This document shows, in pieces, positions 1-64,000 of a stretch of 64,000 bases of DNA. The notes below the pieces were generated by a model. The model was not told the DNA's origin, did not search any database, and worked only from the letters and a program-made list of their open reading frames with translations. The translations under genes were made by a program, and so were the position numbers. Position 1 is the first letter of the stretch; each line of letters begins with the position of its first letter. Source of the stretch: Oscillospiraceae bacterium (GTDB taxonomy: Bacteria > Bacillota > Clostridia > Oscillospirales > Ruminococcaceae); contig JAFRUS010000011.1 of the NCBI GenBank assembly GCA_017438745.1, forward strand, positions 1 through 64,000, read 5' to 3'.

Positions 1-2
1 AC

Positions 3-125
3 GGTATCCGTGATTATTTGGCTGCGATGTCTTACATCGGCACTGCTAAGAAACATGGGAAAAATGCTTTTCAGGCTATCTTAAATGTTTTCGAAGGCAA
101 TCTATTTTATGCTATTGAAGATTGA
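3..125 (+). pseudogene. IS66-family transposase, C-terminal fragment cut by the window edge
   Basis: The frame starting at base 3 is open from the edge and encodes 40 residues beginning GIRDYLAAMSYIGTAKKHGK and ending in IED before a TGA. The motif SYIGTAKKHG followed by a short helix is the typical end of IS66-family DDE transposases. Only the tail is visible, so it cannot be decided whether the element is intact to the left or a relic. No clear terminal inverted repeat was seen in the 80 bases after the stop. Confidence 0.7.
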
Positions 126-205
126 GGTCCTGAACAGTTACCTTTTTTCAATATTCTCACTCCTCTCAAGACAATAATTTGTTCTCTGTTTTTTTACATT
201 TTTCA

Positions 206-1711
206 TCAGTCAAGATCAAAGAGTTTCCATCCGTCTGCAGTATTCTTTAAAAACGCACAATTATGTTCCGAATGACTTCCAAGGCCAATCTGAATGAAGC
301 TGTCATCAGCACTGATAACTGAAAAACTTGTATCAAACAGGCCGTATTTACGATTGGATACGTCTTTATTACAGTAAAGAGAACCTCCGGACATCTTATA
401 GACCGGATATTTACCGTTCACTCCTCTTATGTAGTCAATGCCTCTGAGCCTCAGATCAGCAACTGAAAGACTGCATATAAAGTTTTCAACCTCTGAGATA
501 TTTGAAAAGCGTTCATCGGTAACACGCTGATATACAACTGTCGTGCCGTCATATTCTTCAGTAAGCGTATCATTTTCATCTGTAGTGACTTCGCAGCAAA
601 AAACAACTTCTTCAAGCGCCTTCAGTTCTTCAGCAGCTTTTTGTCCGATATCTTTATACTTATCATAAAGATCCTTAAAGTAAGTCGGGCCGTCCGGTAT
701 ATTTGATATATGTTCATATCCGTCGATTTTCCATTTTCTGTCTTCAAGTACAAGGCTTACATGAACCGAACTGGCTCGAGCGTCAGGGGCATGATCGGCC
801 ATCATTACATCACATCTTTTGCCGTCATAGTTATATACATTGCCAGCGGCTACTGCCATCATCCTGATATCACTCGGAGAAGTCACATAAAGTTCACCGT
901 CAATTATTTTGAAGATAGTATATCTCCCCGGAACCTCATCGTAGTTTGAGATATAGTGCTTATCAATAAATGACTCTGTAAAATAATCTTCAAGAGCAGT
1001 ACGGACATCCTCTTCTGTATTATACTTATAATAAGAATCTAATTCACTGACTTTGTAATATCTCATCATATGCATAGTACCGCCATATGGGTTATAAGAA
1101 TCAGCTCCTATCGGTTGTATTGCATTGAAGGAATATGTAACATCCGCACCGACTACTATATCCCTGTACTCAGGTTCGATATCCATAGCATAAACATGGT
1201 GTACGAATTCAAAATTAAAACTTTCGAGCTTAGGAAGAACTGCCAGTATATCAGAATAAACAGCAATGTTTTTGGGGTTTCTGAGCGGTGAATATTCATC
1301 CGCATTTTCTGAAGTAACTGAAACTGCCGTTTCAGGAGATGTAACCGAAGTCACGGCAGTCGAGAATGCAGCCGCCTTTTCAGTTTCCTGCACAGTCGTC
1401 TCTGCCGGTGTCTCTTCTTCAGTTGTTTCTACTGTCGTTGTGACCGTAGTTACTTCTTCTGTTGTTTCTTCCGTTTCATAAACCGGATCAGGATCCGACG
1501 TTACCGTTGTGACACTGCTATTAACTTCGCCAGTCTTTTCAGAGTTTTCTCCGTGCCTGATCTTATAAACTCCACCGCCTGTCAGCAATCCTGCTATCAA
1601 AACAACCGCCAGAACAGCAGCAGTCGTTTTCCGGCCAGCGTCTGCATTTTTATCTTTGCCTTCCGGCTGATTTATCTGTTTGTTTTCGTTATTATTCTTT
1701 TCGTTTTCCAT
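206..1711 (-). CDS. Membrane-anchored surface protein with Thr/Glu-rich linker, function unknown
   Basis: I do not recognise the family. About 501 residues: a short charged cytoplasmic N-terminus, one transmembrane helix near residues 28-48 (AAVLAVVLIAGLLTGGG), a low-complexity Thr/Glu/Val linker to about residue 130, and an extracellular part of about 360 residues that appears to hold two related halves. Each half contains a segment on accumulating residues, experimental-looking Tyr-rich strands and a final Trp-Lys-Phe-Asp type strand, as in many Ruminococcus surface proteins. A GTG 12 bases upstream is also in frame, but the Shine-Dalgarno GAGGT (1717-1721) lies 5 bases before the ATG at 1711, so that start is preferred. 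It stands alone, and the linker style matches the lipoprotein at 60616. Confidence 0.75.
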   Translation of the reverse strand: MENEKNNNENKQINQPEGKDKNADAGRKTTAAVLAVVLIAGLLTGGGVYKIRHGENSEKTGEVNSSVTTVTSDPDPVYETEETTEEVTTVTTTVETTEEETPAETTVQETEKAAAFSTAVTSVTSPETAVSVTSENADEYSPLRNPKNIAVYSDILAVLPKLESFNFEFVHHVYAMDIEPEYRDIVVGADVTYSFNAIQPIGADSYNPYGGTMHMMRYYKVSELDSYYKYNTEEDVRTALEDYFTESFIDKHYISNYDEVPGRYTIFKIIDGELYVTSPSDIRMMAVAAGNVYNYDGKRCDVMMADHAPDARASSVHVSLVLEDRKWKIDGYEHISNIPDGPTYFKDLYDKYKDIGQKAAEELKALEEVVFCCEVTTDENDTLTEEYDGTTVVYQRVTDERFSNISEVENFICSLSVADLRLRGIDYIRGVNGKYPVYKMSGGSLYCNKDVSNRKYGLFDTSFSVISADDSFIQIGLGSHSEHNCAFLKNTADGWKLFDLD

Positions 1712-1738
1712 ATCATACCTCACTTAAAGCCCAATTGA

Positions 1739-2143
1739 TGATTTCCAATTGCCGCTTTTCATGCGTTTTTTTTACAACCAAACCGACTGCCTTCCCGCAT
1801 CAATAATTATACATCATCATCGCAAACAAGTCAATTATATATCAACATAAGGAAAAGAATTTTTACATTAGAAAAAAGAGGCGCTCTGTGCATCTGAATT
1901 AAAAATTGTGCCGCAGGCACCACCTTTCAATCGGTACGCCTGCGGCGTTCTATTCTAAAAAACAAAACATGAAGATCGCTCTTCATGTCTTGTTTTAATA
2001 CTATGCACTGTCTTAATTCAAATCTGTTTTTTACCGGCAGTCCGAATTTGTATTGTATCTGGTATTAAAAGCTTGCCGTACCTGTCTTACAATGTTTCTT
2101 AATAACTTCTTTATGCCTACTGTCGTAAGGCGACCTTTCTTTA
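1739..2143. other. Intergenic region between surface protein and glycerate kinase
   Basis: About 400 bases with no credible gene. It contains two inverted repeats. GCCGCAGGC (1910-1918) pairs with GCCTGCGGC (1938-1946) around a 19-base loop and has no T-run. A second, stronger hairpin at 1959-1996 is listed separately. The rest is AT-rich and unassigned. Confidence 0.5.
1959..1996 (-). terminator. Rho-independent terminator after glycerate kinase
   Basis: Arms 1959-1975 and 1980-1996 form a 17-bp stem with one mismatch and a 4-base loop. Read on the minus strand the stem is followed by a T-run, which fits termination of the glycerate kinase transcript that ends at 2144. Confidence 0.65.
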
Positions 2144-3274
2144 TCATTTTATAAGTCTGAACACCTGTTCAGATGTAAGTTCAAGATTTTTCTGCGTTGT
2201 TTCAGGATTCATTGCTTCTTCGAGGCTCATAGGCTTTCGGAGTACCGAAAAGCATGCATCTATACCGCATGAATTTAATGAGCTGTCAGTAACTTTGAGC
2301 ATTCCTGCAAATGCTATGACAGTTTTATTGTATTTCTTTGCCGCAGCAGCTATGCCAGCAGGTACTTTTCCCATAATACTCTGGTCATCGAGACAGCCTT
2401 CACCGGTAACAACTACATCGGCGTTTTCTATTTCCTTTTCAAGTCCGGATGCACTTATCATCAGTTCTATCCCCGGAACAAGTTCTGCATTCAGGAATGA
2501 ACGAAATGCAAATCCCAGTCCGCCAGCCGCTCCGGAACCAGGATAATTCCTGTCAGCGTCCGGATATTTCTTCTCTGTAAGATCAGCAAACTTTTCAAGC
2601 CATGAATCCATTTTAACTACATTTTCAGGTTGAAGACCTTTCTGAGGACCGAATACTGCAGAACAGCCTTTATCTCCGTACAGAGGATTCTTTACATCGC
2701 AGGCAATACGGAAATGACAGCCTTTTAGTTCCGGAATAACATTACTGTCATCTATCTCAGCAATACTTTCAAGCCCTTTTCCGTAAATGCTTACGGGCTT
2801 GCCGTCATTTCCATAGAATTCATATCCGAGAGCCTTAAGCATACCAATACCACCATCATTTGTGGCGCTTCCGCCAATTCCAATGATAAAATCACGAGAG
2901 CCGCGATTTAGAGCATCGGCAATCATTTCACCTACGCCATAAGTCGTTGTGTTCATCGGATCTCTTTCGTTTTCTGCCAGAAGCGGCAGTCCGGCAGCGG
3001 ACGCCATTTCCATTACGGCAAGTTTCTTTGAGTGATTAATTCCGTAAGAAGCATTTATCTTTCTGTTTATCGGGTCAGAAACTAAAACAGTTACTTTTTC
3101 ACATCCAAGGTTGCTAATCAGAGCATTTGTAAGCCCTTCCCCGCCGTCGGAAACCGGTTTTACAATAACCTCAGCATTCGGATGAGCTTTCAGTATTCCC
3201 TTTTTAACAGCCGCTCCGGCCTGCTCAGATGAAATACAGCCTTTGAACGAATCTATTGCAATTACTACTTTCAT
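2144..3274 (-). CDS. glxK: Glycerate kinase
   Basis: 376 residues, full length for the GlxK/GarK family, which phosphorylates D-glycerate to a phosphoglycerate in the cytoplasm. The start MKVVIAIDSFKG is the family N-terminus. Further family segments are PVSDGGEG near residue 41, IGGSATNDGGIGML near residue 132, GSGAAGGLGFAF near residue 247 and the GEGCLDDQS motif near residue 292. A GGAG Shine-Dalgarno precedes the ATG. It is a single-gene unit with its own terminator. The family includes both 2- and 3-phosphoglycerate-forming members, and sequence alone does not separate them here. Confidence 0.92.
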   Translation of the reverse strand: MKVVIAIDSFKGCISSEQAGAAVKKGILKAHPNAEVIVKPVSDGGEGLTNALISNLGCEKVTVLVSDPINRKINASYGINHSKKLAVMEMASAAGLPLLAENERDPMNTTTYGVGEMIADALNRGSRDFIIGIGGSATNDGGIGMLKALGYEFYGNDGKPVSIYGKGLESIAEIDDSNVIPELKGCHFRIACDVKNPLYGDKGCSAVFGPQKGLQPENVVKMDSWLEKFADLTEKKYPDADRNYPGSGAAGGLGFAFRSFLNAELVPGIELMISASGLEKEIENADVVVTGEGCLDDQSIMGKVPAGIAAAAKKYNKTVIAFAGMLKVTDSSLNSCGIDACFSVLRKPMSLEEAMNPETTQKNLELTSEQVFRLIK

Positions 3275-3364
3275 ATGATTTCTCCGTTAAGAATTATTTA
3301 TATAGATTATAGCACGATGAAGTGGTGAAATCAAATTATAAACTAAAAGTCAGGGAAATTAATC

Positions 3365-3393
3365 TTGACACATCCTGTCTTATATGATATAAT
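3365..3393 (+). promoter_or_regulatory. Consensus sigma-A promoter of the ABC-F gene
   Basis: TTGACA at 3365-3370 and TATAAT at 3388-3393 are both perfect consensus hexamers, separated by exactly 17 bases. The predicted start near 3400 leaves an unusually long leader of about 265 bases before the coding region. Confidence 0.85.
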
Positions 3394-3422
3394 AACCACA
3401 TATTTTCGAGAGAGGTGAGAAG

Positions 3423-3434
3423 ATGAGAAGATAA
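3423..3434 (+). CDS. Minimal leader ORF MRR-stop
   Basis: ATG-AGA-AGA-TAA directly after a good Shine-Dalgarno (AGAGG, 3411-3415, spacing 7). Such a minimal ORF near the 5' end of the transcript could load ribosomes onto the leader. Whether it is translated is an inference. Confidence 0.3.
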   Translation: MRR

Positions 3435-3456
3435 TCTGCTTTTGAACGCATAAATT

Positions 3457-3534
3457 ATGAATACAGTGTATGTGGGATATGTGAAAACATATGCTGTAGT
3501 TTTGTGCTGCCAAAAGTGGATTATGTTCTCATAA
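3457..3534 (+). CDS. Putative 25-residue leader peptide of the ABC-F attenuator
   Basis: Open frame of 25 codons starting MNTVYVGYVKTYAVVLCC and ending QKWIMFS. There is no clear Shine-Dalgarno, so translation is uncertain. Its position is telling. Codons for CCQ overlap the upstream arm of a predicted antiterminator (3506-3517), and its stop codon lies inside the arm ATAACCTC (3531-3538). Ribosome position on this ORF would therefore change RNA folding ahead of the terminator at 3605-3638. Confidence 0.45.
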   Translation: MNTVYVGYVKTYAVVLCCQKWIMFS

Positions 3535-3638
3535 CCTCTTTTTGCTTTTATACTATCATCGGCAGGACTGCTATGTCCGTGCTTTGAGGTTATCTGTAAC
3601 ATATCGGAACTGTTTGGCGGCAAACGGTTCCGTTTTTT
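3506..3638 (+). promoter_or_regulatory. Transcription attenuator: antiterminator arms and leader terminator
   Basis: The terminator is CGGAAC-T-GTTTG, loop GCGG, CAAAC-G-GTTCCG, then six T (3605-3638), ending about 30 bases before the ABC-F start. A competing pairing joins GCTGCCAAAAGT (3506-3517) with ACTGTTTGGCGGC (3609-3621): 12 pairs with one bulge, consuming the 5' terminator arm. A nested stem ATAACCTC/GAGGTTAT (3531-3538 with 3586-3593) fits inside the antiterminator. This is the usual architecture of drug-inducible ABC-F genes. Confidence 0.75.
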
Positions 3639-3667
3639 GTTAGCGGAACAGCAAAGGAGGAATGTTT

Positions 3668-5194
3668 ATGTCACAGATAAGAGCTGACCACCTTACATTC
3701 AGCTATGAAGGTTCTGTGGAACCTGTATTTGAAAATGCAACTTTTACAATAGATACCGACTGGAAATTAGGACTTATCGGAAGGAACGGTAAAGGTAAGA
3801 CTACCCTGCTCCGTCTTCTGACAGGCGAACTTACAGGTCAGGGCGCGATAATCAACTCTGTTCCTGTCGCCTATTTTCCCTACCGGATAACTTTAGAACA
3901 GATGAAGCTGTCTGCTGCTGAATTTGCCGAAGAACTTCGAATGGGCTGTGAAATGTGGCGCGTTATATGCGAACTTTCGGAGCTTGATGAAGATGCGGAA
4001 ATACTCTATCGTCCGTTTGAAACACTCAGTCACGGACAGCGTACAAAGGCGCTTCTGGCAATACTGTTTTCAGGCGAAAATGATTTTCTGCTTATAGATG
4101 AACCTACAAATCATCTTGATGCAAAGGCGCGTGAAAATGTACGTGAATATCTTTCATCAAAGAAAGGATTCATACTCGTCTCCCATGACCGTGATCTGCT
4201 TGATGCATGTACTGATCATATTCTTGTACTCAACCGAAAGACTATAATGGTGCAGAGCGGTAATTTCTCATGCTGGAAGGAAAATCAGGAAAAACGCGAT
4301 CAGTTCGCAAAATCGGAAAATGAAAAGCATCAGAAGCAGATTAAAAAACTTCGTCAGTCTGCAAAGCGTACATCAGAATGGGCTGATAAAAGCGAGCGTA
4401 CTAAGATTGGATATGATCCGATAAAGGAACATGACCGACCAATTAGCGCACGCGCATACATCGGTTCAAAGACAAAGAAGATGCAAAGCCGGGTAAAAAA
4501 CACCGAGATGCGTATTGAAAGAGAGATAAACGAACAGGAAGGACTGCTGCAGGATATAGAAGAAATTGCAGCGCTGAAAATGTCTCCTTTAACACATCAC
4601 AAGGATACCCTGATATCACTGCGTGACTGCACTTTAAAGTACGACGGCGCTGATGAACCGGTACTAAGCGGAGTATCTTTCAGTGTAAAAAAGGGAGAGC
4701 GTATTGCGCTACACGGAACAAATGGTTGCGGAAAATCTACACTTATGCGGCTGATACTGCAAAGTGCAGGAGTAATCCCGCAGGATAATAAGCTTATCGT
4801 AAATGGTATCTGCGAAACGGCATCGGGACTTATCGTCTCGTATGTTCCGCAGGACACTTCTTTTCTTAAAGGCAGTATTCCGCAGTTCTGCGAAGAACGT
4901 GGTCTTGACCGGAGTTTATACTGTACGGTGCTTCGTCAGCTTGACCTCAGCCGTGCGCAGCTATCGAAAGATATTTCTGAATACTCTGCGGGGCAGAAGA
5001 AAAAAGTCCTGCTGGCAGCAAGTATACTGACACCTGCACATATCTATATATGGGACGAACCGCTGAATTTCATCGATATTTTCTCGCGTATGCAGCTCGA
5101 AACACTTCTGAATGAATATCAGCCGACTATGCTCCTTGCAGAACATGATGTTCGATTCCGTGAAAATATAGGAGCGGAAACGGTGAATTTATAA
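3668..5194 (+). CDS. ABC-F ribosomal protection ATPase (Lsa/Vga/CplR-like)
   Basis: About 508 residues, a soluble protein with two ATPase domains and no membrane helices. Domain 1 has Walker A GRNGKGKTT at residues 38-46, signature LSHGQRTKAL and Walker B LLIDEPTNHLD. Domain 2 has GTNGCGKST, signature YSAGQKKKVLLA and IYIWDEPLNFID. The charged inter-domain linker, rich in Lys and Arg (about 200-290), is the part that enters the ribosome in this family. Length and domain-2 motifs match the lincosamide/pleuromutilin/streptogramin A group, but the drug spectrum cannot be read from sequence. Two in-frame ATGs exist; GGAGG at 3656-3660 is 7 bases from 3668 and only 1 from 3662, so 3668 is chosen. 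Control by the upstream attenuator is likely. Confidence 0.88.
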   Translation: MSQIRADHLTFSYEGSVEPVFENATFTIDTDWKLGLIGRNGKGKTTLLRLLTGELTGQGAIINSVPVAYFPYRITLEQMKLSAAEFAEELRMGCEMWRVICELSELDEDAEILYRPFETLSHGQRTKALLAILFSGENDFLLIDEPTNHLDAKARENVREYLSSKKGFILVSHDRDLLDACTDHILVLNRKTIMVQSGNFSCWKENQEKRDQFAKSENEKHQKQIKKLRQSAKRTSEWADKSERTKIGYDPIKEHDRPISARAYIGSKTKKMQSRVKNTEMRIEREINEQEGLLQDIEEIAALKMSPLTHHKDTLISLRDCTLKYDGADEPVLSGVSFSVKKGERIALHGTNGCGKSTLMRLILQSAGVIPQDNKLIVNGICETASGLIVSYVPQDTSFLKGSIPQFCEERGLDRSLYCTVLRQLDLSRAQLSKDISEYSAGQKKKVLLAASILTPAHIYIWDEPLNFIDIFSRMQLETLLNEYQPTMLLAEHDVRFRENIGAETVNL

Positions 5195-5204
5195 CCCTGT
5201 ATGT

Positions 5205-5238
5205 TGCCTGATTTCGATCAATCAACTATAATCAGGCA
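5205..5238 (+). terminator. Weak hairpin after the ABC-F gene
   Basis: TGCCTGATT (5205-5213) pairs perfectly with AATCAGGCA (5230-5238) 11 bases after the stop codon. There is no proper T-run, so termination efficiency is doubtful. Confidence 0.35.
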
Positions 5239-5259
5239 TGAGCCATTATTCTTTCAACC

Positions 5260-5288
5260 TTTACATCACCATACAAATATGATACAAT
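5260..5288 (+). promoter_or_regulatory. Promoter of pepT
   Basis: TTTACA at 5260-5265 and TACAAT at 5283-5288 with a 17-base spacer, followed by GAAGGA at 5314-5319, 6 bases before the pepT ATG. Confidence 0.65.
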
Positions 5289-5325
5289 TAAATGGTAAAT
5301 AACGAAACAGAAAGAAGGATTTTAA

Positions 5326-6549
5326 ATGAGCGAAGTTATAGAACGCTTTTTAAGATATGTAAAAATAGAGACCACATCTTCGGAAACAAGTGAAACAGCT
5401 CCGAGTACGGCGGTTCAGCGTGATCTTGCATCACTGCTTTACAGGGAACTTACGGATATGGGAGCAGCTGATGTTTATTACGATGAGGAACACTGTTATG
5501 TGTATGCGAAGATACCGGCTTCGGCGGGGTACGAAAACAGAAAAACTCTCGGATTTATCGCACATATGGATACATCCCCGGAAGCCTCCGGCAAAGATGT
5601 TAAGCCGCGTATTATCGAAAACTATGACGGCGAGGATATCATTCTCAATGAGGAACTAAACATTGTACTGGAAACTGCAAAATATCCTGAAATAAAGGCC
5701 TATAAAGGTCAGAGCGTCATTGTAACAGACGGAACTACTCTCCTTGGCGCTGACGACAAGGCCGGAGTTGCTGAGATAATGACAATGGCAAATACCCTTC
5801 TCTCACATCCTGAGATACCACACGGACCGGTTACAGTCGCATTTACTCCTGATGAGGAGATCGGGGCTGGTACTGCGAATTTTGATATGGAACGCTTCGG
5901 TGCTGATTATGCCTATACTGTTGACGGCGGCGGTATCGGTGAGCTTGAATATGAAACATTCAACGCTGCTTCTGCTGTAATCACCATAAAGGGTATCAGT
6001 GTTCATACCGGCGAAGCTAAAAACAAAATGATTAATGCCGCTCGTATTGCCGCTGAATTCGATTCAATGCTCCCTGCTGAACAGAGACCGGAATTTACTG
6101 AAGGGCGTGAAGGCTTCTATCATCTTATGGGTATTGAAGGAGCAACGGAAACTGCAAAACTTGTTTACCTTATAAGAGACCATGACAGAATGCTGTTTGA
6201 AAAACGCAAGGCTATCATGTATGTCATCGGAGACCAGCTTAATCTGCGATACGGTGAAGAAACTGTTGATGTGAACATAAAGGACACCTACTACAACATG
6301 CGCGAAAAGATCGAGCCTGATTTTATGTTCCTTATCGACAATGCCTGTGAAGTAATGAAGGAACTCGGTGTAGAACCGAAGATCCAGCCAATCCGAGGCG
6401 GTACAGACGGCTCTGCCCTCTCCTTCCGCGGCCTCCCGTGCCCGAACATCTGCACCGGCGGCCACAACTACCATGGCAGATTTGAATACTGCTGCGCAGA
6501 TTCAATGGAGAAGATCGTGGAGATACTGGTAAGGCTGACGGCGAAGTGA
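5326..6549 (+). CDS. pepT: Peptidase T (tripeptide aminopeptidase)
   Basis: 407 residues, the usual length. A cytoplasmic di-zinc M20-family aminopeptidase that removes the N-terminal residue of tripeptides. Metal and catalytic motifs visible in order: HMDTSPEASGKDVKP (about residue 79), LGADDKAGVAEI (about 142), FTPDEEIGAG (about 176), VDGGGIGELEYETFNA (dimerisation-lid region) and PIRGGTDGSALSFRGLPCPN near the C-terminus. A good promoter and Shine-Dalgarno precede it and a hairpin terminator follows, so it is monocistronic. Confidence 0.95.
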   Translation: MSEVIERFLRYVKIETTSSETSETAPSTAVQRDLASLLYRELTDMGAADVYYDEEHCYVYAKIPASAGYENRKTLGFIAHMDTSPEASGKDVKPRIIENYDGEDIILNEELNIVLETAKYPEIKAYKGQSVIVTDGTTLLGADDKAGVAEIMTMANTLLSHPEIPHGPVTVAFTPDEEIGAGTANFDMERFGADYAYTVDGGGIGELEYETFNAASAVITIKGISVHTGEAKNKMINAARIAAEFDSMLPAEQRPEFTEGREGFYHLMGIEGATETAKLVYLIRDHDRMLFEKRKAIMYVIGDQLNLRYGEETVDVNIKDTYYNMREKIEPDFMFLIDNACEVMKELGVEPKIQPIRGGTDGSALSFRGLPCPNICTGGHNYHGRFEYCCADSMEKIVEILVRLTAK

Positions 6550-6651
6550 TGATGATATCAATCGTTTCATCGGTACAAATCAGCAAAAAAGATAAAGCGT
6601 AGAATATTCTGATTTGTTTGATAAGTAGCGCAAATCAGATTTTCCATAAAT

Positions 6652-6686
6652 AAAAAAGCGAGGAATTTCGATGTTCCTCGCTTTTT
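6652..6686. terminator. Bidirectional terminator between pepT and the large lipoprotein gene
   Basis: AAAAAGCGAGGAA and TTCCTCGCTTTTT flank an 8-base loop, giving A- and T-runs on both sides. It can end both converging transcripts. A second, weaker inverted repeat CTGATTTG/CAAATCAG lies just upstream at 6609-6638. Confidence 0.85.
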
Positions 6687-6713
6687 CTGGTTTATTGCAT
6701 TTTGTCTTAAGAT

Positions 6714-9700
6714 TTAAGATATCTCATTCAGATAGAGAGTAACCTTGTTCTGAATTGATTTTGCTACTTCTTCGGCAGTTCGGTCTTCGGAATAGAAATA
6801 TTCATCAAGTTCGCTGTTTACGATGTCTGAAACCTTTCTGTACATCATATCGGTCACTGCAGGCATGGTATAGATGCTGCGGTATGCTTTTTCATCTTCA
6901 GAAGTAAAGTCAGTATACTCATCACTATAACTCATTTTTACATCTTCATTTATCTGGTTTTCCATTAAAGATGAATTCGATGAAACACATGAAATAGAGA
7001 TGGAACCATAGCCATCTGATGTAATATATGAGTATTGTCCGTTTTGATAATTATTCTCAAAAACCCCCAGTATATATCTGATAAATTCCCATGCACTTTC
7101 CTTGTGTTCTGAACTGCTGGTTATACCGAAAGACATGACAGGCTCTATAATTCTGGTACCGCCTTTATCCGACGGCCACCCTGAAACATATTTGATATCT
7201 GAGGTGCTGTTAAAGAATACACCGGTTTCCTGCAGATAATCATTCACAGATGAGATTCGCTCCGGGACCAGTATATACTCCCTGTTCAGATAATCCCCGG
7301 ATTCATTTAGTTCATTAACTTCTTCTGAAGTGAGCACTTCCTGCTTTAAAAACTTTATAAGCGATGCAAACTCGTCGTTGTCAAAATTGCATTTTTTACC
7401 TGCAAGATCTACGTGCTCAGTGCAATACGTTAATAAAGTGTTCGCTATAGCATTATCATAATACATATACTCAGTATTGAAAACAAGATTATTATACGGA
7501 AACAGATCTTTGTCACCGGTATCGAGGGACGCAAATTCGTTATAATCCCATTTTTCATGTTTTTCATCTGAAAACAGTACTGACTGAATGATCCCTGCAG
7601 GAATAGTATACAGGCAGTCGTTATAGGTAAATAAATCAGTTATATATCCGGAAATACTGTTAGGATCGAACTGTGGATCCGCATCTGCAATCTGTCTCAA
7701 ATCAGTAAAAAGGCCTTTCATGATATACGCTGAAAGATCAAGATTATCCATCATTATAATATCAGGAATATCGTTATTGATGATATCTCTTGAAAGAGCA
7801 TCCCCGACTATATCGTTATAGGATTTTCCTGTGTCAGCTTCAGCATCATTCCAGTACTTCGAATAGTCTTTTGTAAGAATATAACAGGTGTCGCTTTTCT
7901 TATTGAATTCCGAAACAAGATTCATAGTATTGTAATCATAAGGAACTGCCAGGGTTATAACTTCTCTTGAATTAAGTACCGCAAGACGTTCCTCATCGGC
8001 CTTTACAAGTTTGATACCGTCATTGCAGAGGATCTCTGTGTCGCTGACTGCCAGTGATTCACCGCTGCGATAACAGTTACTTGTAAATTCTGAAAATGAT
8101 GCGATTGACTCAGTTTTCCCTGTGTTTTCGTTCCAGCCAAGAATTTCTGTGTCTTCATACATGATAATATCATGATCACCGTATCCGTTTCTGAATACAG
8201 GCCAGCTGTCGGAATATGAAAATGATGTAACCTTTTCACCCATATCACATTTTTCATGATCATATTTGTATATCTTGCATGGTTCGTCTGGGCCGTACTC
8301 TTCGACAACTATGTATTCAGTATTATTATCATTCCGCACCAGTGATATTCCGTAATGCTCTTCATTCACTTCGGGGAAAATCGTATTTTTCAGATTTCCC
8401 GTAGTATCATAAACCATTATACATGCATTATCCTCTTCGTCCTGATAAACTATCATCAGATCGCCTGATGAATTCATTATCATTCCGCCGGTATATGCTT
8501 CAAAATGAAGTTCAGGCAGTGTAAAAAGCGGAGTGTCATTACCGTCTTTTTCATGGCGGTATACTGAATTGCATACAGATTCATAAGTATATCCGTCATC
8601 AGAGCCCTTTAGCATGTGTTCTGAAGAAATATAGTAGAAAGTACCGTCAGGCGAAATACATGATGGTCCGTTTCCTTCGCATTCCGTTATTATTGTTTCA
8701 CCCGTTTTTCTGTCTATTTCATATAAATATGATGAACCGACATCAGCAAGGGCAACGTAAAGACTGTTTCCGTTTAAATACGCTGATCTGAAGTTAGAAG
8801 CAAGCTTTGGAAGCTTATCATCAGATACTATGAGTTCCTTGCTGTCATCTTCGTAGCTGTACCCGTAGATCCCGTCCGAACATACATAAACCATGTCATA
8901 GTTCTCAGAAGGTCCTATGAAGTCATTTACACCGTACAGATCATACATGTGGACAAGATCACCGGTCTTCGGATCAATGACATCAACAGATTGCTGGCTT
9001 GTCAGGACAACGTTTCCGTCTTTGTCAGTGAAAAAACCGGTTACTATATCTCCAAGAGGATTTTCACCGGTGAGTTTAGTCAGTTTGTCATTTTCATCTA
9101 AAGTGTAAATGGTGTAATACTCATATTTCAAATCCATTATGAAATATATCTTTCCGTCGTCAGAAACACATAAATCGCTTAAGTAAAGATCTTGAGACAT
9201 CTGATCTGATAAATCAGTCTGTTTAACAAGGTTAAAAGATGAATCAAAATATTTAAGTATATTATTACGTTCCATCACGTATATGTTTCCGGATGAATCT
9301 GAATGCGCGTACCAGACTTTTTCAGTATCCAGGATTTTCTTATTGCCGCCGTTAAGATCAGATGAAAAAATTTTGTCATATTCTTCGCCAGTTCCGTAAT
9401 ATACCATTTTCTTGTCATCACGGTAAATTATTTTCCTGGCTTCTGTTTCATCATGGTCGTCAGCTGTAACTGAAGAATCAGTCATATCTACGATATATCC
9501 GTTGGTTTCTGACGCAAAGACAGATTCCGGGTCAACAGGTTTGAAATAGTATATTTTATCATTGCTCACAGCAGCAGGATATGCACCGGTAAGGTCTTCG
9601 TCACTTACTTTTTCCTCATCATAAAAAAGTGTGATAGTATCATATCCGCTTGCTTTCTTTTCCCATGAAGTATTTTTTATTTCGCCTTCTGTCACAGAAT

Positions 9701-9800
9701 CAGCGGATTTCAGCGGATCTTTAGTCTCTTTTTCGCATGATGCAGTCACAACAGTAAGTGACAGTGCGAGTATAAAGCTTATTATTCTCTTTATTTTCAT
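6714..9800 (-). CDS. Large lipoprotein: propeller-like repeats plus extracellular solute-binding domain
   Basis: 1028 residues. A lipoprotein signal peptide ends in the lipobox TASC (Cys at about residue 22). Residues about 60-600 carry repeated strands with motifs such as DDGKIYFI, DKDGNVVLTS and PDGTFYYISS, as in beta-propeller proteins. Residues about 630-1028 resemble family 1 solute-binding proteins: NDIPDIIMMDNLDLSAYI, LFTDLRQIADAD, DCLYTIPAGI and KESAWEFIRYIL. The ordinary family has only the binding domain, so the roughly 600-residue front half is unusual. It lies 64 bases downstream of the anti-sigma gene, has an AAAGGA Shine-Dalgarno, and probably belongs to the ECF sigma unit. No transporter permease genes are adjacent, so a sensing role is as plausible as uptake. 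Confidence 0.8.
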   Translation of the reverse strand: MKIKRIISFILALSLTVVTASCEKETKDPLKSADSVTEGEIKNTSWEKKASGYDTITLFYDEEKVSDEDLTGAYPAAVSNDKIYYFKPVDPESVFASETNGYIVDMTDSSVTADDHDETEARKIIYRDDKKMVYYGTGEEYDKIFSSDLNGGNKKILDTEKVWYAHSDSSGNIYVMERNNILKYFDSSFNLVKQTDLSDQMSQDLYLSDLCVSDDGKIYFIMDLKYEYYTIYTLDENDKLTKLTGENPLGDIVTGFFTDKDGNVVLTSQQSVDVIDPKTGDLVHMYDLYGVNDFIGPSENYDMVYVCSDGIYGYSYEDDSKELIVSDDKLPKLASNFRSAYLNGNSLYVALADVGSSYLYEIDRKTGETIITECEGNGPSCISPDGTFYYISSEHMLKGSDDGYTYESVCNSVYRHEKDGNDTPLFTLPELHFEAYTGGMIMNSSGDLMIVYQDEEDNACIMVYDTTGNLKNTIFPEVNEEHYGISLVRNDNNTEYIVVEEYGPDEPCKIYKYDHEKCDMGEKVTSFSYSDSWPVFRNGYGDHDIIMYEDTEILGWNENTGKTESIASFSEFTSNCYRSGESLAVSDTEILCNDGIKLVKADEERLAVLNSREVITLAVPYDYNTMNLVSEFNKKSDTCYILTKDYSKYWNDAEADTGKSYNDIVGDALSRDIINNDIPDIIMMDNLDLSAYIMKGLFTDLRQIADADPQFDPNSISGYITDLFTYNDCLYTIPAGIIQSVLFSDEKHEKWDYNEFASLDTGDKDLFPYNNLVFNTEYMYYDNAIANTLLTYCTEHVDLAGKKCNFDNDEFASLIKFLKQEVLTSEEVNELNESGDYLNREYILVPERISSVNDYLQETGVFFNSTSDIKYVSGWPSDKGGTRIIEPVMSFGITSSSEHKESAWEFIRYILGVFENNYQNGQYSYITSDGYGSISISCVSSNSSLMENQINEDVKMSYSDEYTDFTSEDEKAYRSIYTMPAVTDMMYRKVSDIVNSELDEYFYSEDRTAEEVAKSIQNKVTLYLNEIS

Positions 9801-9864
9801 TTATTTTTCCTTTCGTTCATATACACATTTTATTCGCGCTTCTCTCAGGTATTCAAACTGTATA

Positions 9865-10866
9865 TTATACCGGCCACAGATTTTCCTTCACGGAAAGTGA
9901 AGTTCTGACTGAATTAGCCTTTGTACAGTCATACGCGAATATTCCGAAGTAGGATGTTTTCCCGCTCTCGGATGATACTTTAATGAAATCAGGAATATCT
10001 TCCGGCACACGAAGCTTTTTGCTGACGGTATAATCCAGTTCAAAGAAATTCACAGGAATAAGCTCACCGTTTCTTCTGACAAATGCGTGAAGTTCTCCTG
10101 TTTTAACTTCAAATTCAGTATCAGCGTCAAGCGCTTCTCTTACTGTAATGCCGTCGATTTTTACAGGAGCATCTTTATTCTGAAATTTGGAAACGATTTT
10201 CTGGAAACCGGCGCGGGAATTTGCGTCGCCCTTAAACTGATCTGTTTCCGTAAGATTCAAAGCTTCCTCTTCGGTGATACGTTCGTTAGTGTGGAGAAGA
10301 TAATTGATATTTCCCTCTTTATCATATCCTGCAACATAGGCGTCTTCGGTAAATACGGTTTTACCGCCTGCGGAAATTACTTTTACAAACAACTCTTTTC
10401 CTTCTGTCTCGGTGATCTTATACGGGATAAGGCCAAGGGAAAGAAGAATTCCGGCCTCAGGAGTATTATAGTTTTCCACTTCAGGAGCTTTTACAAACTT
10501 TCTGTAATTTTCGCTGCTGTCGAGGGGGATGCTGATGAAACCGAAGTCAGCGCGGTCTTCATTGAATTCATCAATGCTTTTCTGAAGCTCTTCATCATAA
10601 ACGACCTCAGAAACGCTTGTTTCCGTGTCATCAAATGGTTTGTTACTGTTGAGCTGACCGTAAACCGGCAGTGCGATACACAGTACTGCAGCCAGCGAAG
10701 CGCATACAGTGATGATCTTTCCCCTGGTGTTATGTTCTTTATTCTTTACGGCTACAATTATTTCGCCGGACAGTTCGTTATGAAACTGCAGATCTTCAGG
10801 CACTTCCGAGCCTAAAAGATTTCCAAGCATTTTATCCAGACGTTCGTCGTTATACTTACTCTTCAT
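9865..10866 (-). CDS. Membrane-spanning anti-sigma factor-like protein
   Basis: 333 residues. A cytoplasmic N-terminus of about 48 residues (DKMLGNLLGSEVPEDL, typical of sigma-binding segments), one transmembrane helix about 50-68 (IITVCASLAAVLCIALPVYG), then an extracellular domain of about 265 residues. No zinc-binding HxxxCxxC motif is present. Its start overlaps the end of the sigma factor gene by 11 bases, indicating translational coupling. Role inferred from context: it should hold the ECF sigma factor inactive until an extracellular signal arrives. The outer domain is not recognised. Confidence 0.75.
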   Translation of the reverse strand: MKSKYNDERLDKMLGNLLGSEVPEDLQFHNELSGEIIVAVKNKEHNTRGKIITVCASLAAVLCIALPVYGQLNSNKPFDDTETSVSEVVYDEELQKSIDEFNEDRADFGFISIPLDSSENYRKFVKAPEVENYNTPEAGILLSLGLIPYKITETEGKELFVKVISAGGKTVFTEDAYVAGYDKEGNINYLLHTNERITEEEALNLTETDQFKGDANSRAGFQKIVSKFQNKDAPVKIDGITVREALDADTEFEVKTGELHAFVRRNGELIPVNFFELDYTVSKKLRVPEDIPDFIKVSSESGKTSYFGIFAYDCTKANSVRTSLSVKENLWPV

Positions 10867-11365
10867 GTTCCATCTCCTTCCTTAAAAGTACTTTCGCCGC
10901 GTTAAGACGTGATTTTACTGTACCTGTCGGTATACCGAGAATTTCAGCTGTTTCTTTTTCGGAATAGTCATTGAAATATCTTAAAACAACTACCACGCGG
11001 TATTTTTCAGACAGTCGTTTTACAGCTTTAAGCAGTTCTTTATATTCTTCATGAGTCGCTGTATCATCATCGTCCGGTATCATTTCAAAGAATTCATCAT
11101 GCTCATCGTTTGATCCGAACAGCAGCGGTCTTGAATTATACAGTCGTCTTAGCGTGGATTTATAGGTATTCACACAGATCCTGAATATCCATTTTTCAAA
11201 TTCCTGCGAGGCATCATAGGTTTTATAATACTTAAGTGCTCTGAGACAGGTGTCCTGAAAAAGGTCAGCAGCATCGTGATGATCTCTGCAGAGGTTGATG
11301 CAGAGTCGCGACAGTCGTTCTCCGCATTTTTCAATATGTTCGCTGATATCAGTTTTGCTTTTCAA
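10856..11365 (-). CDS. ECF-type RNA polymerase sigma factor
   Basis: 169 residues. Sigma region 2 is seen in DAADLFQDTCLRALKYYKTY and FEKWIFRICVNTYKSTLRR. Region 4 is seen in LSEKYRVVVVLRYFNDYSEKETAEILGIPTGTVKSRLNAAKVLLRK as a helix-turn-helix. There is no region 1.1 or 3, which is the extracytoplasmic-function layout. The start codon is TTG at 11363-11365, supported by AAAGGAG six bases upstream. It is the first gene of the unit with anti-sigma and lipoprotein. Confidence 0.9.
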   Translation of the reverse strand: MKSKTDISEHIEKCGERLSRLCINLCRDHHDAADLFQDTCLRALKYYKTYDASQEFEKWIFRICVNTYKSTLRRLYNSRPLLFGSNDEHDEFFEMIPDDDDTATHEEYKELLKAVKRLSEKYRVVVVLRYFNDYSEKETAEILGIPTGTVKSRLNAAKVLLRKEMEHEE

Positions 11366-11489
11366 ATGCTGCTCCTTTCCTTGTTTTGAAGTCCTTCATT
11401 ATATATTACTCATTCGCTGCACTAAAAGTTCGGTGAATTTTAAAAAATTATTTATAATCAGTGTTTTTCCTGAGAAAATTTGCTGTACA

Positions 11490-11515
11490 TAAAAAAAGCG
11501 GGGATGTTCCCCGCT
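11490..11515 (-). terminator. Terminator of the diguanylate cyclase gene
   Basis: AGCGGGGA and TCCCCGCT around a 3-base loop. On the minus strand the stem runs into seven T. It lies 11 bases after the stop codon at 11526. Confidence 0.85.
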
Positions 11516-11525
11516 CTTGTCTTAT

Positions 11526-12611
11526 TCATCTTTTTCTTTGTCTGGTTTTGCCGGTTCTCGCGTAAAACTCTTTCTTTTCCTCATACAGCATTTCATCGGC
11601 CTGGTGGTAAAGGGAGTCTATCGTACTTCCCTCTGATTTCATAGCGTAGCCGATGGAACAGGTGTAAGGAGTTTCAGAGACTTCAGCTCTGATACGTTCG
11701 ATGAGTGATTTGACCTCATCTTCGCCGGAACCTATGCACAGAATAACGTATTCGTCGCCGCCTATTCTGTAGACGCGCTGTCCTTTTTTATGAGCTGCCG
11801 TCCAGAAACAGTCAGCCAGTGCCTTGAGTGCAGTGTCTCCGGCCACATGACCTTCGCTGTCGTTTATTTCCTTTAAGCCGTTCATATCCATTGTTATAAC
11901 TGCCGTTACATCATTGATATATTTTTCAGCATCGGAATAATAGGTCTGACGGTTTAAAAGTTTTGTCAGCGGATCACGTTTTGTGAACTGCTGAAGCAGA
12001 TAAACGTAGTAAAGCATGATGTCGATTGCAATTGTAATGTTGAACCAGTGCATATCAGCTGTTTCAACGAACAGAGGTGCAACGAGGCAGAACAGCGAAG
12101 TTAGAGCCATGTAGAACAGTATTCTGTAATCTTCTCTTTGTTTTCTGCCGCTTTTAAATACGTTTATGAGGAGATAAGCAAGATAAAGTGCATTGATGAA
12201 ATACGTCAGATATCCAAGAGTTCCTCTGTGAAAATGATTATGTTCATCTATGATGAAAACTATACCGGTCGGTATTGAAATAAAACACAGTGCTGCGTTG
12301 AGGATCGCAGGAAACAGAAGATAGGCTTTCTGTTTCGGATAAACTATCATAACTATATTAACAAGAATAAATGCAATAAGCGAATAGCATACGGCACTCA
12401 GTACAGGCCTGAGAATATTGAAATTCTCCTGATTTCCGAGATAAGTTTCAATGTAACAGGCCACTGAGTATAACAGAAGCATAACATTGGTAGCAGCTAT
12501 CCGGTTTACCATTCTTTTTTCAAGATGTATTTCAGAAGTCAGAGCTATAGTCATTCCCAGAATAAGGACCAGCATTCCCCAGTGGTCAGAAAAATAATCA
12601 AATACAGACAT
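11526..12611 (-). CDS. Membrane-bound diguanylate cyclase (GGDEF domain)
   Basis: 361 residues. Residues 1-200 form about six to seven hydrophobic helices with no recognised sensor fold. Residues about 205-361 are a GGDEF domain with DPLTKLLNRQTYYSDAE, TMDMNGLKEINDSEGHVAGD and the active-site variant GGDEY (284-288). GGDEY is compatible with cyclic-di-GMP synthesis because the GG(D/E)E core is kept. No RxxD inhibitory site is obvious. It follows ligA by 29 bases on the same strand and may be read with it. Confidence 0.88.
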   Translation of the reverse strand: MSVFDYFSDHWGMLVLILGMTIALTSEIHLEKRMVNRIAATNVMLLLYSVACYIETYLGNQENFNILRPVLSAVCYSLIAFILVNIVMIVYPKQKAYLLFPAILNAALCFISIPTGIVFIIDEHNHFHRGTLGYLTYFINALYLAYLLINVFKSGRKQREDYRILFYMALTSLFCLVAPLFVETADMHWFNITIAIDIMLYYVYLLQQFTKRDPLTKLLNRQTYYSDAEKYINDVTAVITMDMNGLKEINDSEGHVAGDTALKALADCFWTAAHKKGQRVYRIGGDEYVILCIGSGEDEVKSLIERIRAEVSETPYTCSIGYAMKSEGSTIDSLYHQADEMLYEEKKEFYARTGKTRQRKR

Positions 12612-12640
12612 ACGATCCCCCCACCCTTAAATTAAAATTT

Positions 12641-14623
<1,983 letters not shown>

Positions 14624-14650
14624 TCATATATCTCCTTTATAAACACATTC

Positions 14651-14681
14651 AGGGAACTGCGAAACCAGTTGGCAGTTCCCT
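14651..14681 (-). terminator. Hairpin between hisI and ligA
   Basis: AGGGAACTG (14651-14659) and CAGTTCCCT (14673-14681) form a 9-bp perfect stem. On the minus strand there is no T-run after it. It may be a weak terminator or an mRNA processing or stability element dividing his from ligA. Confidence 0.4.
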
Positions 14682-14688
14682 AGAAAAA

Positions 14689-15024
14689 TTATCCGTAAAT
14701 TTCATTGAAGAAGCATGAATAGCTTCCTGTGTGACAGGCAACGCCTGTCTGTTCTACATTTACGAGAAGTGTATCATTGTCACAGTCACCGTAAATGGAT
14801 ACGACTTTCTGAAGATGTCCGCTTGTAGCTCCCTTGTTCCAGTATTCCTGACGTGAGCGGCTCCAGAACCATGTATATCCTGTTTCAAGTGTTTTCTTAA
14901 GACTTTCTTTGTTCATATATGCAAGCATAAGAACGGTTTTTGTATTGACCTCATAGCATATAGCCGGGATAAGTTCTCCCTTTACAAAGAATTTATCGAG
15001 GTCATTAAGATCGATCTTTACCAT
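14689..15024 (-). CDS. hisI: Phosphoribosyl-AMP cyclohydrolase
   Basis: 111 residues, matching stand-alone HisI without a fused HisE domain. It opens the adenine ring of phosphoribosyl-AMP in histidine synthesis. Family motifs are [35 protein letters not shown] and the metal-binding [21 protein letters not shown]. It follows hisF by 12 bases. Confidence 0.95.
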
Positions 15025-15036
15025 ATAATCTCCTTA

Positions 15037-15792
15037 TTATCTGACAATAACGCCTTTATTTCTGCAGTAGTCCTTTACTTCGCCTACTGTAAGTTCCTTA
15101 AAGTGGAAAAGTGAAGCAGCAAGAGCGGCTGTAGCTCCTGTCTTTTCAAATACTTCATAGAAGTCGTTTATCTTTCCTGCACCGCCGCTTGCAATAACAG
15201 GGATAGAACAGTTATCACATACAGCCTTAAGCATTTCAATGTCAAATCCGGCCTTTGTTCCGTCAGCATCAATGGAATTGAGACAGATCTCTCCGGCACC
15301 GAGTTTTTCGATAGTGTGTACCCAGTCAATAAGATCAAGCTTCATGTCAACACGTCCGCCGTTGATATATACTGTCCACTTGTGATCAGCGATCTTCTTT
15401 GCGTCAATACCAACACAGATGCACTGGCTTCCGAAAATGTCAGCACCTGCTCTTATAAGATCAGGATTCTTTACAGCCTGTGAATTTACAGAAACTTTAT
15501 CCGCACCGGCTCTGAGAGTTTCACGGATATCATCAACTGTCTTTATGCCGCCGCCTACTGTAAGAGGAACGAAAACCTTCTTTGCAGTTTCACGTACAAC
15601 ATCGAGAAATACACCTCTGCCTTCAAAAGAAGCAGTGATATCATAGAAAACTATTTCATCAGCACCCTGCTTGTTGTACTCCTCAGCACAAGCAACAGGA
15701 TCACCGACTTCCTTAATACCTTCAAAATTAACGCCCTTGACTACCTTGCCGTCACGCACATCAAGGCACGGTATGATTCTCTTTGCAAGCAT
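15037..15792 (-). CDS. hisF: Imidazole glycerol phosphate synthase, cyclase subunit
   Basis: 251 residues, a full (beta/alpha)8 barrel. The N-terminus [23 protein letters not shown] carries the catalytic Asp11, and the second catalytic Asp is in [15 protein letters not shown]. Phosphate loops [11 protein letters not shown] and IASGGAGK are present. It pairs with HisH, which supplies ammonia. Three bases separate it from hisA. Confidence 0.97.
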
Positions 15793-15795
15793 CTG

Positions 15796-16524
15796 TTATT
15801 CTCCTTCCGCTACTGCGATAGCCTCTCTCAGATCAAGAGTTCCCTTGTAGATAGACTTGCCACAGATAGTTCCGTAAAGGTTCATTGCTTTACAGATTTT
15901 AATGTCTTCAATTGTGTGAACGCCGCCGCTTGCGATGATATTGCACTGCTCATCAGTGCCTTCTGCAAGAGCTTTAAGCTGTTCGGCATTTACTCCAGAG
16001 AGCGTTCCGTCCTTTGAAATATCTGTAAAGATAAAATACTTTACGCCGAATTTTATCATTATATTTGCAAGCTGGATGTAGTTCACATCTGATTCTTCAA
16101 GCCATCCTTCAGTGGCAACCATACCGTTCATGGCATCGATACCTACAACGATCTTTTCGCTGCCGAACTTGTCGATCGCTTCCTTTACGAGCTTAGGATT
16201 TTTAAGAGCAACTGAACCGAGAATAACTCTGGAAATACCCATACGGAGATATTCATCAATTGTTTCAAGACTTCTGATACCGCCGCCGAGCTCTACCTTA
16301 AGACCTGTCTTTTCTGCAACGTCAGTGTAGATCTTTGTATTTACCGGTCTTCCCTCTTTGGCACCGTCAAGATCAACCATGTGGATCCATTCAGCACCGG
16401 CTGCTTCAAAACCCTTAGCAGTTTCGAGATAGTCAGAAGCTACCTTTTCAACGGTATTGAAGTCGCCTTTGAAAAGTCTTACACAGTTTCCGTCTTTAAT
16501 ATCTATAGCTGGAAGTATTATCAT
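15796..16524 (-). CDS. hisA: ProFAR isomerase (phosphoribosylformimino-AICAR ribotide isomerase)
   Basis: 242 residues. It catalyses the Amadori rearrangement before HisF/HisH. MIILPAIDIKDGNCVRLFKGDF contains the catalytic Asp8, and FTDISKDGTLSGVN contains the second Asp. The phosphate site is ELGGGIRSLETIDEYL. It overlaps hisH by 4 bases (ATGA type), consistent with coupled translation. Confidence 0.96.
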   Translation of the reverse strand: MIILPAIDIKDGNCVRLFKGDFNTVEKVASDYLETAKGFEAAGAEWIHMVDLDGAKEGRPVNTKIYTDVAEKTGLKVELGGGIRSLETIDEYLRMGISRVILGSVALKNPKLVKEAIDKFGSEKIVVGIDAMNGMVATEGWLEESDVNYIQLANIMIKFGVKYFIFTDISKDGTLSGVNAEQLKALAEGTDEQCNIIASGGVHTIEDIKICKAMNLYGTICGKSIYKGTLDLREAIAVAEGE

Positions 16525-17126
16525 TTTATAAGCCCTCCGAAGTTTTTAAGTATCTGTAAGCCTGTGTTTCCGCTCTTTTCAGGGTGGAACTGAGCGCCAA
16601 AGACAAATTTGCCGTCTGTAACAAGTGCCGGTACCTTATCCGGATATTCACAATACGCAGCAATGTTTGCATCGTCACAGTAAGCCTGGAATGAATGAAC
16701 GAAATAAACGTACTCATTGTCGCCGAGACCGTTCATAAGAGGACAGTCATTAAGCTTTTCGAGCTTGTTCCAGCCCATATGCGGGATGATATATCCAGGG
16801 GCTACTATTTTGTCAACCTTACCGCCGATAAGTCCGAGGCCATCTGTTTCCTCGAATTCATAGCCTTTTTCAAAAAGCATCTGCATTCCGAGACAGATAC
16901 CAAGAAGCGGCTTTTTCTTTCCTTCTTCCTTGATAACATCAGTAAGTCCTGAGTTTCCGAGCATTTTCATAGCTTCCGGAAAAGCACCTACGCCCGGAAG
17001 AATGAGTGCATCAGCTTTTATAAGGTCATCCTTGTCGGATGTGAGTTTGTTTTCAAAACCTAAGTAATCCAGTGCATTCTTTACGCTGAAAATATTGCCT
17101 GCACCGTAATCGATAATTGCGATCAT
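16521..17126 (-). CDS. hisH: Imidazole glycerol phosphate synthase, glutaminase subunit
   Basis: 201 residues, a class I glutamine amidotransferase. The nucleophile Cys is in LLGICLGMQMLFEKG, the His and Glu in GAQFHPEKSG, and the oxyanion strand in PGVGAFPEAMKML. All catalytic residues are present, unlike the GatD homologue at 28804. Adjacent start/stop codons link it to hisB. Confidence 0.97.
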   Translation of the reverse strand: MIAIIDYGAGNIFSVKNALDYLGFENKLTSDKDDLIKADALILPGVGAFPEAMKMLGNSGLTDVIKEEGKKKPLLGICLGMQMLFEKGYEFEETDGLGLIGGKVDKIVAPGYIIPHMGWNKLEKLNDCPLMNGLGDNEYVYFVHSFQAYCDDANIAAYCEYPDKVPALVTDGKFVFGAQFHPEKSGNTGLQILKNFGGLIK

Positions 17127-17716
17127 CAGAGAACTCCTTTCGTGGAAAGTGTCTTTCCGCTTTCAGTAAACTCCACTGCTTCCTTAAGAGCGTGTGCGCA
17201 GGACTTGTAGATAGCCTCGCACTTGTGGTGATCGTTTGAGCCGTACATGAGGTTTATGTGCATTGTAATGCCAGCGTTGAAGGCGAAAGCTCTGAAGAAC
17301 TCCTCTGTAAGGCATACGTCATATCCTCCGCAGCTCTGGTTTGTAAATTCCGCATTGAATACGAGGAACGGTCTGTTGCTTATGTCAAGGCTTGTCATAG
17401 CAAGAGACTCGTCCATCGGAATGTAGAATGTACCGTAGCGCTTGATGCCTGACTTGTCGCCCAGAGCAGCTGCAAGAGCCTGTCCGAGAGCGATACCTGT
17501 ATCTTCTACAGTGTGGTGTCCGTCAACGTGAAGATCGCCCTTTACGCTTATATCCATGCTGATACCGCTGTGTACGGAAAGTGCTGTGAGCATGTGGTCA
17601 AAAAAGCCGATACCTGTATCAATATTGGCTGTGCCTTTTCCGTCAAGGGTAACTTTTATATTTATATCTGTTTCACGGGTAGTACGTGTAACTTTTCCTG
17701 TTCTTTCCATAATCAT
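17126..17716 (-). CDS. hisB: Imidazoleglycerol-phosphate dehydratase
   Basis: 196 residues, the monofunctional dehydratase without a histidinol-phosphatase domain. Manganese-binding motifs are DGHHTVEDTGIALGQAL, FFDHMLTALSVHSG and NDHHKCEAIYKSCAHALKEA. The first ATG is preferred because GGAG is 8 bases upstream, and it forms an ATGA overlap with hisC. A second ATG two codons later is possible. Confidence 0.96.
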   Translation of the reverse strand: MIMERTGKVTRTTRETDINIKVTLDGKGTANIDTGIGFFDHMLTALSVHSGISMDISVKGDLHVDGHHTVEDTGIALGQALAAALGDKSGIKRYGTFYIPMDESLAMTSLDISNRPFLVFNAEFTNQSCGGYDVCLTEEFFRAFAFNAGITMHINLMYGSNDHHKCEAIYKSCAHALKEAVEFTESGKTLSTKGVL

Positions 17717-18771
17717 TTCAGGATCTCCTTAAGAGCTGCAAAGAGCTCGTCCATTTCTTCAGGTGTACCTACTGTGATTCTGAGGTGGTTGTTGATTCTC
17801 GGCTTGTTCCAGTATCTTACGAAGATCTTCTTTTCCTTAAGTGCTGCAAAGATTTCTGAAGCTGGTTTTGACTTATGTGAAGCGAATATGAAGTTACTCT
17901 TTGAATCAGTAAACTCAAATCCGAGTTCTGCAAGCTTTTTCTTTGAATATTCTCTTGTGTCCACGATCTTCTTAACCGTACTTACGAAATATTCTTCATC
18001 TTTTATAGCCTCGGCTCCGCAGAGCTGTGTAAGAGGAGTCATTGTATATGAGTTGATGGAGAACTTTACGTCATTCATGTACTTAATGAGCTTTTCACTG
18101 CCTATTGCATATCCGATTCTCATGCCTGCCATTGAACGGGATTTTGAAAAGGTCTGGATAACAAGCAGATTTTCGTACTTATCGATAAGTGAAAGTGCAC
18201 TTTCAGCACCGAAATCAACGTAAGCTTCGTCGATTATAACAACTGAATCGGCATTTGCCTTAACGATGTCTTCTATCATTGAAAGTCTTTCCTCGCAGCC
18301 TGTAGGTGCATTAGGATTAGGGAAAATGATTCCCCCGTTCTCACACTTGTAGTCTGCTGGATCTATCTTAAAATCAGCTGTAAGCGGCTTCTGAACAAAC
18401 GGTATTCTGTAAACATCTGCCCATACATCGTAGAATGAGTATGTTATGTCAGGGAAAAGTACCGGCTTTTCTGAATTGAAGAATGTCAGAAAAGCAACTG
18501 AAATAACGTCGTCTGAACCTACGCCTACAAATACCTGTGAAGGCTTTACGTTATATCTTTCTGCAATGGCATCAACGAGAACTGTCGCATCCGGATCAGG
18601 ATAGAGTCTCATTTTATCGCAGTTATATTCGTCAAGTATCCTTTTTACCTTTGGTGAAGGAGGATACGGGTTTTCATTGGTATTAAGCTTTATTACTTTT
18701 TCTTTCGGCTGTTCGCCCGGAGTATACGGTACGACTTTGCGTACATTATTCTCCCATGAACCTGTTGACAT
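17713..18771 (-). CDS. hisC: Histidinol-phosphate aminotransferase
   Basis: 352 residues, a class I/II PLP aminotransferase. It shows KLNTNENPYPPSP at the N-terminus, PNAPTG near residue 152, VIIDEAYVDFG, and the PLP lysine in QTFSKSRSMAGMRIGYAIG. The terminal Arg is in NHLRITVGTPEE. It is separated from hisD by 96 bases that contain a strong hairpin, the only sizeable gap in the his operon. Confidence 0.96.
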   Translation of the reverse strand: MSTGSWENNVRKVVPYTPGEQPKEKVIKLNTNENPYPPSPKVKRILDEYNCDKMRLYPDPDATVLVDAIAERYNVKPSQVFVGVGSDDVISVAFLTFFNSEKPVLFPDITYSFYDVWADVYRIPFVQKPLTADFKIDPADYKCENGGIIFPNPNAPTGCEERLSMIEDIVKANADSVVIIDEAYVDFGAESALSLIDKYENLLVIQTFSKSRSMAGMRIGYAIGSEKLIKYMNDVKFSINSYTMTPLTQLCGAEAIKDEEYFVSTVKKIVDTREYSKKKLAELGFEFTDSKSNFIFASHKSKPASEIFAALKEKKIFVRYWNKPRINNHLRITVGTPEEMDELFAALKEILK

Positions 18772-18833
18772 AATTTTCGCTCCTTAAAAATACTTGCCTC
18801 TTCAGTGTTATGATTTTTCATAAACTTTGAAGA

Positions 18834-18859
18834 GGAATCCGGAAATGTTTCCGGATTCC
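18834..18859 (-). other. Intra-operon hairpin between hisD and hisC
   Basis: GGAATCCGGAAA and TTTCCGGATTCC are perfect 12-base inverted repeats with almost no loop (11 pairs with a 4-base loop). It lies just after the hisD stop codon. No long T-run follows on the minus strand, so a processing or stability role or partial termination is more likely than full termination. Confidence 0.55.
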
Positions 18860-18867
18860 GTCATGCA

Positions 18868-20154
18868 TCATTCAAATCTTACCTTGATAGCATTGGCGTG
18901 AGCTGTAAGACCTTCTCTTTCAGCGATAAGAACAATATCGTCCTTTGCTTCTTCAAGAGCTTCCCTTGTGTAGTAGATAAAGCTTGAACGCTTTGTAAAG
19001 CTCTGAACACCGAGCGGTGAGAAAAATCTTGCTGTTCCGCTTGTAGGAAGAACGTGATTCGGTCCTGCGTAATAGTCGCCGAGCGGTTCTGAAGCGTACT
19101 GGCCAAGGAATACTGAACCGGCATTGTCGAGCTTGCCGATGTATTCAAGCGGATTTTCAAAGAGGACTTCAAGGTGTTCCGGAGCAATGGCATTTGCTAT
19201 TTCAACTGCCTTTTCCTTATCCTCACAGATTATAGCTGCGCCGAAGTCTGTAAGTGACTTTTCGATGATCTCTTTTCTTGAAAGGTATTCCATCTGGCGC
19301 TTTATTTCAGCTTCAGTCTTTTCAACGAGTGATTCATCTGTTGTAACGAGTATTGCTGAAGCAAGTTTGTCGTGTTCTGCCTGTGACATGAGGTCTGCGG
19401 CTACGAACTTCGGATCTGCTGTGCTGTCAGCGAGAACGAGGATCTCACTTGGTCCTGCGATCATGTCGATGTCAACTGTTCCGTAAAGAAGCTTCTTGGC
19501 TGTAGCAACGAAGATGTTGCCAGGACCAACGATCTTGTCAACTTTCGGAATAGTATCAGTACCGTATGCCAGTGCTGCAATGGCCTGAGCACCGCCTGCA
19601 AGGAATACTCTGTCAACACCGCAGAGGGCTGCAGCAACAAGTATATCCTTGTTCGGTGTACCGTCCTTAAGAGGAGGTGTGATCATGATGATCTCTTTAA
19701 CGCCTGCAATCTTTGCAGGAATAGCATTCATAAGAACGCTTGAAGGATATGCAGCTGTACCGCCCGGAACGTAGAGACCAACCTTTGCAAGACCTCTGAT
19801 CCTCTGGCCGAGAATAACACCGTTGTCCTTTGGTGCTATGAAGCTTTCAGTCTTCTGTCTGTTGTGGAAGTCGCTGATGTTTTCGATAGCGTTTAAAAGT
19901 GCGCTTACCAGTTCTTCGTCTGCTTCTGTAAGTGCATCGTTGATTACTTCGCGCGGAACTTCAAAATATTCAGGCAGCTTTCCGTCAAACTTAAGCGTGT
20001 ATTCCTTTACTGCTTCGTCGCCGTTTTTACGTACATTATTTATTATGTCACTTACAATGTCTGTGATTTTTTTATCTGTTTCAACGTTACGTGCTTCAAG
20101 TTCCTTAAGGAACTTGTACTCGTCAGTACCGTTTGCCTTTATTTTCTTTATCAT
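18868..20154 (-). CDS. hisD: Histidinol dehydrogenase
   Basis: 428 residues from the ATG at 20154, the normal length. A longer frame overlapping hisG exists, but AAAGG lies about 11 bases before 20154 and the protein there starts MIKKIKANG, as homologues do. It is a zinc enzyme carrying out the last two oxidations to histidine. Motifs are GLYVPGGTAAYPSSVLMNAIPA, GGAQAIAALAYGT, KIVGPGNIFVATAKK, DMIAGPSEILVLAD, the zinc-binding QAEHD, and GPNHVLPTSGTARF. Confidence 0.96.
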   Translation of the reverse strand: MIKKIKANGTDEYKFLKELEARNVETDKKITDIVSDIINNVRKNGDEAVKEYTLKFDGKLPEYFEVPREVINDALTEADEELVSALLNAIENISDFHNRQKTESFIAPKDNGVILGQRIRGLAKVGLYVPGGTAAYPSSVLMNAIPAKIAGVKEIIMITPPLKDGTPNKDILVAAALCGVDRVFLAGGAQAIAALAYGTDTIPKVDKIVGPGNIFVATAKKLLYGTVDIDMIAGPSEILVLADSTADPKFVAADLMSQAEHDKLASAILVTTDESLVEKTEAEIKRQMEYLSRKEIIEKSLTDFGAAIICEDKEKAVEIANAIAPEHLEVLFENPLEYIGKLDNAGSVFLGQYASEPLGDYYAGPNHVLPTSGTARFFSPLGVQSFTKRSSFIYYTREALEEAKDDIVLIAEREGLTAHANAIKVRFE

Positions 20155-20173
20155 TTTGTAATTATCCTTTCGA

Positions 20174-20809
20174 TTACTCTGCGATCTTCTTTTCGATTTT
20201 TTCAACTAATGCTTCGATCTCCTGCTGACGCATCTTCATACTTACTGTATTTACGATGAGTCTTGCAGCGATAGGAGCGATATCTTCCTTGACTTCAAGG
20301 CCGTTTTCCCTGAGTGTTGTACCTGTTTCAACGATATCAACTATACCGTCGGAAAGGTCGAGAAGCGGAGCAAGCTCAACTGAGCCTTCAATCTTAACGA
20401 TCTCAACGTCCATACCCTTTGCTTCGAAGAAATTTCTTGCAACGTTAGGGTATTTTGTAGCGATAGTCTTTACACCGAAACCGCCGTAGAAATTAACGCC
20501 CTTCTTGCCTGCAAGAGCAAATTTGCACTTGCCGAATCCTAAATTAACTATTTCAAAGAACTTGCCAGGCATTTCCATGATAGTATCCTTGCCGACAACA
20601 CCCATGTCACAAACGCCTCTGTCAACGTATGTGATAACGTCTGCAGCCTTTGCAAGAACTACTTCAAGATTTGCGTCCGGAATGCTTAAAATAAGCTTTC
20701 TGCCTTTTTCGTGTACCTCAGTACAGTCGAAACCGAGGCTTTCGAGAAGTCCTACTGTATCTTTTTCAAGTCTGCCCTTTGTAAGAGCGATCCTTAATGG
20801 TTTAGACAT
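20174..20809 (-). CDS. hisG: ATP phosphoribosyltransferase catalytic subunit, short form
   Basis: 211 residues, the short form that lacks the C-terminal regulatory domain and requires HisZ, encoded just upstream. It commits PRPP and ATP to histidine synthesis. Family segments are RIALTKGRLEKDTVGLLE, YVDRGVCDMGVVGKDTI and the PRPP loop DIVETGTTLRENGL. Confidence 0.97.
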   Translation of the reverse strand: MSKPLRIALTKGRLEKDTVGLLESLGFDCTEVHEKGRKLILSIPDANLEVVLAKAADVITYVDRGVCDMGVVGKDTIMEMPGKFFEIVNLGFGKCKFALAGKKGVNFYGGFGVKTIATKYPNVARNFFEAKGMDVEIVKIEGSVELAPLLDLSDGIVDIVETGTTLRENGLEVKEDIAPIAARLIVNTVSMKMRQQEIEALVEKIEKKIAE

Positions 20810-20838
20810 TTTATTACACTATCCTTTCGGTTGATGAC

Positions 20839-22026
20839 TTATATTTCCTTAACTGTCTCGCCTACTGAAATGATCTTGCCGATCTTAACTTCCGCAGCGT
20901 ATTTTCTTACTTTTTCGATATCATTGAAAGCAGCAAGTTCAACTTTCATGCCCTTGGCGCGAAGCTCGCGTGCATGGAGAACAGCCTTCATTTCATATCC
21001 TTTTTCACAGAATACGATGGCTTCAACTTCCCTTACAGCAATCTTTTCATTTCTGAGACGAATCTTGGCAACAGCATCTACGTTTACTGCAAATCCTGTA
21101 GCAGGAACGTCGTAACCGAACTCAGCAATAAGCTTGTCATAACGACCGCCTGAGATGACCGGTTCGCCGTATCCTTCCATGTATCCCTTGAGGATAACGC
21201 CTGTGTAGTAGTCAGTCTTGTTTACCATACCAAGGTCAACTGTAACTCTTCCCTTAAGTCCGAGTTTTTCGATGTCCTTGAAAAGTTCCTTAAGGCTTGC
21301 AAGGATAGCATCAGTCTTTTCATCGGAGAAAAGCTTTGCTGCCTTTTCGAATACTTCTTCACCGCCGAAAAGACGCGGAAGCATCTTAAGAGCCTTTGTA
21401 ATGCTGTTATCGCCGAAAGTATCAAGGAAATCGTTAAGAGCAGGATAATTCTTCTCTTCAATGAAGTCCCTGATAGTTTCTTTGTCTTCATCTGTAGCAC
21501 TGAGCTGATTCATGAGTTCCTTGAAATAACCGATGTCGCCGATCTCAAGTGAGTAATCTCCTGTGCTGCATTTTTCAAGAACTGCTGCTGCAGTTTCAAT
21601 AACTTCAAAATCTGTTATTCTGTCGGATGAACCGATAAGTTCAATACCTGCCTGACAGATCTGATCGCTTCTGCCGCGCATCTGTGTGCTTACATTAAAA
21701 GCATACTGGTCGTAGCAGAGTCTGAGCGGAAGTGTCGCTTCCTTAAGTCTTGTAGCAACTACTCGTGCTATAGGCATTGTGGATTCAGGTCTTAAAACAA
21801 TAAGTCTGCCCTTACGGTCTACAAGTTTATAAAGTTCTTCCTGAGGAAAATGTCGTGAATTAAGGGTAAAAACATCAAGGAACTCAAGTCCCGGAGTAAT
21901 AATTTCGCTGTATCCTCTTTCCATGAAAACTTCGGAAACAGCCTTTTCCACTGTTCTTCTCATTACACACTCTTTAAATAAAAGGTCGTTAGTTCCTTCC
22001 GGTGTGATAAGGTTGTTATTTTTCAT
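20839..22026 (-). CDS. hisZ: ATP phosphoribosyltransferase regulatory subunit
   Basis: 395 residues, similar to histidyl-tRNA synthetase but used for histidine feedback on HisG. Class II synthetase-like motifs are EIITPGLEFLDVF, VLRPESTMPIARVVATRL, RLCYDQYAFN, and GRSDQICQAGIELIGS. A start 12 bases upstream is in frame, but GAGGAT six bases before 22026 favours the internal ATG (MKNNNL). It is the first gene of the operon, 53 bases after the predicted transcription start. Confidence 0.94.
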   Translation of the reverse strand: MKNNNLITPEGTNDLLFKECVMRRTVEKAVSEVFMERGYSEIITPGLEFLDVFTLNSRHFPQEELYKLVDRKGRLIVLRPESTMPIARVVATRLKEATLPLRLCYDQYAFNVSTQMRGRSDQICQAGIELIGSSDRITDFEVIETAAAVLEKCSTGDYSLEIGDIGYFKELMNQLSATDEDKETIRDFIEEKNYPALNDFLDTFGDNSITKALKMLPRLFGGEEVFEKAAKLFSDEKTDAILASLKELFKDIEKLGLKGRVTVDLGMVNKTDYYTGVILKGYMEGYGEPVISGGRYDKLIAEFGYDVPATGFAVNVDAVAKIRLRNEKIAVREVEAIVFCEKGYEMKAVLHARELRAKGMKVELAAFNDIEKVRKYAAEVKIGKIISVGETVKEI

Positions 22027-22052
22027 TTTTATCCTCATTTCTTGTTGTAGAT

Positions 22053-22114
22053 TTAGCGGGCACTTTAGCGTGCTAATATGCTAATATGATAACATAATAC
22101 CATAAAAAAGTCAA
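22053..22114 (-). promoter_or_regulatory. Promoter and candidate operator array of the histidine operon
   Basis: On the minus strand, TTGACT (22109-22114) and TATCAT (22086-22091) have a 17-base spacer. Overlapping and following the predicted start (near 22079) are four half-sites: on the plus strand TTAGC at 22053 and 22065, and GCTAA at 22072 and 22080. The inner pair forms the palindrome TTAGC-GT-GCTAA (22065-22076). This position would block transcription when bound. The regulator is unknown. Confidence 0.6.
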
Positions 22115-22204
22115 GTCTATCAGTTATGCATAAAGACTGCATTTGAAATTTTGTAAGATTGTATAAAAACAGTTAAGATGCCGAAGCGAATATAAGCACG
22201 GTGA

Positions 22205-24241
22205 CTATCTGTACATACCACTTAGTATGCGTTCTTTAAGCAGAAGAAGATCAATTATATTCACCTTGCCGTTATCGTCCATATCAGCATACCAGGTAAC
22301 GTTTTCGCTTAGTAATGTCTCGTTTTGCATATATGAAAGCATAAGAAGCAGATCGGATGAATTAACTTTATTGTCTTCATCGATATCTCCTTTTTTCGGA
22401 TCGCTTTGTGAAACCGGTGTTGAAGGAGTCGGTGGATCTTCCGAAGGCGTCGGCTCTGGTGAAGGAGTAGGTTCTGGAGATACCGGAGTCGGAGATACTG
22501 TCGGTTCAGGTGAAGGAACAGAAGCCTGTTTCTTTAAATAAAACTCACAGTCATCTACAGAACCGTATCCGCCAGCTTCACCGTTAAGTTCTATCCATAT
22601 ACCGATGGTATCGCCTTTCTGCGCTGAAAACTCAACAGTTGATTCCTGCCAGTTGTCATATGATGTAACTGAACCGGTATCGTCTTTTACAGCAGAGCCG
22701 TTAATTGATATCATAGTTTTATAGGATGTCTTTTCACCGGCAAGCCAGTCTGTAAAAACATATGAGCCGGTTTCAGGTGCTGTATATTCAGCGTAAAGTC
22801 CGGTGTACTGGAAGGCGTTTGCTGAATACCAGTGAGCTGCATAGCTTCCTGTACGTGTCATTTCACCGTTTACTTCAAACTTGGCATATTCCCCTGTTGT
22901 GGTATTTTCAAGTTTCCATCCATTACTGCCATCTTCAAATCCCGGATTATCAAGCAGATTATCTTTCTGATCTTCAGGCTGAGTATTTTTGTCCGACTTA
23001 ATATGGCTGTAAACATAGAGCGAATCGAGCGGGCGTCCGTCCTGAGAGAAAAGAGCCTGGTTATCCACAGATGAACCACCGGACCATTTGCCTCCGTCTT
23101 CGTCGTATTCGCCGGAAGCTTTAGTTGCCCATCCGGATCCGTCACGTTCCCAGAGGGAAAGGTTGTGTTCGTAGTTATCGCCTACTGTGATCCACGCCGG
23201 TTCCCAGTAAAATGCGCCTATTCCCTTCGGTCCACTCTTGGCAACTGCGTCAAATACGTTTGTAAGTGCGTCGGTCTGTCCCTGAACGCTTACCGGATAG
23301 GATACGTAGTTTCCGAGTGAGGATTCATCACCGATAGTATTGGCAAAGTTATCTGAATCTTCAAAAGTATTTGCCCATGAAGTCTCTGCAACCATTACGT
23401 ACTTGTTATACTTTCTTGCAATATTGCCGAGTACATTTGTCAGGTTCTGCGGAGTTCCGTGCCAGTAAGGATAGTAGGATGAAGCGAACACGTCATAATC
23501 AACGCCGTAAGTCTTCAGATTACCTGCAAGCCATTCATAGTTTCCGGATTTTTCAGGATTGGTGAAATGAACTGCTACAAGAATATTTTTATCGAACTGA
23601 CGTACAGCTTTACTTCCGGCATTCATTAATGCACAGATGTTTTTCCAGTCGGTTTCGCCGCATAATCCGGTGGTAGTTTCGTTACCTACCTGTACCATGC
23701 CTATCTCGACACCGGTCGCTTTTAATTTTTTTAGTGAATCAGAGGTAAAGGAGTTTATAGCAGAGCATTTCTGATCTACAGAATAATTAGCCCATTCCTT
23801 AGGAGCTTTCTGCTTGCCCGGATCTGCCCAGAAGTCAGAATAATGAAAGTCAACAAGAAGTTTAAGACCGTATATGCTGCATCGTTCTGCAATTGCAACA
23901 GCCGTATCTATGTCGTTGTCACCGCCGCCGTAGGTAACTCCGGAATTTGTCTCCGGCTTATTCCATACACGGACACGGATGTAGTTTACTCCGGCATCCT
24001 TAAGAGTAAGGAAAATGTCCTGAGGATTTCCGTCCTTGTCCTTAAAAACAACACCGCTTTTTTCAAGGGAAATTACAGATGAAATATCAACACCGGCAAT
24101 TGCTTCACCGCCGTTTACTGTAAGTCCACTGAAGGTAACATCCTTATACTGTACAGCTGCTGATGCAGTATTCATATATGAGAAACTGCTAAGAGCAAGT
24201 ACCGATGCTGCAGCAAGTGCAGCAATTTTTCTCTGCTTCAT
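22205..24241 (-). CDS. Secreted GH53 endo-beta-1,4-galactanase with CBM-like domain and dockerin
   Basis: 678 residues. A Sec signal peptide ends near AnA-A (about residue 29). A GH53 catalytic barrel of about 35-410 has the acid/base Glu in MVQVGNE (E188) and the nucleophile Glu in VAETSWANT (E286). A carbohydrate-binding-like beta domain, about 432-572, begins NLLDNPGFEDGSNGW. A Pro/Ser/Glu linker precedes a C-terminal type I dockerin with duplicated calcium loops DIDEDNKVNSSDLLLML and DMDDNGKVNIIDLLLLKERI. It should cleave pectic galactan side chains as a cellulosome-type complex component. Single gene, upstream of the his promoter in the same direction. Confidence 0.93.
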   Translation of the reverse strand: MKQRKIAALAAASVLALSSFSYMNTASAAVQYKDVTFSGLTVNGGEAIAGVDISSVISLEKSGVVFKDKDGNPQDIFLTLKDAGVNYIRVRVWNKPETNSGVTYGGGDNDIDTAVAIAERCSIYGLKLLVDFHYSDFWADPGKQKAPKEWANYSVDQKCSAINSFTSDSLKKLKATGVEIGMVQVGNETTTGLCGETDWKNICALMNAGSKAVRQFDKNILVAVHFTNPEKSGNYEWLAGNLKTYGVDYDVFASSYYPYWHGTPQNLTNVLGNIARKYNKYVMVAETSWANTFEDSDNFANTIGDESSLGNYVSYPVSVQGQTDALTNVFDAVAKSGPKGIGAFYWEPAWITVGDNYEHNLSLWERDGSGWATKASGEYDEDGGKWSGGSSVDNQALFSQDGRPLDSLYVYSHIKSDKNTQPEDQKDNLLDNPGFEDGSNGWKLENTTTGEYAKFEVNGEMTRTGSYAAHWYSANAFQYTGLYAEYTAPETGSYVFTDWLAGEKTSYKTMISINGSAVKDDTGSVTSYDNWQESTVEFSAQKGDTIGIWIELNGEAGGYGSVDDCEFYLKKQASVPSPEPTVSPTPVSPEPTPSPEPTPSEDPPTPSTPVSQSDPKKGDIDEDNKVNSSDLLLMLSYMQNETLLSENVTWYADMDDNGKVNIIDLLLLKERILSGMYR

Positions 24242-24275
24242 TTTCTTATAACTCCTTTACACGCTAAGATTACTT

Positions 24276-24305
24276 AAAGACCCACGCATTGCTGCATGGG
24301 TCTTT
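24276..24305 (-). terminator. Hairpin after the EAL-domain gene
   Basis: AAAGACCCA and TGGGTCTTT flank a short inner stem-loop between the EAL gene stop (24312) and the galactanase start. Only a short T-run follows on either strand. Confidence 0.6.
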
Positions 24306-24311
24306 TGAAAA

Positions 24312-26012
24312 TCAGTTTTTATCAGTTGTGTTTTCAATAAGGTATTTTTCAAAATCTTCTTCAGACAATGGCTTTGAATATAAATACCCCTGAATTGCAT
24401 CGCCGCCGAGTTCGCGGATGGTCCACATCTGTTCGTTAGTCTCAACGCCCTCTGAAACAGTTTTGAGTCCCAGGCTCTTGGCGAGATTGATACATGCGCT
24501 GAACACTCTCATGTTCTTGAAGTTTGTGATCGCTTTTACAAGCGACATATCCATCTTGACGATATCAAGCGGAAGAACGCTCAGTGTGTTGAGTGATGAA
24601 TAACCGCTGCCGAAATCATCAAGCTCTATTTTGTAGCCGTTTTTCTGGCACTTTGTAAGTATTTCAACGAGTTCATCTATCTGGTCTGAGAAAAGTGACT
24701 CTGTAACTTCGATGTGAAGAAGTTCCGGAGGAACGTTCATTCCGGTTGATGCTCTGTGGAGATTATCAAAGAAATCCGGCTTCATAAAATCAAGTTTTGA
24801 AGCGTTGATCGAAATAGGTACGACTTTGAAACCTTTATTTATCCACCTGTTAAGGTTCTCACAGGTCCTGTTCCAAACGAAATTATCAACTTCTGAAATA
24901 AATCCGTTCTGTTCAAATACAGGAATGAATTCGCCCGGAGACATGAAACCAAAGTCCGGATGTACCCATCTGATAAGAGCTTCAGCACCGGTCAGTTCAC
25001 CGGTATTTACGTCGTGCTTAGGCTGATAGAATACTCTGAACTGGTTCTGTTCAAGAGCTTCCTTCATGCTGTCCACGATGCGCTCTTTCTTTCTGTGCTC
25101 AGTAAGAACAGATGCCTCATAGTGAACTACTGTCTTACCGTATTTGCCGCGGATAGTCTGAAGTGCGAGAAGTGCACGGTCACATGTTTCCGAAATCGGG
25201 ATTCCATGTTCTATGTCTTCGTATATCGCACATCTTATACGGAGTTTATCAATTCCGGCGTCTCCTTTGAAGAAGGAATACGCCTCATTGACATTCATTT
25301 CAAGCAGTCTGCTGTTTAATTTTTCATCTTTACGGAACAGTGAAACAAACTGATCTCCGGCAAATCTTCCGGCTGCAAGACATTCGTCGCCAATGTTACG
25401 CATGTACTCGCCTATCGTTCTGAGAAGTGCGTCACCGGCGTCCTTACCGTTCTTTTCGTTATAACCCTTAATACCATCAACTTCAGAGATGTAAATTACA
25501 AACTCGTCGTCCGGGTTATCCTGGATGATGGTATCTGCGATTCGGAAGAATGCAAATCTGTTAAACAGGCCTGTTACTTCATCAATGTCGGAAACAATAC
25601 CTGTTTCGGCGTTTTCGCGAAGATTAATAAGATTGGCAGTCTGAAGAAGAATAAGATTCTGTTTCGTAGAATAAGTTGTAAAAGCAGAAACTCCTTCTGC
25701 AAGAAATCTTTCTTCTTCGTTTTCAAGAGAATCATCCGCAATGACGATGACCGGTACAGCACGGAATTTCTCATCCGCTTCTATTTCCCTGATAAAAGCA
25801 ATACTCTCGTCAGTATTGTCAGCTGTATCGATCACTATCAGTGAGATCTCACTGAAATGCTTCTTTAACAGTTCGGTACTGTCTTTGCTGAACGTTGTTT
25901 CAATCAGATCATAACTGCCGGAAAACATATCTGAGAAATTATGCTTTCTGGAGCTTTCTGATTTAATTACGAATAGAGTTCTAGTTTTTTCCGGACTGCT
26001 TACAATCCCCAT
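24312..26012 (-). CDS. Receiver-like / degenerate GGDEF / EAL cyclic-di-GMP phosphodiesterase
   Basis: 566 residues, no membrane segment. Residues about 10-125 resemble a response-regulator receiver fold (LIVIDTADNTDESIAFI, PVIVIADDS). Residues about 140-300 are a GGDEF domain whose active site reads AGDQF, so cyclase activity is probably lost and it may be a GTP-binding regulator. Residues about 315-560 are an EAL domain with EALIRW, ESLFSD, ELDDFGSGYSSLN, KMDMSL and SEGVET intact, consistent with cyclic-di-GMP hydrolysis. It lies 39 bases after fabV on the same strand. Confidence 0.9.
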   Translation of the reverse strand: MGIVSSPEKTRTLFVIKSESSRKHNFSDMFSGSYDLIETTFSKDSTELLKKHFSEISLIVIDTADNTDESIAFIREIEADEKFRAVPVIVIADDSLENEEERFLAEGVSAFTTYSTKQNLILLQTANLINLRENAETGIVSDIDEVTGLFNRFAFFRIADTIIQDNPDDEFVIYISEVDGIKGYNEKNGKDAGDALLRTIGEYMRNIGDECLAAGRFAGDQFVSLFRKDEKLNSRLLEMNVNEAYSFFKGDAGIDKLRIRCAIYEDIEHGIPISETCDRALLALQTIRGKYGKTVVHYEASVLTEHRKKERIVDSMKEALEQNQFRVFYQPKHDVNTGELTGAEALIRWVHPDFGFMSPGEFIPVFEQNGFISEVDNFVWNRTCENLNRWINKGFKVVPISINASKLDFMKPDFFDNLHRASTGMNVPPELLHIEVTESLFSDQIDELVEILTKCQKNGYKIELDDFGSGYSSLNTLSVLPLDIVKMDMSLVKAITNFKNMRVFSACINLAKSLGLKTVSEGVETNEQMWTIRELGGDAIQGYLYSKPLSEEDFEKYLIENTTDKN

Positions 26013-26051
26013 TTAACCACCCACTTTAATAGCCTGTTCCTGTGAATAAAA

Positions 26052-27230
26052 TTATTTTAATGATGCGATGTCGTAAACCGGATCTGTGTCAGCGTCGTAA
26101 TTGATACCATCTGCGCCGAATCCGAAAAGTGCGAAGAAATCGCTCCAGTATCCGTCAATATCTGCAAGTTCCTTGACGTTTTCTGTAGTAACTTCATCCC
26201 AAAGCTTTTTAACTTCAGCCTGGATATCTGCTTTCATTTCGAGGTCGTCGAGTCTGATCATTCCGCCCTCGTCGGTAACTGCAGAACCAGCCTTTAACTT
26301 ATCTGAGAAAAGTCTTGTCATCTGTTCGATACAGCCTTCGTGAGTGCCGTTCTTCTTCATTACCTTGAAAAGAAGTGAAATGTAAAGCGGAACTACAGGA
26401 ATAGCTGAGCTTGACTGTGTAACAAGAGCCTTGTTTACTGAAATATATGCCTTGATGTCACTGTATTTAGCTGAAATAGCCTTTGATGTTTCATAAAGGT
26501 GTTTCTTAGCCTGTCCGATTGAACCGTTCATGTAGATAGGATGTGTTATCTCAGGTCCGAGGTATGAGAATGCTATTGTTACGGCATCCTTTTCAATTGC
26601 ATCGGCTGTTTTGAGAGCATCTATCCAGTCCATCCAGTCTTCACCGCCCATTACCTTGATGGTGTGAAGAACTTCTTCATCGGTGGCAGGTTCAATAGTA
26701 ACTTCCTTAACTGAATTATCCTTAAGGTCTATGGTTTTGTTGGTATAATTGCCTTCTGTTGTCTTGAGTACTGATGAATATACAGTACCGTCAGCAGTTG
26801 TTCTTCTCGGAGCTGCAAGGCTGTAGATAACCATGTCAACTTTTCCAAGATCCTTTTTGATAAGTTCGATCGTCTGATCCTTGATCTCTTTTGAAAAGGC
26901 GTCGCCGTTGATTGTCTTTGCGTAAAGTCCGTCCTTATGAGCGAATTCCTCAAAGGCAGCTGTGTTATACCAGCCGGCTGATGCAGGTTTCTTTTCAGAA
27001 CCTTCCTTGTCAAAAATAATACCGATAGTTGAGGCACCGCTGGAATATGCAGCTGCTATTCTTGATGAAAGGCCGTATCCCATTGAGGCACCGATTACGA
27101 GAACTTTTTTTGCACCGCATTCGCTTTTGTGAGCCTTAGCGTGTTCAATGCTTTCGGAAACGATTTTTCTGCATCCTTCCGGATGAGCTGTAGTACAAAT
27201 AAATCCTCTTGTTTTTGGTTGAATGATCAT
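26052..27230 (-). CDS. fabV: Trans-2-enoyl-ACP/CoA reductase, FabV type
   Basis: 392 residues, the FabV/TER length. The N-terminus MIIQPKTRGFICTTAHPEGC is characteristic. The nucleotide site is KVLVIGASMGYGLSSRIAAAYS, and the catalytic Tyr-X8-Lys is YMNGSIGQAK near residue 235. It reduces the enoyl double bond with NAD(P)H, either in fatty acid synthesis or as a crotonyl-CoA reductase; sequence does not decide between these. A good promoter lies upstream. Confidence 0.95.
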   Translation of the reverse strand: MIIQPKTRGFICTTAHPEGCRKIVSESIEHAKAHKSECGAKKVLVIGASMGYGLSSRIAAAYSSGASTIGIIFDKEGSEKKPASAGWYNTAAFEEFAHKDGLYAKTINGDAFSKEIKDQTIELIKKDLGKVDMVIYSLAAPRRTTADGTVYSSVLKTTEGNYTNKTIDLKDNSVKEVTIEPATDEEVLHTIKVMGGEDWMDWIDALKTADAIEKDAVTIAFSYLGPEITHPIYMNGSIGQAKKHLYETSKAISAKYSDIKAYISVNKALVTQSSSAIPVVPLYISLLFKVMKKNGTHEGCIEQMTRLFSDKLKAGSAVTDEGGMIRLDDLEMKADIQAEVKKLWDEVTTENVKELADIDGYWSDFFALFGFGADGINYDADTDPVYDIASLK

Positions 27231-27278
27231 ATCAGTGTTTTACTCCTTATCTGTAAACAATCTATAATATACACAAAT

Positions 27279-27307
27279 ATTATACCATGAATCAACAGGA
27301 AAATCAA
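27279..27307 (-). promoter_or_regulatory. Promoter of fabV
   Basis: On the minus strand TTGATT (27302-27307), 17-base spacer, TATAAT (27279-27284). The start of transcription would be about 40 bases before the fabV ATG. Confidence 0.7.
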
Positions 27308-27340
27308 GTAAAATGACCAAACAATTTTTAAATACTGCTA

Positions 27341-27369
27341 TTGTGTACCTGTCAAAAAAATGTTATAAT
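27341..27369 (+). promoter_or_regulatory. Promoter of murT-gatD
   Basis: TTGTGT (27341-27346), 17-base spacer, TATAAT (27364-27369). It diverges from the fabV promoter. Confidence 0.6.
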
Positions 27370-27437
27370 TATAGATGTGTGTTCCGGCGGCATGCCGTAC
27401 ACTTTATTTTAAGAAAATACGGAGCTGATAAAACTCT

Positions 27438-28814
27438 ATGAAACCGATACGATTCTATTTCGCTTTATTCAGCGGAAAGCTTACAATACTGCTTCTTAAG
27501 ATGCTAAAGAAAAGAGCTACCAATTTTCCGGGATCAGTTGTACTTACACTGTGCCCTGATTTCCTGAAGCATCTTGACAAGCCGGAAAAGATAATTGCAG
27601 TTACAGGAACCAACGGCAAGACTACCTGCAGCAACATGCTTCTCGATATTCTTACCGACAACGGCTACGATTGCACAAACAATAATTTCGGCGGTAACGT
27701 TGATACCGGTATTTCTGCTTGTCTTCTCAAGGACAGCACTCTCACGGGCAAAGCCAAAAAGAAATACTGCGTTCTTGAAATAGACGAACGAAGCGCTGTC
27801 AGGGTCTACCCTTACGTACAGCCGGATATTCTTATTGTTACAAATCTTACACGTGACTCATACAAGAGAAACGCTCATGTGGAATATATCTTCAATATTC
27901 TGAATGAGAATATTCCAGACAAAACTCATCTTATCCTTAATGCAGATGATCTTATAAGCTCTTCACTTAAGAAAAACAACAAGAGAACTTATTTTGGCAT
28001 GGAGCCTTTCCCAGGTGAACAGCTTATAGGAGATAACATTGTCCGTGACATAACAGCATGTCCGGTCTGCAGTTCGCCGCTTGAATACAGCTTCCTTCGA
28101 TACAATCATGTAGGACGCGCAAAATGCTCAAAGTGTGATTTCTGCTCACCTGAGCCTGATTTTGATACTACCGAGCGCGTATTCACTCCTGACGGACGTG
28201 CTGATATCAAGATTCTTCATGAAGGAAAAACTGAAGAGTACAATGTTCCTTGTGAAAACACGATCAATCTTTACAATGCGACTGCTGTAGCTGCAGCACT
28301 TAGAACTTTCGGACTTACTGAAGAACAGTTAGCCGCATCATTTAAGAAAATAAACGTTGTACGTTCACGTTATGACGTAATCCAGGAAAAAGGCAGAACG
28401 CTTAAGTGTATCATGGCTAAGGGTCAGAACCCTGTTGCCTGCTCACACTCGCTCAACATTGCAAGAAATACGCCTGACACTGCAGTAATTCTTCTCTGGG
28501 ATGACTACTACGACAGAAAAGAAACTTCGGAAAACACAGCCTGGTACTATGACGTTGACTTTGAATTCCTTGTAAACGACAATATCAGGCAGATAATCGT
28601 TGCAGGAAAACGTGCAGGCGACCTGCTTTTAAGACTTCTTGTTGCAGGTATTCCTGAAGAAAAGATCAGCACTACCGAACATGAAGTTGATGCTGACAAG
28701 CTTCTTGATCTGAATATATCAAAGAATATCTACATTTTCTTTGATATGTACGTTGATCAGTACAAGGAGATCCTTAAGGAAAAAATAAAGGAGATGATGA
28801 AAAATGCAGATTGA
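27438..28814 (+). CDS. murT: Lipid II isoglutaminyl synthase, MurT subunit
   Basis: 458 residues. A Mur-ligase-type ATPase that activates the D-glutamate carboxyl of lipid II for amidation. P-loop AVTGTNGKTTCSNML near residue 55, a four-Cys zinc ribbon CPVC...CSKC (about 212-237), and the C-terminal DUF1727-type domain with IMAKGQNPVACSHSLN and YYDVDFEFL. Its end overlaps gatD by 11 bases. The only Shine-Dalgarno candidate, GGAG, is about 13 bases from the ATG, which is rather far. Confidence 0.93.
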   Translation: MKPIRFYFALFSGKLTILLLKMLKKRATNFPGSVVLTLCPDFLKHLDKPEKIIAVTGTNGKTTCSNMLLDILTDNGYDCTNNNFGGNVDTGISACLLKDSTLTGKAKKKYCVLEIDERSAVRVYPYVQPDILIVTNLTRDSYKRNAHVEYIFNILNENIPDKTHLILNADDLISSSLKKNNKRTYFGMEPFPGEQLIGDNIVRDITACPVCSSPLEYSFLRYNHVGRAKCSKCDFCSPEPDFDTTERVFTPDGRADIKILHEGKTEEYNVPCENTINLYNATAVAAALRTFGLTEEQLAASFKKINVVRSRYDVIQEKGRTLKCIMAKGQNPVACSHSLNIARNTPDTAVILLWDDYYDRKETSENTAWYYDVDFEFLVNDNIRQIIVAGKRAGDLLLRLLVAGIPEEKISTTEHEVDADKLLDLNISKNIYIFFDMYVDQYKEILKEKIKEMMKNAD

Positions 28815-29514
28815 AGTACTTTACCCTGAACAGTGCAATCTTTTCGGCGATTCAGGAAACATACGCTATCTTAAAAAGTGCCTTCCTGATGCAGAGTTCA
28901 TTAATACTTCCCTTAATGATACACCGTTTTTTGTTACCGGTGATCCGGATATGATCTACATGGGAGCATGTACGGAAAGCAATCAGGAAAAGATAATTAC
29001 TCGCCTTATGCCATATAAGGATAAGCTTAAGGAAGCAATAGATAACGGCAAGGTAATGCTTTTTACCGGTAATGCACCTGAGGTCTTCTATAAATACATC
29101 GAAAAAGATGATAAAAGCAAGGTTGAATGCCTCGGAATATTTGATCTTTACGCAAAACAGCGTATATACGAAAGATTCAATACCCTTGTGCTCGGAAGCT
29201 TCGACGGCAAGGAAGTAGTCGGATTCAAGACACAGTTCACACAGGTCTACGGCGATAATTCAGAAAACTACTTCGTAAAAGTCGAACGTGGTGCAGGCAT
29301 CAACAAGGAGTCAAAGCTTGAAGGCGTACACGTAAATAATTTCTTTGCTACCAGCATGGTAGGTCCCCTTCTGGTAATGAATCCTTACTTTACTGAATAC
29401 TTAATGGGCAAACTCGGAGTAACAGATCCGGAATGCGCTTTCCGAGAACAGTCAGTAAAAGCCTACAAAGACAGAATAACCGACTTCAGAACATGCAGAT
29501 GTGTTACTGAATAA
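28804..29514 (+). CDS. gatD: GatD-like glutamine amidotransferase subunit lacking the catalytic Cys and His
   Basis: 236 residues, aligned end to end with GatD, which releases ammonia from glutamine for MurT. In the S. aureus protein the nucleophile is Cys94 in TICGGYQ and the base is His189 in GTYLHGP. Here the matching segments read MLFTGNAPEV (Thr88) and FATSMVGPLL (Val186). The fold-defining parts (NLFGDSGNIRYL, GIFDLY, VVGFKTQ, EGVHVNNFF) remain. The gene overlaps murT and is intact, so this is not decay by frameshift. It may have lost glutaminase activity or work differently. Confidence 0.85.
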   Translation: MQIEVLYPEQCNLFGDSGNIRYLKKCLPDAEFINTSLNDTPFFVTGDPDMIYMGACTESNQEKIITRLMPYKDKLKEAIDNGKVMLFTGNAPEVFYKYIEKDDKSKVECLGIFDLYAKQRIYERFNTLVLGSFDGKEVVGFKTQFTQVYGDNSENYFVKVERGAGINKESKLEGVHVNNFFATSMVGPLLVMNPYFTEYLMGKLGVTDPECAFREQSVKAYKDRITDFRTCRCVTE

Positions 29515-29521
29515 TATAATC

Positions 29522-29578
29522 ATAAAAATACGGACAGTTGATTGCAGCTTAGAGCTCTTTCCTGCCCGTTATTTTTAT
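29522..29578. terminator. Bidirectional terminator between gatD and the acidic orphan
   Basis: ATAAAAATACGGACAG pairs, with one bulge and one mismatch, with CTGCCCGTTATTTTTAT. The loop itself holds a small stem. Both converging genes end within 10 bases of it. Confidence 0.75.
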
Positions 29579-29584
29579 ACACAA

Positions 29585-30289
29585 TTATGAAGCAGTGCCT
29601 GACTTGTTCATGTTCCTTGAAAGATAAATGTATCCTGCAAGTTTTTCAGGTGTGCATTCATTGATTATGCTCATTGAAGATGTTGCAAGTACTTCAAGAT
29701 ATGTTTCGAAACTGCAGTAATAGTCTTCAGACGGATCATCCGGATATTCTTCGTCTTCTTCATAATAATCATTCTCGCTGCAGTATTCACGGAACATAAG
29801 AGCACTTTCATACAGCTCATCTTCATCAAAGTCGTAATTGTATTCAGAATCGTAGCCGTAAGGCTCGTCTTCGTAATCCTCATCTTCCACGTAGCTTATC
29901 TTTCCGTCCCTGAATTCTACGCAGGTGATGAAAATACTGTAGAATGTTCTTACAAGACCAAGTTCCTCATAAAGAGCCTTGAAAATATCTTTAACGTCCT
30001 TTTCATTAAAAAGGTAACGCATAATGCTGTATGCGTATTCGGATGAACTGAAAGCTTCGGCTATATCTTCATCATCATCGAAACAGATGTTAATGAATTC
30101 ATGATAAATGCTGATTATAGCAAATGCTCTGGAAAATACAGTTTTAACTTCTTCGTCGTTACTGTATACGTTGAGTCCGCGGTAGTCCATGAGTCCCCAC
30201 ATGAGTCTGTACCAGTACATGTCGTGCCCGTTTTCCCAGAGAGCAGCAATGTCGAATATATCCTTAACGTCATCCCAGTTCAGTTTCAT
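29585..30289 (-). CDS. Acidic, Tyr-rich protein of unknown function
   Basis: 234 residues, not recognised. No signal peptide or membrane helix. The first 120 residues look helical (WDDVKDIFDIAALWENG, MYWYRLMWGLMDYRGL). Residues about 135-200 form a strongly acidic stretch with many Asp, Glu and Tyr (EDEDYEDEPYGYDSEYNYDF). The C-terminal 30 residues are again helix-like. It stands alone between a terminator and its own upstream AT-rich region. Codon use is like the neighbours, so it is probably a real cytoplasmic protein. Confidence 0.6.
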   Translation of the reverse strand: MKLNWDDVKDIFDIAALWENGHDMYWYRLMWGLMDYRGLNVYSNDEEVKTVFSRAFAIISIYHEFINICFDDDEDIAEAFSSSEYAYSIMRYLFNEKDVKDIFKALYEELGLVRTFYSIFITCVEFRDGKISYVEDEDYEDEPYGYDSEYNYDFDEDELYESALMFREYCSENDYYEEDEEYPDDPSEDYYCSFETYLEVLATSSMSIINECTPEKLAGYIYLSRNMNKSGTAS

Positions 30290-30630
30290 AACATCTTCCC
30301 CCTTTAATCGTAATATATCATAATATCATAAACAATTTTCGCTATATTATAAAAATATAGTATAACCCCTATGTCTATTATAGCACAATGACGGTTTTAA
30401 TGCAATAGATATTTATAAATTTGTTTAGATTATATAGGTGAAAATACTGGTTATGAAATATTCGTAATGAAGTATAATCACCACTTTCTTTAATGAAGTA
30501 TTGAAATGCAAAGAAAGAAGTTATATAATATTATAGTGAACGTTAAATTTTGATCAGTTCACTGTAATAAATTTATTTATTACGCCCTGCATATATGCAA
30601 ACCGGCTTATATATACACTAAGGAGAAAAA
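30290..30630. other. AT-rich intergenic region between the acidic orphan and the lipid kinase
   Basis: No gene seen. It contains the lipid kinase promoter (30501-30529), a direct repeat TAATGAAGTAT at 30465 and 30491 (26 bases apart) just upstream of it, and an inverted repeat AGTGAAC/GTTCACT (30535-30563) at the predicted transcription start. Confidence 0.5.
30501..30529 (+). promoter_or_regulatory. Promoter of the lipid kinase gene
   Basis: TTGAAA (30501-30506), 17-base spacer, TATAAT (30524-30529). The transcript would carry a leader of about 95 bases. Confidence 0.7.
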
Positions 30631-31539
30631 ATGAAACACGTATTTTTTATTTACAATCCCCGTTCGGGAAAAAAGACTATCGTTGCAAAAGTAACCTGGA
30701 TAATCGACCAGCTCACAAAGGCAGGCTTTGACGTTACGGTCAGACCGACCCAGAGCCGCGGCGACGCTACTGAAACAGCCGCAAGGATCTGTATGGAAAG
30801 CAACACTCCTGACTACGAGTTCATCCTTTGCTCTGGCGGAGACGGTACACTCAATGAAGTTATAAGCGGCGTAATGAGCTGTGAAAAGAAGCTTCCTGTA
30901 GCTTATATTCCTGCAGGATCGACCAACGATTTTGCACACAGTCTCAATATTCCTGACAAGGCAGATGCTGCTCTGCGTTCTATTCTTGAAGGATCATATT
31001 TCCCGGTAGACATTGGAACCTTTAACGACAAGTACTTTACTTACATTGCAGCATTCGGTGCATTTACTGAAGTTCCGTACGAGACATCACAGCAGCAGAA
31101 GAATATTCTTGGTCATGCGGCTTATCTACTCGAAGCTATGAAGCATATCAAGAATATTCAGTCTTACAATCTTACAGTTACCTATAACGGAGAAACAATA
31201 ACTGATGATTTCGTTCTCGGCATGATCTCAAACACTGCATATGTCGGCGGTCTTCTTTCAATGAATGATTTCTCGCTTGATGACGGTATGTACGAAGTTA
31301 CACTTATCAGAACTCCGAGCAATCCTATTGAACTTCATGAGATCCTTTCTTCCCTGCTTAATATTTCTCAGGATATCGATACTGAACACGTACTCTATTT
31401 CAAGACATCTGACATAGTTATAAAGTGCAACAGCGATACCGAACTTAAGTGGACTATCGACGGTGAATCCGGCGGTGACCAGCGTGAAGTTCACATCCAC
31501 AACAACAGAAAAGCCATTGACTTCATCACTAGCCGATAA
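30631..31539 (+). CDS. Diacylglycerol kinase family lipid kinase (YegS/DgkB type)
   Basis: 302 residues, the normal length for this soluble, membrane-associated family. It transfers phosphate from ATP to a lipid hydroxyl such as diacylglycerol. The N-terminus FFIYNPRSGKK, the nucleotide motif CSGGDGTLNEVISGVM near residue 70, and PAGSTNDFAHSL near residue 93 are characteristic, as is the C-terminal beta domain (LKWTIDGESGGD). Whether it serves lipoteichoic acid turnover or another lipid is not shown. AAGGAG precedes the start. Confidence 0.92.
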   Translation: MKHVFFIYNPRSGKKTIVAKVTWIIDQLTKAGFDVTVRPTQSRGDATETAARICMESNTPDYEFILCSGGDGTLNEVISGVMSCEKKLPVAYIPAGSTNDFAHSLNIPDKADAALRSILEGSYFPVDIGTFNDKYFTYIAAFGAFTEVPYETSQQQKNILGHAAYLLEAMKHIKNIQSYNLTVTYNGETITDDFVLGMISNTAYVGGLLSMNDFSLDDGMYEVTLIRTPSNPIELHEILSSLLNISQDIDTEHVLYFKTSDIVIKCNSDTELKWTIDGESGGDQREVHIHNNRKAIDFITSR

Positions 31540-31629
31540 AATCGTCTATGCTTTCAGTGTTTGGTCAATTTATATGAAATACTCTATGAATATTGTATAG
31601 TGGCACGATGGAAAATCACTTTAAATCTG

Positions 31630-31659
31630 TTGACATATCATATAAATATATGATATACT
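31630..31659 (+). promoter_or_regulatory. Rubrerythrin promoter with a perfect palindrome between -35 and -10
   Basis: TTGACA (31630-31635), 18-base spacer, TATACT (31654-31659). The spacer is filled by a palindrome ATATCATATA-AA-TATATGATAT (31635-31656) with no mismatch. It does not match the PerR, Fur or Rex consensus as I know them. A repressor bound there would block polymerase. Confidence 0.65.
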
Positions 31660-31757
31660 ACAAAGAACACCTGTAAGATATAACGAATAGTAAATTAAAC
31701 TATGATTCGGTATATTTTTCAGGTCAGAAATTATTTTTATTCAGGAGGAAATATAAA

Positions 31758-32345
31758 ATGGCTAAATGGGTTTGTCCGGTTTGCGGATATGTACACGAAG
31801 GAAATGAACCACCGTCAGAATGTCCTGTATGTCATGTACCAGGTTCACAGTTCAATAAAGTTGAAGGTGAACTTACACTTGCTTCAGAACATGAATTCGG
31901 TGTTTATGCTAAAACAGTAAAGAACAACAGCGAAATAAGCGATGAGGATAAGAAGTATATTTTCGAACAGTTAAAGGCTAATTTTGACGGCGAATGTTCT
32001 GAAGTTGGTATGTATCTCTGCATGGCGAGAGTTGCTTACCGTGAAGGATATCCTGAGATCGGTGCTTACTGGGAAAAGGCTGCTTTTGAAGAAGCTGAAC
32101 ACGCTGCAAAGTTTGCTGAACTCCTCGGTTCTGACCTTGAAAGCAAGATGACTGCTTCAACAAAGGAAAACCTCAAGTGGAGAGTTGACTGTGAATTTGG
32201 CGCAACACAGGGCAAGACAGATCTTGCTAAGTGTGCAAAGAAGAACAATCTCGACGCTATCCATGACACAGTTCACGAAATGGCAAGAGATGAAGCAAGA
32301 CACGGCAAGGCTCTCAAGGGCCTTCTTGACAGATATTTCGGCTGA
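31758..32345 (+). CDS. Reverse rubrerythrin (N-terminal rubredoxin domain)
   Basis: 195 residues. Rubredoxin-like iron site at the N-terminus: CPVCGY (about 6-11) and CPVCHVPG (about 23-30). Then a ferritin-like four-helix domain with di-iron ligands in FDGECSEVGMYLCMA, EKAAFEEAEHAAKFAEL and HDTVHEMARDEARHGKAL. The reversed domain order is typical of clostridial peroxide/oxygen-detoxifying rubrerythrins that take electrons from NADH via a reductase. AGGAGG (31743-31748) precedes the ATG. Monocistronic, with an operator-like palindrome in the promoter. Confidence 0.94.
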   Translation: MAKWVCPVCGYVHEGNEPPSECPVCHVPGSQFNKVEGELTLASEHEFGVYAKTVKNNSEISDEDKKYIFEQLKANFDGECSEVGMYLCMARVAYREGYPEIGAYWEKAAFEEAEHAAKFAELLGSDLESKMTASTKENLKWRVDCEFGATQGKTDLAKCAKKNNLDAIHDTVHEMARDEARHGKALKGLLDRYFG

Positions 32346-32374
32346 TAAAAAACTAGAAATATTATATTAAAAAT

Positions 32375-32414
32375 AAACAGCTTCGCACAAAATCAAAAGT
32401 GCGAAGCTGTTTTT
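32375..32414. terminator. Terminator between rubrerythrin and hpt
   Basis: AAACAGCTTCGCAC and GTGCGAAGCTGTTT form a perfect 14-bp stem with a 10-base loop, followed by T5 on the plus strand. The A-run also gives T on the minus strand. Confidence 0.85.
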
Positions 32415-32471
32415 GTATGTTCGTATATCTTTTTGGGTTATTACAAATTAACCTGAAACTTTCAGAATGAT

Positions 32472-32975
32472 TTAACTGATTATGTATCCGACGTAAGGAA
32501 GTTCACGGTATTTGCTGTTGTAGTCCATGCCGTATCCGACTACGAAATAATCGTCTATCTCGAAACCGGCGTAATCGGCTTCAACATCTTCTATGCGGCG
32601 TTTTTTCTTGTCGAGGAATGTACAGACCTTAATTGACTTAGGTCCCTGTTTGCTGTATATTTCAATAATTGATTTAAGAGTGATGCCGGAATCAACTATA
32701 TCTTCGATCAGAAGAACGTCCTTCCCTGCTACGTTAATGTCGCCGCCGTATGAAAGTTCGATTTTTCCGCTTTCATTGGCGCAGGCCTTGATGCAGTTGA
32801 GCTGACATGACATACGGAATTCTCTGAGCAGGTCTGCTGCAAAGAACATGGAACCGTTGAGCACACATAAAACCATAAGCTCGTCTGTACCTGAATAGTC
32901 GCGCGAGATCTGTGAAGCAAGTTCCTTAACTCTTCTGGAGATCTGATCTTTTGTAAAAAGGCATTTTATCCTCAT
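32472..32975 (-). CDS. hpt: Hypoxanthine phosphoribosyltransferase
   Basis: 167 residues, slightly short for the family (about 175). Purine salvage: joins hypoxanthine or guanine to PRPP. The PRPP loop is VLLIEDIVDSGITLKSI, the N-terminal segment LMVLCVLNGSMFFAADLLRE, and the C-terminal IDDYFVVGYGMDYNSKYRELPYVG. Single gene. Confidence 0.93.
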   Translation of the reverse strand: MRIKCLFTKDQISRRVKELASQISRDYSGTDELMVLCVLNGSMFFAADLLREFRMSCQLNCIKACANESGKIELSYGGDINVAGKDVLLIEDIVDSGITLKSIIEIYSKQGPKSIKVCTFLDKKKRRIEDVEADYAGFEIDDYFVVGYGMDYNSKYRELPYVGYIIS

Positions 32976-33054
32976 AATAACGTCTTTCCTTTATAATATA
33001 TTTAAACTTTCGAAAACAGCGTTTTCTTAATGACCAATGGTAAATCGGTGCTTT

Positions 33055-33933
33055 TTAGATCCATTCAAGCATGGTGAGCATATATGTGAGAAGCTGATCA
33101 TATGCTTCTGTTGCCAGATGTATACCGTCGCCGCTTGAATACTCCGGAATAAGATAATTATCCGAACCCTTAAGATATCTTGCTGCATTTACATAATATA
33201 CTTTATCGTCCTGAAGCTCATAAACGAGTTTTCTGAGAGCTTCGTTGTACTGATCGATATTTTCATTCTTTGTAAAAGTTGTCTGACGTGATACCGGTGT
33301 GATCGCAGTCACGATAACTGTAGATTCAGGCGTTGCGTTTCTTATCTCGCTTATAAAATTCCTGAAATCACTGGTGTACTGTTCTGCAGTACGGATATTG
33401 ATGTCGTTCATGCCAAGCGAAACAAAAATGTATTTCGGTTTTCTGCGGTCAAGAATATCAGTGATCTTCAGATTATAACCCTGAAAAGTAAAATCTGTTT
33501 CAAGAACGTTTCTGACACCGATAGATCCGACAGCAAGAACATTGTCTTCCTTTAATTTTCCGTAAACACTGTAGCCTTTACTGATGGAGTCGCCGATTAT
33601 CACAACGTCGTTAATATATTTTTCATTGATGAGCGAAATATCATCTGCCGGAAGAACAGCATTTTCAAGAGTAAGCTCTTCGACAGGCTTGAATTCGAGT
33701 TTCGAACGTATTTCAGAGTAACTGAGGTCTTCTGCTTCAGTTTCTGCCGGTTCAGCTTTTGAGTCTTCTGACTGTGAAGTTTCAGTATGTGCACGTGGTT
33801 TATCCTTATCACGGAGAACTCTGGCTGTGCATTTTACCATATTGACCATAATGACTATCAGTAAAATAAGAAGAGCAAGAGCGGTTATCTGCCTTCTTTT
33901 ATACTTGTCGATCTTTATATTCTTAATATTCAC
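33055..33933 (-). CDS. Membrane-anchored SGNH/GDSL hydrolase
   Basis: 292 residues. A basic N-terminus with a single membrane helix at about 13-33 (ITALALLILLIVIMVNMV), a Ser/Glu-rich spacer, then an extracellular SGNH hydrolase. The nucleophile Ser is in VVIGDSISKGYSVYG, block III Asn in VSLGMNDIN, and the terminal Asp/His pair in SGDGIHLATEAYD. It probably removes acyl or acetyl groups from a cell-surface polymer. It is 71 bases downstream of uppP on the same strand, which hints at an envelope role. Confidence 0.87.
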   Translation of the reverse strand: MNIKNIKIDKYKRRQITALALLILLIVIMVNMVKCTARVLRDKDKPRAHTETSQSEDSKAEPAETEAEDLSYSEIRSKLEFKPVEELTLENAVLPADDISLINEKYINDVVIIGDSISKGYSVYGKLKEDNVLAVGSIGVRNVLETDFTFQGYNLKITDILDRRKPKYIFVSLGMNDINIRTAEQYTSDFRNFISEIRNATPESTVIVTAITPVSRQTTFTKNENIDQYNEALRKLVYELQDDKVYYVNAARYLKGSDNYLIPEYSSGDGIHLATEAYDQLLTYMLTMLEWI

Positions 33934-34004
33934 AGTCTGATCCTCCTTTCAGATAAGCCTTGATTAATATTGCAAAACTAACTCGCAAACTAAGTTTGCT
34001 GTTA

Positions 34005-34835
34005 TTACTTATGTGTAAAAGCGAAATAAAGAAGTACGATAATACCAAGAACTATTCTGTACCAGCCGAAAACCTTGAAGTCATGCTTTTTGATATATCC
34101 CATAAGGAATTTGATTACAATAACTGATACTACAAAAGCTACGATCATTGCTGTAATGAGAAGCACTGCCTGTGAAGCAGAAAAAGCAAGACCGAATTTA
34201 GCGATTTTAAGAAGACTTGCGCCGAACATTACCGGAATTGCAAGGAAAAATGTGAATTCAGCAATTACAGGTCTGGAAATGCCGATTGCAAGACCACCCA
34301 TGATTGTGGAACCTGAACGTGATGTTCCAGGGAATATGGCAGCAAGGAGCTGGAAAACTCCGATAAGAACTGCGTCTTTGAATGTGATCTCAGACAGGCT
34401 GTTTACACGCGGCTTCTTGTCCTTGTTTTTCTTCTCAACAAATATGAATGCAATACCTACTACTATAAGAGCGATTGCAACGGATACCATGTTGTAGAAG
34501 TACTTTTCAAAAACTTCGTCCCAGAGAAGACCAACAGCGGCAGCAGGAATACATGCTGCAAGGATCTTGAACCAGAGAACGAAAATGTCTTTTTTTACAA
34601 CTGGCTTTTCCTTGAATGAAAACGGAAATATTTCTTTCCAGTAAAGAACAACTACAGCCATAATGGCACCGAGCTGTATTACAACATCAAACATGCTTTT
34701 GAATTCTTCTGATTCATTGAGTTTTATAAACTCATCAAGAAGAATAAGATGACCGGTACTGCTTACCGGAAGCCACTCAGTAATTCCTTCAACTATACCG
34801 AAAAAAACGGCTTTGAGGATCTCGATAAATGACAT
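34005..34835 (-). CDS. uppP: Undecaprenyl-diphosphatase
   Basis: 276 residues, about eight membrane helices. Recycles the lipid carrier for wall synthesis by removing one phosphate. Motifs are GIVEGITEWLPVSSTGHLIL near the N-terminus and LLAAIFPGTSRSGSTIMGGL near residue 160, with the catalytic Glu, Ser and Arg. It has its own promoter. Confidence 0.96.
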   Translation of the reverse strand: MSFIEILKAVFFGIVEGITEWLPVSSTGHLILLDEFIKLNESEEFKSMFDVVIQLGAIMAVVVLYWKEIFPFSFKEKPVVKKDIFVLWFKILAACIPAAAVGLLWDEVFEKYFYNMVSVAIALIVVGIAFIFVEKKNKDKKPRVNSLSEITFKDAVLIGVFQLLAAIFPGTSRSGSTIMGGLAIGISRPVIAEFTFFLAIPVMFGASLLKIAKFGLAFSASQAVLLITAMIVAFVVSVIVIKFLMGYIKKHDFKVFGWYRIVLGIIVLLYFAFTHK

Positions 34836-34945
34836 TTGCTAACCTCTTTCCTAAGGAATTCCTGACGAAAAGGTACTGTAAAGTTGCAGACCTTGATAGT
34901 GCTAAACTCAGTATTCCCGTAATCTTATTTTATAGTCTAAGTTAT

Positions 34946-34974
34946 ATGATAACATATATGAAGTGATTTGTCAC
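34946..34974 (-). promoter_or_regulatory. Promoter of uppP
   Basis: On the minus strand GTGACA (34969-34974), 17-base spacer, TATCAT (34946-34951). It gives a leader of about 105 bases. Confidence 0.55.
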
Positions 34975-34999
34975 TAACTTTTTTTAAAAATTTATTCAG

Positions 35000-35028
35000 T
35001 TGACAAAATAAGGGTGAAGTGTTATAAT
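35000..35028 (+). promoter_or_regulatory. Consensus promoter of the ABC exporter operon
   Basis: TTGACA (35000-35005), 17-base spacer, TATAAT (35023-35028): a perfect sigma-A promoter 76 bases before the first ABC gene. Confidence 0.85.
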
Positions 35029-35103
35029 TAAATATGTGTGTGACCAGATTCTAATATGGTTATCGGGCAATAGTATTTACTTACAGAAAGGGTCTATTAT
35101 TTA

Positions 35104-36843
35104 ATGATCAAAACCTTAATGCGGTGTGTCAGAGAATATAAAAAAGCTACTTTGCTGACACCATTTTTTGTATCTCTTGAGGTTATAGTCGAATGCTTCC
35201 TTCCTCTTGAGATCTCAGAACTTATTAACAGAATACAGGAAGGCTGCGGTATAGGGACTATTGTGAAATATGGACTGGTGCTTGTGTTACTTGCCTTTGT
35301 TTCACTTGCGTTCGGGGTTTTGGCCGGAAATTACTGTGCGGAGGCTGGCTGTGGATTTGCCAAGAATCTCAGACACGACCTGTACTATAAGATCCAGGAT
35401 TTTTCTTTCAATAACGTTGACAGGTTTTCAAGCTCAAGTCTTGTTACCCGTATGACAACGGATGTAAATAATCTTCAGATGGCGTATATGATGGTAATAA
35501 GAATTGCAGTACGCTGCCCGTTAATGCTTATTGTTGCCTTTGTAATGTCAGTAAAACTCGGAGGTAAACTTGCCCTCATCTTTGCAGTTGTTATTCCTCT
35601 TCTCGGTTTTGCTCTCTTTAAGATCATCAGCGTTGTACGTCCGATTTTCGTAAGCGTATTTAAAAAGTATGATAAGCTCAACGAATCAGTTCAGGAAAAC
35701 ATCAAGGGCATGCGAGTTGTTAAATCATTTGTGCGTGAAGACTACGAAATGAAAAAATTCAATACTGCTGCCAAGGAAGTCTGCGATGACTTTACAAAAG
35801 CGGAAAAGCTTATTGCTCTCAATACTCCGTTCATGCAGCTTTCTATTTATATAATAATGACATTCATTACCTTCTTCAGCGCCAAAATCATTGTATCCAC
35901 CAATGGTACTGAACTCGGTGTCGGCACTCTCGGCGGTATGTTCACATATTCCATTCAGATACTTATCAGCCTTATGATGGTATCAATGATATTCGTAATG
36001 GTTACTCTTTCTATTGAAGCAGCTAACCGTGTTGCTGAAGTACTTAACGAGGAAAGTGATATCACTAATCCTTCCTCCCCTCTTATGAATGTTCCTAACG
36101 GTCAGGTTGAATTCGATAATGTATCTTTCCGTTATGAAAAAAGCTCAGGTTATGCTCTTGAAAATATCAATATAAAGATTAATACTGGACAGACAGTCGG
36201 CATTATCGGCGGTACGGGCTCATCCAAGACAACACTTGTAAATCTTGTATCCAGACTTTACGATGTAACAAAGGGCCGGGTTCTTGTCGGTGGTCATGAT
36301 GTAAGAGACTATGACCTTGAAACACTCAGAAATGCAGTATCAGTAGTACTCCAGAAAAATGTCCTTTTCTCCGGTACTATAAAAAATAATCTCCGCTGGG
36401 GCAATCCGGATGCGACTGACGCAGAAATAGTTGCTGCGTGTCAGCTTGCAATGGCCGATGAATTCATTGAAAAGTTCCCTGACAGATATGATACATATAT
36501 TGAACAGGGTGGTACAAATGTATCGGGCGGTCAGAAACAGAGATTATGTATAGCTCGTGCTATTCTGAAGCGTCCGAAAGTTCTTATTCTTGATGACTCC
36601 ACAAGTGCTGTGGATACAAGAACAGATGCACTTCTTAAGCGTGCTTTCAGAACAGCTATTCCAAACACAACAAAAATTATTATCGCGCAGAGAATTTCCT
36701 CTGTTCAGGACTGTGACTTTATAATAGTAATGGACAACGGTCGCATTGAGTCCTTCGGTAACCACGAACAGCTTCTCGAAAAGAGTGTTATCTATCGTGA
36801 AGTTTATGAATCACAGGTTAAAGGAGGCAGCATAAATGGATAA
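35104..36843 (+). CDS. Heterodimeric ABC exporter, subunit with degenerate ATPase site
   Basis: 579 residues: a six-helix exporter membrane domain (about 1-310) and an ATPase domain. Walker A reads GGTGSSKTT, the signature VSGGQKQR, and Walker B VLILDDSTSAVD. The usual catalytic Glu after Walker B is Asp here, so this subunit likely contributes the non-hydrolysing site, as in BmrC/TM287-type heterodimers. It overlaps the next gene by 8 bases, supporting a paired complex. Substrate unknown. Confidence 0.92.
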   Translation: MIKTLMRCVREYKKATLLTPFFVSLEVIVECFLPLEISELINRIQEGCGIGTIVKYGLVLVLLAFVSLAFGVLAGNYCAEAGCGFAKNLRHDLYYKIQDFSFNNVDRFSSSSLVTRMTTDVNNLQMAYMMVIRIAVRCPLMLIVAFVMSVKLGGKLALIFAVVIPLLGFALFKIISVVRPIFVSVFKKYDKLNESVQENIKGMRVVKSFVREDYEMKKFNTAAKEVCDDFTKAEKLIALNTPFMQLSIYIIMTFITFFSAKIIVSTNGTELGVGTLGGMFTYSIQILISLMMVSMIFVMVTLSIEAANRVAEVLNEESDITNPSSPLMNVPNGQVEFDNVSFRYEKSSGYALENINIKINTGQTVGIIGGTGSSKTTLVNLVSRLYDVTKGRVLVGGHDVRDYDLETLRNAVSVVLQKNVLFSGTIKNNLRWGNPDATDAEIVAACQLAMADEFIEKFPDRYDTYIEQGGTNVSGGQKQRLCIARAILKRPKVLILDDSTSAVDTRTDALLKRAFRTAIPNTTKIIIAQRISSVQDCDFIIVMDNGRIESFGNHEQLLEKSVIYREVYESQVKGGSING

Positions 36844-39652
36844 TAACTATTATAAAGGAAATGCCGGAACTTCCGGTTCACAGCCGACTGCATCCCCAAG
36901 TCCTACAGCTGCTTTTGCTGCTAAGAGACAGGCGTATATAAATGCACAGCAGGCTCGTGCCGCTTCCCCGTCTGTTCAGCTCACTCAGAACGGAAGACCA
37001 GCAACACCATCAGTACAGCTTGACCAGTACGGAAGACCTGTAACTCCTTCGGTTCAGCTTCAGAATGCACGACCGGCGTCACCGTCTGTTCAGCTTGATC
37101 AGTACGGAAGACCGGTTACTCCATCAGTTCAGCTTTCGCAGAATACAAGACCGGCGTCACCATCAGTCCAGCTCGATCAGTACGGAAGACCAGTTTCTCC
37201 TTCAGTTCAGCTGGGTGCAGACGGTAAACCTGCAGCGCAGAGTCCTACAGCTGCATTTGCAGTTCAGAGACAGGCTGCGATAAATCGTCAGGCTTCACCT
37301 TCAGTTCAGTTAGGTGCAGACGGTAAACCTGTCGCTCAGAGTCCAACAGCTGCATTTGCAGCTCAGAGACAGGCTGCTATTAACCGTCAGGCATCACCAT
37401 CAGTACAGCTTGACCAGAACGGAAGACCGGTTACTCCTTCAGTGCAGTTTGAACAGTATACACGTTCATTAAGGCCTTCAGTTCAGCTTCAGAATAACTC
37501 CCCTGCTCCTTCAAGAGCCGGAGGCCCGCCTTCTGGCAGTGTTCAGGGTGGTCCTCCTCCGGGAGTACGGGCTGGCGGACCACCTTCAGGCGGAAGAGCC
37601 GGAGGTCCTCCTCCAGGTGTCGGAGCTGGCGGTCCACCTCCGGGAAGACGTCCGGGCGGTCCGCAGGGCGGCAAACCAGGAATGGGCAGAATGGGCGGCG
37701 GAGCAAGAGGTCCTCGTCCGAAGGTTGAAAAAGGAACCCTGAAAAAACTTCTCGGTCTTCTTTTCAAAGAATACAAGGCAGCCCTTACTCTTGTTATCAT
37801 ATGTATGATAATCGTTGCACTTGTAAGTACTGTACAGTCAGTCTTCACCGAAAGAATAACAGCTATCATTACAACAGGTCTTGAAACTATCGGCAAGAAC
37901 AGATATACTGAAAGTTCTCAGTTTGTTGATGTATATAAGAGCCTTCGTCCTGAGATATTCAAAACAGTCGGCCTTATGATCGGTGTTTACACTATTGGTC
38001 TTACTGCGACATTTATCTACACAAGACTCAATGCGGTTATTACTCAGGGATTTCTCTACAGACTAAGAAAAAAGGTATTTGCAAAAATGCAGAGCCTTCC
38101 TGTAAAGTTCTTTGATACTCATAATCACGGCGATATCATGTCGTACTACACAAACGATATCGATACCCTCAGACAGCTTCTTTCTCAGGCGCTTCCTACC
38201 ATGTTCTCATCAGGAATGACCATTGCTGTGTATATCGTGATCATGCTTTACTACAGTATACCGCTTACTCTTACAGTTTGCTTAGGTGTAGCTTGTATGT
38301 TCATGGTAACAAAATTTGTCGGCGGAAACTCAGCCCGATTCTTCATGCAGCAGCAGATGTCCCTCGGCCGTACAGAAGGTTACATTGAAGAAATGATCCA
38401 TGGTCAGAAGGTAGTCAAGGTGTTCAGCCATGAGGAGATTTCAAAGCAGGACTTTGACAAACTTAATAACCAGCTGTTTGAAGATGCGAGAAACGCTAAT
38501 AAGTTCGCAAACATTCTCATGCCAATCATGGGCAACATCGGTAATATTCTTTATGTACTTGTTGCCTTTATCGGCGGTATTATAATGCTCAACGGATGGG
38601 CAAACCCTTCTGTAAGAGCTCTTGTAAGTGATGAAAAGTTACTTACGATCTCTGTAGTCGTTTCTTACCTCGGTATCACAAGACATTTCTGTCAGAGCAT
38701 TTCACAGGTATCACAGCAGATTAACTCTATTGCCATGGCTCTTGCCGGTGCTGAAAGGGTATTCAGAGTTCTTGACGAACAGTCAGAACAGGATGACGGA
38801 TATGTAGAACTTGTAAATGCTGTAAACAGAAACGGTTCCTATACTGAAAGCAATGCAAGAACAGGTTTATGGGCATGGAAACACAAGCACGGTAACGGTT
38901 CTGTTACCTATACTCCTCTTCAGGGTAATGTAGTATTTGAAAATGTTGATTTCGGATATGTACCTGAAAAGACAGTTCTTCACGACATTTCGCTCTTTGC
39001 TCATACCGGTCAGAAAATCGCTCTTGTTGGTTCAACCGGTGCCGGAAAGACTACTATAACAAACCTTATTAACAGATTCTATGATATTCAGGACGGTAAG
39101 ATCCGTTATGATGATATCAATATTGAAAAGATTAAGAAGAGCGACTTAAGACGTTCACTCGGTGTTGTTCTTCAGGAAGTAAATCTTTTCACAGGCACTG
39201 TAATGGACAATATTCGTTATGGAAAACTGGATGCTACTGATGAAGAGTGTATTGCAGCTGCTCGTCTTGCAAATGCTGACGGCTTTATCAGAATGCTGCC
39301 TAACGGATACAATACAGTTATCAAGGGCGACGGTTCCGATCTTTCACAGGGTCAGAGACAGCTTATCTCAATTGCTCGTGCTGCAATCGCCGATCCTCCG
39401 CTTATGATCCTTGACGAAGCTACAAGTTCTATCGATACAAGAACAGAACTTATCGTCCAGAAGGGTATGGATGCTCTTATGAAGGGACGTACAGTATTCG
39501 TTATCGCTCATAGACTTTCAACTATCAGAAACTCTGACATGATTCTTGTAATGGAACAGGGACGAATTATTGAGCGCGGTAACCATGATCAGCTTATTGC
39601 TGCAAGAGGTACTTACTACAGTCTTTATACAGGAGCTTTCGAGCTTAAATAA
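36836..39652 (+). CDS. Heterodimeric ABC exporter, catalytic subunit with a long repetitive N-terminal extension
   Basis: 938 residues. The normal exporter (about 600 residues) begins near residue 295 with KGTLKKLLGLLFKEYKAALTLVII. Its ATPase domain has GSTGAGKTT, signature LSQGQRQLISIARA and Walker B MILDEATSSIDTR with the catalytic Glu. The first roughly 295 residues are low-complexity: PSVQL units joined by DQYGRP or QNGRP, three copies of SPTAAFAxxRQAxIN, and a Gly/Pro/Arg tail (about 225-290). This extension has no signal peptide and should lie in the cytoplasm. Homologues often have a far shorter N-terminus. Confidence 0.9.
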   Translation: MDNNYYKGNAGTSGSQPTASPSPTAAFAAKRQAYINAQQARAASPSVQLTQNGRPATPSVQLDQYGRPVTPSVQLQNARPASPSVQLDQYGRPVTPSVQLSQNTRPASPSVQLDQYGRPVSPSVQLGADGKPAAQSPTAAFAVQRQAAINRQASPSVQLGADGKPVAQSPTAAFAAQRQAAINRQASPSVQLDQNGRPVTPSVQFEQYTRSLRPSVQLQNNSPAPSRAGGPPSGSVQGGPPPGVRAGGPPSGGRAGGPPPGVGAGGPPPGRRPGGPQGGKPGMGRMGGGARGPRPKVEKGTLKKLLGLLFKEYKAALTLVIICMIIVALVSTVQSVFTERITAIITTGLETIGKNRYTESSQFVDVYKSLRPEIFKTVGLMIGVYTIGLTATFIYTRLNAVITQGFLYRLRKKVFAKMQSLPVKFFDTHNHGDIMSYYTNDIDTLRQLLSQALPTMFSSGMTIAVYIVIMLYYSIPLTLTVCLGVACMFMVTKFVGGNSARFFMQQQMSLGRTEGYIEEMIHGQKVVKVFSHEEISKQDFDKLNNQLFEDARNANKFANILMPIMGNIGNILYVLVAFIGGIIMLNGWANPSVRALVSDEKLLTISVVVSYLGITRHFCQSISQVSQQINSIAMALAGAERVFRVLDEQSEQDDGYVELVNAVNRNGSYTESNARTGLWAWKHKHGNGSVTYTPLQGNVVFENVDFGYVPEKTVLHDISLFAHTGQKIALVGSTGAGKTTITNLINRFYDIQDGKIRYDDINIEKIKKSDLRRSLGVVLQEVNLFTGTVMDNIRYGKLDATDEECIAAARLANADGFIRMLPNGYNTVIKGDGSDLSQGQRQLISIARAAIADPPLMILDEATSSIDTRTELIVQKGMDALMKGRTVFVIAHRLSTIRNSDMILVMEQGRIIERGNHDQLIAARGTYYSLYTGAFELK
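36960..37700 (+). repeat. Coding tandem repeats (PSVQL units) and Gly/Pro-rich tract
   Basis: From 36960 to about 37480 the DNA repeats a unit coding for PSVQL plus DQYGRP, QNGRP, QNARP or GADGKP, with at least ten PSVQL cores. Two long near-identical stretches at about 37205-37290 and 37300-37395 encode PSVQLGADGKP followed by SPTAAFA and RQAAIN. From about 37500 to 37700 a GGPPxG tract follows. Such DNA is prone to unit-number change. Confidence 0.85.
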
Positions 39653-39662
39653 TCATAATATT

Positions 39663-39709
39663 AAAGCCTTACGGATACTTTTTACTGGTATCTGTAAGGC
39701 TTTGGTTTT
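39663..39709 (+). terminator. Terminator of the ABC exporter operon
   Basis: AAAGCCTTACGGATAC pairs with GTATCTGTAAGGCTTT (one G-T pair) around a 9-base loop and is followed by GGTTTTT. Confidence 0.85.
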
Positions 39710-39741
39710 TGGTATGCTTTTTACTTTCTGAATTATCCCAC

Positions 39742-39778
39742 AAAAAATCCGCTCCTTTTACGGAACGGATTTTTTTTT
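39742..39778. terminator. Terminator at the end of tetR
   Basis: AAAAAATCCG and CGGATTTTTT flank a 14-base loop with T-runs on both strands. It abuts the tetR stop codon, and on the plus strand backs up the previous terminator. Confidence 0.75.
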
Positions 39779-40397
39779 ATTCTGTTTTGTCAGGAACTTT
39801 CTGATACTGAGCAATTATATTGCGCACTGTCCTGAATATATGCGGTTTAAGATCATCTATCAGTACCGGCTCCTTGTAAAGGATCGGTGAATATGAAACT
39901 GAACTTACGAATTCACATATCATATAGAACATGATCTCCGGCGATTCAAGGTTGTCGCCTTCTTCTGATATTATCTTTTCAAAAGCAGCTGCTATTCCCT
40001 GCTCGGATGTTCCCTTTTCACCAGAATAGATAAGATTCTTGAAGATTCCCCAGCTGAGATTTTTTGAAATAAAAAGAAGCAGAGCCTGGTTTTCCACCAG
40101 CTGATCTATTATATTATTTACTACGAAAATAACCTTGTCGGTGAATGTCTTCTGTGGTTCCTTCTCGAGAGCTTCAACAGCCTTTTCAAAAAGCTTTTCT
40201 GTTTTGTGGCCGATAAGCTTGTTTTTTATATCTATCTTATCCTTAAAATAAAGGTAGAAAGTACCTTTGGCAACACCGGCGCGGTCAGCAATGTCTGAAA
40301 TCGAGGTGTTAACTACGCCTTTGGTTGTAAACAGTTCGAAAGCCGTCTGCAGGAGTGAATTTCTCTTTTGCAGTTTCTTTTCATCTACTCTGCCCAT
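39777..40397 (-). CDS. TetR-family repressor of the RND exporter locus
   Basis: 206 residues. The N-terminal helix-turn-helix ISDIADRAGVAKGTFYLYFKDKIDIKNKLI is classic TetR. The C-terminal ligand domain (about 60-206) is not assignable. It is divergent from the RND exporter gene, and two matching palindromes lie in the shared upstream region, so it most likely represses the exporter in the absence of an effector. Confidence 0.92.
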   Translation of the reverse strand: MGRVDEKKLQKRNSLLQTAFELFTTKGVVNTSISDIADRAGVAKGTFYLYFKDKIDIKNKLIGHKTEKLFEKAVEALEKEPQKTFTDKVIFVVNNIIDQLVENQALLLFISKNLSWGIFKNLIYSGEKGTSEQGIAAAFEKIISEEGDNLESPEIMFYMICEFVSSVSYSPILYKEPVLIDDLKPHIFRTVRNIIAQYQKVPDKTE

Positions 40398-40518
40398 TAT
40401 AATAACTCCTTCGTTTTACAGCAGACGTGTTTCTGACCGTTCGCTGTAATTAGTCAATTGTTCTGAATGCAGCTTAAGAGCACATACGGCAAAGCTGATT
40501 TTAATATTTCCTTAGATA

Positions 40519-40547
40519 AGTATAATATATAATTTCCCCAGTGTCAA
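40519..40547 (-). promoter_or_regulatory. Promoter of tetR
   Basis: On the minus strand TTGACA (40542-40547), 17-base spacer, TATACT (40519-40524). It gives a leader of about 115 bases. No TGACYG operator overlaps it directly. Confidence 0.7.
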
Positions 40548-40612
40548 TATAGTTAAAATGCACTAATACCAGTCCGCTTTTTTACTGACTATGTAGAATA
40601 TCTACAATATTA

Positions 40613-40658
40613 TGACCGACGGTCATTTTTCTTTCCGAAAGATATTGACTGTCGGTCA
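40613..40658. promoter_or_regulatory. Two TetR-type operators
   Basis: TGACCGACGGTCA (40613-40625, perfect palindrome) and TGACTGTCGGTCA (40646-40658, near copy) are spaced 33 bases start to start, about three helical turns. The second overlaps the -35 box of the exporter promoter. Confidence 0.85.
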
Positions 40659-40673
40659 GTTTTGAAATATAAT
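40645..40673 (+). promoter_or_regulatory. Promoter of the RND exporter operon
   Basis: TTGACT (40645-40650), 17-base spacer, TATAAT (40668-40673), overlapped by the second operator. The transcript would start near 40680, leaving a leader of about 150 bases. Confidence 0.8.
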
Positions 40674-40701
40674 ATAATTCAAGGAGGATAGAAGTTTATT
40701 A

Positions 40702-40779
40702 ATGGACGCCTGTTGTGTAATGCTTTTGGATCATCGGCAGGTTTGTTCAATGCTAAACTGTTTATTCACTATAATATAA
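40702..40779 (+). CDS. Putative 25-residue Cys-containing small ORF in the RND leader
   Basis: MDACCVMLLDHRQVCSML continuing to NCLFTII and a TAA. AAGGAGGA at 40681-40688 is a strong Shine-Dalgarno, but 13 bases away from the ATG, which is long. It sits between the TetR-controlled promoter and the exporter gene. It could be a small peptide, a translational leader, or chance. Confidence 0.3.
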   Translation: MDACCVMLLDHRQVCSMLNCLFTII

Positions 40780-40830
40780 AATAAATACAGATCTTCTGTA
40801 TTACAGAACAATAAAACGGAGGTAATTGAT

Positions 40831-42936
40831 ATGCTGCAGAGCTTTGGTAATTTTATAGCAAAGCACCGTAGACTGATTATCCTGTTTTACGTACTCCTTC
40901 TGATACCTTCAGCATTCGGTTATGTAAAAACAAGGATAAACTACGATGTTCTCAGCTATCTTCCTGACACACTTGAAACTGTAAAAGGTCAGGACATAAT
41001 GGTTGACGAATTTGAATCAGGCGCCTTTTCCATGATCATAGTGGAAAACATGGATAATAAAGACGTTGTGGAACTGAAAAAGAAAATTGAGAAAGTTGAT
41101 CACGTCAGCAGCGTTATCTGGTACGACGACATACTTGACATCTCAGTTCCTGAAAATATGCTTCCTTCAAAGATTCATGATGCCCTTTTCAACGGTGATT
41201 CTACAATGATGGTCGCTCTCTTCGATAACACAACTTCATCTGACGAAACAATGAATGCGGTTACCGAGATGAGAAAAATTACCGGCAGACAGTGCTTCAT
41301 AAGCGGTATGTCTGGTGTCGTAACTGATATCAAGTCGTTATACCTTAAAGAAATGCCTTCATATATTGCAGTAGCAGCTATACTTTCCCTTATAGTTCTC
41401 TGCCTGGCAATGGATTCATTCCTTGTTCCGGTGCTTTTCCTTTCAAGTATAGGGGCTGCGATAATATATAATCTCGGAAGCAACATAATTATCGGCGAGA
41501 TATCATATGTAACACTTGCACTTTCAGCAGTTCTCCAGCTCGGTGTTACAATGGACTATTCGATCTTCCTTCTTAACAGCTACATGGAAAGAAGAAAGAA
41601 ATATCCGAGCGAACAGGCTATGGCGAAGGCTATCGAAGATACCTTCCGTTCAGTAACAGGCAGCTCAGTAACAACAGTTGCCGGATTTGCAGCTCTCATG
41701 CTCATGACTTTCGCACTTGGCAAAAACATAGGAATCGTAATGATGAAGGGCGTAGTTATCGGAGTTATATGCTGTGTAACTCTCCTCCCTTCTATGATAC
41801 TCTGCTTTGAAAAAGGCATTGATAAAACAACACATAAGCCGTTTATCCCTTCACTCGATAAAGTTTCAGAATTCATAACAAAGCACTCTAACGTATGGCT
41901 TATGATATTTGCACTGTTATGCGTTCCGTGTTTTTACGGAAACCAGAACAACGAGCTCTATTACAATATAGACAGTTCCCTTCCAGAAACACTTGACAGT
42001 GCGGTAGCAAACAAGAAGCTTGAAGAAGATTTTGATATGAACACCGTTTATATGATCCTTCTTAAAAACGGACTTCCGGTTGCTGACAAACAGCAGATGA
42101 TGGATGAAATAAAGGAAGTTGAAGGTGTAAACTGGATCATCGGACTTGATTCAGTGATTGGACCTGCAGTTCCGGATTCAATGATTCCTGCCGACATACT
42201 CGGAAAACTCAAAAGTGATAACTACGAGCTCGAACTTATAAGCTCAAATTACAAAACAGCCACAACAGAAGCAAACCAGCAGATAGATAAGGTCAACGGA
42301 ATACTTAAATCCTACAGCAAGGATTCGCTCATAGTCGGTGAAGCTCCGCTTACAAAGGATCTTGCGGATGTAACTGACGTGGATATCACAACAGTAAATA
42401 TCGTATCCATCGCGGCTATCTTCATTATAGTAATGATCGTATTCAAATCCATTTCTATTCCGGTTATCCTGGTAAGCGTTATCGAATTTGCAATCTGCAT
42501 CAATATGTCGTTCCCGTACTACATGCATACTCCGCTTCCATTCGTAGCAAGTATAGTAATCGGAACTATCCAGCTTGGTGCTACTGTCGATTATGCAATA
42601 CTTATGACCGGAAAATATCAGGATTACAGGCTGAAAGGCTATGATAAATACGAAGCAGTACGCAAAGCACACTGTGCTTCCATCAAGCCGGTCATCATCA
42701 GCGGTACAAGTTTATTTGCTGCTACATTCGGCGTTGGCCTCTGTTCCGATATAGATATGATCAGCTCAATAACAGTTCTTCTTTCAAGAGGTGCCGTCGT
42801 AAGTACATTAGTTGTACTCACAGTTCTTCCGGCTATGTTTATCGTACTTGACAGAGTTATCTGTGCAACTACATCAGGAATGAAAGATCTTTATAATCAT
42901 AAAAATACAGAATGCAGACACGCTGCTCAGAATTAA
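40831..42936 (+). CDS. RND/MMPL-family transporter
   Basis: 701 residues, about 12 membrane helices in two halves, each with a helix, a large outer loop and a five-helix bundle. Proton-relay-type segments are visible in LGVTMDYSIFLLNSY (first half) and LGATVDYAILMTGKY (second half). This size and layout matches clostridial MMPL proteins that move lipids or hydrophobic compounds. GGAGG precedes the ATG. The next gene begins 13 bases later and encodes a secreted heptad-repeat protein that likely works with it. Confidence 0.9.
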   Translation: MLQSFGNFIAKHRRLIILFYVLLLIPSAFGYVKTRINYDVLSYLPDTLETVKGQDIMVDEFESGAFSMIIVENMDNKDVVELKKKIEKVDHVSSVIWYDDILDISVPENMLPSKIHDALFNGDSTMMVALFDNTTSSDETMNAVTEMRKITGRQCFISGMSGVVTDIKSLYLKEMPSYIAVAAILSLIVLCLAMDSFLVPVLFLSSIGAAIIYNLGSNIIIGEISYVTLALSAVLQLGVTMDYSIFLLNSYMERRKKYPSEQAMAKAIEDTFRSVTGSSVTTVAGFAALMLMTFALGKNIGIVMMKGVVIGVICCVTLLPSMILCFEKGIDKTTHKPFIPSLDKVSEFITKHSNVWLMIFALLCVPCFYGNQNNELYYNIDSSLPETLDSAVANKKLEEDFDMNTVYMILLKNGLPVADKQQMMDEIKEVEGVNWIIGLDSVIGPAVPDSMIPADILGKLKSDNYELELISSNYKTATTEANQQIDKVNGILKSYSKDSLIVGEAPLTKDLADVTDVDITTVNIVSIAAIFIIVMIVFKSISIPVILVSVIEFAICINMSFPYYMHTPLPFVASIVIGTIQLGATVDYAILMTGKYQDYRLKGYDKYEAVRKAHCASIKPVIISGTSLFAATFGVGLCSDIDMISSITVLLSRGAVVSTLVVLTVLPAMFIVLDRVICATTSGMKDLYNHKNTECRHAAQN

Positions 42937-42949
42937 GGAGGAAAACATC

Positions 42950-45742
42950 ATGAAATCAAAATACATAAAAATAATGGCAGGAGTTACAGCACTTGCTTTA
43001 TCTTCTGGATTTACAGTTCTTTATGCTGAAAGCAGAAATGACAATGCTGAAACGGAGGATACTTCTGAAGTTCAGCCTCAGACAGAAGAGACTGAAGGAA
43101 CTGAAAACAATGCACTTTCAGCTAGCAGCGGTGATGGAATTACAAAGAATGAAACAGTTTATGTAAATGCTTCTGCAGACGGTAACGCCGAGGATGTTAC
43201 TGTAAGTGACTGGATCTCAAATCCTGATTCACTGCAGATATTGAATGATATGTCCGACCTTACAGATATTGTGAACGTAAAAGGCTCTGAGGCATATTCT
43301 GAGATCGGCAACGCTCTTACATGGCAGGCCGGCGGGTCTGATATCTACTATCAGGGCAAAACAGACCGTGATCTTCCTGTAAAAATGTCTGTTACCTACA
43401 CTCTTGACGGAAACACCATCTCCCCTTCTGAACTTTCAGGAAAGAGCGGCCACGTAACTATTCGTTTTGACTATACCAACCTTGCAAAGAAGACTGTCGA
43501 TGTTGACGGAAAGAAATATACCGTTTCAGTTCCGTTTGCAGCAGTTACAGGACTTGTTCTTGACAGCAGCAAATTCACAAACGTTGAAGCAGTAAACGGC
43601 AAGATCGTTTCTGACGGAAACAGATGTATCGCAGCCGGCGGCGCTTTTCCTGGCCTTAAGGAAAGCCTGGAAACAGGAAATAAGGCAGAAGATCCTTCTA
43701 TCGACACAAGCATGATCAATATACCGGAATATTTTGAAGTATCAGCTGATGTAACAGACTTTTCACTTGAAACATCAATTACTGTAGTTACAAATGAGAT
43801 TTTCAACGAAATAGGAATTGACCCGTCATCTACAGTTGATGAATTAAAGTCAAAGATCGATGAGCTGACAGAAGCTTCACTTAAGCTTAAGAATGGTACA
43901 TCTGATCTTTATGACGGTGTAAGCACACTTCTTGAAAAGTCTGGAGAACTTAAATCAGGTATAGGTAAACTTTCAGACGGTGCTGCAAAGCTTAACGATG
44001 CTGCCGGTCAGATAAATGATGGTGCATCAAAACTTTCTGACGGTGCAGGAAAACTTAATGAAGGCGGAGAAAAGCTTGACGCTGGTATAGGCGAATTTGC
44101 CGACGGAGTTGCATCACTTAAGGAGGGTACTTCAGCTCTTAAGGACGGTGCTGGTTCACTTAAGGAAGGAACAGCTGCTCTCTCAGAAGGTGCTGCATCA
44201 CTTAAAGACGGTACCGCTTCCCTTTCTGCAGGTGCTTCTTCACTTAAAGAAGGAACTGCAGCACTTTCAAACGGCGCATCAGAACTTTCAGGCGGAGCAA
44301 AGACACTCAGTGACGGAACAGTTTCCATCGACAATGGCGTTGAGGATCTCGGTAACGGATTAAACAGCTTAAGTGCCGGATTTATAAAGCTTACATCAAA
44401 TACAGAAGCACTTCTTAACGGTTCTGAAGCTTATTTAAACGGTATTGTTACATTACGTGACGGACTTGCCGAGGTTTCAGCAGATACTTCACAGCTTAAA
44501 GTCCTTGTTGATTCATCATCAGCTATTAAACAGGGCATATCTGATCTTAATGCCGCTGCAGAACAGCTTAAAGCAGCTTCCGGTTCAGATGCCATGAAGA
44601 ACCGCTTTGCTGAAAACGGTCTTGATACAGATACACTTGCGGCTGGCAACGCAGCATGCATAGAAACTCTTGAAACACAGATAGCAACACTTACAACACA
44701 GGCTGACGCACTCGCCGCTGTTGAAGGATGCGAGGAACAGGCTGCTGCTCTTAACGAACAGATAGCATCGCTTACAGGAATAGTTACAGTACTTAAAGGC
44801 GACAGCGCATTTATCGAAGGATCACTTCAATATACAGACGGACTTGGCGAAGCCGCTGCTAAATTAGCCGAAGGCTCTGCTTCACTTAAGGCAAGCTACG
44901 AACAGTTTGATGCTGCTATACAGGCTCTCGCTGAAAAGATCTCAGGAACAACAGAAAACATCTGTAAAATAAAAAATGCCGTAGATCAGCTCGCTGAAAG
45001 CTACGAAAAGGTAAACGGCGGAATAGTAGCCTATACAAACGGCGTAAATGAACTGAATGAAGGCTGCAGCAAGCTTACATCCGGTGTACAGAAACTTAAG
45101 GCTGGTACTACTTCACTTAAGGACGGAGCTGCAAATCTTTCCGCAGGCGCTGATGTTTTAAGCAACGGTGCAAAGAGCGTTGACGAAGGTACAGGTTCAC
45201 TTGCAGAAGGAATCGGTAAAGTTGATTCAGGTGCTGCTTCCCTTGCTGACGGCGCAGCTAAGGCTGATAACGGTGCAGGAGCTCTTCTGAATGGTATTAC
45301 AGAAGCAGATGCAGGAACAGAAAAGCTTAACGAAGGAGCAAAGGAACTTAAAAATGGTTCAGGCTCTCTTATCGGCGGAATCAAGGAACTCTTTGATTCT
45401 CTTAATATCTTCAAGAAAGGCACATCTGATTTCGCTGCCGGTTCTTCAGAGCTTTCAGACGGTATAAACAAAGTGTCAGACGGAACAGGTGCTCTTATCG
45501 ACGGAATCGGCCAGTTACACGACGGTGCATCTGAACTCAATGACGGTATGGCAAAGTTTAATGCAGAAGGCATCGGTAAGATCTCAGATACAGTAAATAA
45601 CGAGATCACTGACTTTACAGACAGACTTAGGGCACTTTCAAAAGCTTCGGAAGAATACACTTCATTCTCCGGAAAATCTGATTCTATGAAGGGCAGCGTA
45701 AAATTTGTAATTGAAACTGACCGTATCGGAACAGATGAATAA
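42950..45742 (+). CDS. Secreted X-X-X-Leu-X-X-Gly heptad-repeat protein
   Basis: 930 residues. Signal peptide about 1-26 (ITALALSS-type core, cut near LYA-ES). Residues about 30-300 are an acidic spacer and a beta-rich domain (VKMSVTYTLDGNTISPSELSGKSGHVTIRFDY). From about 310 to 490 and 690 to 890 run heptads such as SLKEGTA, ALSEGAA, SLKDGTA, characteristic of the heptad family found in YhgE/Pip-like proteins. A helical segment separates the arrays. Unlike YhgE it has no membrane helices after the signal peptide. Co-transcription with the RND transporter suggests it forms an extracellular stalk or adaptor. Confidence 0.85.
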   Translation: MKSKYIKIMAGVTALALSSGFTVLYAESRNDNAETEDTSEVQPQTEETEGTENNALSASSGDGITKNETVYVNASADGNAEDVTVSDWISNPDSLQILNDMSDLTDIVNVKGSEAYSEIGNALTWQAGGSDIYYQGKTDRDLPVKMSVTYTLDGNTISPSELSGKSGHVTIRFDYTNLAKKTVDVDGKKYTVSVPFAAVTGLVLDSSKFTNVEAVNGKIVSDGNRCIAAGGAFPGLKESLETGNKAEDPSIDTSMINIPEYFEVSADVTDFSLETSITVVTNEIFNEIGIDPSSTVDELKSKIDELTEASLKLKNGTSDLYDGVSTLLEKSGELKSGIGKLSDGAAKLNDAAGQINDGASKLSDGAGKLNEGGEKLDAGIGEFADGVASLKEGTSALKDGAGSLKEGTAALSEGAASLKDGTASLSAGASSLKEGTAALSNGASELSGGAKTLSDGTVSIDNGVEDLGNGLNSLSAGFIKLTSNTEALLNGSEAYLNGIVTLRDGLAEVSADTSQLKVLVDSSSAIKQGISDLNAAAEQLKAASGSDAMKNRFAENGLDTDTLAAGNAACIETLETQIATLTTQADALAAVEGCEEQAAALNEQIASLTGIVTVLKGDSAFIEGSLQYTDGLGEAAAKLAEGSASLKASYEQFDAAIQALAEKISGTTENICKIKNAVDQLAESYEKVNGGIVAYTNGVNELNEGCSKLTSGVQKLKAGTTSLKDGAANLSAGADVLSNGAKSVDEGTGSLAEGIGKVDSGAASLADGAAKADNGAGALLNGITEADAGTEKLNEGAKELKNGSGSLIGGIKELFDSLNIFKKGTSDFAAGSSELSDGINKVSDGTGALIDGIGQLHDGASELNDGMAKFNAEGIGKISDTVNNEITDFTDRLRALSKASEEYTSFSGKSDSMKGSVKFVIETDRIGTDE

Positions 45743-45778
45743 ATAGTAAATGACAGAATACTTTATGTTTTTTTGAAA

Positions 45779-45825
45779 AAAGGAGCATCTCCTCAGATGA
45801 TAGTGAGGAGATGCTCCTTTAATTG
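45779..45825 (-). terminator. Terminator between the heptad-repeat gene and the SPASM radical SAM gene
   Basis: Two 17-base perfect arms (45779-45795 and 45804-45820) with an 8-base loop. The minus strand continues into seven T, so it serves the radical SAM gene best; on the plus strand only three T follow. Confidence 0.85.
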
Positions 45826-45851
45826 TCAGTATACGTGTTTTGCCTTTGCGT

Positions 45852-46838
45852 TCACTGCTGCTGATGTTTCTTTTTTGCGTATTCCTCTATTTTTTCAAGA
45901 GCAACAAGTGTAAGTATCTGCTGTTCAAGACAGCCTGCGTCAGATACTGCCTTTAGCGTACCGGATGTAGCCATTTTTCTGCATGCGCAGGAATTGTCAC
46001 AGTATTTACGTATCTCGCAGCCGTCGCAATCGGACGGATAGGATGAGTATTCCGGATATTTGTCTTTTACCGGTGCAGTGTTCAGGCCGTTAAACACATC
46101 GCCGCACTGATACTCCGCTCTGTTCTGGAACTGGAGACAGGGATAGATCTTTCCGTCCCAGTTGATGTACATTTTCCTTTTGCAAATATCACACTGATGC
46201 GGTTTCTGGTCCGTAATTGCTGTGATCTTGTTTATCATTTCAAGGATAGAGATACCGGAAACCGAAGCTGCTTCACGCCACGCCTTCAGGAGCATGTCTC
46301 CGAATGCATCAGTATCTGCAGGACATGTGCTCTCTTCCAGTACAGCGGATGCTGCAGTGACACCGAGATTGCGGAAATAACGGATGTTATCAGGCAGTTT
46401 CGGAAGAGTCTTTTCTGTATAAACGAGCTGAAGCAGGATCTCACGCTGATATTTCTGCAGTATTCTGATCTTTTCATTGAGCACCTCCGGATCGATACCA
46501 CGTGCTGAAAGATCTGCCCCGTCGTGGGAAACATTGAATTTTACTCCGTGTTCCGAGCACCATTTAATATACTCCTCATCAAGAAGCGTTCCGTTTGTGG
46601 TGATTATATAGCTGTTTGCTTTCGTCTGCAGGGTTATCTTTTTTATGATATCTTTCCCGAGCAAAGGCTCACCGCCGAAAAAGTAAATGGTTCCTGTATT
46701 TGGGATGGAATTAACGAATTCTATAACTGCATCTGTGGTTTTATCGTCAAGCATACCCATCTCCGTGTTGAGTTTTTTCTCGTAGCAGTACTCGCAGTGC
46801 AGGTTGCAGCGGTTAGTTATACTTATATAGTAGTCCAT
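45852..46838 (-). CDS. Radical SAM protein with SPASM-type C-terminal cluster domain
   Basis: 328 residues from ATG 46838. A GTG eight codons upstream is in frame, but AAAGGAG lies 9 bases before 46838. Radical SAM motif CNLHCEYCYEKK at the N-terminus, then IYFFGGEPLLGKD and the strand YIITTNGTLLDEE. The C-terminus binds auxiliary clusters: CDICKRKMYINWDGKIYPCLQF and CDGCEIRKYCDNSCACRK. Such enzymes mature peptides or sulfatases. No sulfatase is near and no clear precursor peptide was found, apart from a doubtful 18-residue ORF just upstream. Confidence 0.9.
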   Translation of the reverse strand: MDYYISITNRCNLHCEYCYEKKLNTEMGMLDDKTTDAVIEFVNSIPNTGTIYFFGGEPLLGKDIIKKITLQTKANSYIITTNGTLLDEEYIKWCSEHGVKFNVSHDGADLSARGIDPEVLNEKIRILQKYQREILLQLVYTEKTLPKLPDNIRYFRNLGVTAASAVLEESTCPADTDAFGDMLLKAWREAASVSGISILEMINKITAITDQKPHQCDICKRKMYINWDGKIYPCLQFQNRAEYQCGDVFNGLNTAPVKDKYPEYSSYPSDCDGCEIRKYCDNSCACRKMATSGTLKAVSDAGCLEQQILTLVALEKIEEYAKKKHQQQ

Positions 46839-46877
46839 GTTTTTCTTCTCCTTTGCAAACACTGAAATGAATACAGA

Positions 46878-46934
46878 TCAGTGCAGGCTGAGCGGGAAAT
46901 CCCCGGAATTCGGTATTGCATACCATGTTTTCAT
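46878..46934 (-). CDS. Doubtful 18-residue ORF upstream of the SPASM enzyme
   Basis: MKTWYAIPNSGDFPLSLH, starting about 4 bases after the predicted transcription start and ending 33 bases before the Shine-Dalgarno region of the radical SAM gene. There is no Shine-Dalgarno, so it would be near leaderless. It has no Cys. Could be a peptide substrate or chance. Confidence 0.2.
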   Translation of the reverse strand: MKTWYAIPNSGDFPLSLH

Positions 46935-46975
46935 ATTGTTATACAATTATAGCACAGACTTAAAGACTATTACAA
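46935..46975 (-). promoter_or_regulatory. Promoter of the SPASM radical SAM gene with a palindrome
   Basis: On the minus strand TTGTAA (46970-46975), 18-base spacer, TATAAT (46946-46951). ATTGT-TAT-ACAAT (46935-46947) forms a small palindrome covering the end of the -10 box and the start site. Confidence 0.5.
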
Positions 46976-47001
46976 TTATTATTTTGCTGTTTTTCTGAAA
47001 A

Positions 47002-47030
47002 TTGACAATTCCGACCGGTTATGTTATTAT
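47002..47030 (+). promoter_or_regulatory. Promoter of the YgiQ-type gene
   Basis: TTGACA (47002-47007), 17-base spacer, TATTAT (47025-47030). The leader is short (about 27 bases) with GGAG 8 bases before the ATG. Confidence 0.75.
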
Positions 47031-47063
47031 ATAAACAACTATCTTTTACGTGGAGATGACGTT

Positions 47064-49052
47064 ATGTACGAAGGATTTCTGCCAACTACCAGAAAAGAAA
47101 TGGAAGAACTGGGTATAGATCAGTTCGATTTTATCTATATAACCGGTGATGCCTATGTTGATCATCCGAGCTTTGGTGCGGCCATCGTTACGAGACTTAT
47201 CGAGGATATGGGCTTTACAGTCGGAATAATTTCACAGCCGGACTGGAGAAGTGACAGAGACTTCAGACGTTTCGGCAGACCTAAATACGCATTTCTTGTT
47301 ACTTCGGGAAACATTGATTCAATGGTTGCCCACTATACTGCGGCCAAAAGAAAACGTTCAGAAGATGCCTATTCTCCTGGCGGCGTGGCAGGAAAACGTC
47401 CTGACCGTGCAGTTATCGTCTACTGTCAGAAAATCAGAGAGTACTTCGGTGATGTGCCGATCGCCATCGGCGGACTGGAAGCATCTCTGCGCCGTTTTGC
47501 TCATTACGACTACTGGGATGATGCTGTTCGTGCATCCGTTCTCCTTGACAGCGGTGCAGATATCCTCATGTACGGCATGGGCGAACATCAGATCAAGGAG
47601 ATCTGTACCCGTCTTGCTCAGGGTGAAGACATAAACACCATCCACGATGTACGAGGAACCTGTTATCTTACTGAACCGGTAAATACTCCTCTTGGTGCAG
47701 CACAGTGTCCGTCATTTGAACAGGTACGTGACAATAAGCTTGAATATGCGAAGGCAGTTAAAATACAGTATGACTGGCAGGATGAAGTCTACGGAAAAAC
47801 GATCATTCAGCGTCACGGAAAACTGATGCTTGTACAGAATCCTCCGGCCTACAGTCTTACTACTGAAGAACTTGACTACATTTACAGTCTTCCTTATACA
47901 AGAGCAATTCATCCAAGCTACGAGGCTCTTGGCGGCGTTCCGGGCATCGAGGAAGTACGTTTCTCCATTACCCATAACCGCGGATGTTTCGGCTACTGCA
48001 ATTTCTGCTCCATCGCCCTTCATCAGGGACGCAGAATAACTGTAAGAAGTGAAGAATCTGTTTTAAAGGAAGCTGAACGTATCACGCAGATGCCAGACTT
48101 CAAGGGCTATATTCACGATGTAGGCGGACCGACTGCAAACTTCCGTCACACATCCTGCGAAAAGCAGCTTAGCAAGGGTCTGTGCATGGGTAAGAAATGT
48201 CTTGCTCCTACTCCATGTCCTGCACTTAAAGCAGATCACACGGAATATCTTGCAATGCTCAGAAAGATAAGAAAGATCAAGGGCATTAAGAAAGTATTCA
48301 TTCGTTCCGGTATCCGTTACGATTATCTTATGCAGGACAAAAACGACGAATTCATACGTGAGCTTATTCTTCACCACGTAAGCGGCCAGCTGAAAGTTGC
48401 TCCGGAACACTGCTCCGCTGTGGTTCTCGACAAGATGGGCAAACCGCACATCGAAGCGTATAAGGCTTTCCAGAAGCGTTTCTACGAGATCACAAAGGGA
48501 ATGGATAAGGAACAGTATCTTGTTCCGTACCTTATGTCATCACATCCGGGAAGTACACTTAATGAAGCTATCGAGCTTGCACTTTTCCTGAAGGAAAACA
48601 AGATCCGTCCGGAACAGGTACAGGACTTCTACCCTACTCCGGGTACTATCTCAACTGCTATGTTCTATTCTGAAGTAGATCCGTACACAATGGAAAAGGT
48701 CTACGTTCCGAAAACTCCGCAGGAAAAGGCTATGCAGCGAGCTCTGCTTCAGTATTTCCGTCCGCAGAACAGGGATATCGTGCTTGAAGCTCTGAAAAAA
48801 GCCGGAAGACGTGATCTTATTGGCTCATCACCTAAGTGCCTTGTTGAGGACTATCCTCAGAACAAGACACTGCAGAAAGGCGGCAATTCTTCAAAGAAAA
48901 ACTCACCGCATAACAGAAATAATACTTCTAAGAATAACGCTGGTGGCAGAAAACTTGCTCAACCGGATAACAGAAGAAACAACAGTAAATACTCCGCATC
49001 TCCTCAGAATAGAAACGGAAATAAGAATTCCGGCAGACGCGGATATAAATAA
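47064..49052 (+). CDS. YgiQ-family radical SAM protein
   Basis: 662 residues, matching the UPF0313/YgiQ family. N-terminus FLPTTRKEMEELGIDQFDFIYITGDAYVDHPSFG, an unusual cobalamin-binding-like front, then the radical SAM site NRGCFGYCNFCSIALHQGR near residue 315, and RSGIRYDYLM and KVAPEHCS downstream. The last 65 residues are a basic, Asn/Lys/Arg-rich tail typical of many homologues. Its reaction is not established as far as I know. Single gene with promoter and terminator. Confidence 0.93.
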   Translation: MYEGFLPTTRKEMEELGIDQFDFIYITGDAYVDHPSFGAAIVTRLIEDMGFTVGIISQPDWRSDRDFRRFGRPKYAFLVTSGNIDSMVAHYTAAKRKRSEDAYSPGGVAGKRPDRAVIVYCQKIREYFGDVPIAIGGLEASLRRFAHYDYWDDAVRASVLLDSGADILMYGMGEHQIKEICTRLAQGEDINTIHDVRGTCYLTEPVNTPLGAAQCPSFEQVRDNKLEYAKAVKIQYDWQDEVYGKTIIQRHGKLMLVQNPPAYSLTTEELDYIYSLPYTRAIHPSYEALGGVPGIEEVRFSITHNRGCFGYCNFCSIALHQGRRITVRSEESVLKEAERITQMPDFKGYIHDVGGPTANFRHTSCEKQLSKGLCMGKKCLAPTPCPALKADHTEYLAMLRKIRKIKGIKKVFIRSGIRYDYLMQDKNDEFIRELILHHVSGQLKVAPEHCSAVVLDKMGKPHIEAYKAFQKRFYEITKGMDKEQYLVPYLMSSHPGSTLNEAIELALFLKENKIRPEQVQDFYPTPGTISTAMFYSEVDPYTMEKVYVPKTPQEKAMQRALLQYFRPQNRDIVLEALKKAGRRDLIGSSPKCLVEDYPQNKTLQKGGNSSKKNSPHNRNNTSKNNAGGRKLAQPDNRRNNSKYSASPQNRNGNKNSGRRGYK

Positions 49053-49059
49053 TTAAGTC

Positions 49060-49098
49060 AAAACCGACATCTGATCAAGTCTGCCAGATGTCGGTTTT
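49060..49098. terminator. Terminator between ygiQ and the lipid operon
   Basis: AAAACCGACATCTG and CAGATGTCGGTTTT, perfect 14-bp stem, 11-base loop. T4 on either strand; it can serve both converging units. Confidence 0.8.
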
Positions 49099-49151
49099 GT
49101 TGTGTGCAGACAGCTAAAACAGTTAGCTGTTCTGCAAGTCTTTGAAAATTA

Positions 49152-50216
49152 TTACAGTTCCTTTTCAAAAAGAACGTATTCCCTCTTTTTCAGCACTTTG
49201 GAATCGATATATTTTTCAGTTACCTTGCCTTTTTTTATAAGCGCACCGACGGATGAAGCCTTTTTACGGCACAGTTCCTTGAATATTACCTGTGAAATGG
49301 CAGAACCGAGCCCCAGATGATTCCCGTCAACGCCCATATAAAGGAGCACGTAGTTATCGCTTCTAAACCTGTTTTTCAGTAGGAATAATATATCTGAAAT
49401 GCCTATATTCCCGTAAAGCCTGTTTCCGTAATCAGGAACGCAGATAAGGAACCCGACAAGCTTATCGTTCTTATAGCCAAGCTTGACCATTGAAAAGTCC
49501 AGAACTGATTTCAGGTCCTTGTACATTTCACGAAATTCTTCTTCTGTGATATACGAAAACACAGGGAAATCACTGTAGAGCTCCATTATCAGATGATAGA
49601 CCTCGCCGATAATAACATCCCAGTTCTTCTTTTCTGCGGATACTATGCGGTAACCCTTCTTCATCAGAAAATCATAACGCTTTTTGTACTTTTCATCGTC
49701 AGCTTCTGATTTATCAACCTTCTTATAAATGTTGGAAATATACGTACCGGATACCTCATATCCGTTTTCCTTCCAGAGTTCCGGATAATATGAAACACCA
49801 TACGGTTCGGAGAAATATCTGTGTTCGTCAAAACAGTCGTTCTTCATTCTGTATCCGATCCAGAAACTTGCGTCTACAGGACCGGTAAGCTTAATAATTC
49901 CTTGTGAACAGGCATATTCTTCAGCTGCGTTCATAAGAGCCTTTACGGCTTCACGGTCGTTTTCACTGTCAAAGAATCCTAAATATGCCTCGTTCTTGTC
50001 GTTGTATATCGTAATAGCACAGCGTGAAACCGGCTTGCCATCGAGGTAACAGACAAATGCTGTAAAGGAGAAATATTGGCTTAATGTATGCGTGCCTTTT
50101 AAAAGCTGTTCCTCGTCAGAACGCTTCTGCATAAGATCTTTCTTTTCATAAATATCCACCGGAAGCGTAAGAAAATCCTCGTATTCACTTTCGGTGACCT
50201 TTATTACTTTATACAT
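49152..50216 (-). CDS. GNAT-like acyltransferase, last gene of the lipid operon
   Basis: 354 residues. Features of a two-part GNAT protein: an N-terminal half with SRCAITIYNDKNEAYLGFFDSEND and ALMNAAEEYACSQGIIKLTGPVD, and a C-terminal half with KLVGFLICVPDYG and YMGVDGNHLGLGSAISQVIFKELC resembling an acyl-CoA pyrophosphate loop. It shares one base with the preceding phosphotransferase gene. In this setting it may acylate the headgroup amine or a backbone hydroxyl; that is inference. Confidence 0.65.
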   Translation of the reverse strand: MYKVIKVTESEYEDFLTLPVDIYEKKDLMQKRSDEEQLLKGTHTLSQYFSFTAFVCYLDGKPVSRCAITIYNDKNEAYLGFFDSENDREAVKALMNAAEEYACSQGIIKLTGPVDASFWIGYRMKNDCFDEHRYFSEPYGVSYYPELWKENGYEVSGTYISNIYKKVDKSEADDEKYKKRYDFLMKKGYRIVSAEKKNWDVIIGEVYHLIMELYSDFPVFSYITEEEFREMYKDLKSVLDFSMVKLGYKNDKLVGFLICVPDYGNRLYGNIGISDILFLLKNRFRSDNYVLLYMGVDGNHLGLGSAISQVIFKELCRKKASSVGALIKKGKVTEKYIDSKVLKKREYVLFEKEL

Positions 50217-52603
50217 TACTTTTCCTTTCTGCAGATTGTTACAGTACCGCTGTTTCCGTCAAGTTCAATGATATCGCCGTCTTTTATGATCTCCGATGCA
50301 TCTTTTACGCCTACAACTGCAGGTATTTTAAGTTCCCTTGAAATGATGGCCGTATGGGAAAGAAGTGAACCCTTCTCGCTGATTATTCCTGCAGAATTTG
50401 AGAGCATGAACACCCATCCCGGATCGGTCATTTTAGCGACAATGATCTTCCCTTTTGTTTCAGGCGGATTACATGCGTCTCTTACAACCACTGCTTCCGC
50501 TTTTGCTATTCCAGCCGATGATGCAGTACCATACAGAACGTTTGTATCTGACGATACCGAAGATGCATGAACTCTGCTGAGTTTTTTCCTGTCAAATTCA
50601 TTATGCTCGAAAACCAGTCTCGAAAAAGCCGGAAGATCATAAAAGCCTGTATAATCCTGCTTTCTCTGGTTTATTAAGCTACTGAAAGTATCCTCGTTTC
50701 CATCAAATATCTCGTCTCTTGTAAGATAAAATACGTCACGTATCGCATCAATACTGCCGTTTTCGAAAAATATTTCTCCTGCACGAATAAACATCGATCT
50801 TACCATACCATAGATCCTTGTACGGTTAAGTCTCGATATTTCGCGGTTCATGATACCTGTTGCTGCCTTGGATGCGAAATACCTGATCATTTTCCTTCGG
50901 CTTTTTATATCTGAAAGAATACTGTCCGTATCTTTTTGCGTATCATTAAGAAGAGAGGATTTTGTTTTCCTGAAAATCTCCTCATCCGATGAAAGATCAG
51001 CGATTTTCTTTATCAGAAGCAGCGGACTTTCCCTGAAAGTAACTGTTTCAAGTTTTAATTCTTCAGGCGAACGGTCACCGTAAAGGTTTATATATTCATA
51101 AAACTTTTCCTTGAATGGGACATGATCTTCAAGTTTTTCTTTCAGTTCTTTTTCGGTTTGACAGGCGCTTAAACTTTCAAGAGCTTTCCGGTCATAGTCA
51201 GCCAGTTTTAACATAGCTTTTACCGGCTTCATGCTTTCAATATTTGATATTCCGCTTATAAAATCATTTACCTTTTTCTCAGGATCAGCTGCTCCTGTTT
51301 TCTTTATTTCCGATTTCAGAAGTCCGGTGAATACAAAAGCATACAGGTCGTTAAGAAGGGTAATATCCCAGCCGGAAAGCACTTTATCCGATATTTCAGA
51401 ATACAGTTTCTTTATCTCTTCAAGACTGATGTCAGAAGTAAAGTGTTCTCTGAAATACTTTTCAGTAGCGGGAAAAGATTCATTAAGCTTTTCCATATTC
51501 TTTCTTACTGAGAATGCTTCCGAGATCACGTTAAAGTATGTAGCTATTCGTTTTACCGGTGTAAGATTTACCTTTCCTCTGCTTATCGCCTTGTCGGCAA
51601 CGCCCATCATATCCTGCCATACAGGGATTATCTTTCCCGAAAGCGGCAGAAAAGATAGAACAGTGTACCAGTTGCTGATCTTGTAATAGATCCTTCCGTT
51701 AGCAGCTCCGGTCATGTTGTAGTAGGTCTCATTGTAGTGTTCCACCATATCAGGGTCATGAAGTACACGCCCTGCAAGGCCTTTAAAAACGCCGCTGTAG
51801 GCTTCTTTTACGAAGGATACAGTCAGAGGCAGCGAAATACCCGGATAGCTTTCGACTATGTTGCTGTTGTCAAGAATAAGCGGAGATCTGACATCTACGG
51901 TCGTTATCGGTCTTGCCTGAAGAACATAAACTTCCCCGTTTTTTACGGCAAATTCGATATCGATATATTTTCCGAAAATCTTTTCAGCCTTTTCGCAGAG
52001 TGAAACCAGTTCTTCGGCTTTCTCTGATTCCAGCTCAGGCGCATTATCACTGCAGCTTTCGGTAAAATATTTTCTGTCGTTCCGATTATAGTAACAGGTG
52101 GTAACGTCCGTCTTTTCCTCAACTACATTATCACCGGTTCCCTTTCCTGCGACAATGACTGTTTCATTAAGTATCCCCTGCGGATTTGCGGAAAAGATAA
52201 CTCCCGAGCAGTCGGCATTCACCATTCTCTGAACTATAACAGTCATTTTTATATCGTCTGCATTGATCCCGTTTTCCCTGCAGTAAGAAATAACGCTTTC
52301 CTTCTTTGCAGAAAGAAAGCATTCATTTATTTTTTTAGTGATATCTTCCTGGCTTACATTCAGAAAAGTATCAAACTGTCCGGCAAAGGAAAAACCGTCC
52401 GAATCTTCGCAGAAAGCAGCAGATCTTACCGAACAGGTGTTCCATCCTTCTGTTAATGAGGATATTTCATCATAGTCCGGAACTTCATTTACACAGAAAA
52501 AATCAGGAACATTAAATCCGTTATCCTTAAGGATGAATAGTCTCTGAGCTTTCGCACCGATCTTGTGATCCTTGTAGTTTTCAGAAGTAATAACTGTAAT
52601 CAT
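50216..52603 (-). CDS. PEP-synthase-like phosphotransferase 2 (ATP-grasp plus swivelling His domain)
   Basis: 795 residues. The N-terminal ATP-grasp half (1-235) has SVRSAAFCEDSDGFSFAGQFDTFLNV and VYVLQARPITTV. The middle (about 240-690) is helix-rich and specific. The C-terminal phosphohistidine domain contains GWVFMLSNSAGIISEKGSLLSHTAIISRELKIPAV with the phosphorylatable His at 750. The PEP/pyruvate-binding barrel of true PEP synthase is absent, giving the layout of rifampin-phosphotransferase-type enzymes that phosphorylate a hydroxyl of an organic substrate. It overlaps the UbiA gene by 4 bases. Substrate unknown, probably a lipid alcohol from context. Confidence 0.85.
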   Translation of the reverse strand: MITVITSENYKDHKIGAKAQRLFILKDNGFNVPDFFCVNEVPDYDEISSLTEGWNTCSVRSAAFCEDSDGFSFAGQFDTFLNVSQEDITKKINECFLSAKKESVISYCRENGINADDIKMTVIVQRMVNADCSGVIFSANPQGILNETVIVAGKGTGDNVVEEKTDVTTCYYNRNDRKYFTESCSDNAPELESEKAEELVSLCEKAEKIFGKYIDIEFAVKNGEVYVLQARPITTVDVRSPLILDNSNIVESYPGISLPLTVSFVKEAYSGVFKGLAGRVLHDPDMVEHYNETYYNMTGAANGRIYYKISNWYTVLSFLPLSGKIIPVWQDMMGVADKAISRGKVNLTPVKRIATYFNVISEAFSVRKNMEKLNESFPATEKYFREHFTSDISLEEIKKLYSEISDKVLSGWDITLLNDLYAFVFTGLLKSEIKKTGAADPEKKVNDFISGISNIESMKPVKAMLKLADYDRKALESLSACQTEKELKEKLEDHVPFKEKFYEYINLYGDRSPEELKLETVTFRESPLLLIKKIADLSSDEEIFRKTKSSLLNDTQKDTDSILSDIKSRRKMIRYFASKAATGIMNREISRLNRTRIYGMVRSMFIRAGEIFFENGSIDAIRDVFYLTRDEIFDGNEDTFSSLINQRKQDYTGFYDLPAFSRLVFEHNEFDRKKLSRVHASSVSSDTNVLYGTASSAGIAKAEAVVVRDACNPPETKGKIIVAKMTDPGWVFMLSNSAGIISEKGSLLSHTAIISRELKIPAVVGVKDASEIIKDGDIIELDGNSGTVTICRKEK

Positions 52604-53499
52604 ATTTTTCCCCAGATCATGTATGCAGGAATGATAAGCAGCATTGTTGCTTCCTGAATGTAAGTGTAGATCTCGACTCTTGAAACAAGCTTGAAGCGTT
52701 CAGGATTCCTGATAAACATGAGAAATTCAATAGTCATGATAATTACATTCACAAGAAGGATGTAGAAACCTATCATGTTAAGATTGATTACCAGAATGAA
52801 ATTGGTAATAATATCGGCGATGGTAAGTATAAGTACGAACCAGGTAGCTTTCTTGTAGCCGAAAAGCTTTGAGTATGTCGTGTATTCTGTTTCATCCTTC
52901 GGAGCGCGTATTTTACGGGAAACTTCCCAGATAAGTGCTGGAAAGTAGAGTGTCATAAGCACTAAGAAAGAAGTAAGGGTAAAAGGCTGAAGGTGATACT
53001 TGATGCAGCAGAAAGATATGATGTAAAGATTGAGCACCATCTGTACCGGATTGTGTGTAACGAGTGCCAGCGGAAGGCTTTTGCTTATCTTGTGTTTCTG
53101 GAAAAACCACAGCGACATGAGAAGACCATATGCCATGAGGAAAAGGTAGAAAAAGATGTTGTTCATGAAAACTACATTCAGAATAGTGATAATTCCAAGA
53201 TCAACTGCGACCGCAGTGTTTAAGTCTTTCTTAAGTACCTTTCCGCTTGGAAATGCTCTGTCCGGAAAGAGTCTTTTATCGGTCTCGTAATCCTTGAAGT
53301 CGTCGGCTATACGTAAAAACATAAGAAATCCGAAAACTGTAAGTGATCCGACTACCTCCTGAATTCCAAGTTTAAAGTCTGTAATTCCGTAGTTTAAAAG
53401 CAGAATGAAATATATCTCACCGAATACGATAAATCCGAGCAGCAGTCTCGGAAAAAACGGATACATTTCTTTGTAATATACACCAAGCCTTTTAAGCAT
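52600..53499 (-). CDS. UbiA-family prenyltransferase
   Basis: 299 residues, about eight to nine membrane helices. The first Asp-rich motif reads RIADDFKDYETDKRLFPDRAFPSGKV, close to the pattern in archaeal ether-lipid and chlorophyll-type UbiA enzymes. The second is in WEVSRKIRAPKDETEYTTYSKLFGYKKA. These bind a prenyl diphosphate via magnesium. Overlaps psd by 8 bases. The acceptor is unknown; the phospholipid genes around it point to a lipid backbone or headgroup. Confidence 0.85.
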   Translation of the reverse strand: MLKRLGVYYKEMYPFFPRLLLGFIVFGEIYFILLLNYGITDFKLGIQEVVGSLTVFGFLMFLRIADDFKDYETDKRLFPDRAFPSGKVLKKDLNTAVAVDLGIITILNVVFMNNIFFYLFLMAYGLLMSLWFFQKHKISKSLPLALVTHNPVQMVLNLYIISFCCIKYHLQPFTLTSFLVLMTLYFPALIWEVSRKIRAPKDETEYTTYSKLFGYKKATWFVLILTIADIITNFILVINLNMIGFYILLVNVIIMTIEFLMFIRNPERFKLVSRVEIYTYIQEATMLLIIPAYMIWGKI

Positions 53500-54361
53500 T
53501 TTTTCTCCCTATCCTTTCTCCCATCAATACTTTTGTTTCTGTACCATTTGCAGAATTTTCAAGTATATCTTCATCAATGATCGCAGCGCCCTTTTTTAGC
53601 ATTACCACGCAGGTGGAACCGCCCATTTCAAAATATCCTTTTTCGTCGCCGCGTTCAAATATCTTTACGTCCTTATTATTTATCTTTCCGACTAACAATG
53701 CACCTATTTCCACCTGATAGCATTCACCGAAATATTCAGTTTCAATAAGCGAAACACTGCGGCAGTTTTCGGCAAATACCTTGTATCTCCTGGCAGATAT
53801 CGGACTTACTGTATGAAGCCGGCCTTCAATGTACTTCTCACGGATCAGCCTGCCCTTGTCAAAGAAACTGTAATGATGATAGTCATCTACCGTTAATCTG
53901 AAAACCAGACAGTCGCCGCCGTAAAAGTCATCCGAAAGTTCTTCGCCAATGATTTCAGAAGCTGTGTAGATGCTGTTTTTTATATTTATCTTTCCGTCCT
54001 CAGTTATCTTATAGCACAGAAGCTTGCTGTCGGCTACCGCACAAAGATCATCAGGATCTAAGCTGAAAGGTCTGCGTCCTTCCTTTATATTTCGTGTAAA
54101 GAAGTCGGCAAAGGATGAGTACTCACGGTCTTCGAAATCATCAAGGTTTATGCCGTATTCCTTAACAAAAGGAGCTATCTTCTCCTTTGACTTTTCCGTA
54201 GAGTTTTTCCTTGCATTGTATCTTGAATAACCCTTTCCGGCAATGAAAAGCTTTAAAATGATCCTTCCGATGATATTTCCGTAAAGAAATTTCAGTGCAT
54301 TTCCGCCGTACTGTTTATCCTCGTAAAAAGTTTTGTTTTTTCTGTCGTATATCTTCCCCAT
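53492..54361 (-). CDS. psd: Phosphatidylserine decarboxylase
   Basis: 289 residues, the clostridial type. It decarboxylates a phosphatidylserine-like lipid to the ethanolamine form. Visible: ADSKLLCYKI, FRLTVDDYHHYSFFDKG (catalytic His region), HTVSPI, and the self-cleavage site FEMGGSTCVVML, where GGST replaces the common LGST and yields the pyruvoyl serine. It lies 50 bases after the phosphatidyltransferase gene. Confidence 0.92.
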   Translation of the reverse strand: MGKIYDRKNKTFYEDKQYGGNALKFLYGNIIGRIILKLFIAGKGYSRYNARKNSTEKSKEKIAPFVKEYGINLDDFEDREYSSFADFFTRNIKEGRRPFSLDPDDLCAVADSKLLCYKITEDGKINIKNSIYTASEIIGEELSDDFYGGDCLVFRLTVDDYHHYSFFDKGRLIREKYIEGRLHTVSPISARRYKVFAENCRSVSLIETEYFGECYQVEIGALLVGKINNKDVKIFERGDEKGYFEMGGSTCVVMLKKGAAIIDEDILENSANGTETKVLMGERIGRKNA

Positions 54362-54411
54362 ATTATTTCCTTTATGATCTTCCGGTAAAAGAAAAGCTTA
54401 ATTTTCTTTCA

Positions 54412-55014
54412 CTATATCAGCGCTACAATTACGGTAAGTGCTATCGCAAGCAGTCCGAGAAATATATATGTCTTTCCATGCGGCTTTGCTATCTTTATCT
54501 TCAGAATGAAAAGCAGTCCGGTTACCAGAAGCACTGCCGGCATTATCACACTGAAAAGACCGGTGAGTTTTCCGATAATATAGGCGCCTACGACAATCAG
54601 AGAAGCGAATGTTGCCGGAAGTCCTGTGTAGAACTTGGTTTCAGCCCCCACTGAAGTGGAAACATTGAAGTATCCAAGCCTAGTAATACACGCAATTACA
54701 TAAAAAGCACTTATCAGAGTAGAAATAACTCCTGTATTTCCTACAGCATATGAAATAACCGGAGGAAACAGCGCAAAACTGGCCATATCAGTAAGTGAAT
54801 CTATCTGAATGCCGAACTCTTTTTCCTCATCTGTACGCTTGCAGCGTCTTGCTATCATACCGTCAAAAAGATCGGCAACTCCGCAGAATATAAGGCAAAG
54901 TACTGCAGCTTTGATTTTTCCGGAACAGGCAAGGCCCATTCCTGCGACAGCAGCAGCAGCCCCGGCATAAGTGAGAATTACTGATTTATTGTAATAACCT
55001 AAAAAGCACTTCAT
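54412..55014 (-). CDS. pssA: CDP-alcohol phosphatidyltransferase (phosphatidylserine synthase type)
   Basis: 200 residues, about six membrane helices. The CDP-alcohol phosphotransferase motif is complete: ADLFDGMIARRCKRTDEEKEFGIQIDSLTDMASF, that is D-G-x2-A-R-x-G-x3-D-x3-D. The neighbouring decarboxylase makes serine the likely acceptor. It follows the phosphotransferase 1 gene with no gap. Confidence 0.9.
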   Translation of the reverse strand: MKCFLGYYNKSVILTYAGAAAAVAGMGLACSGKIKAAVLCLIFCGVADLFDGMIARRCKRTDEEKEFGIQIDSLTDMASFALFPPVISYAVGNTGVISTLISAFYVIACITRLGYFNVSTSVGAETKFYTGLPATFASLIVVGAYIIGKLTGLFSVIMPAVLLVTGLLFILKIKIAKPHGKTYIFLGLLAIALTVIVALI

Positions 55015-57516
55015 TTATTCACCGCCCGGAATTATCTCGCCTGTTTCGCCGTTGATGGTGATACGGTCGCCGTCCTTTATAAGCTTTGTGGCATTTTCAG
55101 CGCAGACAACGCATGGTATGCCATATTCTCTTGAAACGATGGCAGCGTGGCAGAGAATTCCGCCGAATTCGGTAACAATACCGCTGAGCATTGCAAACTT
55201 GCCTGTCCAGCCCGTATCAGTGAATTTTGTGATAAGAATATCGCCTTCACGGAGTCTGTCAGTTTCGTCAAGTGAGTGAATAACTCTCGCAATTCCTGTA
55301 GCCTTGAAACATGAGCATCCGATACCGCTGAGACCCTTTTCAGTGCTCTTTTCTGTTTCAGCTCCAAAGGATGAACCGATCTCGTTTTCATTTTTGAAAT
55401 GTCTGAATGAAGCGTAGTAGACCTTATTCCTTTCGATGATTCTCTTGAGTTCATCGGTATCGGTCTTTCCGTCTAAAAAGCTTCTGACGTCTTCTATCTT
55501 TGTAAACCAGATATCGTTTCTGTCTGAGATAACGCCGTCGCTGTAAAGTGCTTCAGCAAGTCTCATGGTATATGCTCTGATTATGCAGTAGAATCTTGTG
55601 GATACGTCTCTGAATTCCTCGCGCCACCAGAGCATCTTTCTCATATCGTTTACATTCTTTTCGACCTTTTTGTAAGCTGAAGCAGATGTCTTTTCACGTA
55701 TCTTTTCCATTTCCTTTTTGAAATCTTCAGCAAGTCGCCTGGAATCAGCTTCCGGTGAGCATTCATCGCCTAATTCGCAGGTGTTCTTAAGGTCGTTTAC
55801 TACCTCCGGAATATCCTCATAGAATGAAGGATAAGTTACGTCCAGCTCCTTCTTTGAATGATAACCGAACTTCAGAACATAGTTCTTTACCATTTCGCCG
55901 TATGGCACTTCTTCAAGATTTTCGACTATCTCGGCTGCAGATTTGTTTTTCCAGAATTCATAAGCCTTTTCGTCGTTTCTTATTGCACGGCTTATGTTCC
56001 ACATTTCATAGAACGGAAGCAGATGTGAGATATTGTCAAGACCGCCTATCAGCGTGAAATAGCCGCCCTGTGTTGTATGTTTAAGGATCTTGTCCTTGTA
56101 CAGTGACTGATGGATCATATTAATAAATATCTGTCTGAAATAAGTACTTTCGCTGTAAAGATAATCGTCGAAAATAAGCTTTTTCCATTTGGTTCTTATT
56201 TCATCAGAAGTATATTCGTCGTCCTTTTCAGCAAAGTATGCGTTATATTTCGACATAAGGTCGTCCTTAAGTCTCTGGGCGTTCTTGCGGCGTTCCTTTA
56301 CGATTTTTTTCTGCTGTATCGCCATTACGAGGATACCGAAGATAGTCTTAGGGTTTATGGAAGTTGTCTGTCCGTCTCCCTCGTAAGTGATCTTTACACC
56401 AAGCTCGCTGTCAAAGTCACGTTCCTTGTAGCCAGGTACTTTCGCCATTGCAGCCTTGGCAGCGCTTAAATTCCAGTAAGGTCTGCCAAAATACATTTCA
56501 CCGAGCTTTTTATCGAGTTCTTTAGGTTTCAGAATTTTCGATTCGATAAGGAATTTTCTGAATTCACTTTCCCAGATATATTCGTAAAGACTCCACATGT
56601 ACGGAGTGCAGACAGTGGCTGAAACACCGCCGTCCTTGAAGTCAGCTGTTGTCCATTGATCCTTTATGCCGCTGTAGATGATCTTTGTAATGGCACGGGC
56701 CTGAAGTACGTAAAGTTCATCTTTTTCCATAGCAAATTCGATGTCACACGGATAGCCGAAGAACTGCTGTATTTTAAGTGCTGTACATGCAATCTCACGT
56801 ATTTTGTCTTCTGAAAGCAGTTTGCCTGATGAAGATGTGATCTTTTTATTCCACCAGTCATATGAGTAGCTTTCAGCTGCAACCTTACCGCTTACAAGGT
56901 TTTCGCCCTGTCCTTCAGTAACTTCAATAACGATCTCCTTGTCGTTGCCTGTCATAGGATTAACGGTAAAAGCAACGCCGCTTATTTCGGAGTTTACCAT
57001 TTCCTCAATGATAACTGCCATTCCCGAACCATCGTATTTAAGGCCGTTTACTGCAAGATATGATAAAACAGTCTCTGAAAATCCTGAAAGCCAGCATTTA
57101 ATAACGGCATCAGAAATATCGTCTATACCGCTTACGTTGATGAACGTATCGTACTGTCCTGCAAATGAGAAACCTTCAAGGTCTTCCTTGATACCGCTGC
57201 TTCGTACAGCATATTTCTTATCAGGTGAAATAAACTTTTCAATTTCTGCCCTTACCACATCAAAAAGTTTAAGGTCAGAATACAGTTCCTTTATATATCC
57301 TGAAGTTTCAGCAGCGTTGTCTATTGTAAGTGAGTTTAAAAGTTTGTCTGCTTCAGCTTTGTGAATGCTTGCTGAAATAGTATCAAAAAATATCTGTTTA
57401 CCGAGAACGATACCGTCCGGAACATTGAATCCGTTTCTTTTCATTTTTGAAAGAAACGCGGCTTTATTTCCTGTTTCCTCTTTATCAAGACGAACCCCGA
57501 GATCATAAATATTCAT
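55015..57516 (-). CDS. PEP-synthase-like phosphotransferase 1
   Basis: 833 residues from the ATG at 57516. A GTG six codons earlier is in frame, but AAAGGA nine bases before 57516 favours the ATG. Same architecture as its operon partner: ATP-grasp half with AVRSSGIKEDLEGFSFAGQYDTFINV and LYVLQARAITKI, a distinct helical middle (about 270-680), and a swivelling domain with GKFAMLSGIVTEFGGILCHAAIVSREYGIPCV (His near 790). No PEP/pyruvate barrel. The two middle domains differ markedly, so the two enzymes likely act on different hydroxyl substrates or steps. Confidence 0.85.
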   Translation of the reverse strand: MNIYDLGVRLDKEETGNKAAFLSKMKRNGFNVPDGIVLGKQIFFDTISASIHKAEADKLLNSLTIDNAAETSGYIKELYSDLKLFDVVRAEIEKFISPDKKYAVRSSGIKEDLEGFSFAGQYDTFINVSGIDDISDAVIKCWLSGFSETVLSYLAVNGLKYDGSGMAVIIEEMVNSEISGVAFTVNPMTGNDKEIVIEVTEGQGENLVSGKVAAESYSYDWWNKKITSSSGKLLSEDKIREIACTALKIQQFFGYPCDIEFAMEKDELYVLQARAITKIIYSGIKDQWTTADFKDGGVSATVCTPYMWSLYEYIWESEFRKFLIESKILKPKELDKKLGEMYFGRPYWNLSAAKAAMAKVPGYKERDFDSELGVKITYEGDGQTTSINPKTIFGILVMAIQQKKIVKERRKNAQRLKDDLMSKYNAYFAEKDDEYTSDEIRTKWKKLIFDDYLYSESTYFRQIFINMIHQSLYKDKILKHTTQGGYFTLIGGLDNISHLLPFYEMWNISRAIRNDEKAYEFWKNKSAAEIVENLEEVPYGEMVKNYVLKFGYHSKKELDVTYPSFYEDIPEVVNDLKNTCELGDECSPEADSRRLAEDFKKEMEKIREKTSASAYKKVEKNVNDMRKMLWWREEFRDVSTRFYCIIRAYTMRLAEALYSDGVISDRNDIWFTKIEDVRSFLDGKTDTDELKRIIERNKVYYASFRHFKNENEIGSSFGAETEKSTEKGLSGIGCSCFKATGIARVIHSLDETDRLREGDILITKFTDTGWTGKFAMLSGIVTEFGGILCHAAIVSREYGIPCVVCAENATKLIKDGDRITINGETGEIIPGGE

Positions 57517-57582
57517 TATGAATTTTCCTTTCACTAAAACATATTAATCAGTTTACTGATCCGATCTGATCAGCGTGTTTGC

Positions 57583-58176
57583 TTAAAACATATTCTTACG
57601 TAAGTGGCAGAAGTAAAGAAGCATATTCAGAATAATATGAGTACCTGCACCTACAATTACATATAAAAAATAAAACCATACCGGCAGCGGACAGAACAGA
57701 CAGACGACCAGTACGCATCCGAAAATGGAGTCAGCCTGATCGATGAATACGAAAAACGCTCTTTTCGCACCGCTTATATCGTTCTTGCCCGGAGTAATGC
57801 CGATCCTTCTTTTCATGAAACTGTTCGGAAGTTCGAACAAAGCGTAGGCAAAACCGATAAGCGTACCTGTCAGCACGTTGTAAGGTATGGTATTATCGTA
57901 ATTTCTGTAAAAATAATTATGTTCTGCGGCAAATGTACCCGGTCTGCTTAAAAGTCCCCATATGACAGTGAAAACAATTCCGAAAAATATCATTCCGACG
58001 AATCCTTTGAAGGTCTTGTTTTCTCCGAAGATTCTTCGTCCGTCGGTGAAATTTTTTCCGAAGTCCACCGGCTTTTTAAGGAAGTCGCAGACACTGATCT
58101 TGCACCAGACCATATTCAGAATTCCTGCCAGAATGACAGGAAGTAAAGTTATATACATTTCCGCTAATTTCATCAT
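57583..58176 (-). CDS. CDP-archaeol synthase-like membrane cytidylyltransferase
   Basis: 197 residues, five or so membrane helices. The sequence DGRRIFGENKTFKGFVGMIFFGIVF matches the CarS/DUF46 signature (FG-x-N-K-T-x-x-G), and ISGAKRAFFVFIDQADSIFGCVL provides the conserved D-x-x-D/S region. Family members in archaea activate an unsaturated ether-lipid phosphate with CTP. It is first in the operon, behind a consensus promoter. A bacterial substrate other than archaeal lipid is possible. Confidence 0.82.
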   Translation of the reverse strand: MMKLAEMYITLLPVILAGILNMVWCKISVCDFLKKPVDFGKNFTDGRRIFGENKTFKGFVGMIFFGIVFTVIWGLLSRPGTFAAEHNYFYRNYDNTIPYNVLTGTLIGFAYALFELPNSFMKRRIGITPGKNDISGAKRAFFVFIDQADSIFGCVLVVCLFCPLPVWFYFLYVIVGAGTHIILNMLLYFCHLRKNMF

Positions 58177-58212
58177 TTTTTATCTATCCTTAATACTGAA
58201 AATTCATAATTA

Positions 58213-58241
58213 ATTATATCACAGTAAAGCGCGAAATTCAA
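58213..58241 (-). promoter_or_regulatory. Promoter of the lipid operon
   Basis: On the minus strand TTGAAT (58236-58241), 17-base spacer, TATAAT (58213-58218). Only about 35 bases of leader separate it from the first gene. Confidence 0.75.
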
Positions 58242-58347
58242 TATTTTTTTAACTATCATTCCAATAATTTTAGTGAGCACTGGTCAATTATTATCTGTTT
58301 ATTTTATGCCTGGTTTTAGTGAGAGTTATTCTTAAATCAGAATAAGA

Positions 58348-58378
58348 AAACGGATCTGCATTATTCACAGATCCGTTT
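58348..58378 (-). terminator. Terminator of the two-component operon
   Basis: AAACGGATCTG and CAGATCCGTTT, perfect 11-bp stem with 9-base loop, then TTTTCTT on the minus strand, just past the kinase stop codon. Confidence 0.8.
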
Positions 58379-58389
58379 CAGGATAAGCA

Positions 58390-59664
58390 TTATTTCGTTT
58401 TTATAAGCACCGAAAATCTGCCGTCCTTTAAGTCAATATTCATTTTGAATTTATGAGCCCTCACTATATTTGAAACTATAGCAAGGCCTACGCCGCTTCC
58501 CTTTCGTCCTGAACGGTCGCTTGTGCCGCGGACAAACGGTTCGCTGAGTTTGTTTATATCCGTTTCTATTTTTCCTGTAAAATCATTGGTAACGGAAAAA
58601 CTTTTCGGTTCGAAGTTGATATCTATTTTTCCGTAATCGTCCGTATATTTGATCGCATTGGTAATAAGGTTTTCCAGAAGCTGATTCATCATTCTCGGGT
58701 CTGCCTTTATTACAGAATCACCGTTTATCGTTATCGTAATACCACGTTCAGCCGCAGGAACTTCGTACATTTTACATATTCCTTCTGCCATAGGACGAAG
58801 TTCGAATTTCTTAAATTCAGGTTTTTGACAGTCATTTTCGGATCTTGAAAGTTCCAGTGCGTCGTTTATTATCTTCTCAGCATATTTCGAGTTTTCAATA
58901 ATAGCCTCTTCATAGAATTCACGCTTTTCCGGATCAACATTCTCCTTAAGGTTTTCAGCGCAGCCTGACATAATTGTAAGCGGAGTCTTAAGGTCGTGGG
59001 ACAGGCTGTTTATTACTGACCTTTTATACTCGTCCTTAAAATCAATCTTCTCCTTCCGGAAAGTAAGAACGAGCGAAGCAGATAAGGCTGAAAAAAAAAG
59101 AATCAGATCAACCGGGAAAATATACTTGAAAAAGTACATGTAGTAATTTACTTTCATTACTGTATAAATAATTACATTTTTTCCGTTAACATTTCTGTAT
59201 GAACCAGTATAATTCGTCATGCCGAAAAGATTGCCTTCTTCCGTGTTATCAATTTTTGAAAGTGTATTTATGACTCCAAGCTTTTTGTTAAAGTCTTCTT
59301 TATATTTTTCAGAGTCTGCAAGATATGAACTCAATGTTTTGTTATCTGGTAAAGTCATTTCGTTGCAGGCTATGATCTCTTTGCTTATGATGTCAAGTAC
59401 AAGTGCTGTTTTTTCTAATCCTGAATGACCGTAGTCATATCCCGGATACCAAAGTGTAAATGCAAGATCGTAGTCGCCGTCATATTCAAGCTGTTCCGCA
59501 AGATTATTGTGAGCTATAGCATCATTTGATCTGAAATACGGTATCTTGAATTTAAGAAAAGCACCGTAAATCACGCAGTGAGCAATAAAAGCAACAAGAA
59601 ACGGAATGATAAGCCGTTTGAAAAATATCTTTCCTGTACGCTCCTTCTGATATCGTCCTTCCAT
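58390..59664 (-). CDS. Sensor histidine kinase
   Basis: 424 residues. Two membrane helices (about 15-38 and 178-200) bound an extracellular sensor of about 140 residues. Cytoplasmic kinase: H-box SLSHDLKTPLTIMSG, N-box LLENLITNAIKYTDD, and G-boxes GTSDRSGRKGSGVGLAIV. It follows the regulator gene by 11 bases. The signal cannot be read from sequence. Confidence 0.94.
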   Translation of the reverse strand: MEGRYQKERTGKIFFKRLIIPFLVAFIAHCVIYGAFLKFKIPYFRSNDAIAHNNLAEQLEYDGDYDLAFTLWYPGYDYGHSGLEKTALVLDIISKEIIACNEMTLPDNKTLSSYLADSEKYKEDFNKKLGVINTLSKIDNTEEGNLFGMTNYTGSYRNVNGKNVIIYTVMKVNYYMYFFKYIFPVDLILFFSALSASLVLTFRKEKIDFKDEYKRSVINSLSHDLKTPLTIMSGCAENLKENVDPEKREFYEEAIIENSKYAEKIINDALELSRSENDCQKPEFKKFELRPMAEGICKMYEVPAAERGITITINGDSVIKADPRMMNQLLENLITNAIKYTDDYGKIDINFEPKSFSVTNDFTGKIETDINKLSEPFVRGTSDRSGRKGSGVGLAIVSNIVRAHKFKMNIDLKDGRFSVLIKTK

Positions 59665-59675
59665 ATTTGTTCTCC

Positions 59676-60353
59676 TTAATCCGTGATTTTATAACCTTTA
59701 CCGATTATTGTTTTTATCTGTCTGCCGGATGTACCCAGAGCTTTTCTTAATTTTCTTATATGATTGTCAACAATACGGTCATTTCCGAAGAAATCTCGTC
59801 CCCACACAACGTCCAGCATCATATCACGGCTGATAAGATTGCCTTTGTTCTTTATCAGATAACGAAGGATCTCAAATTCCTTAAGTGCCAGTGCTACTTC
59901 TTCCCCGTCTGCATATGCCTGATGTGACAGCAGATTCAGCATGATTCTGCCGCAGGTAAGTTCATTTTTCACCACATTTCCGGATGCTCTTTTCAGCAGT
60001 GCATTGCTTTTGGCAAACAGTTCTGCCATGGAAAACGGCTTGGTAACATAATCGTCGCAGCCGATATCGTAGCCGAAAAGCTTGTCTTCTTCTCTTGTTC
60101 TCGCAGTAATGAAAATTACAGGGACGCTGCTTTTCTCTCTGAGTGTTCTGCACACTGAAAACCCGTCAATATCCGGAAGCATCACATCAAGCAGGATAAG
60201 GTCGTATGTATTTTCGTTTATCATCTCCACAGCAGTTATCCCGTCCTCTGCCCTGGATATCTTCATCTGACCTTCGCTTTTCGAAACAAAATAATCCTCC
60301 GTCATCTGCCCGATAACCGGATCGTCTTCAACTATAAGAACTCTGTGCTCCAT
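59676..60353 (-). CDS. OmpR-family response regulator
   Basis: 225 residues. Receiver domain with phospho-acceptor Asp in LILLDVMLPDIDGFSVC (about residue 55), Thr/Lys of the switch in FITARTREEDK and DDYVTKPFSMAELFAK. C-terminal winged helix with LKEFEILRYLIKNKGNLISRDMMLDVVWG and NDRIVDNHIRKLRKALG. A near-perfect AGGAGGTG Shine-Dalgarno precedes the ATG. Confidence 0.95.
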   Translation of the reverse strand: MEHRVLIVEDDPVIGQMTEDYFVSKSEGQMKISRAEDGITAVEMINENTYDLILLDVMLPDIDGFSVCRTLREKSSVPVIFITARTREEDKLFGYDIGCDDYVTKPFSMAELFAKSNALLKRASGNVVKNELTCGRIMLNLLSHQAYADGEEVALALKEFEILRYLIKNKGNLISRDMMLDVVWGRDFFGNDRIVDNHIRKLRKALGTSGRQIKTIIGKGYKITD

Positions 60354-60543
60354 CTTTTCACCTCCTGTGATACTTATGGTATCACCGTGATGTATCTTTT
60401 ATATCTCCTGTTTGTTACAAAGATAATATCTGATTTTCAATAAATCAGCTTTGTAAGCGTGGCTCAGCCCGCAACCTTCTGCATTATATAAGATATTTCA
60501 AATTATATCATATCGTTATTTCTTTTTCAAGGAATTCAGAATA

Positions 60544-60572
60544 TTGAAAATCATCTCGATTTATAGTATAAT
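60544..60572 (+). promoter_or_regulatory. Promoter of the lipoprotein at 60616
   Basis: TTGAAA (60544-60549), 17-base spacer, TATAAT (60567-60572). This rules out translation from the in-frame ATG at 60544. Confidence 0.8.
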
Positions 60573-60615
60573 TTTGATATTACTTAATTTCAATTACGAT
60601 AAAGGAGAAAAACAT

Positions 60616-61797
60616 ATGGAACTAAGAAAGAAAACAGTATTAATAACAGCTTTGTCATTAAGCGTTTCACTTTTCGCAGGATGCGGAGCTCTTGACGGAG
60701 ATGGTATGGAACGCACAGATGTTTCTGTTACTGAAAGCACTACTGAAACTACTGTAGCCACAGAAGAAGCTGGACAGACTGAAGCGGCAGTTACGGAAAG
60801 TACTGAAATTTCTGAAACAACAGCAGTCACCACTACAGTTTCTGAGAAAACAGCAACCAAGGAAGCGTCTGATTACGAAGATCTGATCCGTTCTTATTAT
60901 GAAGCTGAAAACAACAGCGATTACGAAGCATTTATGAATTTAATGTATCCTGAAAAGATAGTTGATTACATGTATACCATAAGCGGAATCACTGCAGAAT
61001 CAATGGCTGAGAGTCTCGGAACAAGTGACAGTCACTATGAAGTTACTGATATTATCAATGAAGGCGAAATAACTGACGAATATCTTGATAATTTCACTAT
61101 GACATTTAACGCAATGTACGGTATCTACAGCAAACTTGAAAGCGAAGGCAGAACTGTTGATGATCTTACCGACGATGAAAGAGCTGAATTCTCCGGGATC
61201 GTTTACGGAGATGTGCCGGAAGCTTATGCCTCGGATAAGTACAAAGCTACAAAAGGATATGACGTTACCGTTCGTTATACTATTGACGGCAAGCCGGATG
61301 AGGACTATTTCTACGTATTCTATATCGATGGCGAAGGCTGGAAACTGACTAATACCATGCGAAAATGGTTGAAAAATGCACAGCAAAGTTCTCTGAATGC
61401 CAATGCAAAATCACTATTTACATCCGTAACTACAGCTCTTATGGAGCTTACATCAGAAAACGAAAATTTATATGAAACATATGTTTTAAGTTCTGATCCG
61501 TCTAAAAATTACAATATTCCATCCGGCCTTGATACTGATGAACTGTATAATAAGATAGATGAATATTTAAAATTGTATGATGAAGATAACACCTATGATT
61601 ATGTTGCCCTGATAGTTGATGGTATCTGCAAATACACTGCCATTCACAAAAATTCTGAAGGATACGGAGTAGGTACATTTCCGCAGCAGTCAATCCCAGA
61701 GAAATCCGGTACAAATATCAGCTCAAAGGAAGTTGACAGAATGGGTGATTATACACTGGATGATATCTACGGAATCTGCGTTGACCTGATAAAATAA
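60616..61797 (+). CDS. Lipoprotein with Thr/Glu-rich linker, function unknown
   Basis: 393 residues from ATG 60616, supported by AAAGGAG 8 bases upstream. Signal peptide with lipobox LFAGC (Cys near residue 22), then a Thr/Glu/Val linker to about residue 85 of the same style as the protein at 206-1711. The outer domain starts DYEDLIRSYYEAENNSDYEAFMNLMYPE, an NTF2-like beginning, followed by an unrecognised second half. Its divergence from the two-component operon hints at a link. Confidence 0.75.
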   Translation: MELRKKTVLITALSLSVSLFAGCGALDGDGMERTDVSVTESTTETTVATEEAGQTEAAVTESTEISETTAVTTTVSEKTATKEASDYEDLIRSYYEAENNSDYEAFMNLMYPEKIVDYMYTISGITAESMAESLGTSDSHYEVTDIINEGEITDEYLDNFTMTFNAMYGIYSKLESEGRTVDDLTDDERAEFSGIVYGDVPEAYASDKYKATKGYDVTVRYTIDGKPDEDYFYVFYIDGEGWKLTNTMRKWLKNAQQSSLNANAKSLFTSVTTALMELTSENENLYETYVLSSDPSKNYNIPSGLDTDELYNKIDEYLKLYDEDNTYDYVALIVDGICKYTAIHKNSEGYGVGTFPQQSIPEKSGTNISSKEVDRMGDYTLDDIYGICVDLIK

Positions 61798-61811
61798 AGG
61801 ATGATACTGAT

Positions 61812-62039
61812 ATGAAAGAACACAAAATTATCAAAGTTTTTCTGAAGACGAGTGATGTGATGCATAATAATTACGAAAAACTTGAAACTGTTATGGATGA
61901 TATGTCTGCACAGGGATGGGATGTAGTCTGCGTTACAAATGAACCATCCAAAATAGCAAGTACTGAATTTTTAGTCACATTTTCAAGAGATGCTGAAAGA
62001 TTTCCTAATGCTAAAAACTACAATATCGATATTAAATGA
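61812..62039 (+). CDS. Small DUF4177-like protein
   Basis: 75 residues. MKEHKIIKVFLKTSD..NNYEKLETVMDDMSAQGWDVVCVTNEPS resembles short proteins that pair a beta strand, helix and the phrase QGWDVV, common in Firmicutes and of unknown function. AAGGATG precedes the ATG and it follows the lipoprotein by 14 bases, so it is likely co-transcribed. Confidence 0.65.
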   Translation: MKEHKIIKVFLKTSDVMHNNYEKLETVMDDMSAQGWDVVCVTNEPSKIASTEFLVTFSRDAERFPNAKNYNIDIK

Positions 62040-62073
62040 ATAAGATAAAGTAATAAGAACTTAATAATAACAA

Positions 62074-62101
62074 AAAGCCGGTTCAGTTAAGAATCGGCTT
62101 T
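62074..62101. terminator. Terminator between the small protein and the right-edge pair
   Basis: AAAGCCG and CGGCTTT around a 14-base loop that itself can extend the stem. T5 on the minus strand and TTTC on the plus strand; both units converge here. Confidence 0.65.
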
Positions 62102-62141
62102 CGTATTCTGAGAAGCAGACAGACACATATGACCACCGCAT

Positions 62142-62564
62142 TTACTGCCACTTACTAAATTCTTTATATGCTTCAATATATTCGATAGAAATACCAGCAT
62201 TATCTGATTCTTTTTCAATGAGATCAAGAGCATTGTAAATAATTGTACTGAAGCTTTCAAACAACTCCATATGTGACGACCAAAAAGTTTTATCAATCAA
62301 TGTTACATGATACAATAACTCTCCCTTATAGAAAAAACCAGGAGCCAGCGGATTCAAACTCACCTTTTTTAAAATATTTGGCAAACATTGCTCCAGCAAA
62401 ACTTTTTCATAAAAGCAAACAAGCCACTCGGAATATGAATATTCCGATAATCTTCTGTTTACAATAGCTGGATGCTGAGGATCCCTGTATTCCAAAAATT
62501 CTTTCACTGTCTTCTCAGGCAACAATTCCCGCCCGGTTTTATTAAACACATCTGAAGTATTCAT
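62142..62564 (-). CDS. Uncharacterised protein of 140 residues
   Basis: Not recognised. A helical, soluble protein beginning MNTSDVFNKTGRELLPEKT. A GGAG Shine-Dalgarno overlaps the stop region of the upstream gene (gap 8 bases), so the two form a unit. The organisation of a large protein plus a small partner resembles accessory immunity or antitoxin genes, but no domain supports this. Confidence 0.6.
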   Translation of the reverse strand: MNTSDVFNKTGRELLPEKTVKEFLEYRDPQHPAIVNRRLSEYSYSEWLVCFYEKVLLEQCLPNILKKVSLNPLAPGFFYKGELLYHVTLIDKTFWSSHMELFESFSTIIYNALDLIEKESDNAGISIEYIEAYKEFSKWQ

Positions 62565-62572
62565 TTTTTAGT

Positions 62573-64000
62573 TCACTCCAATATATTCGCAGCCATACTA
62601 ACGGAAAATTTCTTCTCAGGCCAATATACAGAATAGATGATACTCATAGGAATCAGCACTTTCGCACCGTCTGTATTCTCACAATATTCCGGTTTCACAT
62701 CCACATGAAACTCCCGGTCCGGATAGACGGTTGCGGCATATGCACGGATCATCTTAAGACGTTTATTTATCTTCTCAAGCTGAGGTAAAGTCAGCGGCGT
62801 AACACAAACTGTGTTTTCGTCGGTATCTGCTCCACCGAGCCACTCCGGAACCAGCAAAGTCCGGATCAGCTTGCCTTCCGCAACCAGAGCATCCTGTTCC
62901 TTCTGTTCTTTGATCTGTTCAAAGTCGATCTCCCATGTACCGGTTTTTGGATCTCTTCCATAGGAGCAGCGTTCATATCGCGCAATCAGCGCTTCATCGT
63001 ATGGATCTCTGCTCTCTAAGGCATAACTCCAATCCAGCAGAATACCGTTTCGTATTGTAAACGAAATGCCATGTTCTTCCTCATAATCCGCCTCGCCGGA
63101 GATCATAAAAGCCAGATCCCCCTCTTCCTGCGGTTCATAGATATAAATATCAAATGCCTCAAAATAATTCATTTTGAATTGTTCCGGTTCACCACCATAG
63201 CACTCCACCAGCCAGCGTTCCAGGCGGTGCCATTCTTTTTGCGGCATCTCTTCCAGACTCTTTAAGCATTTCTGCGCATAATCTTCCGGAAATTCACCCT
63301 TCAGGATCCTTCCGCATCGGAACACTCGAAGATCCTTATCAAAAAAGGTCGAATGCATTTCCACAACATGTTCATCTTCCTCGTCATCCTGGTAATAGTT
63401 ATCCCTGAGATACTCCCATGAAACCTGTTTCCTGGATAATTTCTCATATCGTTCATCCAGCCGCTGACTGATCTTCTTCTGCACCTCTGATGAGTAATCT
63501 ATGCAATAGTAACGGTCCTCCGGCTCCCCGATGCATTCATAATAATCATACAGATAGGTGTCCTGATCAGTAAAACGGTCCGTTACAGCAGCCCTGACAT
63601 CAAAGTAAAAACGGAAGAAATACTGTGCCTCCTCCTTGATCCATTCATACGAAAAATAATGATCAAGACCTGCCAGTGCTTCTAACGGTGTGATCTTACC
63701 GTTCTTTACATCCTCAGGAATCTTTGCCTTATCCGTTTCACCAAATTCGCTTACAAAACCTTCTCCGATAAAATCTCTCTCACAAAGCCAGCCAAAAAAA
63801 TAAGCTAACGGCGTCATTGTGAAATCAAGAATTCTTTTGTTTTCTTCTTCCGTCAGTTCGGCTTCTTCGGATTTACCCGTAAGACGACGATATTCTCCTG
63901 CCGCCGCCTCCCATTGTGCTTCTCCTTTAAAAGTACTGGTATATCGCTGTACCGATGAAGTCGATCGGGAAGTTTTTTTCTTGTTCCCGCAATTAAAAAT
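62573..64000 (-). CDS. Uncharacterised large protein, N-terminus beyond the window
   Basis: The frame is open from 62573 to the right edge: 61 further codons lie upstream of the first internal Met (63817), including a segment ending TGKSEEAELTEEENKRILDF that reads directly into MTPLAYFFGWLCERDF. So the gene is truncated by the window. At least 475 residues, acidic, no membrane helix; Trp/Tyr-rich segments such as YSYEWIKEEAQYFFRFYFD suggest a large soluble fold. Not recognised. Codon use is slightly richer in G+C than the neighbours, possibly an acquired gene. Confidence 0.65.
   Translation of the reverse strand: MFNCGNKKKTSRSTSSVQRYTSTFKGEAQWEAAAGEYRRLTGKSEEAELTEEENKRILDFTMTPLAYFFGWLCERDFIGEGFVSEFGETDKAKIPEDVKNGKITPLEALAGLDHYFSYEWIKEEAQYFFRFYFDVRAAVTDRFTDQDTYLYDYYECIGEPEDRYYCIDYSSEVQKKISQRLDERYEKLSRKQVSWEYLRDNYYQDDEEDEHVVEMHSTFFDKDLRVFRCGRILKGEFPEDYAQKCLKSLEEMPQKEWHRLERWLVECYGGEPEQFKMNYFEAFDIYIYEPQEEGDLAFMISGEADYEEEHGISFTIRNGILLDWSYALESRDPYDEALIARYERCSYGRDPKTGTWEIDFEQIKEQKEQDALVAEGKLIRTLLVPEWLGGADTDENTVCVTPLTLPQLEKINKRLKMIRAYAATVYPDREFHVDVKPEYCENTDGAKVLIPMSIIYSVYWPEKKFSVSMAANILE

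Follow-up and report, generated by a model that had tools for sequence, protein, structure and literature searches.

Several described systems lie close to the gene set analysed here. In the archaeal phospholipid pathway DGGGP synthase forms the prenyl-glycerol ether (PMC9385802), and four enzyme families of that pathway recur in our operon in the same logical order, the UbiA, CarS and serine-transferase proteins giving their best matches to archaeal types. The operon differs in having no GGGP synthase, in its extra phosphotransferases, GNAT protein and (in relatives) acyl ligase, in a kinase step before CarS, in a replaced UbiA motif 3 and in its host, a gut/rumen Firmicute resembling Ruminococcus. 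With the bacterial route to phosphatidylethanolamine (PE) through CdsA, PssA and Psd it has CTP activation, serine transfer and decarboxylation in common, but activation is here of the CarS type, while a CdsA is encoded elsewhere in the genome, and there are a dedicated lipid kinase and a link to the core formed by UbiA and PPS2. Rifampin phosphotransferase (RPH; 5fbs, 5hv1-3) displays the same ATP-grasp, middle domain and C-terminal swivelling His domain as the two large enzymes PPS1 and PPS2, which differ in being linked to lipid genes and, for PPS1, in being replaceable by DgkA. In betaine-lipid synthesis BtaA converts diacylglycerol and SAM to diacylglycerol-O-homoserine (PMC10685587); in a sister cluster a BtaA-family enzyme accompanies the UbiA/PPS2 core, whereas the window (the whole 64,000-nucleotide stretch of DNA analysed) has no BtaA-family gene and its predicted head-group route runs via a CDP-lipid. 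Finally, the archaeal-lipid genes of FCB-group bacteria rest on GGGP and DGGGP synthases, without CarS (PMC7852524): the notion that bacteria can have lipid enzymes of archaeal type is shared, but our operon has CarS and lacks GGGP synthase. No published description of an operon or pathway combining these families was found in the searchable literature. Taken as a whole, the gene set, conserved among gut and rumen bacteria, appears to encode a full, as yet undescribed route to an unusual, probably prenyl-containing membrane lipid with an ethanolamine head, built by enzymes that resemble those of archaeal membrane lipids.

The operon comprises seven minus-strand open reading frames (49152-58176), in the gene order given in a preliminary description of this DNA and of the families named there, as identified with Pfam and NCBIfam and, for the GNAT protein, by fold:

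58213..58241, minus strand: promoter, TTGAAT-17 nt-TATAAT, TG-extended, in the intergenic gap
57583..58176, minus strand: CarS-like CTP transferase, predicted CDP-lipid maker (PF01864, 1.2e-18)
55015..57534, minus strand: PPS1, rifampin-phosphotransferase-like dikinase-type enzyme, predicted lipid-alcohol kinase (PPDK_N + PEP-utilizers)
54412..55014, minus strand: CDP-alcohol phosphatidyltransferase, predicted serine-attaching, PS/archaetidylserine-synthase type (PF01066, CDP-OH_P_transf)
53492..54361, minus strand: PS decarboxylase family enzyme (PSD), predicted phosphoethanolamine-head former (PF02666, PS_Dcarbxylase, 8e-46)
52600..53499, minus strand: UbiA-superfamily prenyltransferase (NCBIfam PRK13592)
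50216..52603, minus strand: PPS2, second rifampin-phosphotransferase-like enzyme (PPDK_N + PEP-utilizers)
49152..50216, minus strand: tandem GNAT acyltransferase (weak Pfam match + fold)
~49060..49098, minus strand: intrinsic terminator hairpin at the operon end, common to the convergent gene (z -7.9)

The tight packing described earlier is largely there, with overlaps of 1 base (PPS2/GNAT), 4 bases (UbiA/PPS2) and 8 bases (PSD/UbiA) and an abutment of PPS1 and the CDP-OH gene, but gaps of about 50 bases separate CarS from PPS1 and the CDP-OH gene from PSD. Judging from the sequence, PPS1 probably starts at the ATG at 57516, not at the GTG at 57534. The single promoter proposed upstream of CarS was recovered with a score of 10/12, joint best among 25 matches (21.8 expected by chance) and the only one at 10/12 with a TG extension; it is credible because it lies in the intergenic gap, not by score alone. 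A second terminator (58347-58379) closes the upstream histidine-kinase gene. The gene order is kept in dozens of loci, which excludes chance, and the operon of seven genes, its promoter and both bounding terminators are real. Base composition (40.7% GC in the operon, 41.2% in the window) gives no sign of recent transfer.

The CTP-activating enzyme is of the CarS and not the CdsA type, in agreement with the preliminary description: PF01864 is matched at 1.2e-18 versus 0.013 for PF01148 (CdsA), the CTP-transferase motif is kept in the family and CDP-archaeol synthase 5guf is the only PDB match. The best NCBIfam match is the archaeal CDP-(geranylgeranyl)glycerol synthase, at 76.9 bits and so below the 148-bit equivalog cut-off, for which reason the prenyl-chain preference of archaeal CarS should not be assumed here. 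Strong CarS matches number exactly one in each of 22 genomes with CarS in the operon, and 12 of the 13 genomes with only the UbiA/PPS2 core have none. CarS is confined to genomes that carry it in this operon, despite CdsA being there as well, which supports the earlier suggestion that the backbone probably differs from ordinary phosphatidic acid.

PPS1 and PPS2 both carry PPDK_N and PEP-utilizers domains, and PEP-utilizers_C (PF02896), C-terminal in PEP synthase, is absent from both at E 0.1; on this domain content, the database name PEP synthase is a misnomer for enzymes of their type. With an ATP-grasp and a swivelling His domain at the C-terminus, both fit the fold family of rifampin phosphotransferase and keep the catalytic swivel His, and the best solved relatives of PPS1 are the rifampin phosphotransferase structures 5hv1-3/5fbs. 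The two score far from the RPH equivalog cut-off (288/999 and 192/999 bits), and rifampin is almost certainly not their substrate. Among 73 CarS loci the adjacent lipid kinase is PPS1 in 38 and a DgkA-type protein (PF01219) in 35, never both and never neither, with at least three switches between them on a quick UbiA tree. DgkA enzymes act on ordinary diacylglycerol or undecaprenol. This interchangeability, seen in 73/73 loci, supports the proposal that a lipid alcohol is phosphorylated and then activated with CTP, and it suggests directly what an orphan enzyme family may use as substrate. PPS2, on the other hand, accompanies UbiA in every locus whose ends are intact, and the roles of the two enzymes differ, PPS1 being a replaceable lipid kinase and PPS2 travelling with UbiA.

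For the head group, the CDP-OH protein reaches 85.6 bits with the NCBIfam archaetidylserine synthase and 75.8 bits with pssA, both below cut-off; its family keeps the catalytic motif, and the operon PSD family keeps the GGST self-cleavage motif (G(G/S)ST), which forms the pyruvoyl group. Families and motifs fit the proposed serine attachment followed by decarboxylation to ethanolamine, and the logic of kinase, CarS, serine transferase and PSD is upheld. As to standard CdsA, PssA and Psd copies, the same genome has a separate CdsA on another contig (PF01148, 5e-54), but no second PSD or PssA-like gene was found elsewhere in it, the operon copies being the sole ones; with the gene order kept outside the strain (below), the reading is not refuted. 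There are two CDP-OH proteins in the genome, of which the one outside the operon, presumably PgsA, is by far the better match to the family.

The UbiA protein has no Pfam match and is assigned by NCBIfam PRK13592 (1.2e-126). It has a membrane all-helical fold, keeps the Asp-rich motif 1, and has DGGGP synthase 6m31 as its nearest solved relative (profile 7e-5, fold Z 19.2). Motif 3 of the family reads ExxRKxxAPxxE versus the DGGGP-synthase-type DxxDxxxD (register deduced from sequence), and with two or three of the usual aspartates missing both donor and acceptor are uncertain. The structural model of the GNAT protein (pLDDT 92) matches tandem GNATs with Z about 20.

We found 329 relatives of the operon UbiA and fetched the best 80 of them as loci, so that frequencies apply to close relatives, and locus counts include kin and are not independent events. 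The gene order, whose restriction to this strain would have counted against the earlier reading, is kept far beyond it, in many loci from several families, and this conservation supports a single pathway; within the genus the operon is patchy (2/11). Cultured carriers include Pseudobacteroides cellulosolvens DSM 2933, Ruminococcus flavefaciens YRD2003 and Anaerotruncus sp. MC2020. An apparent CDP-OH/PSD fusion in one locus (L046) was a run of N. Comparison across loci divides the operon into a head-group module (kinase, CarS, PS-synthase-like enzyme, PSD) and a core (UbiA and PPS2), the latter usually with the tandem GNAT and often with an AMP-forming acyl ligase, which is lacking in the window operon. 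UbiA-PPS2 is also found without CarS, without any head-group gene, or together with a homoserine transferase of the BtaA family: nine loci combine UbiA, PPS2, GNAT and ligase with a protein of the DUF3419/BtaA family, and the three BtaA-type genomes tested gave no match for CarS or PSD. Since BtaA uses diacylglycerol, the core product in such loci should be a free diglyceride-like alcohol, and most likely the core makes a diglyceride-like lipid alcohol able to take different heads. The BtaA-linked UbiA proteins are only 23-27% identical to the operon UbiA and may therefore do something else. A membrane protein of about 445 aa in the BtaA-type clusters resembled dolichol/phytol kinases by eye, and this assignment was dropped after Pfam, NCBIfam, PHROGs, PDB and a CarS profile comparison gave nothing. 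The preliminary description had placed prenylation and acylation last; this order is not sustained because the core persists without head genes and pairs with the BtaA family, and UbiA-PPS2 most likely acts first.

Our preferred reading, to which we give about even chances, is that the operon encodes a pathway dedicated to a non-standard aminophospholipid, in which a core lipid alcohol is made and then given a phosphoethanolamine head. UbiA with PPS2 would prenylate a glycerol-like acceptor, yielding the lipid alcohol, to which the tandem GNAT, accompanied in many relatives by the acyl ligase, would add an acyl group; as the head-group phosphate comes from another kinase, PPS2 most likely supplies a phosphorylated donor or intermediate for UbiA. 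PPS1, or elsewhere the DgkA-type kinase, would phosphorylate the alcohol, CarS would convert it to a CDP-lipid, the PS-synthase-like enzyme would put serine onto this and PSD would decarboxylate the serine lipid to the phosphoethanolamine lipid. The families, the conservation of catalytic residues and of gene order, the alternation of PPS1 and DgkA, the confinement of CarS to the operon and the occurrence of the core with other head modules are observed, whereas all substrates, the prenyl and acyl substituents of the backbone, the role of PPS2 and the product are inferred. A more specific, speculative and rather unlikely version is that bacteria would make hybrid prenyl/acyl glycerolipids by a modular route without GGGP synthase, in which PPS2 would phosphorylate a prenol (perhaps dietary, e.g., phytol) to a prenyl monophosphate, the donor for the basic-motif-3 UbiA, and the alcohol would be capped with phosphoethanolamine (kinase, CarS, PSS, PSD) or homoserine (BtaA family). 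If the pathway is real, many gut and rumen Firmicutes would make an unreported class of membrane lipid through archaeal-type chemistry inside bacteria, which would bear on the "lipid divide", on the lipids that gut bacteria present to the host and on what is done by a large group of dikinase-type enzymes that are at present mislabelled PEP synthases.

Ordinary PE could also be the sole product, since the operon is the genome's only source of PS/PE enzymes (its only PSD and only PssA-like gene). The kinase, CarS, PS synthase and PSD would then recycle diacylglycerol to diacyl-PE, while UbiA, PPS2 and GNAT would make an unrelated prenylated metabolite; DgkA-type proteins are the classical diacylglycerol kinases and UbiA-PPS2 does occur without any head-group gene. 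We regard this as improbable, given that CdsA would make CarS redundant and yet CarS never occurs without the core and always has its own kinase, that four genomes keep another PSD beside the operon copy, and that one branch of the PSD tree parts operon PSDs from 14 non-operon PSDs, albeit with weak support (39).

Firmicute DgkA enzymes often act on undecaprenol. Together with the unusual UbiA motif 3 and the good fold match of UbiA to the phosphoribosyltransferase 8j8j (Z 16.2), this would fit a polyprenol as the lipid alcohol and a polyprenyl-phospho-serine/ethanolamine serving as carrier or donor for envelope decoration, with a UbiA acting like the polyprenyl-phosphate phosphoribosyltransferases of its superfamily. 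Such a product is quite unlikely: DGGGP synthase is the better UbiA match by profile and by fold, coupling to the BtaA family points to a diglyceride-like alcohol, and across the loci compared none of the genes conserved next to the operon is a cell-wall gene.

True archaetidylethanolamine, with two prenyl ethers on glycerol-1-phosphate and UbiA as DGGGP synthase, would account for four consecutive archaeal-type steps (UbiA nearest DGGGP synthase, CarS, a serine transferase closest to archaetidylserine synthase, the decarboxylase), but it is very improbable and a plain archaeal ether-lipid pathway was rejected, because GGGP synthase (PcrB, PF01884) has no match in this genome and none reliable in 27 others (sub- or near-threshold fragments only, in 5/28 genomes), GNAT and acyl ligase would have no place, UbiA motif 3 differs and a separate kinase would be needless if UbiA delivered DGGGP. 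PF13685, the test for sn-glycerol-1-phosphate dehydrogenase, matches many iron alcohol dehydrogenases in 14/14 genomes.

The seven genes named in the preliminary description are present in the order given there: CarS (CTP transferase), PPS1, CDPOH (CDP-alcohol phosphatidyltransferase), PSD (PS decarboxylase), UbiA, PPS2 and GNAT. They lie on the minus strand at 49152-58176, overlapping or abutting at all but two junctions, where gaps of about 50 bases remain. Their family names were upheld by family searches, with one correction, for UbiA: this protein is too divergent for Pfam and was recognised through NCBIfam PRK13592 and its fold. The operon is flanked by the following features:

58241-58213, minus strand: extended -10 promoter
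58347-58379: terminator hairpin closing the upstream histidine-kinase gene
~49060-49098: 16-pair bidirectional hairpin past the last operon gene (-25.4 kcal/mol, z -7.9)

A histidine kinase and response regulator (58390-60353) lie immediately upstream on the operon strand, with the strong terminator between, and this pair showed no conservation beside the operon in other loci. Elsewhere in the window are a 930-residue protein (42950-45742) whose N-terminus is signal-like and which contains a long near-repeat run (LKDGTASLSAGASSLKEG...), as in YhgE/Pip-like membrane proteins, and a Radical-SAM protein (45852-46862) with a cysteine-rich, SPASM-like C-terminus, resembling peptide-modifying enzymes.

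Ten further genomes of the genus were searched and one has the UbiA gene (95% identity; on contig L038, labelled uncultured Ruminococcus), and an even class-wide sample of 391 genomes held a true orthologue in seven (54–100% identity) and a distant one in a few. Species-level genomes contain 329 relatives, and the loci compared are the 80 best of these 329, labelled as Oscillospiraceae, Lachnospiraceae, Clostridiaceae, Eubacteriaceae, Filifactoraceae and Carnobacteriaceae. Conservation of gene order beyond this strain, which the preliminary description had singled out for checking, was borne out, the order CarS-PPS1-CDPOH-PSD-UbiA-PPS2-GNAT being maintained in most PPS1-bearing loci compared, among relatives spanning several families. 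The operon is a real, conserved lipid pathway, of which we found no description in the literature that could be searched. Further families of the system in other species are an AMP-forming acyl ligase, adjoining GNAT in 41 loci, and a small DgkA-type kinase (PF01219) directly upstream of CarS.

Among 73 CarS loci, 38 carry PPS1 and 35 the DgkA-type kinase, with none carrying both or neither. At least three switches between these states are needed on a quick UbiA tree, so one kinase has replaced the other repeatedly. Most simply, both enzymes do the same job, the predicted phosphorylation of a lipid alcohol that CarS would then activate, giving PPS1 a function absent from its database name (PEP synthase). 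A domain search found no PEP-binding C-terminal domain in PPS1 or PPS2; both retain the swivelling histidine, and their nearest solved structures (5fbs, 5hv1-3), named PEP synthase in the PDB, are enzymes which we take to be rifampin phosphotransferases. The database names of PPS2 (PEP synthase) and other members (NCBIfam NF004882, NF010118, PF11899-type genes) look wrong or empty here.

UbiA and PPS2 stay paired even with all else absent, as in [Eubacterium] yurii (locus L075), usually accompanied by GNAT and often by the ligase. A deeper UbiA branch (23–27% identity, nine loci of related orders) combines PPS2-, GNAT- and ligase-type genes with a DUF3419 protein and a ~445-residue membrane protein, in an order conserved in eight of the nine. 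Betaine-lipid synthases carry the DUF3419 annotation. BtaA attaches SAM-derived homoserine to diacylglycerol (PMC10685587). Neither CarS nor PSD was found in the BtaA-type genomes tested. Serving either a CDP-ethanolamine or a BtaA route, the core must deliver a free lipid alcohol, and this is the main reason for placing UbiA, PPS2 and GNAT before head-group attachment. Prenylation and acylation had previously been put last; a core found in some loci without head-group genes, and in others with a BtaA-family gene, makes the reverse order more likely. The ~445-residue protein adjoins the BtaA-family gene (L024 14145-15479, L025 13187-14518, L137 3727-5067 and others). Pfam, NCBIfam, PHROGs and PDB gave no match to this protein, whose motifs RKxxHxxMG, ADSxAAxxG and KSxEGS recall dolichol/phytol kinases.

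The proposed search for other CdsA, PssA and Psd copies gave a mixed answer in this genome (3.77 Mb, estimated completeness 100%): CdsA is encoded elsewhere, the one second CDP-alcohol phosphatidyltransferase, a far better match to the family, is presumably PgsA, and no PSD was found outside the operon. Ordinary phosphatidylglycerol can therefore be made without the operon, and any PS/PE-type lipid depends on it. Neither a DgkA-type kinase nor GGGP synthase was found in this genome. We searched 38 genomes for CarS: all 22 with an operon CarS gave one strong match each, 12 of 13 core-only genomes gave none (the other having a weak match of CdsA length), and none was found in the three BtaA-type genomes. 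With CdsA available for the ordinary lipid, the most likely substrate of CarS is one with a different backbone, and the earlier suggestion of a backbone other than ordinary phosphatidic acid gains from this confinement of CarS, one weak exception apart, to operon genomes. Between prenylated substrates and phosphatidic acid, archaeal CarS favours the former and CdsA the latter (PMC9385802); the operon CarS may share the archaeal preference. Comparison across loci lends good support to the predicted order of steps and non-standard backbone. Four genomes have an extra PSD in addition to the operon copy, and a single, weakly supported branch splits operon PSDs from 14 non-operon ones. Several Ruminococcus loci (L040, L045, L085, L087-L090, L103) read DgkA-CarS-UbiA-PPS2-GNAT; these clusters lack both the serine transferase and the decarboxylase, and PSD lies elsewhere.

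Of the solved proteins, only archaeal DGGGP synthase matched the UbiA profile significantly, and the proposed structure prediction (pLDDT 88.6) agreed, with this enzyme the top fold match (Z 19.2 and 18.4; next 16.8). UbiA retains motif 1 (DDxxDxxxD) as well as the RPxPSG element. Motif 3, which in DGGGP synthase comprises D180, D183 and D187 (PMC9385802), is ExxRKxxAPxxE throughout the family, deep branch included (register by sequence), and this basic motif would fit an altered donor. Since the head-group phosphate comes from PPS1 or DgkA, that transferred by PPS2 is probably consumed when UbiA acts, the simplest option being that it is the prenyl donor's leaving group. GNAT, a tandem GNAT by predicted fold, would with the ligase likely carry out acylation. 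Taking the predicted prenyl and acyl steps together, our best guess for the lipid alcohol is a prenyl-acyl-glycerol.

One genus has several species in which the deep-branch UbiA is divided at the same place into overlapping frames of ~90 and ~270 codons, as in the loci below and also in G589 and G600:

L025 9587-10583: split deep-branch UbiA
L148 7544-8540: split deep-branch UbiA

The gene is whole in relatives and the junction sequence differs; the split may represent a frameshift, decay or a two-piece gene.
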